Positions 1-43,808 of a DNA stretch of 43,808 bases are shown here, one piece after another (position 1 is the first letter of the stretch; each line of letters opens with the position of its first letter). The notes under the pieces were generated by a model, which was given only the letters and a program-made list of their open reading frames with translations, ran no database searches and was not told where the DNA came from. The translations under genes and the position numbers were made by a program. Where the stretch lies: contig JBBDMI010000004.1 in assembly GCA_040878395.1 (NCBI GenBank), positions 1 to 43,808 of the forward strand, read 5' to 3'. The DNA comes from Candidatus Dependentiae bacterium. GTDB lineage: Bacteria > Babelota > Babeliae > Babelales > Vermiphilaceae.

Positions 1-53
1 ACCGCTGACCCCTGCTACGTCAAAGCAGTGCTCTACCACTGAGCTACGCGCCT
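1..53 (-). tRNA. tRNA-Val(GAC), 3' end cut by window edge
   Basis: Read on the minus strand, the sequence gives a 7-nt acceptor strand AGGCGCG, then TA, a D arm starting GCTC, and an anticodon stem CTGCT/AGCAG enclosing the loop TTGACGT. The anticodon is therefore GAC, for valine. The T arm and the 3' acceptor strand lie beyond the window. The first 10 nt of the tRNA overlap the end of rpoC: the rpoC stop TAG is formed by tRNA bases U8, A9 and G10. Confidence 0.9.
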
Positions 54-3000
54 ATCTGTTTTTCTTCTATCTCTTTTGCTTCAGCCATCTCTTGTTCATA
101 CGCCTGTTGTTCTAATGTCGATGTACTATTTCCTAAATATTTTTTTCTAAATGATGGAATACCTGTTCCTGCAGGAATAAGCTTACCAACAGTCACATTT
201 TCTTTCAGACCGTAAAGATAATCTGCCTGTCCAGAAATTGCTGCTTCGGTCAAGATACGTGTTGTTTCTTGGAATGAAGCTGCTGAAATCCAACTTTCAG
301 TACTCAATGAAGCTTGTGTAATACCCATTAAAATAGGTTTTGCCGTTGCAACTTTTTTCCCTTCGGAACGTAACACTGAGTTTACTGACATAAAGTGCAT
401 ACGATCTACACGATCACCAATCAAGAAATCTGTATCTCCTGGATCAGTAATACGCACTTTACGCATCATTTGACGAACAATAAGCTCAATATGTTTATCA
501 CTAATATCAACACCTGTAAGGCGATAAATTTCTTGAATTTGATCAACCAAATATCTTTGAACAACATCCGGACCCAAAATACGTAACATATCATGAAGAA
601 TTGGGGTACCAGTTGTAAGTCTATCTCCTGACTGCACGTGATTACCGTTCATCACGTTAAGCTGTTTACCTCGAGGTACAAAATAATCATACGATTCATT
701 TCCAGAGACTACACTTATTTTTCTTAAACCACGATGTAAACCGCCAAAAACAACTTCACCATCAATATCAGAAATAATTGCAGGATCTTTTGGCGCGCGA
801 GCCTCAAACAGCTCCGCAATACGTGATAAACCACCGGTAATATCTTTTGTTTGTTGTTTTTCACGTGGAATCCTAACTAATACATCACCGGTATGTACTA
901 CATCACCTTGATTTGCCATCAAGAGTGAGCCTGCAGGCAAGAAGTAATGTGCAATTTCCTCTCCTGAAGAATCTAGTACTCGCAAGGCAGGTTGTAATTT
1001 TTCACTACGATGCTCAAGAACAATTAAACTAGACCTACCAGTTGCTTCATCAAAGCGTTCTTGCATAGTAACATTATCAACCAAGTCAACAAATTCAATT
1101 TTACCGGCTTTTTTAGTTAAAATTACCTTACTATTAGGATCCCATTCAGCTAATTTTGTGCCAACAGTAACCTCTTGGCCATCTTTAACCAATATGATTG
1201 ATCCGTACTCTACATCGTTACTTTGTATTTCACGACCATCTTTAGAGACAATCAATAATTTAGCTTTACGACTTAAGTTCAAAGTCTGATTTTCACGATT
1301 TTCAACTGTACTCATGCCACCAAGTTTAATCGTACCATTCTTCTTAGCTACAAAATATGGCTGTGCAGTTAGACCACTCGCTGTTCCACCAATATGGAAC
1401 GTTCTCATAGTAAGCTGTGTTCCAGGTTCACCAATTGACTGCGCTGCAATAGTACCAACAGTATTTCCAATATCAGAAATAGCACCTTTTGATAAATCAT
1501 AACCATAACATTGTGCACATACACCACGTTTTGCTTGGCAAGTAAGAACTGATTTTACTTGAATTTTTGAAATAGCAGAATTAGCCAAAACACTAATCTG
1601 ATCTCTACCGACTACAGTACCTTGTTTGAGCAAGATTTCCCCAGAAATTGGATCTTTTGCATCTGTAGCAAGCACACGTCCAAATACACGACCTGATAAT
1701 GGATAAAGAACTTCATCAGATTCTTTTAAATCTTCTATAGTTACATATCCTAATGTACGACAGTCTTCCATGGTAACAATAACATCTTGAGCAACATCAA
1801 CCAAACGACGGGTTAAATAACCTGAGTTCGCTGTTTTCAATGCTGTATCAGATTGCCCTTTACGAGCACCATGAGTTGAAATAAAGTATTCGAATACACT
1901 CAAACCATCTTTAAAGTTTGTTTTAACAGGTGTTTCGATAATTTCACCTGATGGTTTTGCCATCGGACCACGCATACCAACTAACTGACGAATTTGCTCT
2001 TTTGAACCTTTAGAACCTGAGTCTAACATCATAAACACAGGATTAAATGGTATAAATTCATTGTCTGCATTCTCAAATGCTTGTGTATCATGCTCTTCAA
2101 AATAACTAAATACTTCTTTTCCAACATCGGCAGTTGCTCGACCCCAGATAGAAAGAACTTTGTTATAACGTTCACCATTGGTAATAACACCATCAATATA
2201 AAGTTGTTCAACTTTATCAACAGCCTTTTCGGCATTTTTAACAATTTTATGTTTTTTTTCAGGCACAACAAGATCTTGCAATGAAATTGAAATACCACCT
2301 TCAGTAGAAAAACGGAAACCAAGACCTTTAATTTTATCTAATGTCTCCACTGTAGATTCACTGCCAAAGCGGTAGTATATTTTTCCAACAAGTTTTCCCA
2401 AAGCACTCTTCTTTAAGACTTTGTTAATCCAGTCAAATGGAACACCTTTAGGTAATGCATCATAAATAAGTACGCGTCCCACAGAGGTATCCACAATTGA
2501 TCTATCGCTTAAACGCATCTTAATTTTTGCATGTAGATGTACTTGACCACATTGATATGCCGTAATAACTTCTTGCATATCTGCAAAAATAGAACCTTCA
2601 CCTAATGCGCCATGTCTTGTCTTGGTCATATAATAGAGACCAAGAACCATGTCCTGTGACGGCACAGTTACTGGACGACCATTTGAAGGTGATAAAATAT
2701 TATTCGTAGATAACATTAAATTCTGAGACTCAAGCTGAGCTTTTTTGCTTAATGGAATATGAACAGCCATTTGGTCACCATCAAAGTCAGCGTTGAATGC
2801 TGAACATACTAATGGATGAACAGTAATAGCTTTACCTTCAACAAGCACGGGATAAAAGGCTTGAATACCAAGTCTATGCAATGTTGGTGCACGGTTCAAT
2901 AGCACTGGACGATCTTTAACGACCTCTTCTAATACATCCCAAATTTCCGGCTCTAAATCTTCAACCATCTTTTTGGCAACACGTAAATTAGGAGCAATTT

Positions 3001-4174
3001 CCTGCTTTAATAGCGCACCATAAACATAGGACTTAAATAATTCTAATGCCATAATTTTTGGAATACCACATTGGTCCATACGTAATAATGGGTTAACCAC
3101 AATTACAGAACGTCCTGAATAATCAACACGACGACCAAGTAAATTTTGACGGAATCGACCTTGCTTACCACGAAGCATTTCACTTAATGATTTAAGTGGT
3201 CTACGATTTGAACCACGAACAGGTTGTCCACGACGACCATTATCAATTAAAGCATCAACCGACTCTTGCAACATTCTTTTTTCATTTTTAATAATCACTG
3301 ATGGAGCATCAATCTCAATCAGTCGTTGCAAACGAATATTTCTATTCAATACACGTCTATATAATTCATTTAAATCTGAACTTGCAAAACGACCCCCCTC
3401 AAGAGGTACCAACGGACGCAAATCAGGAGGCAATACCGGCAATACAGTCATCACCATCCATTCTGGACGTAAATTCGCTTGCAATAAGTTTGAAAAAACC
3501 TTCATACGACGCATAACTTTATGACGAACAGCAACAGAAGCAGTCTTTTTATATTCTTCTTCTAGCGTTACCACTTCTAACTTTAAATCCAACATGGACA
3601 GAAGTTCTTTTATAGCTTCTGCGCCATTTTCAGCTTTAAAATCAGTATCATCTAAATGTGCATCTTCATACTGATTTAATTCAGATGTTGATAGCAAAGT
3701 TTTTCGAGGATAAGGAGATTTCCCTTGATGAATCACAACATAGGCATCAAAATAAATAATACGCTCTAAATCCTTAACTGGAAGGTCAAGAATCAAACCT
3801 AAATAACTTGGAATACCTTTTAAGTACCAAATATGTGATACCGGCGCAACTAATTCAATATGACCCATGCGCTCACGACGAACGCGTGATTGAATAACTT
3901 CAACACCACATTTTTCACAAGTTACCCCACGGTGTTTCATACGTTTGTATTTTCCGCAATTGCATTCCCAGTCTTTTACTGGTCCAAAAATACGGGCACA
4001 AAACAAACCATCACGTTCAGGTTTTAAAGTACGATAGTTAATAGTCTCTATTTTTTTAACTTCACCATAAGATAATGATTTAATCTTATCAGGAGAAGCT
4101 AATCCAACTTTAATTGCATTAAATTGTGTAACGTTAACGTATTCTCTAAAACGTTCTAACATCTTGCTATTCAC
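44..4174 (-). CDS. rpoC: DNA-directed RNA polymerase subunit beta'
   Basis: This is the largest catalytic subunit of RNA polymerase, about 1376 residues, close to the usual size. The N-terminal zinc motif CNCGKYK...CEKC is at about residues 65-90. The catalytic Mg-binding motif NADFDGDQMAVH is near residue 465. The second zinc cluster (CQAKRGVCAQC) is near residue 880. The start is uncertain. A GTG at 4174 sits 7 nt after a good AAGGAG and overlaps the rpoB stop by 8 nt. The ATG at 4162, which begins MLERFREYV, is the conventional alternative but lies 19 nt from that site. The 3' end runs 10 nt into tRNA-Val. It is the last protein gene of the secE-nusG-rpl-rpoBC block and is translationally coupled to rpoB. 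Confidence 0.97.
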   Translation of the reverse strand: MNSKMLERFREYVNVTQFNAIKVGLASPDKIKSLSYGEVKKIETINYRTLKPERDGLFCARIFGPVKDWECNCGKYKRMKHRGVTCEKCGVEVIQSRVRRERMGHIELVAPVSHIWYLKGIPSYLGLILDLPVKDLERIIYFDAYVVIHQGKSPYPRKTLLSTSELNQYEDAHLDDTDFKAENGAEAIKELLSMLDLKLEVVTLEEEYKKTASVAVRHKVMRRMKVFSNLLQANLRPEWMVMTVLPVLPPDLRPLVPLEGGRFASSDLNELYRRVLNRNIRLQRLIEIDAPSVIIKNEKRMLQESVDALIDNGRRGQPVRGSNRRPLKSLSEMLRGKQGRFRQNLLGRRVDYSGRSVIVVNPLLRMDQCGIPKIMALELFKSYVYGALLKQEIAPNLRVAKKMVEDLEPEIWDVLEEVVKDRPVLLNRAPTLHRLGIQAFYPVLVEGKAITVHPLVCSAFNADFDGDQMAVHIPLSKKAQLESQNLMLSTNNILSPSNGRPVTVPSQDMVLGLYYMTKTRHGALGEGSIFADMQEVITAYQCGQVHLHAKIKMRLSDRSIVDTSVGRVLIYDALPKGVPFDWINKVLKKSALGKLVGKIYYRFGSESTVETLDKIKGLGFRFSTEGGISISLQDLVVPEKKHKIVKNAEKAVDKVEQLYIDGVITNGERYNKVLSIWGRATADVGKEVFSYFEEHDTQAFENADNEFIPFNPVFMMLDSGSKGSKEQIRQLVGMRGPMAKPSGEIIETPVKTNFKDGLSVFEYFISTHGARKGQSDTALKTANSGYLTRRLVDVAQDVIVTMEDCRTLGYVTIEDLKESDEVLYPLSGRVFGRVLATDAKDPISGEILLKQGTVVGRDQISVLANSAISKIQVKSVLTCQAKRGVCAQCYGYDLSKGAISDIGNTVGTIAAQSIGEPGTQLTMRTFHIGGTASGLTAQPYFVAKKNGTIKLGGMSTVENRENQTLNLSRKAKLLIVSKDGREIQSNDVEYGSIILVKDGQEVTVGTKLAEWDPNSKVILTKKAGKIEFVDLVDNVTMQERFDEATGRSSLIVLEHRSEKLQPALRVLDSSGEEIAHYFLPAGSLLMANQGDVVHTGDVLVRIPREKQQTKDITGGLSRIAELFEARAPKDPAIISDIDGEVVFGGLHRGLRKISVVSGNESYDYFVPRGKQLNVMNGNHVQSGDRLTTGTPILHDMLRILGPDVVQRYLVDQIQEIYRLTGVDISDKHIELIVRQMMRKVRITDPGDTDFLIGDRVDRMHFMSVNSVLRSEGKKVATAKPILMGITQASLSTESWISAASFQETTRILTEAAISGQADYLYGLKENVTVGKLIPAGTGIPSFRKKYLGNSTSTLEQQAYEQEMAEAKEIEEKQIGA

Positions 4175-7100
4175 TGACTTTCTCCTTGCCGCTCTTGAAC
4201 AAGTCAACTTGCAACGCTAAACTTTGAAGCTCTTTTATTAACACATTAAATGATTCTGGAACGCCCGGATCAGGAACTTCCTCACCCCGGACTATAGCTT
4301 CATATACTTTATGACGACCTGTTACATCATCAGATTTGTATGTAAGCATTTCTTGCAATGTATATGCTGCCCCATATGCTTCCAATGCCCAAACCTCCAT
4401 TTCTCCAAGTCGCTGTCCACCCATTTGTGCTTTACCACCTAATGGTTGTTGCGTTACAAGTGAGTATGGTCCAACTGAACGCGCATGAAGCTTATCGTCA
4501 ACCATATGATTTAATTTCATCATATAAATTGCACCAACTGTAACCGGCTGATCAAAATATTGACCGGTTCGACCATTTCTCAATTTAAATGCACCTGAAG
4601 TTGACAAACCTAATTCTTTTAATAATGGCTTAATGTCGTCATCATATGTTGCACCATCAAACACTGGTGTTTGGAATGAAACACCATGTTTTGCTGAACG
4701 TTTAGCCAATTCAATTATACCGTCATGCCCAAATTCTTTTTCAATTGAATCAATAATCTTTTTGCTGTAACATGTTGACAGTTCTTCCTTGATGTTTTTC
4801 ATTCCATTATCAGCAATATATTTTGCTATTTTCTTTCCAAGTTCTTTACCGGCTAAGCCAAGAGCTGTCTCTAAAATCTGCCCTACGTTCATACGTGAAG
4901 GAACACCTACAGGATTCAATACAATATCAATTGTTGTACCGTCATCTAAATAAGGCATATCTTCTCGAGCAACAATAGTAGAAACTACACCTTTGTTACC
5001 GTGACGACCTGCAAGTTTATCACCAGCCGAAATTAAACGTTTCATGGCGATATATACTTTTACCATCTTAATTACACCTGATGGTAATGGATCACCTTTT
5101 TTCAATCTATTAGCATGCTCTTCTTTCAGGCCTGTTAATATACGAATCTGGTTTTCATAAGCATCTTTCAGCTCTTTAATTTCATCATTAACTGTTTTGC
5201 TCTTTGACTTTAAACCACAAACATCTTCAAAGGACAGGGCAGCAATAGCGTCTTTATTAAACGTTTTACCCTTAATCGCCTCTTTTATTGTATGCGTTGC
5301 AGGCTCATTATCATGTAGTAAACCACTCATTTTTTCACACAACATAACTTGTAATGTGTTTATATGATCTACAAAATCAAGCTCAAGTTTTTTTATTTGT
5401 TTATCAATTTCTTCTTTATAGCGTTTATCTTTTCTGATACCACTTCGAGAGAAAATTTTAACATCTGTAATAGTACCGGTTACTCCAGGCGGAACTCGTA
5501 ATGAAGTGTCTCTTACTTCACGAGATTTTTCACCAAATATAGCTCGAAGCAATTTTTCTTCAGGTGAATATTGAATATCACCTTTTAATGTTACTTTACC
5601 GACTAAAATGTCACCCGGTTTTACTCGAGTACCAATACGAACAATGCCATCATCATCCAATCCGGATAATGCTGATTCACTGACATTTGGAATATCACGT
5701 GTAATCTCTTCAGGTCCAAGTTTTGTATCGCGAGCATCAATCACATATTCATCAATATGAACCGAAGTTAAAGCATCGTCGGCAACCAAACGTTCCGATA
5801 GAACAATAGCATCCTCAAAGTTATAACCGTTCCATGGCATAAATGCCACATTTAAGTTAGAACCAAGAGCTAATTCACCATGCTCAATAGAAGAACCGTC
5901 GGTTAAAATATCACCGGCCTTAACGTGATCACCACGCTTAATTACAGGGCGCTGATGAATCCATGTACTATAACTTGAACGTCTAAATTTTTGCAATGGA
6001 TACGTGTCTATTCCTTGATGAATCCAGTCATCAGCAGAAATAAACTCTTTTTCATCTGTGCGAATAATTATTTTGTCAGATGAAACATACTCAACAATAC
6101 CATCACGTTTTGCCACAATTGCACCGCCAGAATCTTTTGCAATCTCTTTTTCCATACCGGTACCAACAATTGGCGCCTGAGGACGGATAAGTGGTACTGC
6201 TTGGCGTTGCATATTTGCACCCATAAGCGCACGTGTAGCATCATCATGCTCTAAGAAAGGAATCAATGCTGATGATACAGACACCAACTGTTTTGGTGAC
6301 AAATCGATAAAACTAATCCGATCTGCATCAACATACATAAAGTTACCCTGATGACGAGTAAAAACTTTATCTTCTTTAAGCTTTTGATCACTTGTTGTAT
6401 CAACATCGGCTTGAGCAATATATTTATCTGATTCTTCAAACGCATCTAAAAAGACAACGTCATCCAATATTTTTTTATCTTTAACCGGACGATAAGCAGT
6501 TTCGATGAATCCTAAATCATTTACCATTGCATAAGTAGCAAGTGACGAAATCAAACCAACCGTTTGACCCTCAGGAGTTTCAATAGGACATATACGACCA
6601 TAATGAGATGTATGTACATCACGAATTTCAAAAGTCGCACGATCTTTCATTACACCGCCGGGCCCAAGAGCAGATAAGCGACGTTTATGTGCAATTTCAG
6701 CCAATGGATTTGTTTGATCCATAAACTGAGACAATTGACCTAAACCAAAAAACTCTCGTAATACAGCACTTAGCGGCTTAACATTGAGAAAATCTTGAGG
6801 CATCAATGCACTATGTGCTTCTTGCATGCGGAAACGTTCACGTATAATACGATCTATTCGCAAGAAACCTAGGTATACTTGGTTACTCAATAATTCACCC
6901 ACTAAGCGCACACGACGGTTTCCCAAATGATCGATATCATCCAGTTCACCTTCTCCACGCTCACGTAAATTAACCAAGTAACGAATTGTTGCAATGATAT
7001 CTTCTTGTGTTAATGATACAATTTCTTCAGGTACTGATAGACCCAACTTGCGATTCATACGAATGCGCCCAACACGTGTCAGATCATAAAATCGAGAATT

Positions 7101-8474
7101 AAATAAAGCATTTTCAATGCGCTCTTTAATCTCTTTCAAAGAAGAGCTGTCACCCGGCCATACTTTTGCATGTAATTCTTTTAACGCTTCGTCTTGTGTC
7201 ATAGTTGTATCTTGCGTCAACGTCATAGCAATAGTTGGCTGAAACACATAACCTGATGAACGTATTAAGTCGAAACTTATTTTTTTGCATTTACGGAATT
7301 GTTCGTAAAACTCTTCTGAAAAAACCTCACCTTGTTGTGCTATAATTTCACCAGTTTGTTCGTCAATTACATCTTTTCCAAATACACGATTAATCAGACT
7401 TGATTTGCGCAAGTAAAGATGATCAATTCCGCCTTTTTTCAACTGCTTCAGCATCTCTTTAGTGATACGTTTTCCAACAAATGCTTTTTCTTTATTTTCT
7501 GGCAACATTCCACGTTCAATACGCTGTCCCAACAATGAATCATCCAATATAGAATAAAATTCATCTTTTTCGAAATGAACAGTATCAAAATTATAGAACA
7601 TTGAAATAATGTCATCGCGTGGAACACCCAATGCTTGCAGAAAAGTGGTCACAAGCAGTTTTTTCTTTTTATCAATGCGAATATACAGGTGGTCGCTACT
7701 GTCAAACTCAAAATCTAACCATGAACCACGCATCGGTATGATGCGAGCAAGATAATAAGGACGCCCACGATAATCTTTAACCTTTTTACTTTGTGAAAAC
7801 ACTACACCTGCAGATCTGTGTAATTGACTCACAATAACACGATCAACACCGTTAATTAAAAAGGTTCCTAAGTCCCCTAATTTAAAGCGGCCATGCTCCT
7901 CATATAAATCGGCCATGACCGGCACATCAGCAAAGAAAATGTCTTGTTCTTTAACATCTTGAATAGTTTTATTTTCTTTGTCATCAACTGCCCAAGTAAT
8001 CAATTGAATTTTCACTTTCAGTGGCATAGCAAATGTTTGCCCCGATGAGCGACACTCATCAAGGGACATTGGCATTTTTATTACAACACGAGAGTGACAG
8101 TTTGGACATGTTTTATAACGGGCAGTTTTTTTTTGCGCATCAGTTAATCGAGAGCAACCGGATTTCTTAGTCTTGGCATCGATCCATTTATAACGGTTTT
8201 CAATACCAGTTAACTTTCCACACGTACAAGACCAACTTCCTAATTCATAACTGACATATTCCAATGACATACGATCTTCATATTCAATTGGAAAAATATC
8301 ACGCAAGACTTTTTCGAGCCCAATTTGTTTACGTTCCTCAGGTAAATAATCCAATTGTACAAAATCATTAAATGACGAAGATTGAATCTCAATCAAATTT
8401 GGAACAGGGACGATGTCCTTTATTTTGCCAAATAATTTACGAATATTAATCTTGCCCGTATGCAAGTTAGACAT
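4167..8474 (-). CDS. rpoB: DNA-directed RNA polymerase subunit beta
   Basis: RNA polymerase beta subunit, 1435 residues, somewhat longer than E. coli RpoB (1342). Family signatures are clear: RGSWLDFEFD, HKRRLSALGPGG in the rifampicin region, FMPWNGYNFEDAIVLSER, GDKLAGRHGNKGV and the C-terminal SVGPYSLVTQQPLGGKAQ. The start ATG follows AAGGAG by 7 nt. Where E. coli RpoB has only a few residues between the YVSYRLG and QECQIRG motifs, this protein carries about 50 extra residues. These hold C83-x-C85, C107 and C123-x2-C126, resembling a zinc ribbon. Position 83 nt after rplL fits the standard rplJL-rpoBC arrangement. No clear terminator or attenuator is visible in that gap. Confidence 0.98.
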   Translation of the reverse strand: MSNLHTGKINIRKLFGKIKDIVPVPNLIEIQSSSFNDFVQLDYLPEERKQIGLEKVLRDIFPIEYEDRMSLEYVSYELGSWSCTCGKLTGIENRYKWIDAKTKKSGCSRLTDAQKKTARYKTCPNCHSRVVIKMPMSLDECRSSGQTFAMPLKVKIQLITWAVDDKENKTIQDVKEQDIFFADVPVMADLYEEHGRFKLGDLGTFLINGVDRVIVSQLHRSAGVVFSQSKKVKDYRGRPYYLARIIPMRGSWLDFEFDSSDHLYIRIDKKKKLLVTTFLQALGVPRDDIISMFYNFDTVHFEKDEFYSILDDSLLGQRIERGMLPENKEKAFVGKRITKEMLKQLKKGGIDHLYLRKSSLINRVFGKDVIDEQTGEIIAQQGEVFSEEFYEQFRKCKKISFDLIRSSGYVFQPTIAMTLTQDTTMTQDEALKELHAKVWPGDSSSLKEIKERIENALFNSRFYDLTRVGRIRMNRKLGLSVPEEIVSLTQEDIIATIRYLVNLRERGEGELDDIDHLGNRRVRLVGELLSNQVYLGFLRIDRIIRERFRMQEAHSALMPQDFLNVKPLSAVLREFFGLGQLSQFMDQTNPLAEIAHKRRLSALGPGGVMKDRATFEIRDVHTSHYGRICPIETPEGQTVGLISSLATYAMVNDLGFIETAYRPVKDKKILDDVVFLDAFEESDKYIAQADVDTTSDQKLKEDKVFTRHQGNFMYVDADRISFIDLSPKQLVSVSSALIPFLEHDDATRALMGANMQRQAVPLIRPQAPIVGTGMEKEIAKDSGGAIVAKRDGIVEYVSSDKIIIRTDEKEFISADDWIHQGIDTYPLQKFRRSSYSTWIHQRPVIKRGDHVKAGDILTDGSSIEHGELALGSNLNVAFMPWNGYNFEDAIVLSERLVADDALTSVHIDEYVIDARDTKLGPEEITRDIPNVSESALSGLDDDGIVRIGTRVKPGDILVGKVTLKGDIQYSPEEKLLRAIFGEKSREVRDTSLRVPPGVTGTITDVKIFSRSGIRKDKRYKEEIDKQIKKLELDFVDHINTLQVMLCEKMSGLLHDNEPATHTIKEAIKGKTFNKDAIAALSFEDVCGLKSKSKTVNDEIKELKDAYENQIRILTGLKEEHANRLKKGDPLPSGVIKMVKVYIAMKRLISAGDKLAGRHGNKGVVSTIVAREDMPYLDDGTTIDIVLNPVGVPSRMNVGQILETALGLAGKELGKKIAKYIADNGMKNIKEELSTCYSKKIIDSIEKEFGHDGIIELAKRSAKHGVSFQTPVFDGATYDDDIKPLLKELGLSTSGAFKLRNGRTGQYFDQPVTVGAIYMMKLNHMVDDKLHARSVGPYSLVTQQPLGGKAQMGGQRLGEMEVWALEAYGAAYTLQEMLTYKSDDVTGRHKVYEAIVRGEEVPDPGVPESFNVLIKELQSLALQVDLFKSGKEKVSE

Positions 8475-8557
8475 TCAGTTGCTCCTTGTATTAGCACTAA
8501 AAAAATATTTAATACGTTCAATAAACTGATGCGTTTAATTCAATAATTTAAACTTTA

Positions 8558-8938
8558 TTAAGAAAGCTGTACTTTCGCTCCAGCTGCTTCTAAAGCTTCT
8601 TTCATTTTATTTGCATCTTCTTTAGCTACGTTTTCACCAATAACAGTCGGTGCTTCTTCAACAGCTTTTTTAGCATCTGACAAGCTCAACTGAGTTACAG
8701 AACGTAATGCTTTAATTGCTTTAATTTTTTCAGAACCAGCTTCTTGTAAAGTCACTTTAAATTCTGACTTTTCTACAACAGCTTCTTCAGCAGTTGCTCC
8801 AGCAGCAGGTGCAGCAGCAGTAGGCATTGCAGCCGAAACGCCAAATTTTTCTTCTAATGATTTTACAAAATCAGCCAAATCTAAAACAGACATATTGCCT
8901 ATTTCATCAATCAATTTATCATATGACTTTGATGCCAT
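8558..8938 (-). CDS. rplL: 50S ribosomal protein L7/L12
   Basis: Stalk protein of the large ribosomal subunit, which recruits translation GTPases; 126 residues, the normal size. It has an N-terminal dimerisation helix, an Ala/Pro-rich hinge (about residues 42-55) and the conserved C-terminal domain beginning KSEFKVTL and ending EAAGAKVQ. The start at MASKSYDK is chosen because GGAG stands 7 nt before this ATG. A further in-frame ATG five codons upstream lies before that site. It follows rplJ after a 97-nt gap, in the usual order. Confidence 0.97.
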   Translation of the reverse strand: MASKSYDKLIDEIGNMSVLDLADFVKSLEEKFGVSAAMPTAAAPAAGATAEEAVVEKSEFKVTLQEAGSEKIKAIKALRSVTQLSLSDAKKAVEEAPTVIGENVAKEDANKMKEALEAAGAKVQLS

Positions 8939-9035
8939 GTTAGTTCTCCACAATTATACAATTATGATTTAACAAATTCACTTAGTAACACTTCTTCTTA
9001 GTAATAGATTAAGAGATGCATCACTCCTTAACATA

Positions 9036-9554
9036 TTACTGTTTTTTTTCCCCAATCCGAGTCAACGCCCAAAGCAGTTTGAGCTGCATCATAGTAAGAG
9101 CTCGCGCCAATCCTGTTATAGGAGCATTCAATGTACCACACAATTGAGCCAAAAGAACCTCTTTTGTAGGCAAAGATGCAATTCTAACTACATCCGCTTG
9201 AGTCAATAAATTTTGATCCAAACTTCCGACAATAATGGACAATGCCTCATTATCTTTAGCGAAATCACTCAAAATCTTTGCAACTGATGGTGCTTCTTGA
9301 TTGGCAAATACCAAACCAACTTGCTCTTTAAAATATGGAACCATAACTTCAGCGTCAGGATTTCCATCTGCGGCTAATTTCATTAAACGTGCTTTAGTAA
9401 CTTTTAAGGTTGCCCCTTCAGCACGTAAATCATTACGCAATTTTTGCATTTGCTCTACAGTCAAACCAGGATATTTAACAACAAATGAAGCATTACTTTG
9501 AGCAAAACTATCTTTTAGCGATGCGACTACCGCAGCTTTCTGTTCACGATTCAT
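9036..9554 (-). CDS. rplJ: 50S ribosomal protein L10
   Basis: Base of the ribosomal stalk, binding 23S rRNA and L7/L12 dimers; 172 residues, typical length. The N-terminus (MNREQKAAVVASLKD) and the conserved stretch around TLKVTKARLMKLA match the L10 family. The C-terminal helix that carries L7/L12 is present. Only 18 nt separate it from rplA, so the long L10-binding leader used for autoregulation in E. coli has no room here. Confidence 0.96.
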   Translation of the reverse strand: MNREQKAAVVASLKDSFAQSNASFVVKYPGLTVEQMQKLRNDLRAEGATLKVTKARLMKLAADGNPDAEVMVPYFKEQVGLVFANQEAPSVAKILSDFAKDNEALSIIVGSLDQNLLTQADVVRIASLPTKEVLLAQLCGTLNAPITGLARALTMMQLKLLWALTRIGEKKQ

Positions 9555-9572
9555 AGTTTTCTAGTTCCTCAG

Positions 9573-10265
9573 CTATAATACATCTTCAGGATTAACCGAG
9601 ATGCCAGGCCCCATAGTGGAAGATATACTTATTTTTTTAAGGTATTTACCTTTTGATGCCGCTGGCTTTGCAGACATAATAGCTTTAACAAATGATTTGA
9701 AATTTTCATGTAACTTATCAGTATCAAAAGACACCTTACCAAAGCTAAAATGAACAATTCCTTGTTTATCATTTTTGAAAAATGCACGTCCTTTTTTGAG
9801 CTCGTCTACAATAGCAGCAACCTCAAAAGTAACTGTACCTAATTTTTTATTAGGCAACAGTCCTCGTGGACCAAGCAATTTAGCTAATTTACCAACTGCA
9901 GCCATTAAATCTGGAGTTGAAACGGCGTAATCAAACTCCATCCATCCATTTTTAATCTTTTCAATCAAATCTTCAGCTCCAACAAAGTCTGCTCCGGCTT
10001 TTTCAGCCTCTTGAGCATGATCGCCTTTAGCAAAAACGATAACACGCGGCACTTTCCCTCTGCCATGCGGCAAAACGACCGATCCGCGTACACCTTGGTC
10101 ACCCTTTGAAGCATCAATGCCAAGATTGACTGATACATCAACTGATTCATTAAATTTTGTAAAAACAGCTTTTTTAACCTTATCCAATGCTTCTTTAACA
10201 GAAACAGGAGTAGGGCTTTCTACTGATTGTCGAGCTTCGATATATTTTTTTCCGTGTTTGGACAT
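9573..10265 (-). CDS. rplA: 50S ribosomal protein L1
   Basis: Ribosomal protein L1 of the mobile L1 stalk; 230 residues, normal for bacteria. Recognisable blocks are the N-terminal KHGKKYIEA, FNESVDVSVNLGID, RGSVVLPHGRGK and LLGPRGLLPNKKLGTV. It starts 15 nt after the end of rplK. In other bacteria L1 represses the rplKA mRNA; no clear L1-binding structure was identified here. Confidence 0.97.
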   Translation of the reverse strand: MSKHGKKYIEARQSVESPTPVSVKEALDKVKKAVFTKFNESVDVSVNLGIDASKGDQGVRGSVVLPHGRGKVPRVIVFAKGDHAQEAEKAGADFVGAEDLIEKIKNGWMEFDYAVSTPDLMAAVGKLAKLLGPRGLLPNKKLGTVTFEVAAIVDELKKGRAFFKNDKQGIVHFSFGKVSFDTDKLHENFKSFVKAIMSAKPAASKGKYLKKISISSTMGPGISVNPEDVL

Positions 10266-10280
10266 ATGTATTTCCTCGAG

Positions 10281-10709
10281 TTATCCGTCGATAACATCAA
10301 CCCCCATACTTCTGGCGCTACCGGCAACAATTTTTTTTGCTTGCTCAATATCGACAGCATTCAAATCGGGCATTTTTACTTTTGCGATTTCTTCAACATC
10401 TTTCCATGTCAACTTGCCAACTTTATCAACATTAGGTCTTGAAGAACCTTTTTTTGCTGAAACTTTCTTTTTAATTAGCTCAGTTGTCGGTTGTGTTTTA
10501 GTAATAAAACTAAATGATCTATCAGTATACACCGTAATGATTACGGGAACAATCTCACCTCGTCTACTAGACGTCGCAGCATTAAATTGCTTGCAGAAGT
10601 CCATAATGTTTGCACCCTGTTGCCCAAGCGATGAACCGACTGGCGGCGCAGGTGTTGCACCTCCACCAGGAATTTGCAATTTAATTTGTGCTTTAATTGG
10701 TTTTGCCAT
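10281..10709 (-). CDS. rplK: 50S ribosomal protein L11
   Basis: Ribosomal protein L11 of the GTPase-associated centre; 142 residues, standard length. The start ([21 protein letters not shown]) and the motif [18 protein letters not shown] are diagnostic. The C-terminal rRNA-binding domain ends in the usual [10 protein letters not shown]. It lies 26 nt after nusG, in the order found in most bacteria. Confidence 0.97.
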
Positions 10710-10735
10710 CTTTAACCTATAGTATTAAACATTTC

Positions 10736-11254
10736 TTATCGTTTAACTTGATTAAACCCTAACTCAACAGGCGTCATACGGCCAAAAATACTGACCATAA
10801 CTGTGAGCTTTTCACTTTCTTGATCAACTTTATCGATGATCCCAACAAATCCTGCAAATGGTCCTTCTTCAATATCGACCTCTTGCCCCTCGGCAAATTC
10901 TGCTTTATCAGTTGAAACAACGACCTCCCCCTTCATTTGGGAAACAATTCGATCAATTTCTTTCTTTGTTATTGGTATCGGATTTTTTCCACCTAAAAAG
11001 CGCAAAACACGCAAACTTGATGTAACCAATCGAATAGTCTCAGGCCTAGCTTCCATTTCAACAAGGACATAACCAGGAAATAGTTGCTCGTCAGTTGACT
11101 CTTGAGCCTGAAAAAAACTTTTCATTTTGGCTGAAGGAACCAAAATCTGACCAAAATCTTCTTCTAACTCTTTCTTTTTTATCTGCTTTTCAAGATCAGC
11201 TTTGATTGCATCTTCATATCCAGCATAAACTTGAGCAACGTACCATTGTTTCAT
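10736..11254 (-). CDS. nusG: Transcription termination/antitermination protein NusG
   Basis: NusG binds RNA polymerase, supports processivity and links it to Rho and the ribosome; 172 residues. The N-terminal NGN domain starts KQWYVAQVYAGYED and contains FPGYVLVEM. The C-terminal KOW domain contains GQEVDIEEGPFAGFVG. It follows secE by 18 nt and precedes rplK by 26 nt, so the genes are probably co-transcribed. Confidence 0.97.
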   Translation of the reverse strand: MKQWYVAQVYAGYEDAIKADLEKQIKKKELEEDFGQILVPSAKMKSFFQAQESTDEQLFPGYVLVEMEARPETIRLVTSSLRVLRFLGGKNPIPITKKEIDRIVSQMKGEVVVSTDKAEFAEGQEVDIEEGPFAGFVGIIDKVDQESEKLTVMVSIFGRMTPVELGFNQVKR

Positions 11255-11272
11255 TCGACCATATCCTAACTT

Positions 11273-11470
11273 TTATCTGAGGCCTTGATAGGTCAACACC
11301 CATCGCATCAATTGAGAAAACATCGAATCAATAAAAAAAAGATAGATAGAAAAAAGCGCTATGAGCACCAGTACAACAATTGTTGAACCTATCCAATCAT
11401 CAAATTTTGGCCAAACAACTTTTGCTAACTCAACGCGCACTTGACTTAAGAACAGTACAATATCTTTCAT
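11273..11470 (-). CDS. secE: Preprotein translocase subunit SecE
   Basis: Small essential subunit of the SecYEG channel; 65 residues, the short single-span form found in many bacteria. The amphipathic helix with ELAKVVWPKFDDW and the single membrane helix at about residues 30-52 are the family signature. It sits between tRNA-Trp and nusG, its canonical location. Confidence 0.94.
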   Translation of the reverse strand: MKDIVLFLSQVRVELAKVVWPKFDDWIGSTIVVLVLIALFSIYLFFIDSMFSQLMRWVLTYQGLR

Positions 11471-11524
11471 AGTCCATCCACAATCTATTTTCTAAAAAAA
11501 TTTTTTCGCCCATACTCTCGATTT

Positions 11525-11600
11525 TGGCAGGCCAGGAGGGATTCGAACCCCCAACCATCAGATTTGGAGTCTGCCGCTCTACCGTTCGAGCTACTGGCCT
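11525..11600 (-). tRNA. tRNA-Trp(CCA)
   Basis: The minus strand folds with acceptor arms AGGCCAG/CTGGCCT. The anticodon loop CTCCAAA gives anticodon CCA, and the T arm contains GGTTCGAATCC. Discriminator G and the 3' CCA are encoded. It lies directly upstream of secE, as in many bacteria. Confidence 0.97.
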
Positions 11601-11605
11601 AATTA

Positions 11606-11767
11606 CTACTTCGATTCCCTGAAAATCACATGCTTTCGAAGCACACGATCATACTTTTTTAATTCAAGTCTTCCAGGGGTATTTTTTTTGCTTTTTGTTG
11701 TTGTGTACGTATCAGCACTCTCAGTGCTACGAAGCGTGATCACAAAACGATTTTCTTTTTTTGCCAT
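11606..11767 (-). CDS. rpmG: 50S ribosomal protein L33
   Basis: A 53-residue reading frame starting [14 protein letters not shown] and containing [20 protein letters not shown] matches L33. The positions where zinc-binding L33 proteins have CxxC pairs hold no cysteines, so this is the zinc-free type. The gene lies between tRNA-Thr and tRNA-Trp, the usual rpmG place in the tRNA-rpmG-tRNA-Trp-secE-nusG order. The stop codon is only 6 nt before tRNA-Trp begins, so the mRNA must be released by tRNA processing. Confidence 0.95.
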
Positions 11768-11815
11768 GCTAAGCCTACTATAAATTTACGAAAATCTACC
11801 GTCAGATGGAGCCTA

Positions 11816-11891
11816 TGGAGCCCGCGATCGGATTTGAACCGATGACCTCTCCCTTACCAAGGAAGTGCTCTACCGACTGAGCTACGTGGGC
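11816..11891 (-). tRNA. tRNA-Thr(GGT)
   Basis: Anticodon stem CTTCC/GGGAG with loop TTGGTAA gives anticodon GGT. The acceptor strands GCCCACG/CGCGGGC pair except for an A-C mismatch at pair 5-68. The 3' TCCA is encoded. It is part of the tRNA array upstream of rpmG. Confidence 0.95.
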
Positions 11892-11973
11892 GATTCCAAT
11901 ACTCATTTATATTAGAGTAAATAAAAAAAAGAAAAAAAACAAATTATTTTTTTTCTTTTTAAGTCGAATAAAA

Positions 11974-12049
11974 TGGAGCTGGCGACTAGATTCGAACTAG
12001 CGACCTGCTGATTACAAATCAGCTGCTCTACCAACTGAGCTACGCCAGC
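11974..12049 (-). tRNA. tRNA-Thr(TGT)
   Basis: Acceptor strands GCTGGCG/CGCCAGC pair perfectly. Anticodon stem GCTGA/TCAGC holds the loop TTTGTAA, giving anticodon TGT. The T loop is TTCGAAT, and the 3' TCCA is encoded. It sits 19 nt after tRNA-Gly in transcription order. Confidence 0.97.
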
Positions 12050-12068
12050 CAACTCATTTTTATTATTT

Positions 12069-12145
12069 TGGAGCGGGAAACGGGACTCGAACCCGTAACC
12101 TACAGCTTGGAAGGCTGTCGCTCTAGCCAATTGAGCTACTCCCGC
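12069..12145 (-). tRNA. tRNA-Gly(TCC)
   Basis: Acceptor strands GCGGGAG/TTCCCGC pair with one G-T wobble. Anticodon stem ACAGC/GCTGT encloses CTTCCAA, giving anticodon TCC. The 3' TCCA is encoded. It belongs to the conserved Tyr-Gly-Thr tRNA group. Confidence 0.97.
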
Positions 12146-12492
12146 TTTCCAACCTTATTTCAAACAACTTATTTTAATTTGCATCTGCAAATATTAATCT
12201 AATTTTCTATTTTCACAAAATGATAAAGTTTTATTAGCTTAACCATTTTTTAAAAAAAATCTACCAACACTTAAATACAATTTATTTAAGCCATGCGAAT
12301 CTTCACTATAAAAGCAAAGTATGGCATGCCACACGAAGCTCTGCAAAGAAGTCCAGTCTACGCTTATCCACGTCTTCCGACTTGACAAGCTACGACGGAC
12401 AACCTTCGCCCTTTATGGCAAAAACTATCTTAACAATTAATGTCAAATTCTTTTTTCAAAGTTGACCTGCCAACCGAAGCCTTGGCGAAGGT
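12146..12492. repeat. Gene-free spacer with inverted-repeat, GC-richer elements between tRNA-Gly and tRNA-Tyr
   Basis: No credible gene is seen here. The stretch at about 12290-12425 is richer in G and C than its surroundings and resembles a degenerate intergenic repeat. A 10-nt word AACCTTCGCC at 12401-12410 recurs in inverted form at 12484-12493. A hairpin-capable palindrome (CCAACC at 12470-12475 with GGTTGG at 12490-12495, and an inner GCC/GGC pair) reaches into the encoded CCA end of tRNA-Tyr. The rest is AT-rich. An interspersed repeat copy is the best guess; only a genome-wide search can show whether it is repeated. Confidence 0.5.
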
Positions 12493-12577
12493 TGGTGGCG
12501 AGAGCAGGATTCGAACCTGCGAAGGCTAAGCCAACGGATTTACAGTCCGTCCCCTTTGACCGCTCGGGAATCTCGCC
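12493..12577 (-). tRNA. tRNA-Tyr(GTA)
   Basis: An 85-nt class II tRNA with a long variable arm. Acceptor strands GGCGAGA/TCTCGCC pair fully. Anticodon stem ACGGA/TCCGT with loop CTGTAAA gives anticodon GTA. The 3' ACCA is encoded. It is the first gene of the tRNA-ribosomal-RNA polymerase block and follows a good promoter. Confidence 0.97.
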
Positions 12578-12604
12578 TGAATGTCAAATAAAACTTGTTA
12601 TCCT

Positions 12605-12633
12605 ATAATATTGCTTTTTTAAAGAGATTTCAA
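12605..12633 (-). promoter_or_regulatory. Sigma70-type promoter of the tRNA-Tyr / rpmG / secE block
   Basis: On the minus strand a -35 box TTGAAA (12628-12633) and a -10 box TATTAT (12605-12610) are separated by exactly 17 nt. Transcription would start near 12598, about 20 nt before tRNA-Tyr. No other equally good promoter was noticed between here and rpoC, so it may feed much of the block. Confidence 0.6.
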
Positions 12634-12651
12634 CTAAAATTTAATGTTTTT

Positions 12652-13305
12652 TTAGCTTTTTACTACATTTCTTGCTCTAACACCGCCTTGACCAGCTGAA
12701 GAACCGCCATTCTTTCGCACTATTGAGGACAATGAAGATCTTTTTTGAGTTGACGCACGTTCTTTCATTTCTTTTTGCAATTCACCGACATCATGCAACT
12801 TAAATGCTCCTGTTTTATTACGTTCTGCATGTAAAATCGCTAAATCTTTTGTAACATCTTGTGTATCAACCGGAAGTAATGTCCGACCCTTTTTGACCGT
12901 TCCTGCATCATCTATGCGATGCACAGTCAAACCATCAGGAGTTAAACGGAGCACAAAAGAATGATCCCCTTTGTCCATCAAATAATGATTTTCTTCAACT
13001 TCTTTTGTAGTAATTTCTGCCGCTGCTTTTCTTTCAGAAATTGTAAATAAAACTGCAACCTTCCGCAACTCATTCGGTTTTATAAAATATCTATGGCCTT
13101 TGGGTGTAATAAATAGAACTCGATGATGCCCTTTGTTATAAATAGAATCTATTATACAATTTCCAAATGTAGCAGCTTCACTTTTCTTACTTTTACTGCG
13201 ATGCCTTTTGGTATGTTTTTTTTCTACTGCAGATTCTTGAGATGCACCATAAGCAAGTGGCGCTAAACAACCTATCAACAATGAAACCAAAACTACTTTT
13301 TTCAT
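12652..13305 (-). CDS. Secreted basic protein of unknown function
   Basis: A 217-residue protein with a clear signal peptide (MKKVVLVSLLIGCLAPLAYGA, cleavage probably after YGA). A lysine/arginine-rich stretch KKHTKRHRSKSKKSE follows at about residues 29-43. The remainder is mixed, with a basic C-terminus containing STQKRSS. I recognise no domain. An AGAGGAA ribosome site precedes the start. It is apparently a single gene, with the secreted gene at 13407 next upstream. Confidence 0.8.
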   Translation of the reverse strand: MKKVVLVSLLIGCLAPLAYGASQESAVEKKHTKRHRSKSKKSEAATFGNCIIDSIYNKGHHRVLFITPKGHRYFIKPNELRKVAVLFTISERKAAAEITTKEVEENHYLMDKGDHSFVLRLTPDGLTVHRIDDAGTVKKGRTLLPVDTQDVTKDLAILHAERNKTGAFKLHDVGELQKEMKERASTQKRSSLSSIVRKNGGSSAGQGGVRARNVVKS

Positions 13306-13324
13306 GACAGATTCCTCTTTAGTT

Positions 13325-13366
13325 AATCATGAATAAAAATTAAGACTACCATCATCTATCATGATT
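13325..13366. repeat. Inverted repeat upstream of the 12652 gene
   Basis: Perfect 8-nt arms AATCATGA (13325-13332) and TCATGATT (13359-13366) lie 20-60 nt before the start of the minus-strand secreted-protein gene. They overlap a weak promoter-like pair (TTGTAA, 17 nt, TAGATG). It could be an operator or a leader hairpin, or chance in AT-rich sequence. Confidence 0.3.
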
Positions 13367-13406
13367 TTTTTATATTTACAAGAAACATTCAAGAAAAAAT
13401 AATAAC

Positions 13407-14036
13407 CTATCTTTTTCGTTTTTCTTTATAAGCTCGATTGTATGCAGGACGAACTTGGGTATAATCAACAGCCCCCTCAGGCGGCGAATGCACCACAACT
13501 CCTGACACAGCACTTTGTTGCTTAGCTAACACAGTTTGACACAATGCAGTAAACGGAACACCTTTACCTGATTTATGGCCAAATTTCAACACAAAATAAA
13601 TATCACCGAGCCGAGGATAAGGCATACTTTGCACCGCAACAGATACATCTTCATATTCACCTTCACTTCGGCCGTATTCACGCACTACAATCTTTTCTGA
13701 CACATCTGATTTCCTAAATATACTATATCTATATTTACCGATACATAACATTACACCCAAATCTAGAGGATTTGTCGGCACTTTAATATTAATGTCATCT
13801 TTAAATCGTCCGGCATAAAGCATGCCCTGACAACCATACTTACCTTCCTGCATGCATGAAAAACCGACCGGATTATGCGTCCCTCCACCAATAAACTTTT
13901 TATCCTTATTTTCTAACCGTTTTAATACCAAATTAAAACTGCTTGCCTCACATTCGTCATCAGAAGAACCGCCATCAAAAGCACACAAAAAACCCGGATA
14001 CAAAGACAATAACAAAAACATTTCCCACTTACGCAT
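13407..14036 (-). CDS. Secreted cysteine-containing protein of unknown function
   Basis: A 209-residue protein with a signal peptide (MRKWEMFLLLSLYPGFLCA, cleavage after LCA), an acidic start of the mature chain (FDGGSSDDECE) and a basic tail (YKEKRKR). The mature part has several cysteines, including FSCMQEGKYGCQG, which could form disulfides outside the cytoplasm. No family is recognised. The next gene downstream is another secreted protein about 100 nt away; whether they are co-transcribed is unclear. Confidence 0.78.
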   Translation of the reverse strand: MRKWEMFLLLSLYPGFLCAFDGGSSDDECEASSFNLVLKRLENKDKKFIGGGTHNPVGFSCMQEGKYGCQGMLYAGRFKDDINIKVPTNPLDLGVMLCIGKYRYSIFRKSDVSEKIVVREYGRSEGEYEDVSVAVQSMPYPRLGDIYFVLKFGHKSGKGVPFTALCQTVLAKQQSAVSGVVVHSPPEGAVDYTQVRPAYNRAYKEKRKR

Positions 14037-14137
14037 TACACCATCTCCCTTAAAAGGATTAAACGTTAAACATGCTATGCTGTGTTATAAATAATATGCT
14101 GGAAAAAGTCTAGAATAATTAAGACAAGAAAATCAAT

Positions 14138-14347
14138 TCATTTACCAGAAGCCGTTTCTTGCAATATTTCATGAATTTCTTCAATACAACTGGAACATCC
14201 GGTGCCAACCATTAACTGCTCTTGTAAACAATCAAAATCTTCACACCCATCGTTTATCGCTTGCACAATCTCTGAATACATCACCCCATAACAAATGCAC
14301 ACCAAATAATCAGGTTTCTGTTCTAACGGACTTTTTAATTCACTCAT
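14138..14347 (-). CDS. BFD-like [2Fe-2S]-binding protein
   Basis: A 69-residue protein with a C-x-C pair (CIC at residues 17-19) and a C-x2-C pair (CSSC), separated by about 30 residues. This is the arrangement of bacterioferritin-associated ferredoxin and of the BFD-like domains in NifU and NirB. Such domains carry a [2Fe-2S] cluster. The partner here is unknown; no bacterioferritin gene is visible in the window. Its start overlaps the tsaE stop by 4 nt, so the two are translationally coupled. Confidence 0.8.
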   Translation of the reverse strand: MSELKSPLEQKPDYLVCICYGVMYSEIVQAINDGCEDFDCLQEQLMVGTGCSSCIEEIHEILQETASGK

Positions 14348-14769
14348 AACAACTCTTTATTAATATGTAAAACACGTCTATCTATGCCTTCATAATCGAT
14401 AACAACATGACAAGTTGGCACCAACTTAAGCAACGGATTTATAATTTCCGGCCATTCAACAAATACCATATCTTCATCTAAATACTCATCAAAACCTGCT
14501 GCAATAAACTCATCTATATTGTTCAATCGATACAAATCAAAATGAACAAAACGCTCATTTGCCTCATTGCCATACATATTCATATAGGCAAATGTTGGAC
14601 TGGTGATTTCATCCTTGATGCCAAGGGCCTTTCCTAATGCACGAATAAGTGTCGTTTTACCAGCACCCAAAGGTCCGGTAAATGTAACAACTTTACATCC
14701 GACAAGTTCATTTTTGAGTTTTTGCGCAACCAAATCAACCTCATTGGCGCCATATATTATCTTATTCAT
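14344..14769 (-). CDS. tsaE: tRNA threonylcarbamoyladenosine biosynthesis ATPase TsaE
   Basis: TsaE is the ATPase that works with TsaB/TsaD in making t6A37 of ANN-decoding tRNAs; 141 residues, normal size. The P-loop GPLGAGKTT is at residues 32-40. The motif SPTFAYMNMY and the segments HFDLYRL and VFVEWPE are diagnostic. It lies 3 nt after the yacP-like gene and overlaps the BFD-like gene by 4 nt, so the three form an operon. Confidence 0.95.
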   Translation of the reverse strand: MNKIIYGANEVDLVAQKLKNELVGCKVVTFTGPLGAGKTTLIRALGKALGIKDEITSPTFAYMNMYGNEANERFVHFDLYRLNNIDEFIAAGFDEYLDEDMVFVEWPEIINPLLKLVPTCHVVIDYEGIDRRVLHINKELL

Positions 14770-14772
14770 TTG

Positions 14773-15348
14773 TTATAGCTTCTTTAATTTTTGCATACGT
14801 TTACGTTCTTTTTTTGATGCTTTTTGTGATGCAGCCTTTCGCTCATCAATCGGGCTTCGCATATCATCAGCTTTTAAAGGTACGCGTGTCTGACGCATGA
14901 GTGCATCAACCATCTCATCTGAATCTGAAGAAATTTTAATCGCCTGATCTGTTTTTTTTAATGGCGCTTTATCCATTTGATGTTCAACCAATAACGCATG
15001 GAAATCTTGCGCAGTCACCGATTCAACAGCATAATACTGCGCCGCTAAACATAGCTCACGATCCGATGAAGCTAACATCATACTCTGACCTTGATGCTTT
15101 TTAATATAACGCATAATAATATCATCAGCTGAATCATTAGGACCGGAATACTTCACGGTAATCCCCTTTTGTTGTTCAGTAGAAGGAAATAGAAATGGTC
15201 CGGCATCAAAAACAACAATCACTTTATTTTTTTTACGCTTTGCATAAGCAGCAAGCAGACCTATAAAATGCTTGCGCTCATTTTCATTTACACGATCTGT
15301 TTTAACCATTGCATACAATACGTTATAAGCATCAACTATCACTTTCAC
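14773..15348 (-). CDS. YacP-like NYN domain protein (putative RNase)
   Basis: A 191-residue protein whose first about 130 residues form a NYN (PIN-like) nuclease domain. Acidic positions lie in VDAYNVLYA (residue 6), VFDAGP, SADDIIMRYIKK and ASSDRELCL. The Bacillus member of this family (YacP/Rae1) is a ribosome-associated endoribonuclease; that role is inferred here. The C-terminal part is basic and ends in a lysine-rich helix that could bind RNA. It lies 3 nt upstream of tsaE. Confidence 0.85.
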   Translation of the reverse strand: MKVIVDAYNVLYAMVKTDRVNENERKHFIGLLAAYAKRKKNKVIVVFDAGPFLFPSTEQQKGITVKYSGPNDSADDIIMRYIKKHQGQSMMLASSDRELCLAAQYYAVESVTAQDFHALLVEHQMDKAPLKKTDQAIKISSDSDEMVDALMRQTRVPLKADDMRSPIDERKAASQKASKKERKRMQKLKKL

Positions 15349-15412
15349 CGATTAATCCTTTTGCAAAATAATTGATTTCAATATAACAAAATAGTATTGA
15401 TATAAAAACAGA

Positions 15413-16108
15413 TCAAACATCTGCATTCCTTTTTATCGCAATAAACCTAACAGGAGCTTCAACTAAATTATTAGCTTTAATTGGCAAAACATAAGCAACA
15501 AAGCCTATTTGATCGATATTCTGCAAATTTGCTACATTCTCCACAATATACTTATTGGCACCCAATAGTTTTTCATGCACCGGAAACAACGCTGTGGAAC
15601 AATCCGGCGACAATGTATCAATACCCATTCCTGCAACATCCCGTTGCAAAAGTATATCTCCAACGTCAGCGGAAACTGAAGGAAAATGCATTCTGCTTTT
15701 TGCATCACAATTACGATATAATTGAGCATCATGCCAACGATCGGACCATCCGGTATGAAAAACAACCAAACTTTCGGCATCTATTTTTCCAAACTTTTGC
15801 TCAAAAGCCTGTATATCTTTTGATGAAACCACATAGTCATAATTATTGTTGACCTTATGACGCACATCAACAACAAGTAACGGCGCAATTAACTGACTCA
15901 AAGAAATATCTTCCACTTCCATTGCGCCCGAAAAAAAATGTGCCGGCGCATCAATATGCGTACCAATCCCTGCATGCATCTTAATATCCTGGACTCTACA
16001 TCCCTGATCATAATCCAACTTTATTTTTGATGCAAAACCACAGCTACCTGTCCATGTTGGCACGCTACTATGCAAGGTATGCGTTAGATCAACTATTATT
16101 TTTTCCAT
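15413..16108 (-). CDS. Cyclase / kynurenine formamidase-like metal hydrolase
   Basis: 231 residues. The motif GIGTHIDAPAHF at about residues 48-59 is the metal-binding signature of the cyclase family (HxGTHxDxPxHF type), which includes kynurenine formamidase. FHTGWSDRW and the GMGIDTLSPD segment also match. The exact substrate cannot be told; no other kynurenine-pathway gene is in the window. It has no signal peptide. It is divergent from atpG and lies 64 nt before the yacP-like gene. Confidence 0.88.
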   Translation of the reverse strand: MEKIIVDLTHTLHSSVPTWTGSCGFASKIKLDYDQGCRVQDIKMHAGIGTHIDAPAHFFSGAMEVEDISLSQLIAPLLVVDVRHKVNNNYDYVVSSKDIQAFEQKFGKIDAESLVVFHTGWSDRWHDAQLYRNCDAKSRMHFPSVSADVGDILLQRDVAGMGIDTLSPDCSTALFPVHEKLLGANKYIVENVANLQNIDQIGFVAYVLPIKANNLVEAPVRFIAIKRNADV

Positions 16109-16214
16109 TATTAATATCCATTTTATTTAATAAAACAAAGCATTCTATTTTGTACTTGATGAATTTGTAGTATATTGATCCTACATTGAGATCTCAAATA
16201 CAAAAAGGTAACCT

Positions 16215-17060
16215 ATGTCTCAACTGACACATATGCGTCAACGCATAAAAGCTATTAAAACTATTAAAAAAATTACGCATGCTATGCGTTTAATCTCCAT
16301 GTCCACACACTCGCGTATGAAACATCAAGAAGAACCGATAAAACTTTATCAACAAAAAATAATGGAATTATTTGCTTCAGCACGAGCTCTATCACCACTG
16401 TATCACAATCCCACTTTAGAGCCCAAACAACCATTAAATAAACATCCTCTGGTTATATTGATTGGCTCACAAAAAGGGCTATGCGGCAGCTTTAATTCAA
16501 ATTTATTTCAGCTATTTAACTTGCAAATACTTAACCAAAAAACAAAACCTTCAATTATTACCGTTGGCAAACAAGCAACACAATATATCCATAAACAAAA
16601 GCTCGGAACCCTCATTTCTTTTTATGACACATTTGGCTTGCACAACTTGCTTACAATTGCTGATAGCCTATTACAAGAAATTACACAGGCAAAAAAACAG
16701 TATAGCTCAGTGACATTATTCAGCAATACTGCCCCTTCATTCTTTATGCAAAGACCAAAAGCAGAGCAAATCATTCCCGCACAACTTTCACCAAATACCG
16801 CAAAACATCCTGAATATGAATTTGAGCAGTCGTCACATAAAATATTAGACTATCTTTCAGAGCAATATCTACTATCACATATTCAGCATGCACTGTTTCA
16901 ATCACTGATAGCAGAGCATTCAGCACGCTTTGTTTCTATGGACAGCTCAACCCGAAACGCCGAAACATTGCTCGAGCAAATGCAACTTAATTATAACAAA
17001 TTGCGACAGGCAAAAATCACACGCGAATTAACTGAATTAAGCTCTTTCTTTCTTACATAA
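16215..17060 (+). CDS. atpG: ATP synthase subunit gamma
   Basis: Central rotor stalk of F1 ATP synthase; 281 residues, the usual size. The N-terminal helix (MRQRIKAIKTIKKITHAMRLIS), the SQKGLCGSFNSNLF segment and the C-terminal helix with YNKLRQAKITRELTE fit the family, though the middle is divergent. A good AAAGGT ribosome site precedes it. No other atp gene is nearby: the upstream gene is divergent and the downstream gene convergent, so this gene is transcribed alone. Confidence 0.93.
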   Translation: MSQLTHMRQRIKAIKTIKKITHAMRLISMSTHSRMKHQEEPIKLYQQKIMELFASARALSPLYHNPTLEPKQPLNKHPLVILIGSQKGLCGSFNSNLFQLFNLQILNQKTKPSIITVGKQATQYIHKQKLGTLISFYDTFGLHNLLTIADSLLQEITQAKKQYSSVTLFSNTAPSFFMQRPKAEQIIPAQLSPNTAKHPEYEFEQSSHKILDYLSEQYLLSHIQHALFQSLIAEHSARFVSMDSSTRNAETLLEQMQLNYNKLRQAKITRELTELSSFFLT

Positions 17061-17068
17061 CCACAAGG

Positions 17069-17479
17069 CTAAATATTTTTATAAAGCAACCACATGCATA
17101 CTGCAAGCATCGCATTGACAAAAGCTCCCCAAGCAATATCCAGCATCGTGACTGAAAGAGGCCAACCTTTGAGCAAACTGTAGTTGGTAAGGTCGTAAAC
17201 GGCATATAATACTAATCCAAATAAAGCTCCATACCATAGAGCATGCATAAAGCTTTTGTCTTTTATAATCGGTAAGACAAAAACATAAGAACCCAATACA
17301 ATGAAAAACCATACTAATAACGCCGCCCACCAAACAACATTATATCTGCCGTCAGAATAGCGTAACAACGGACTTAACTTCTCAACATATTGATCACGAG
17401 CTAAATACCCTATCCATACAAGATCCATAACAACAAAAAATATCCACGAAATAAACAAAATCAATACAGACTTCAACAT
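17069..17479 (-). CDS. DUF2177 family membrane protein
   Basis: A 136-residue integral membrane protein with four likely helices. The motifs FVVMDLVWIGYLARDQY and YDLTNYSLLKGWP are typical of DUF2177. Function is unknown. The start at MLKSVLILF is chosen because GAGGTG precedes it at good spacing; an upstream in-frame ATG lacks such a site. It lies 77 nt after murA and its end faces that of atpG. Confidence 0.85.
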   Translation of the reverse strand: MLKSVLILFISWIFFVVMDLVWIGYLARDQYVEKLSPLLRYSDGRYNVVWWAALLVWFFIVLGSYVFVLPIIKDKSFMHALWYGALFGLVLYAVYDLTNYSLLKGWPLSVTMLDIAWGAFVNAMLAVCMWLLYKNI

Positions 17480-17556
17480 ACTGCACACCTCATACATGAA
17501 AGTTATTATTTTCATCTGAGTATACACAACACCTTCTCTGACATGTCTAGAAATAA

Positions 17557-18882
17557 CTATTGTTTTTTTTCAAAAAATCTTTGAGGTTCTTGCAGAGATA
17601 CCATTTGATGCTGTCCTAATTCAATCAGTGCTCCCAAAAATTGCAGCTTGCTTTCCAATGCATCATATGCACGTTGCCAATGATGGACTCCAGTCATAAC
17701 AGTATTGCCTTGCGCAACCAATCCTGCCAACACTAATGCACATGAAGCACGAATATCAGGAGCAATTACCGGACAACCATATAGTTGCTCAACGCCGGTT
17801 ATCATTACCTTTTGATCATGCAACACTTTTATTTCAGCACCCATTTTTTGCAATTCGCGCACATGCATTAACCTATTTTCAAATACCGTTTCTTCAACAA
17901 TACTTACTCCATCAGCAACAACTTGCGCTGCCATCATTGGAGCCTGAAGATCGGTAGGAAACTGTGGATACGGACCGGTTTTGAAAGAGACCGCTTTCGG
18001 TTCTTTAGTTGCACGTAAACTAACGCCAATATCATTGGCACCAATTTGAATATGATGCCCCATCTGACTTAATTTTTGTAAAAAAACTTCCATTGCAAAT
18101 GCAGGGGCTTGCGGAATGTCAATGGTCCCGCCCGTTATTGCAGCAGCCAAAAGTAAAGCTCCTGCTTCCAAACGATCATTAATAACCGTATGCTCAATTG
18201 AACGCAGCTCAATTCCCCCCTCAATTTCAATAGTCGCGGGAGCAGTAACTTGAATCTGTGCACCCATTTTTTGCAACACTTTTATCAAATCCAAAACTTC
18301 CGGCTCAAGTGCAGCATTTATAATTTTCGTTTTGCCTTGCACACATGTCGCAAGCATCATCACATTTTCTGTTGCACCAACAGAAGGATAATCTAATACG
18401 ATTTTCTGTGGTGTTGTACTACCAATTGACGTATTTAATGTTTCACCACACTCTGAAATTACAACTCCCATTTTTTCAAAGTTACTCAAATGCAAATCAA
18501 TTGGGCGAGAACCAATAGTGCATCCACCGGGCAATGCAATATTAGCTTTGCCAAAACGTGCAAGTAGCGGGCCCATAACTAAAATTGATGCACGCATTTT
18601 CTTCATAATAGCATGCTCAACATCCCAACAATTAAGTTCTGAAGTATCAACATACAACGTTTGCATTTGGGCTACATATTTGACTTGTGCGCCAAGTTGT
18701 TGCAAAAGAATAATCATGTTACGTACATCTGTAGAAAATGGCACATTGGACAAAATTGACTCACCTTTGGTTAAAATTAATGATGCCATAATAACCAATA
18801 CGGCATTTTTGGCACCGGTAAGCTCAACTTGCCCATTAAGCGGCGGCGATTTTTCAATAACAAGTTGCGTGTACTGTTTCAT
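17557..18882 (-). CDS. murA: UDP-N-acetylglucosamine 1-carboxyvinyltransferase
   Basis: First committed enzyme of peptidoglycan precursor synthesis, adding enolpyruvate from PEP to UDP-GlcNAc. At 441 residues it is slightly longer than typical MurA (about 420). LTGAKNAVL (Lys25, Asn26) and the catalytic Cys121 in LPGGCTIGSRPIDLH are present; cysteine at this site is the fosfomycin-sensitive type. Gene spacing is 20 nt after the M49 peptidase gene, suggesting one operon. Its presence argues that the organism still makes peptidoglycan precursors. Confidence 0.96.
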   Translation of the reverse strand: MKQYTQLVIEKSPPLNGQVELTGAKNAVLVIMASLILTKGESILSNVPFSTDVRNMIILLQQLGAQVKYVAQMQTLYVDTSELNCWDVEHAIMKKMRASILVMGPLLARFGKANIALPGGCTIGSRPIDLHLSNFEKMGVVISECGETLNTSIGSTTPQKIVLDYPSVGATENVMMLATCVQGKTKIINAALEPEVLDLIKVLQKMGAQIQVTAPATIEIEGGIELRSIEHTVINDRLEAGALLLAAAITGGTIDIPQAPAFAMEVFLQKLSQMGHHIQIGANDIGVSLRATKEPKAVSFKTGPYPQFPTDLQAPMMAAQVVADGVSIVEETVFENRLMHVRELQKMGAEIKVLHDQKVMITGVEQLYGCPVIAPDIRASCALVLAGLVAQGNTVMTGVHHWQRAYDALESKLQFLGALIELGQHQMVSLQEPQRFFEKKQ

Positions 18883-18902
18883 GTAATCCTTTTTAGTAAC
18901 TT

Positions 18903-21068
18903 TTATTCTTTGCTATAGGCATATTTTTTTTGTCTCATAAAGTGCTCTACTACATCTTTTGGCCATACAGCATCAACATCTACTACTTTATCATTTGATT
19001 TGACTGGATAATAATGAGGATACAACGACGCAATAACAACTAAATCACCAGCAACAGCTTTATCATTCCGTTGTAAAATATCTCGATGCTCAGGATTACG
19101 CATAGTTATACCATACTTTTTCATCATCACAGTAAGCGCTTGACCATCACCAGTTGATTTTATACGTTGCACTTCTTGTGCTAATGCAACTATATTTTTT
19201 TTAACTTGTTCTACGTCATCAATTTCAAATCCTAAAACTTGATAGGTTTCTCCTTCGACCTCAACATTTTCTTTAAGTAATTGTAAACCACCACCATCAA
19301 GAAGAAAATTCAGTATTGTTGTATTTGCTTGGGCATGTGCTCCTCGAATCTCATTACTTTTTTTTGATTGAGAAAGCAATCTACTTAAGCCGGTCCATAC
19401 CATACCTTTGATGAGCTCTTTGATTAAGCGCTCTTTACCTATCTTTTCAGGCCAATCCTTGTATAATCCGGCTTGAGCAAGTTCGTCAAAATTAAATACA
19501 CTGGTGTACAAAGAAATAATTTCTGCTCGTAACTCTTCTAAACTTTGCCCATACTTTCCCAATAGCTCGTTATTGTTTATACTGGTAACATCAATGGTAT
19601 CGCCAATGTTATATGCTTTATTTCCTATAACAAGTTTATCTCCATCACGAAATGTATGCTTATGCAAACGGCCACTGCCATGTCCTAATGTTTCATGCAG
19701 TATACATCCAAGGTTCCAAATATCATCACCTAATTTACCTTCAGGATCATGCTCTTTTAGCCACTCAACCTGCTTTGGAAGACTAAACAAAGCACGAGCT
19801 AATGCAGGGTTAGTTAATTGCTTTAATCCTTTTTCTGAGTGATAAATAATTTGCTTTGAACCATGTTGCGTTCGTAATTCATCATAGTTTGGCAAGCAAT
19901 ACGCTGCAAGAATCTCTAAAGGCCCTAATTCGCCTGTTGCAAATAAAGCGATATTAATAGATGCATTAGGTATTGCTGAAAGATCATCCAAGCTCTTCCT
20001 TTTGTATTCATCTGGAAAAGGTAACTTTCCTTCTAAAGATGGCAATAATGCATTAAGCATCTTCATATCAATTGTCTTTGCAGTGACTTCTGCTTGAAAT
20101 CCACCTCTGTATTGTTTTGGATCAAGATATACTTCAATCCAACCAAAATTATAGTCAAGCTTATTATGTGTTTTTATCCATTCAACTGAATGCTGTTTAA
20201 ATAGCTCTTCATCACCTGTTTTCAAAAATTGTATTAAGTAGTCTAAACTACGCTCAGTATGTATATCAAACAACTGCGGATAATGCCGCACATGCTCATA
20301 TGCTTTTTGTAACCAATGCACAGCAACCTCTAACTCTTGGGAGCATCTTCCGCCAACTTTATACACATTAACATGTGGACAACGCTCATCATCTACATAT
20401 GCAACGTCAAAATAAGCATTGATTTGAGAACGTTTATCTTCAGGCAAAGATACGAAATCCTGCTCAGTGAAATCTGGATGATATATATTTATAGCACTTT
20501 CAGCAATATCACCATCTACACAAAGAGTTTTCTCAACTTCATTATCAAATATCGAACTCAGCAAATGATTAATTGATTTATTGCTTCCAATAACGGAAAT
20601 CACTTTCTGTAAGTTTTCAGGTGTTATGAGTTGACATTTTAAATCTAATGGAGTTCTTTTTTGTTCATATTCATCATGTAAAAAATACTGGCCATGATTT
20701 GTCCACAAGTAAACGAGATAGGTAATAACCTCATTGGTAAAATCTTCAACAGAAAAATCTAATTGACACTCCATTTTTTTGAGCTGTTCACGCTGCTCTA
20801 AAATAGATTCAAAGAGGTCCATAATTTCAACTGCATGGCGATGTATTTGGTGTGAACACAGGTAATGTCCAGGTAAACTTGCACGATAAAGATAATATAA
20901 AAAAATACGCTCTTCAGGATGTAATGTATTGAAAATTTCATCAATTCCAGATTTATATTGCACGGCAATTTCATGAAATGTTTGCAATCCTTTTGGAGGC
21001 GGACTTAATTTTGCTTGTATTGATAATACCATCAATACAAACAAGAAATATCGATACATTATTTTCAT
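18903..21068 (-). CDS. Exported M49 (dipeptidyl peptidase III) family metallopeptidase
   Basis: A 721-residue protein similar in size to DPP III. The zinc motif HETLGH is at residues 458-463 and the second ligand motif EELRAE at 511-516. These match the HELLGH/EECRAE pair of family M49. FGWIEVYLDPKQYRGGF near residue 308 also fits. The family removes dipeptides from peptide N-termini. A signal peptide is evident (residues 1-19, cleavage after IQA), so the enzyme probably acts outside the cytoplasm. GGAG stands 6 nt before the start. It is upstream of murA by 20 nt. Confidence 0.9.
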   Translation of the reverse strand: MKIMYRYFLFVLMVLSIQAKLSPPPKGLQTFHEIAVQYKSGIDEIFNTLHPEERIFLYYLYRASLPGHYLCSHQIHRHAVEIMDLFESILEQREQLKKMECQLDFSVEDFTNEVITYLVYLWTNHGQYFLHDEYEQKRTPLDLKCQLITPENLQKVISVIGSNKSINHLLSSIFDNEVEKTLCVDGDIAESAINIYHPDFTEQDFVSLPEDKRSQINAYFDVAYVDDERCPHVNVYKVGGRCSQELEVAVHWLQKAYEHVRHYPQLFDIHTERSLDYLIQFLKTGDEELFKQHSVEWIKTHNKLDYNFGWIEVYLDPKQYRGGFQAEVTAKTIDMKMLNALLPSLEGKLPFPDEYKRKSLDDLSAIPNASINIALFATGELGPLEILAAYCLPNYDELRTQHGSKQIIYHSEKGLKQLTNPALARALFSLPKQVEWLKEHDPEGKLGDDIWNLGCILHETLGHGSGRLHKHTFRDGDKLVIGNKAYNIGDTIDVTSINNNELLGKYGQSLEELRAEIISLYTSVFNFDELAQAGLYKDWPEKIGKERLIKELIKGMVWTGLSRLLSQSKKSNEIRGAHAQANTTILNFLLDGGGLQLLKENVEVEGETYQVLGFEIDDVEQVKKNIVALAQEVQRIKSTGDGQALTVMMKKYGITMRNPEHRDILQRNDKAVAGDLVVIASLYPHYYPVKSNDKVVDVDAVWPKDVVEHFMRQKKYAYSKE

Positions 21069-21189
21069 TCAATTCTCCACACTTATTTAGATTATTTGAA
21101 ATGAAAATAAGTCTATCGTTTTTTTTAAAAATGTATAAAAAGAGAAAAAACAAGGGATTCATTATCACACAAATTTCAAAAATACCTTT

Positions 21190-22212
21190 CTACAAAATAG
21201 AGCAAGAGCGGTAATAGAGAGAAGCTCCTACTAATGCTGTTGATGCAGCTGCACTTACATATCCAATTGTTTCATGATTTTGTTCTTGAGTTAGCAGATC
21301 TTCATATGTTTTGCGTAATGCTTTAGGATCTGGTTGATACTGCTGTTTTTCTTCAGATGTAAGCTTTTCTCCTGCTAAGTCTAATTGAGTCCTAAGAATT
21401 TTTTTAACAAGCTCTTTTTTTTCCGGATGTCGATCACATATCGAAATATGATCATAACCCTCAAAAGGTACAAAATACACATTATTATTACCATGACTAC
21501 GTAAACCATAATAAAGTGCCTGTGCATCCTTAAATGAAAGTTGTTGATCCTTTTTAGAATGCATAATGATAATCGGTACATCACTGCAAATATCAGCTAT
21601 GGATTTAATGGGTTGCTTTCCAGCAGGCCAATAACGAGGATAAACTGCTTTTGCAGCATATGGTACTACATAACGTGATCCTGGAGCACTTTCAACACTG
21701 TTCCATCCCATAAGGGGACCGGTTACTGTATGCATAATTGCACTATTTCCACTTGCCAATACTGCCTCAAGAATAATCGCTTTAATTTTTGATTGCTCAG
21801 CGGCGCTTAACATAGCACAATAATTTAATGTGGTTGCAGTACCTTGAGAGGTTGCATGAATTATAACATTATCTTTTTGATCAATAGCACTTTTTAAATG
21901 CTTTATACATACGCTTTGACCTAAGTCTGGGCTATTAATCGACCCCAAAGGAGTGGTCACTTGTTCAACGATATCAGGTGATACGCCAAGTATCTGTGCC
22001 ACATACTGTCTACTACTTCCCAAGCCATTCTGACCAGGAACCGCACAAACAGTGTACCCTGTTAAATCAAGAGTGCTTTCTCGTAGTTGACTACTGTAAT
22101 CAAAATCAAGAGTATAGTTCTTGCTCAAGCAACTTTGATCATCCGCACTATAGGCAATCGAAACATATAAAGTGAGGGATATAAATAACAGGGAAAGTTT
22201 AATATATGGCAT
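21190..22212 (-). CDS. Exported alpha/beta hydrolase
   Basis: A 340-residue protein with signal peptide MPYIKLSLLFISLTLYVSIA and an alpha/beta hydrolase core. The nucleophile is Ser122 in HATSQG; the acid is probably Asp222 in HSKKDQQLS and the base His255 in GYDHIS. Substrate cannot be told. A short hydrophobic segment near the C-terminus could be a membrane anchor. The start was set at MPYIKL because AAGGAGG lies 5 nt before it; an upstream in-frame ATG has none. It is 26 nt after rluB. Confidence 0.82.
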   Translation of the reverse strand: MPYIKLSLLFISLTLYVSIAYSADDQSCLSKNYTLDFDYSSQLRESTLDLTGYTVCAVPGQNGLGSSRQYVAQILGVSPDIVEQVTTPLGSINSPDLGQSVCIKHLKSAIDQKDNVIIHATSQGTATTLNYCAMLSAAEQSKIKAIILEAVLASGNSAIMHTVTGPLMGWNSVESAPGSRYVVPYAAKAVYPRYWPAGKQPIKSIADICSDVPIIIMHSKKDQQLSFKDAQALYYGLRSHGNNNVYFVPFEGYDHISICDRHPEKKELVKKILRTQLDLAGEKLTSEEKQQYQPDPKALRKTYEDLLTQEQNHETIGYVSAAASTALVGASLYYRSCSIL

Positions 22213-22238
22213 AAAAGCCTCCTTAATAGTGAATAACA

Positions 22239-23000
22239 TCATAGTTTATATTTTTTCAACCGTTCAATCTCCTTTTTAGTAAGACGTCGTGATTCGCCAC
22301 GAGCGAGCCCACGCTTTGTAATCCCACCAAAAGAAATCCGCTCCAGTTTTTCGACAATCAAACCCATATGCTCAAACATACGACGAACAATACGATTTCT
22401 ACCACTATGTAATGTAACACGAATCTTGTTCTTCTTTGGACCCGGAATAAGGTAAAGATCATCGACCGCAATAACACCGTCCTCTAAACGAATACCTTTT
22501 TTAAGTTGATCTAATGCTTCAGGATAAATATCTTTATGCAATGTTACTTCATACATTTTTGGGATACGACTTGAAGGATGTGCCATTTTTTGTGCAAAAT
22601 AACCGTCATTTGTTAAAATCAATACACCGGTTGTATTAATATCTAACCTGCCAACCGGATAGATACGTTGCTTTTGTGGCAATTTAATAAGATCCACAAC
22701 AGCTGTTCTACCTTTTTCATCAGCTACCGTTGTCACTACCCCTTTTGGCTTATTCATCAATACATAAATAGGCTCTTCTTTTTGAATCAATCTATTTTTC
22801 ACTTTTACTGAATGATCTGAAGTAACCTTAAAACCGGGCTCTCTTACTACCTTACCACTCACTTTTACATGACCATCTTTGATTAATTCAACCGCATTAC
22901 GCCGTGAACAAACACCTGCTTGAGCAATATATTTATTCAATGGCATATGGTTTTCATCTTTTTCTGGTTCAACAGCTTTTTTCAGTTTTTTATGTGTCAT
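22239..23000 (-). CDS. Pseudouridine synthase, RsuA/RluB family
   Basis: 253 residues: an S4 RNA-binding domain (LNKYIAQAGVCSRRNA at about residues 21-36) followed by the catalytic domain. The catalytic Asp lies in VGRLDINTTGVLILTNDG. Length and order fit RluB (23S U2605) or RsuA/RluE relatives; RluB is likeliest but not proven. A basic N-terminal extension of about 18 residues precedes the S4 domain. It is the first gene of a probable operon with the alpha/beta hydrolase. Confidence 0.92.
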   Translation of the reverse strand: MTHKKLKKAVEPEKDENHMPLNKYIAQAGVCSRRNAVELIKDGHVKVSGKVVREPGFKVTSDHSVKVKNRLIQKEEPIYVLMNKPKGVVTTVADEKGRTAVVDLIKLPQKQRIYPVGRLDINTTGVLILTNDGYFAQKMAHPSSRIPKMYEVTLHKDIYPEALDQLKKGIRLEDGVIAVDDLYLIPGPKKNKIRVTLHSGRNRIVRRMFEHMGLIVEKLERISFGGITKRGLARGESRRLTKKEIERLKKYKL

Positions 23001-23102
23001 CGCTCATTTTGCCTTTATTAATTTACAATATCATCTATTTTAGTATATCATTAATCAACAAAAATGGCATTTTTCCATAATGTTTTTATAGGAGAACAGT
23101 AC

Positions 23103-23840
23103 ATGAAAGAAATATTAACCATTATATTCATATGGCTTAATCCTATCACTATATATGCAGCCGCACAGGTATTTCCAATAATTCCAGATAGCCAATTAAC
23201 CATTGAACATTTCATATTCAAAGTTGGTATTAAACCGGAAAAAATCCTCGAATCTCAAATCGCCACCTATCAAGATCTCAATGAACTACCCACAATTATA
23301 AAAAATACGCAAGCATATATAACAAAAGCTACAACAGCAATATTTACTCAACTACCCAAAAATGATACCGAATTTGAACAATCACTACATCTATTCATTG
23401 TTACACAAGCACTCAACAGAATACTACTCCAAGGATTCAGGCCTGAATCAGCTCTTTTTGAAATGCGTCAACAAGATACCTATAAACGTTATATAGAGTT
23501 ACACAAAACAAAAGGCAGCTCTGATAAAATAACAACATTAGCCATTTGGTTAAAGGCGTTTAAAAAAAAACAAAAAAACAAAGAAATTCCACATAATAAG
23601 AAAGAACTAATCAAAGCTATAGATCAAAAATTCAGACCATTGAATCAACAAATAGAATCAAACCCCAAAGCAATAAAAAAACTGATAGAGGAAAAACGTA
23701 AAAAGTTTATTTCTTCACTAAACTCAGGCCAGATGGCATTAAACAGCCTCAGTAAAAATTTTGAACTATCTGAACAACCAATGGTGAGTTTTTTTGAACG
23801 ACAAAAAGCGCAACTTACTGAGCAGTGTATCTTACAGTGA
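23103..23840 (+). CDS. Secreted helical protein of unknown function
   Basis: A 245-residue protein with a signal peptide (MKEILTIIFIWLNPITIYAAA). The mature region is Lys/Gln-rich and mostly helical in character. No family is recognised. The start is set at MKEILT because AGGAG stands 8 nt upstream; an ATG 13 codons earlier lacks one. It is followed 90 nt later by the mscS-like gene on the same strand. Confidence 0.78.
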   Translation: MKEILTIIFIWLNPITIYAAAQVFPIIPDSQLTIEHFIFKVGIKPEKILESQIATYQDLNELPTIIKNTQAYITKATTAIFTQLPKNDTEFEQSLHLFIVTQALNRILLQGFRPESALFEMRQQDTYKRYIELHKTKGSSDKITTLAIWLKAFKKKQKNKEIPHNKKELIKAIDQKFRPLNQQIESNPKAIKKLIEEKRKKFISSLNSGQMALNSLSKNFELSEQPMVSFFERQKAQLTEQCILQ

Positions 23841-23930
23841 CAAACTTTCTTATCCACTAAATATTGATAAATATAGCATATCAAGTATGCTCAAAAATAT
23901 CTAAACTTATGAAAACCTTAAGGAACAACA

Positions 23931-24722
23931 ATGCAATACCCCCAAATTCGTCCTGAATATATTCAATATGCTATCCGCTTTGGTAAAATAGCTTTCATTA
24001 TACTTCTTGGTTTGAGCGGCATTCATATCTTACGTAAAATAATCAAAAAACATCTCCTAAAACTATACCCCGATGCATTGCGTGTAAATGTCATTGTACG
24101 GTTAATCTCATACTTTTTATTTTTCTTAGTTGCCACAATTGCACTGCAAGAGATTGGCATTGATATGACTGCACTAATTGGAGCTGCCGGCGTTGTCGGT
24201 GTTGCAATCGGTTTTGCTGCACAAACAAGTGTTGCCAATATTATCAGTGGCCTATTTTTAACTCTAGAGCACCCATTTGAACTAAATGACACCATCATTA
24301 TCAATACTATTGAAGGTCAAATCAAGGCGGTCAATCTATTTGCAGTTACTATTCGTACATCCGATAACAAAATCGTACGCATACCAAACGAACAAGTACT
24401 CAAAAGTAACATCTATAATATAACCAAAAACAAAAATCGTCGCTTTGAAAGCAATATTAATTTAGCACCTGAAGCAAGCATTCAACAAGCAATCGGAGTT
24501 ATTAAAGAACTCGCTACTCAAAAAGATTATCTATTAAATGAGCTCGCACCATTTATTGCAATTAAAGAAGTAGCAGGAAATTATAGCCGCTTATTTATTG
24601 GAGTCTGGACTACACAAAAAAATTGGGAGACTACTCGTGCTCATTTTTTATCTGATTTAAAAATGGCATTAGCTAAAAATGATATTCAACTCGCAATATC
24701 ACCAATCATTTGCAAATCATAG
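23931..24722 (+). CDS. MscS-family mechanosensitive ion channel
   Basis: 263 residues, a short MscS-like protein. After two N-terminal membrane helices comes the pore helix GAAGVVGVAIGFAAQTSVANI with alternating small residues and LEHPFELND, the TM3 signature. A beta domain and the C-terminal alpha/beta domain follow. Such channels release solutes on hypo-osmotic shock. Confidence 0.92.
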   Translation: MQYPQIRPEYIQYAIRFGKIAFIILLGLSGIHILRKIIKKHLLKLYPDALRVNVIVRLISYFLFFLVATIALQEIGIDMTALIGAAGVVGVAIGFAAQTSVANIISGLFLTLEHPFELNDTIIINTIEGQIKAVNLFAVTIRTSDNKIVRIPNEQVLKSNIYNITKNKNRRFESNINLAPEASIQQAIGVIKELATQKDYLLNELAPFIAIKEVAGNYSRLFIGVWTTQKNWETTRAHFLSDLKMALAKNDIQLAISPIICKS

Positions 24723-24805
24723 CTTCATCTTTACATTGTTTACATTTGGGAGTATTTCTTAAATGAGTAATAATTCCTATTTTCAATGTAAAAAAAAGGT
24801 GATTT

Positions 24806-27259
24806 ATGCAAGCAAAAAACATACTATTTTTTGTATTGGTATATTCAGTTACCATAATACAAGCACAACATGAATTTAATTTCATCAAACCATTTAATCA
24901 AATCGGTTTAGATGACATCATGTCAGTCGGGGGTAAAAACGCCTCACTAGGACAAATGATAAGTCACTTATCAAAGCAAGGCATTCGTATTCCAAATGGG
25001 TTTGCAATTACCGCTGATGCTTATTGGCATTTCCTGCAAGAAAACAAACTAGATAAAGTCATCAAGCAACTTATTAAGCAATGCACCCATGCAGACTTAC
25101 ATTCGGTTGCCAATAAAATTCGTACGATGATTATCAATGCAAAAGTTCCTTCATTGTTAGCACACGAAATTACTGATGCCTATCGAAATTTATGCGCCAT
25201 GTATGGCAATGAACAGCTCGATGTTGCAGTCCGTTCATCAGGTACAGCTGAAGATTTGCCCAATGCATCATTTGCAGGTCAACAAGACACCTATTTAAAT
25301 GTTCGTGGCACCGATGCTATTTTGCATAACTATAAAAAATGCATTGCATCATTGTTCAATGAGCGTGCAATTTTATATCGTATCGAGCAAGGATTCGATT
25401 CATTCGATGTTGCACTATCAGTTGGCGTACAAAAAATGGTTCGTTCTGATTTAGCTTGTTCAGGAGTAGCTTTTTCACTTGATACCGAAAGCGGTTTTGC
25501 TGAAACAATCACCATAAATGGCTCATACGGCCTTGGTGAAATGATAGTACAAGGCACCGTAACACCAGATGAATTTCGCGTATACAAACCAACACTCAAA
25601 CAAAAATTTAATGCAATCATTAACAAAACACTCGGCAATAAAACTATTCAAATGATTTATGAAGGCACAAATAAAGGGGTCAAAGAGATTGAAGTCCCTG
25701 AACTTGACCAAAAATTATTCTGTTTAACTGATAATGAAATTTTATATTTAGCTGAAATGATCTGTAAAATTGAAGAACATTATTCACAACTGTATGACCA
25801 CTGGACACCCATGGATATTGAATGGGCAAAGGATGGCATTGACGGCAATATATATATTGTACAAGCTCGCCCGGAAACCGTTCATGCACAGCGCAAACAA
25901 AATGGTAACGTGCTCACTACCTACCGTTTAAATCCCGATAAAAAACTCAAAAGCATTGCTTCAGGCCAAAGCGTTGGACAACATATTGTTTCCGGCATTG
26001 CTCATGTTATTGATGATATTGATCAAGCTAATTTATTAAAAGAAGGCGAAATTTTGGTCACCTCTATGACCGATCCTGATTGGGTTCCTGCAATGAAAAA
26101 AGCTGGTGGAATTATTACCAATCATGGAGGCCGTACCTGCCATGCAGCAATTGTTAGCCGTGAACTCGGCGTCCCTGCTCTTGTTGGCACCGGCAATGCA
26201 ACACAAAAAATCCATACCGGAGACCTCATCACTCTTGACTGCTCACAAGGCCATGTTGGATTAGTATATGCAGGTGCAATACCATTCCAAAAAGAAGAAA
26301 TCTATTTAGAGACATTACCCGAACTACCGGTTAAAGTTATGGTCAATATTGCAGAGCCAAGTAATGCTTTTAACACCGCAATGTTACCCGTTGCCGGTGT
26401 TGGATTAGCGCGGGTTGAATTTATTATAAATAATGCAATCAAAGCACACCCTATGGCTTTTATTCATCCTGAACGCATTAATGACCCAAAAGTAATTCAA
26501 GAAATTAATAGTTTATCTGCTGCCTATGACAACCCAACAGAGTTCTTTATCAGCTCATTAGCACAGGGAGTGGCCACCATCGCAGCTGCGTTTTATCCGC
26601 GCCCGGTTATTGTGCGCATGTCAGATTTTAAATCAAATGAATATGGTCATTTATTAGGTGGTTCATCTTTTGAACCTGAAGAAGAAAATCCTATGATTGG
26701 ATTCCGTGGAGCATCACGTTATTATGATCCGGCATATCAAGAAGCATTTGGCCTTGAATGCCAAGCAATGAAACGAGTGCGTAACGATATGGGATTAACC
26801 AACGTAAAACTTATGCTTCCATTTGTCCGTACATTAAAAGAGGCTGAAAAAACAATTGCCGTCATGGAACAGCACGGGCTCAAACGTGGTCAAGATGATC
26901 TTGAACTTATTATGATGTGTGAAATTCCATCGAATGTAATATGCATTGATGAATTTTGTAATTATTTCGATGGATTTTCTATAGGCTCAAATGATCTGAC
27001 TCAACTTACCTTAGGTGTTGATCGTGATTCGGCCATGTTACTACATCTTTTTGATGAACGTGATTTGGCAGTAAAACGTATGCTCAAAATGGCGATTGAA
27101 GGTGCATTGCGTAACAATAAATATATTGGCATTTGCGGACAAGGTCCATCTGATCACCCCGAAATTGCGCAATTTTTAACTGAATGCGGCATACATAGCC
27201 TGTCATTAAATGCTGATACGGTGATGCCTTTTATCATGCGGCATATAAAAAATACATAA
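24806..27259 (+). CDS. ppsA: Phosphoenolpyruvate synthase with N-terminal signal peptide
   Basis: PEP synthase makes PEP, AMP and phosphate from pyruvate and ATP. The 817 residues include the ATP-grasp region (VGGKNASLGQM; RSSGTAEDLPNASFAGQQDTY), the phosphohistidine domain with catalytic His446 in GRTCHAAIVSRELGVPA, and the TIM barrel with GSNDLTQLTLGVDRD and CGQGPSD. A hydrophobic signal-peptide-like extension (MQAKNILFFVLVYSVTIIQA) precedes the core, which begins near FIKPFNQIGLDD. AAGGTG stands before this ATG, and no other start before the core is well supported. Most PEP synthases are cytosolic, so this location is unusual. Confidence 0.93.
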   Translation: MQAKNILFFVLVYSVTIIQAQHEFNFIKPFNQIGLDDIMSVGGKNASLGQMISHLSKQGIRIPNGFAITADAYWHFLQENKLDKVIKQLIKQCTHADLHSVANKIRTMIINAKVPSLLAHEITDAYRNLCAMYGNEQLDVAVRSSGTAEDLPNASFAGQQDTYLNVRGTDAILHNYKKCIASLFNERAILYRIEQGFDSFDVALSVGVQKMVRSDLACSGVAFSLDTESGFAETITINGSYGLGEMIVQGTVTPDEFRVYKPTLKQKFNAIINKTLGNKTIQMIYEGTNKGVKEIEVPELDQKLFCLTDNEILYLAEMICKIEEHYSQLYDHWTPMDIEWAKDGIDGNIYIVQARPETVHAQRKQNGNVLTTYRLNPDKKLKSIASGQSVGQHIVSGIAHVIDDIDQANLLKEGEILVTSMTDPDWVPAMKKAGGIITNHGGRTCHAAIVSRELGVPALVGTGNATQKIHTGDLITLDCSQGHVGLVYAGAIPFQKEEIYLETLPELPVKVMVNIAEPSNAFNTAMLPVAGVGLARVEFIINNAIKAHPMAFIHPERINDPKVIQEINSLSAAYDNPTEFFISSLAQGVATIAAAFYPRPVIVRMSDFKSNEYGHLLGGSSFEPEEENPMIGFRGASRYYDPAYQEAFGLECQAMKRVRNDMGLTNVKLMLPFVRTLKEAEKTIAVMEQHGLKRGQDDLELIMMCEIPSNVICIDEFCNYFDGFSIGSNDLTQLTLGVDRDSAMLLHLFDERDLAVKRMLKMAIEGALRNNKYIGICGQGPSDHPEIAQFLTECGIHSLSLNADTVMPFIMRHIKNT

Positions 27260-27305
27260 CAGAAAGTACTCAATACAATAAAAAATCAATGATATATTAA
27301 TAAGC

Positions 27306-27334
27306 TTTTCATTTGCATATGCTGACACTATACT
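27306..27334 (+). promoter_or_regulatory. Possible promoter of the 27390 gene
   Basis: TTTTCA (27306-27311), a 17-nt spacer and TATACT (27329-27334) form a reasonable sigma70-like pair, about 55 nt before the start codon. The -35 box is weak. Confidence 0.3.
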
Positions 27335-27389
27335 GAATTAAAATTTTACAATGCTGGCAAATAGCGTTTATACAAAAAAAGGAATGTAT

Positions 27390-27761
27390 ATGAAAAGCTT
27401 ATATATCTGTCTGACAATTTCATGTAGTTTATATGCAAGCGATAAAGAAGGTGCACCCAAACGCCTTACACATGCAGATGGTGGCATTTTGTTAGCCTAT
27501 GATATGGCTCTTGGACAGTTACAGCTTCTGAATCTAGGCAAAAAGAACGAACACGCCACACAAGAGCTAAAAAAACTTATTCACTCTATAGTGGATATAA
27601 ATGCAACAACATGCAAAGCAACCTTTGCGACACTGCGTCAGCAACAACAAGCAATTGCAAAATTACAAGAACAAAACAATCAATTAAGCAATCGAGTAGA
27701 AGAGCTTACCCAAAAAGAGAAAAATCCTCATGCACGACTAAAAAATAACAGTAATGTATAA
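27390..27761 (+). CDS. Small secreted coiled-coil protein
   Basis: 123 residues with signal peptide MKSLYICLTISCSLYAS. The C-terminal half is Gln/Glu/Leu-rich with a heptad-like pattern (AIAKLQEQNNQLSNRVEEL), suggesting a coiled coil. No family is recognised. Start chosen at MKSLYI because GGA is 6 nt before it. A decayed transposase begins right after its stop. Confidence 0.7.
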   Translation: MKSLYICLTISCSLYASDKEGAPKRLTHADGGILLAYDMALGQLQLLNLGKKNEHATQELKKLIHSIVDINATTCKATFATLRQQQQAIAKLQEQNNQLSNRVEELTQKEKNPHARLKNNSNV

Positions 27762-27762
27762 A

Positions 27763-28123
27763 CGAGAGCATGATGAAACTATATCCGAAAGCACCGTTGG
27801 GAAAATTATTCCCAAATTTATAAAAAAGGGTAAGGTATGAAGATCCAGAGTTTATGGCGAACTTTGAGGAAGCCTGCTACAAAGCTAATATCCCGTTGTT
27901 TGTTCTGCCACCACGTCGACCTGAACTCAATAGAACTGTCAAAAAGGGCAACGGAACCGCTAAATACGAATTTTATGCACAATATAATGCACATCCAACT
28001 CTACACATACTGCAAAAAAACTCCATGAATTTTGTTCATTTCTACGACTCAGTGCGGCCTCATCAAGGCATAGGGCTTTTGACTCCTAAGCAATTTTATG
28101 AGGTAATGATTATGAGGCCCTAA
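27763..28123 (+). pseudogene. Remnant of an IS481/IS3-type DDE transposase
   Basis: Two fragments in different frames remain. The first (27763-27840) reads as a helix-turn-helix piece ending STVGKIIPKFIKKGKV and then a stop. The second (from about 27842) reads DPEFMANFEEACYKANI, continues into the end of the integrase core and finishes with FVHFYDSVRPHQGIGLLTPKQFYEV. The region between, with the first catalytic Asp residues, is deleted. The usual VE of the last DDE motif reads VK, so the catalytic Glu is lost. The copy is dead. No terminal inverted repeats were found. Confidence 0.8.
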
Positions 28124-28237
28124 AGTCTCATATGTATTGAACCAGGCCAACCAGTTGCGTTATATCCTACTGCGAGTACAATTAAAGATAATAACATAAA
28201 GTTTTTTATTTAATTCTCTCCTGAAAAGGAAAAAACA

Positions 28238-28861
28238 ATGATTTTTTACAAAAAAAGACAATTCTTATTAATGCTCATTTTCGCATTTGTGTCGAGTGCA
28301 ACACCCATACAAGCCGATAGTGTAGTCAAACAGAACAGAAGCTTTTCTGAGCGTCTTGTTGGCTCAATAAAACAATGCATCACCTGGCCCTATAAAACAT
28401 TTAAGAACAATTTACCATCTAAGCGATTTAAAAATGCTGCTAAAAAAGCTAATGAAAGATTTCAAGATGAGCTTCGCGTCAGAATTCATGAAGGTTCTGA
28501 ACAAATAGATGAAGTTGTTGTAAAATTGGGAGATACACTTGAAAAAAACATTACCCAGCTGAAAGATACAGCGCAAGAAACTATCGCAGCCCTCTCACTG
28601 AATTTAGACCAAACGATCGCTCAGCATTATCTACAACTTAAAGAAACTGGCATTATCGGATCTGCTCTCATGGTTAAAACAATCTGCTTGAGTGCATGTG
28701 CAACTGCTGGTGCTCTATTACTCTATAAAAATTTAAATAATTTCACTGGCAAAAAATCAATCTTTCTTGTTGCTGTAGGTGCAGGTATGCTTGGAGGATC
28801 TGGAGCAATTGCTGAGCAAACCTTGAGAGCAAAAAGTCCAACCGAAAAATCAATGAGTTAA
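28238..28861 (+). CDS. Secreted or membrane-anchored protein of unknown function
   Basis: 207 residues. A signal peptide (to about residue 26, PIQA) is followed by an amphipathic helical middle part, then two C-terminal hydrophobic segments (GSALMVKTICLSACATAGALL and IFLVAVGAGMLGGSGAI). The layout suggests an anchor at the C-terminus. No family recognised. AAAGGA lies before the start. Confidence 0.75.
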   Translation: MIFYKKRQFLLMLIFAFVSSATPIQADSVVKQNRSFSERLVGSIKQCITWPYKTFKNNLPSKRFKNAAKKANERFQDELRVRIHEGSEQIDEVVVKLGDTLEKNITQLKDTAQETIAALSLNLDQTIAQHYLQLKETGIIGSALMVKTICLSACATAGALLLYKNLNNFTGKKSIFLVAVGAGMLGGSGAIAEQTLRAKSPTEKSMS

Positions 28862-28958
28862 TGCTTTAGATTTTGGCAAATATCATATTTTACCGTATGC
28901 TTATACATAGGAATAACAACTTAATAGCATCTCAATTCAAGAATGGTAAAAGATTATT

Positions 28959-29558
28959 ATGAAAAAAAGTAAAGGATCTCTCGAAGTAATTTGCGGGCCT
29001 ATGTTTTCCGGTAAGTCGGAAGAACTTATTCGACGTTTACGGCGTGCAAACATTGCCAAACAAAAAGTTGCGGTATTCAAACCACAACTTGATACACGAC
29101 GCGGCGTCGATCGGATTACCTCACATAATGGTGCAGCAATTGAAGCACAACCGATCGAAAATGTTCAAGATATCATTGAGCATGTTGCACAACAAAATAT
29201 TCAAGTGATTGGCATTGATGAAGTGCAGTTTTTCCCTCAGGAAATTATCAACATTATTTGTAAACTGGTCGAGCATAAAAAACGAGTTATTGTCGGTGGT
29301 TTAGATTTAGATTTTCGTGGCATTCCCTTTGGTCCAATTCCAATATTACTCGCCATTGCAGATGACATTACTAAGTTACGTTCAATCTGCACGATTTGTT
29401 GTAATGATGCACATTTTACCCAACGATTAGTTAATAGTAAGCCGGCAAAATTTAATGATCCTGTAATTCAAATTGGAGCTGAAGAAGCATATCAAGCACG
29501 TTGCCGTGAATGTTATATCATTGATAAAAGACCAACGTTTGAGCAACCAAGCTGTTAA
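28959..29558 (+). CDS. tdk: Thymidine kinase
   Basis: Type II thymidine kinase, making dTMP from thymidine for nucleotide salvage; 199 residues. The P-loop is GPMFSGKS and the Mg-binding motif is DEVQFF. The lid/zinc region has CTICC and CRECY. All fit the family. It is 6 nt upstream of radA, so the two are co-transcribed. Salvage of host thymidine suits a host-dependent lifestyle. Confidence 0.95.
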   Translation: MKKSKGSLEVICGPMFSGKSEELIRRLRRANIAKQKVAVFKPQLDTRRGVDRITSHNGAAIEAQPIENVQDIIEHVAQQNIQVIGIDEVQFFPQEIINIICKLVEHKKRVIVGGLDLDFRGIPFGPIPILLAIADDITKLRSICTICCNDAHFTQRLVNSKPAKFNDPVIQIGAEEAYQARCRECYIIDKRPTFEQPSC

Positions 29559-29564
29559 AGAGTT

Positions 29565-30911
29565 ATGGCAAAACAAAAAACCACTTTTAACTGTACTAAC
29601 TGTACTTATAAAACGCCCAAATGGGTTGGTTGCTGTCCTGAATGCAAACAATGGAACAGTTTTGAAGAAATCACAACTAGTCCGTTAGGTGCAAAAAAAA
29701 GAACCTCTGAAGCATCCGCACAACTGGTAAAACTAAATAGTGTTGAAACCGAAACCAAACCTCGACTTTTGAGTGGCATCAAAGAGTGGGATCGTGTTGT
29801 TGGTGGTGGCATTATGCCAAGCTCACTCATCATCTTAACCGGTGATCCCGGTATTGGTAAATCTACACTTTTACTGCAAATCACCAATAAACTGGCAGAA
29901 AACTATTTAGTTTATTATTTTTCAACTGAAGAATCATTACAACAGGTAAAACAACGAGCTCAACGTTTGCAATGCACAAGTGAATCACTTCTGTTTTCTG
30001 ATCAAGCAAACCTCGAATCGATTATCAATACCTCACAAGAACATAAACCTGATGTAGTGATTATTGATTCAATTCAAAACTGTTATTTAAGCCAAACACA
30101 AACAATTCCCGGCAGCGTTGGTCAACTGCGTGAATCAGCATTTCATTTAATGCGCCTGGCAAAAGAGCATGATATCACGGTGATCGTTACCGGGCATATC
30201 ACTAAAGAGGGAACTATGGCGGGACCAAAAACATTAGAGCATATGGTTGACGCGGTGTTTTACTTACAAGGCGAAGACCGCTGGCAGACACGTGTACTAC
30301 GTTCAGTAAAAAATCGTTTTGGTACTATCAATGAATTAGGTTTTTTCCAGATGGGTGAACATGGCCTTGAGGAAGTACCGAACATCAATCAACAACTCAT
30401 CGCCGAAATCAGTTATTCTCCCGGTTCAGTTTTGGTCAGTTTTATTGAAGGTTCAAAACCTATTTTGCTTGAACTACAGGCATTAACTATTGAATCAAAA
30501 CTTGCAATTGCACAACGAGTGGTATCCGGCGTTGATCATAAACAGGTTGTTCTCATTGCTGCAATCTTACAAAAATACCTACATATCAAACTGAGCTCAC
30601 AAGACATCTTCTTTAAAGTAAGTGGCGGATTTAAGGTAAAAAGCAGTTCAACCGATCTTGGCATTGCTTTGGCTCTATTATCAAGTTATTTCCAACAACC
30701 ACTACCTGAAAAATCAATTGCTCTGGGTGAAATAAGTTTAACCGGACAGATCAAGCCGATCAATCAAATTGGCGCATACGTACATGAGGCAGAAAAATTC
30801 GGTATTGAAACGGTACTCGTTGCAAAAAATCAACAAGTCGAAAGTTCATCATGCACGATTAAACATTTCACTAATGTGTATGAGCTATTAAATCTATTTG
30901 AAGATATTTAA
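29565..30911 (+). CDS. radA: DNA repair protein RadA
   Basis: RadA is a RecA-like ATPase and branch-migration helicase used in recombination; 448 residues. Order: N-terminal zinc finger (CTNCTYKTPKWVGCCPEC), Walker A GDPGIGKST, the RadA-specific KNRFG motif (VKNRFGT) and the Lon-like C-terminal domain. It starts 6 nt after tdk. Its stop codon shares the TTTAAA palindrome with the opposing gene, so the two ends overlap by 4 nt. Confidence 0.97.
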   Translation: MAKQKTTFNCTNCTYKTPKWVGCCPECKQWNSFEEITTSPLGAKKRTSEASAQLVKLNSVETETKPRLLSGIKEWDRVVGGGIMPSSLIILTGDPGIGKSTLLLQITNKLAENYLVYYFSTEESLQQVKQRAQRLQCTSESLLFSDQANLESIINTSQEHKPDVVIIDSIQNCYLSQTQTIPGSVGQLRESAFHLMRLAKEHDITVIVTGHITKEGTMAGPKTLEHMVDAVFYLQGEDRWQTRVLRSVKNRFGTINELGFFQMGEHGLEEVPNINQQLIAEISYSPGSVLVSFIEGSKPILLELQALTIESKLAIAQRVVSGVDHKQVVLIAAILQKYLHIKLSSQDIFFKVSGGFKVKSSSTDLGIALALLSSYFQQPLPEKSIALGEISLTGQIKPINQIGAYVHEAEKFGIETVLVAKNQQVESSSCTIKHFTNVYELLNLFEDI

Positions 30912-31171
30912 ACCGCTTTCCATGTATAATTACGGTATTCAATAGCACCATAATAGTGATGTGCCCAATACTCACTTAACCAAATAGAACCGACAATACG
31001 ACGATTTGCATATTTATTGATCATCTCTTGTACTTTACGCTCAGCATATTGATAACAGGTTTCATGCGTTTTTGGCGTGATTATATACTCTTTTTCAGTA
31101 ATTGTTGGTTGCCATCTTGCCCGCACAATCCCAAAACTGACCAATAACATAAGAAAAAAAAGCTTCTTCAT
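30908..31171 (-). CDS. Small secreted protein of unknown function
   Basis: 87 residues with signal peptide MKKLFFLMLLVSFGIVRA. The mature chain is rich in Tyr, Trp and His near its end (WLSEYWAHHYYGAIEYRNY). No family is recognised. The start is at MKKLFF, with GGAGG 8 nt upstream. It converges on radA and is divergent from the inositol oxygenase gene. Confidence 0.75.
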   Translation of the reverse strand: MKKLFFLMLLVSFGIVRARWQPTITEKEYIITPKTHETCYQYAERKVQEMINKYANRRIVGSIWLSEYWAHHYYGAIEYRNYTWKAV

Positions 31172-31280
31172 GATTAGATCCTCCATTTTTATCAGTTTAC
31201 TTTATTGAGCAATACCAAAACAAGATATGATTTAATATCTGCTTATCATAGGTAACTAGAAAATAGTTAAAATCAAGATC

Positions 31281-31309
31281 TTTACAAAATCAACAAGTTA
31301 AAATATCAT
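31281..31309 (+). promoter_or_regulatory. Likely promoter of the inositol oxygenase gene
   Basis: TTTACA (31281-31286), a spacer of exactly 17 nt and TATCAT (31304-31309) form a sigma70-like promoter, with transcription starting about 25 nt before the ATG. This supports the annotated start and its signal peptide. Confidence 0.45.
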
Positions 31310-31339
31310 CATGCATACTTAATCATAAAAAGGAAAACT

Positions 31340-32158
31340 ATGATCAAAAAAGTTTTTTCAGTAATGGCATTCTATACATGTTTAATTTTCGCAGATTTTC
31401 GTGATTATCCTGAAGCAAATAATAATCCTATCGCACAATTCTATTATGAAAACCATACCCAACAGACGTTAAATTTTGTTTTACAAAAAAAACAACAATA
31501 TGTTGGATCATACCGTAAACAAATGAGTGTTTGGCAAGCATTGGAACAGTTAAATCAATTAGTCGATGAAAGCGATCCCGATCTCAATTTACCGCAAATA
31601 CAGCATGCATTGCAAACAGCTGAGGCCATACGCAAAGATGGTCAACCTGAATGGTTTGTAATAACCGGACTAATTCATGATTTGGGCAAAATATTATGCG
31701 CATTTGACGAACCACAATGGGCAGTGGTCGGCGACACCTTTCCAGTTGGTTGCGCTTATACAAAAGATATTGTTTACCATGCATTTTTCAATGATAACCC
31801 TGATATACTCATCAAAGAATATCAAACTAAATATGGCATCTACAAGCCTAATTGCGGTCTTGAGCATGTACATATGTCCTGGGGGCATGATGAATATCTG
31901 TATCATGTAGTCAAAAATTATCTACCCCCTCAAGCTGCTTATGTTATCCGCTATCATTCATTTTATGCGCAGCATCAGCACAATGCTTATGATCATTTAC
32001 TCAACGAGTATGATCGGCAGATGTTTGCATGGGTAAAAAAGTTCCAAACATATGATCTCTATTCCAAAGACCGCACACATCAAATTGATATTGAAAAAGT
32101 AAAACCCTACTATCAAACACTAATAGCAGAGTTTTTTCCTGATCAAATAGATTGGTAA
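31340..32158 (+). CDS. myo-Inositol oxygenase (MIOX) with signal peptide
   Basis: A 272-residue HD-fold di-iron enzyme; the family oxidises myo-inositol to D-glucuronate. The protein closely resembles animal MIOX, with VDESDPD, EPQWAVVGDTFPVGC, MSWGHDEY and PYYQ. All six iron ligands are present: His89, His113, Asp114, His183, His206, Asp239. Before the core is a hydrophobic signal-peptide-like segment (MIKKVFSVMAFYTCLIFA), with cleavage likely after IFA. AAGGA stands before the ATG. MIOX is mainly eukaryotic and is sparse in bacteria; gene transfer is likely (inference). Confidence 0.95.
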   Translation: MIKKVFSVMAFYTCLIFADFRDYPEANNNPIAQFYYENHTQQTLNFVLQKKQQYVGSYRKQMSVWQALEQLNQLVDESDPDLNLPQIQHALQTAEAIRKDGQPEWFVITGLIHDLGKILCAFDEPQWAVVGDTFPVGCAYTKDIVYHAFFNDNPDILIKEYQTKYGIYKPNCGLEHVHMSWGHDEYLYHVVKNYLPPQAAYVIRYHSFYAQHQHNAYDHLLNEYDRQMFAWVKKFQTYDLYSKDRTHQIDIEKVKPYYQTLIAEFFPDQIDW

Positions 32159-32159
32159 A

Positions 32160-33329
32160 TCAAACTACACGTAATTTTTTAAGTACTTTATTAACTATAA
32201 TAACCAACGCTCCATCGCCCATAACATTAGCCGCAGTACCAAATGGATCAAGTAATAAATAAAGTGCAGTAATGATACTCACCATCTGTTCATTAAAACC
32301 AAGCTGAGATATCAAGATAGGAATCATCACAATGATTCCCCCACCGGGAATACCCGAAACTGCCAGCATTGCCGTACAAAAGAAAAAGACAAATTTTATA
32401 TATGAAATTGGATCTGGAAACGTACCTAAAAATAAAGAAACGGTAACCATTGCCAAGAGCGGTGTGCTGATACTATCACCAACTAAATGAATATTAGCCA
32501 TGATCGGCATAGAAATTTCAGCTAATGGCTTATTGTTCATATTTTTTTCAGCACATTCTACTGAAACCGGAATAGTGGTTGTGCTGGACATAGTACTGAA
32601 AGCAGTTAAATAACTTGGCAGCGCATTTTGTATATATTTAATCATTTTCTTTGTTGATCCACTAGCTGCAAGGAAGTAATATGCCAGTAAAAAAACTACT
32701 TGCACTGATAGAATCACAATGAATGCTTTGCCATAATGAGAAAACAGGCTCGCAAAAATGCCCCGATAATGTATCTCAAGTAAAAATCCAAAGACATACA
32801 ACGGGAGCAAAGGAATGAAATAATAATTCAAAAAATTTTCAACCGCATCTTTGAATATTCTTATTCCTCTTTCCAGCTTTGGTATACGCACAAATGATAA
32901 TGCTATACCAATAACAATAGCAATCAATAATGCATTTTCTGAAGTGATTAACGTAGGAAAATCAAATTGATAATAAGGCTCAACACCACTTGCAATCTGA
33001 AAGCCATCAATTGATATACCTTGAACAACAAAAGGCACTACTGCTACCCCAACGAGATAGGTCAACAAAGCAATAACACTATTTGATACAAAAATACTTG
33101 CAACCAAAACCGCCAACACTAACGGTGCATTCCGTTTAAATGATAAAATACCGGTCAATACAAATGAAAAAATAATAAGTGGCAAAAACAGACTCAAAAC
33201 CGATTTGAAAAGCAAACTAAATGTATAGAAAAAACGCACCGATGACTCATTAAAAAAATCACCACATAAAAATACAAATGCGATGATTGCAATAAGCTGA
33301 AATGGCAATGAAAACTTCTTTAAAAACAT
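32160..33329 (-). CDS. Dicarboxylate/amino acid:cation symporter (DAACS family), copy 1
   Basis: 389 residues with about eight membrane helices and two hairpins. HP1 reads STMSSTTTIPVSVECAEKN, and TM8 has LLLDPFGTAANVMGDGAL. In GltPh the matching stretch is DMGRTMVNVTGD; the Arg that binds the side-chain carboxylate is a Gly here, and the NMDGT sodium motif is NIHLV. So a substrate other than Glu/Asp is likely. A paralogue lies at 34158. The gene's end faces that of the inositol oxygenase, 2 nt apart. Confidence 0.9.
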   Translation of the reverse strand: MFLKKFSLPFQLIAIIAFVFLCGDFFNESSVRFFYTFSLLFKSVLSLFLPLIIFSFVLTGILSFKRNAPLVLAVLVASIFVSNSVIALLTYLVGVAVVPFVVQGISIDGFQIASGVEPYYQFDFPTLITSENALLIAIVIGIALSFVRIPKLERGIRIFKDAVENFLNYYFIPLLPLYVFGFLLEIHYRGIFASLFSHYGKAFIVILSVQVVFLLAYYFLAASGSTKKMIKYIQNALPSYLTAFSTMSSTTTIPVSVECAEKNMNNKPLAEISMPIMANIHLVGDSISTPLLAMVTVSLFLGTFPDPISYIKFVFFFCTAMLAVSGIPGGGIIVMIPILISQLGFNEQMVSIITALYLLLDPFGTAANVMGDGALVIIVNKVLKKLRVV

Positions 33330-33512
33330 GTTTAATCCTTAATTTATACGTGTGTGCATTTAAACGCTTTTGTATTAAGTTACACGTAATTCAAGGTATA
33401 TACAAAAAATATTTACTTGGCATCATGAAAACATTATGTTTTTTTTCTACACAATTAAAGATATTAAGAAACGCAATAAGAGCATACGGAACTTGAGCAG
33501 ACAGCAAATATT

Positions 33513-34046
33513 TCAGTCTGATCTACTTTGAAAATTCCAATCAGAAAACTTAATTGAACGGCGTAGATATTTCCCCACTTCTTGATTCGTGATCACAACA
33601 ACTTCATGGCCAAATCGTTTGTCCAAATGGCGTGCAAGCTTGACCTCTTCAGCTCGCTTTGAGTTTAAATCATTAAAGTGAGAAGAGTCACGTGCATATT
33701 TATTTTTTAAATTCATCAAAAACTTATACACATTACCTGAAGGATCATAAACAACAAAAGTCCCTGATTCAAAAACATGACCTTCTTTTCGAGCAATATA
33801 ATATAAATATAGTACCAAAGCACGTACAAGTTCATCATTTGTTATATCTTTAAATTGAGCTTTTTTTCTATGACTTGCAATCTCAGAACTATCTGAAATT
33901 AACGCTTGAAAAAATTGACGACCAAGGTCTGCTAAACCTGCAAGCTGTTCGGGAGAATATTCATTTGCTACAGCACATTGAGTTAAAATAAATGAAAAAG
34001 CACTCAAAACTATCAATAGCAGATTTTTTTCTGAAGACCCATCCAT
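33513..34046 (-). CDS. Secreted protein of unknown function between the two symporters
   Basis: 177 residues. An N-terminal hydrophobic segment (LLLIVLSAFSFILTQCAVA) looks like a signal peptide with cleavage after AVA. The mature part is mixed alpha/beta with charged helices and ends KFSDWNFQSRSD. No family is recognised. It lies between two symporter genes of the same strand, with over 100 nt on both sides, so co-transcription is uncertain. Confidence 0.72.
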   Translation of the reverse strand: MDGSSEKNLLLIVLSAFSFILTQCAVANEYSPEQLAGLADLGRQFFQALISDSSEIASHRKKAQFKDITNDELVRALVLYLYYIARKEGHVFESGTFVVYDPSGNVYKFLMNLKNKYARDSSHFNDLNSKRAEEVKLARHLDKRFGHEVVVITNQEVGKYLRRSIKFSDWNFQSRSD

Positions 34047-34157
34047 TTCCCTCTATTTAACTTTAAATATTACAAAAACATGCATATATTTTCATAATAT
34101 CAATTATGGTTAAATAAAAGCAATAATATTAAGGATTAGAAAAAACAAGTTACCTAT

Positions 34158-35321
34158 TTAAGCTAATTTAAGCTTTTTGAGTAATTTATTAACAATGATA
34201 ATCAATGCTCCATCACCCATCACGTTAGTACCCGCACTGGATGCATCCATCAAAAGATACAGAGTGGTTAATACACTAATCATAATAGGAGAGAAATGAA
34301 AATAGGAATCCAATAAGGGCATCATAACAATAAGCCCTGCACCTGGAATGCCTGTAACTGCGAACATTGAAGTACAAAAATAGAAAACAAAAGTTAAATA
34401 AGTTAATGGATCTGGCACAATTGCTTTAAACAATATTAAGGTTGCCAATGATAGAATGGGAATATTTATCCCTGCGCCCATTAAATGAATGTTTGCTAGT
34501 AACGGAACTGACATTTCAGCCAATGGACGATTACCAGTATTTTTTTCTGCACATTCAACCGTTACCGGAATAGTTGCAGTACTAGAAATAGTAGAAACCG
34601 CAGTGATATAACTAGGTAATGCTATTTTAAGAGATTCCCATCCTTTTTTGAATGAACATCTTGCAAGTACAAAAAAACTAAAAATAAAAAACATTTGCAT
34701 ACATAAAATCAATACAATTGCATTACCGTAATGACGAAATAACAGTGTTAAAATACCACGATGATTAATTTCCAATAAATAACCAAATACATAAATTGGT
34801 AAAAGTGGAATAAAAATACGTAACAATATGATCTCAACTAAAGACTTAATTTTTTCAATGGTATCTTCAACGAAAGCTACACGTTTAATCGAAAATACAA
34901 TACCACAAATAACACCCAAAACAAGCATTAAAGCAGGACTTACAAGTTGAGGAATTTTAAAATTAATTAATGGATCTAAAGAACTTTCCACTGCTAATGC
35001 TTCTGCAGCTGCAGGGCATTGTGCAACGGGTAACGCTAATCTCACAAAAACATAAGACAACGTAGTTATAATAAAGTTTGAGACAAAAATACATGCAAGC
35101 AAAATCAGAAGGATTAAAGGGGCACCGCGCTTGAGAGATAAAATACCTGATGCAATAAATGAAAAAATAATAAACGGAAGCAACAAACCAAGAAATTCTT
35201 TAAAAATATGGCTCACTGTGAAAAAAAATCGTACAGCAGCCGGAGAAAAATATGAACCAAAAAATGTAACTAATATAATAGCACCAACAAGCTGTAATGG
35301 TAATCGTAAAGTACGTAACAT
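34158..35321 (-). CDS. Dicarboxylate/amino acid:cation symporter (DAACS family), copy 2
   Basis: 387 residues, similar throughout to the copy at 32160. HP1 reads STISSTATIPVTVECAEKN and TM8 reads LLMDASSAGTNVMGDGAL. The GltPh Arg position is Ser, and the sodium motif reads NIHLM, so the substrate again may not be acidic. AGGA precedes the ATG. The pair likely arose by duplication and then drifted in the substrate site. Confidence 0.9.
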   Translation of the reverse strand: MLRTLRLPLQLVGAIILVTFFGSYFSPAAVRFFFTVSHIFKEFLGLLLPFIIFSFIASGILSLKRGAPLILLILLACIFVSNFIITTLSYVFVRLALPVAQCPAAAEALAVESSLDPLINFKIPQLVSPALMLVLGVICGIVFSIKRVAFVEDTIEKIKSLVEIILLRIFIPLLPIYVFGYLLEINHRGILTLLFRHYGNAIVLILCMQMFFIFSFFVLARCSFKKGWESLKIALPSYITAVSTISSTATIPVTVECAEKNTGNRPLAEMSVPLLANIHLMGAGINIPILSLATLILFKAIVPDPLTYLTFVFYFCTSMFAVTGIPGAGLIVMMPLLDSYFHFSPIMISVLTTLYLLMDASSAGTNVMGDGALIIIVNKLLKKLKLA

Positions 35322-35439
35322 ATTAAATTCCTACAGTTAAGTTTTGCAATAACTTTATTTATCCAGAATGATACAGTAATCTTTTATTAGATTGAAAATA
35401 AACTTTTACTGCAAATTGGTACAAAAAAGGAACATATAA

Positions 35440-38400
35440 ATGAACTCATTTTTTAGAAAACCAGTCTTTTGGATTAGCTTCATTATCATTAGTGCGATAA
35501 GTTTTGCTTTTGCGTTCAAATACTTCTCTAAGGCCTTCCCTATAGTTAATATTACCATAACTATGGACAGAGGCCAAGCGATTTCTGAATCTAACGATCT
35601 AGCCGAACTATTCGGGTGGGGGCCGCAAGACCCTTCAGTTGCTGTTTCTTTTGACTCTGATTCTAAAGCACAACGCTTTATTGAGCTTGAAGGAGGTGGT
35701 CAAGATGCATTTTTGAACATGATGCAACAAAAATGGTATATCCCATACACCTGGAAAGTTCGTCGATTCAAGCAATTCCAAACCAATGAAACAGAAATAT
35801 ATTTCACTCCTGATGGCAAACTATATGGATTTAAAGAAACAATATCGGAAGATAAAGAGCTCAATTCCCTTTCTAAAAAAGGTGCTATTGCATTGGTTAT
35901 GCAAGCATTAAAAGAGAATTTACAGATTGATTTAACTCCCTATGCCCTCATTGAAGATGCAAAAGACATACAACAAAATGGTCGCATTGATCGTACATTT
36001 GTATTTGAACGCACTGATATTACCTTAAATGAAGGACGCTATAGAATAAAAACCAAAGTAAGTGGTGATAAGCTCACCTTGATAAAACAGTTTATTAAAA
36101 TCCCACAGTCTTTTACTTTTAAATATAGAGAAATGCGCGCAGCAAATGAATCCATCGCATATGCCGCCGGCATCTTTGCATATATCTTTTATTTACTCAT
36201 TGGCTGTGTTTTTGGTTTATTTATTCTCATGCGTTTAAATTGGGTTATCTGGCAAGCGCCAATTAAATGGGCTTTGCTTATTTCATCATTAAAATTTATC
36301 TCTACCCTTAACTCAATGCCGCTTATGTGGATGTATTATAATACTGAAAATAGTATGCAGGGTTTTTTACTCAATATTATCGTACAATCTTTAACCTCAT
36401 TCTTTATGACTTTCATTACAACATCACTTATATTTATCACCGCAGAAAGTTTAACGCGCCGTGCATTTGGTAGCCATGTTCGCCTATGGAGTAGTTGGGA
36501 TACCGGCATTGCAAATTCATACACTATTTTAGGCAGAACAATCGGAAGTTATTTGATTATCGGCATTGATATGGCATTTTTAGTCTTATTTTACTTTATA
36601 ACAACACATTATTTTAATTGGTGGGCACCATTAAGCCAACTTGTAAATCCAAATATTTTAGCAAACTACTTCCCATGGTTATCATCAATAGCCTCATCAC
36701 TCAGTGCCGGATTTGTCGAAGAGGCACAATTTAGAGCGATTCCACTTGCAGGTGCAGCGCTCATTGGTGACCGATTTGGCAAACGTAAATGGTGGATTTT
36801 TGGTGCATTTATTTTGCAAGCAATTGTGTTTGGTGGCGCACACGCAAATTATGCAGCACAACCGGCTTATGCACGCCTAATTGAACTTATTTTCCCATCG
36901 TTTCTTTTTGGCTTAATGTATCTACGCTTCGGTTTACTCACATCAGTTATCACCCATTATGCATATGACGTTTTTTGGTTTTCTCTACCTATTTTCTTAT
37001 CGACAGCGCCACGCATCTGGATAAACCAAACAGCAGTACTATTTTTCACCTTCTTACCATTAGGCATCATATTATATCGTCGTCTACAAGAAGGAAAATG
37101 GCAGAAATTAACACCCGATGCCTATAACGGCACTTGGCTTGCCGATAAACCAACAATCACAACTGAAGACGTTATACCAACCGTGAGCAAAAAACTGACC
37201 AATCGTAATGCATTACTCATCATTATAGCATCAATATGTGGCCTTGCTGCATGGATATTTGCCACAAAATTCAACTCCAATGCACCACCATTAAAACTCT
37301 ATCGCAATGATGCGATTGCTATTGCAAAACAATATTTAGAACAACAACAGATTCCAATTGATGGTTTTCAACCATATGCACAAATAAAACCTACTTTCGA
37401 AAAACAGGAAAAAGTTGATTTACAACATAAATATATTTGGCAGCAATATCAACAACCTATATACGCTACCCTTCTTGGTTCTTATTTAAATCCACCACAT
37501 TGGCTTGTGCGCTTTTTAAAATTCAGCGGCAGCCTTGCTGAACGAGGCGAATCATACCAAGCAATTGTTGGAGCAAATACCTTCGATAGAAATACACTAT
37601 ATAACGTTTTAAGCCTACAACACAAAATTCCCGAAAGTATTGCCGGTACACAATTGAATAAAAAAGAGGCTCGCAGTATTGCACAACAAGCATTAGTAGA
37701 TGACGGTAATAATTTAGATGATCTATATGAAGTATCTGCAACACCTAAACAACTGCCGGACCGTAAAGATTGGGTATTCATTTACGCAAATAAAATTGCA
37801 AGCAATACACTCAAAGGTGAAAAACAGATAGTTATTTCCATTACAGGAGACACCGTTACCCATCTGCAGAAAAAAATCCATATGCCTGAAACATGGCAAC
37901 GCAACGAACGTAAGCAACGGAATACAACACAAGCACTTCAACTATTGTGCCATCTATTAATCCGCATGCTCTTTATTTTTGGCATGTTAATCGCATTGCT
38001 TCGTTGGGCAAACAAAAAACTCCATACGAAGACTTTTGTAATGAGTTTACTTTTTTTCACCCTACTGTTTACTATAAAATTGTGTAACAATTGGCCACAT
38101 TTAATTTCGCAATTCAATACACAAGCTCCATTTGCAAATCAACTGTTCATGACCTTCAGCGTCCTTATGTTGCAATTTTTAATGCGTGCAGCAGTTTTTG
38201 CATTTGTATTAAGTTTAATTATAGATTTACCGCAAAGATTTGTTTACAAAAAATGGTTAAGCACCTTATCTATTGGTGTGAGTGCAGGCCTATTGCTCAG
38301 TGGGTCATGGGCATTAATAGAGCTGATGCAACCATCAATAGAACCGCTTTGGGGTTTTTATAACACTTTAGGTACCTGGTCAAATGCAATTGGATACACC

Positions 38401-43808: not shown

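Follow-up and report, generated by a model that had tools for sequence, protein, structure and literature searches.

A bacterial-type myo-inositol oxygenase with a predicted export signal in a member of the Dependentiae

A 43,808-nucleotide stretch of DNA from a Candidatus Dependentiae bacterium, here called the window, encodes an intact myo-inositol oxygenase (MIOX) whose closest counterparts appear to be bacterial and whose N-terminus resembles a Sec signal peptide. We infer that the bacterium, which has a reduced genome, is an intracellular parasite of protists. With moderate confidence we further infer the export, location, substrate and benefit of the enzyme: it would leave the cytoplasm by the Sec route and oxidize myo-inositol of the host.

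The MIOX gene is real and complete, with an ATG start and no internal stops (Table 1). Residues 31-272 of its product match PF05153 with an E-value of 3.9e-105, far above the curated cut-off of 25 bits, and cover positions 4-249 of the 249 in the profile. It is the only MIOX copy in the genome. An earlier note on this DNA had claimed all six di-iron ligands and long identical motifs, and both are there: alignment to mouse MIOX shows that the four His and two Asp ligands are all kept, and the motifs EPQWAVVGDTFPVGC and MSWGHDEY were both found. The mouse substrate and lid residues Y44, D85, K127, D142, S221 and K257 are likewise all identical in the aligned window protein. Salt bridges of MIOX join D85 to K127 and D88 to K257 (PMC2584100). 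An AlphaFold2 model built with 28 bacterial homologues has a mean pLDDT of 86, with residues 1-27 below 50, and its best PDB match is mouse MIOX 2HUO (TM 0.85/0.90, rmsd 1.5 Å), such that the window protein is predicted to adopt the MIOX fold. The conserved residues and the predicted fold support the earlier suggestion that the enzyme is probably active. Mammalian MIOX (2HUO from mouse, 2IBN from human) has this fold (TM 0.90) and the same di-iron, lid and substrate residues, but it is cytosolic and has no signal peptide.

Table 1. Coordinates and strands of the features discussed, with the basis or context of each
Feature	Position	Strand	Basis or context
MIOX gene	31340..32158	+	272-aa ORF; PF05153 351 bits; structure match to 2HUO
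Predicted Sec signal peptide, residues 1-18 (MIKKVFSVMAFYTCLIFA)	31340..31393	+	Hydropathy/charge/cleavage score; outside the confident model
Mature MIOX domain, from residue 19	31394..32155	+	Start of free-living bacterial matches; pN/pS
Fe ligand His89 (mouse H98)	31604..31606	+	Alignment to mouse MIOX
Fe ligands His113-Asp114 (mouse H123-D124)	31676..31681	+	Alignment to mouse MIOX
Fe ligand His183 (mouse H194)	31886..31888	+	Alignment to mouse MIOX
Fe ligand His206 (mouse H220)	31955..31957	+	Alignment to mouse MIOX
Fe ligand Asp239 (mouse D253)	32054..32056	+	Alignment to mouse MIOX
Promoter-like site TTTACA-17-TATCAT	31281..31309	+	Consensus scan; about 30 bases before the ATG
Two paralogous SDF-family (SstT-like) symporters	32160-33329 and 34158-35321	-	Both retained in congener G093
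MIOX of G049	L006 / L092:8400-9230	-	Adjoins a WD40 protein with a signal-like start

The N-terminus of the window protein, MIKKVFSVMAFYTCLIFA followed by DFRDY, comprises a basic n-region and a hydrophobic core, then a plausible cleavage site that immediately precedes the FRxY motif at which the MIOX domain starts. Signal peptides were judged by a simple home-made score of hydropathy, charge and cleavage, and on that scale the window copy scores a modest 2.17. By the same score, n-, h- and c-region features were seen in all seven MIOX copies of the phylum, and a signal-like N-terminus was found in none of 107 MIOX proteins from other bacteria; one of the 107 (L058) has a comparably hydrophobic stretch near its start, but before a likely start codon. 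Most bacterial MIOX proteins elsewhere begin instead with a hydrophilic ...LDEWEDDLLxRYPE... segment and bear no signal peptide, and several adjoin sugar importers, unlike the window copy. Free-living bacterial matches to the window protein start at residues 18-20. The earlier note's export signal is thus borne out as a signal-like segment, and the part of its prediction that concerned homologues divides: those of free-living bacteria lack the segment and those of the phylum have it. Universal within the phylum and lacking in homologues outside, the segment points to lineage-specific re-targeting rather than to a misread start. Between the window gene and that of G093, pS is 0.74, near saturation, and pN reaches 0.45 across the signal part against 0.16 for the mature part, a contrast expected if the enzyme is conserved and its signal peptide drifts freely.

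If an export signal was gained, the enzyme probably works outside the bacterial cytoplasm. The leading alternative, which we regard as unlikely, is that the hydrophobic N-terminus is uncleaved or non-exporting and that MIOX uses imported inositol in the cytoplasm; the modest signal score fits it, and to our knowledge the MIOX enzymes described to date are cytosolic. The signal features shared by all copies of the phylum count against a cytosolic enzyme, as does the failure to find a matching importer or uronate isomerase. UxaC was found in none of 101 phylum genomes (its search control matched in 7 of 14), no Sugar_tr-family importer was matched in the window genome, and the one SSF symporter there is PutP-like, so the setting in which inositol is usually imported and broken down appears to be absent. 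Among 42 genes that directly adjoin MIOX in free-living bacteria, by comparison, seven encode SSF symporters and five ABC permeases. There the substrate is often imported to a cytosolic enzyme, whereas in the window the enzyme itself bears an export signal. The window genome also encodes a SuhB-like inositol monophosphatase; as this has no signal peptide, we rejected the idea of an entire exported inositol pathway.

We propose a model in which the cytosolic N-terminal segment of a bacterial MIOX was replaced by a Sec signal peptide, and in which the protein, once exported and cleaved, would fold and bind iron outside the inner membrane. Its final place would be the periplasm, possibly with onward passage to the host through a type II system or vesicles. 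The exported enzyme would convert host myo-inositol and O2 to D-glucuronate, and the likely gain would be either an altered host inositol pool or glucuronate as food. The inositol pool underlies phosphoinositide signalling and osmotic balance. That the enzyme consumes host inositol, as the earlier note supposed, is plausible. It seems quite unlikely that the exported protein acts on another polyol or that its main role is something other than inositol removal. The substrate is not certain from sequence, and the HD-domain oxygenase relatives PhnZ and TmpB use others; however, the identity of the six mouse substrate and lid residues and a structure match far better to MIOX than to PhnZ or TmpB both favour myo-inositol.

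The gene had been described as eukaryote-like, on the view that MIOX is mostly eukaryotic. This view proved wrong: scanning a single genome for each species gave at least 584 bacterial stretches that code for relatives, the best 80 of which come from Acidobacteria, Planctomycetes, Bacteroidota, Verrucomicrobia, Armatimonadetes and other groups, at 55-61% identity. In samples of phyla, MIOX matches above the cut-off occur in 19 of 198 genomes around a Bacteroidota centre, 6 of 189 around a Myxococcota centre and 8 of 199 around a Planctomycetota centre. In pairwise comparisons the window protein reaches 57-62% identity with the better bacterial relatives outside its own genus, against 48-49% with human and mouse, and it has the whole catalytic domain and all ligands in common with bacterial MIOX (PF05153; "inositol oxygenase family protein" in RefSeq) of the Acidobacteria, Planctomycetes and Bacteroidota. 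All trees place the window lineage among bacterial rows, the eukaryotic rows being two, both mammalian. The five copies of the window's family form one clade at 97/92 in one tree and at 75/54 and 76/93 in others, and are split in one; a tree test that held all phylum copies together gave p 0.056. Ordinary bacterial ancestry is the best reading of these data and a protist or amoebal origin is disfavoured. The label eukaryote-like finds no support for the window copy, which in trees with two mammalian rows falls largely where the earlier note had said it should not, among ordinary bacterial MIOX.

Capture from a eukaryotic host, for example an amoeba, with later addition of a signal peptide, is very improbable for the window gene. 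The lineage is host-associated, and the MIOX of G049, from another family of the phylum, groups with human and mouse (98/90, 99/92 and 98/93). AU tests also leave a group of window and mammals formally unrejected (p 0.11-0.39), a result that reflects just two eukaryotic sequences, both mammalian, and a long branch. Set against these points are the placement among bacterial rows in all trees and the closer identity of the window copy to dozens of free-living bacteria than to mammals. A plant MIOX sequence was no closer at 49% and served as a lead only, without weight. A viral origin was rejected, with zero relatives in IMG/VR or phage records, as was plasmid carriage, for which the three matches all lay on large replicons of other bacteria. 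Among the bacterial relatives, four divergent Bacteroidota proteins (L111-L114) carry an insertion before the EQWG motif, and a divergent Myxococcota protein (L121) has SDAD in place of SDPD.

MIOX is flanked on its 5' side by a small signal-bearing ORF and on its 3' side by an SDF-family symporter, both on the opposite strand. Congener G093 keeps MIOX in identical gene order; congener G092 shares the flanking genes in synteny but has no MIOX between them, and the gap holds different ORFs with signals. The site is therefore a variable accessory one, and MIOX is an accessory gene. An inositol operon was considered and rejected, because the symporter is encoded on the opposite strand and G092 has it without MIOX. 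That the contig or gene is foreign to the genome (1.34 Mb, 97% complete, 16 contigs, estimated contamination 2.46%) can be dismissed despite the fragmented assembly, given the matching gene order in G093 and the syntenic neighbours in G092.

The earlier note also gave MIOX a sigma70-like promoter of its own. A promoter-like site does lie upstream, and its -35 block TCTTTACAAA and a -10-like hexamer recur at the same spacing upstream of the G093 gene, in a spacer otherwise diverged. The number of such sites in the region, five, shows no excess over shuffled sequence (6.3 +/- 2.7 expected). The site is thus a weak candidate for a promoter of the gene, and we do not use it as independent evidence.

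Across the phylum (Dependentiae/Babelota) we drew on 101 genomes, mostly of 0.8-1.5 Mb, with numerous signal peptides and a single order prevailing, traits that fit the phylum name. Seven carry MIOX, five of them in the window's family, one in family f12 (G049) and one in family f3 (G021, a contig-end fragment), so MIOX is not a core function. The G049 protein, from the same order, has a signal-like N-terminus as the window copy does, but it is only 43% identical to that copy and 49% identical to human MIOX, and it joins the mammals on a very long branch. A eukaryote-type MIOX may therefore exist in the phylum, in a genome other than that of the window, and MIOX may have entered the phylum on two occasions, both versions being exported. 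It is tempting to speculate that parasites of this phylum took up MIOX at least twice, from bacteria in the window's family and from a eukaryote in G049, and gave each an export signal, arriving convergently at a secreted remover of host inositol; we offer this as a tentative possibility, on balance doubtful.

Other proteins encoded in the window have signal-like starts. A full-length PEP synthase (24806-27259, + strand) begins with a signal peptide (MQAKNILFFVLVYSVTIIQA, then Q) and is kept in G093 at 82% identity; such a segment is lacking in 25 of the 27 PEP synthases inspected across the phylum, and the window genome also encodes another full-length copy that has none (G000:C1:36503-38872). 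An exported ATP-using enzyme would be odd. Tandem GlmU-N-like nucleotidyltransferases without the acetyltransferase half (39335-40126 and 40138-40923, + strand) each have a signal peptide, as do both of their counterparts in G093 and a GalU-like one in G098 (L089:14161-15120). A peptidase of family M49, dipeptidyl peptidase III-like (18903-21068, - strand), has a signal peptide and is missing from the syntenic G092 stretch. A short DnaJ-domain protein (38801-39223, + strand) has a hydrophobic, signal-like N-terminus, and its G093 version has diverged to 37% identity.

Very many Sec signals are also a feature of the protist-infecting Dependentiae Chromulinavorax and Babela. In Chromulinavorax, 44% of proteins have signal peptides (PMC6561590), and in Babela type II is the only secretion system detected (PMC4378268). 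Both secretome papers emphasise ankyrin proteins, proteases and nucleases, and text searches of the two turned up no reference to inositol; a search of the open-access literature found no paper joining MIOX with Dependentiae.

What is new here is a known bacterial enzyme in a form predicted to be exported, one that possibly evolved twice within a single parasite phylum. If true, export of MIOX by a bacterium that lives as a parasite inside protists would suggest action on the host inositol pool. The picture of the large Dependentiae secretome, one of effectors and hydrolases, would also come to include enzymes that act on small molecules.
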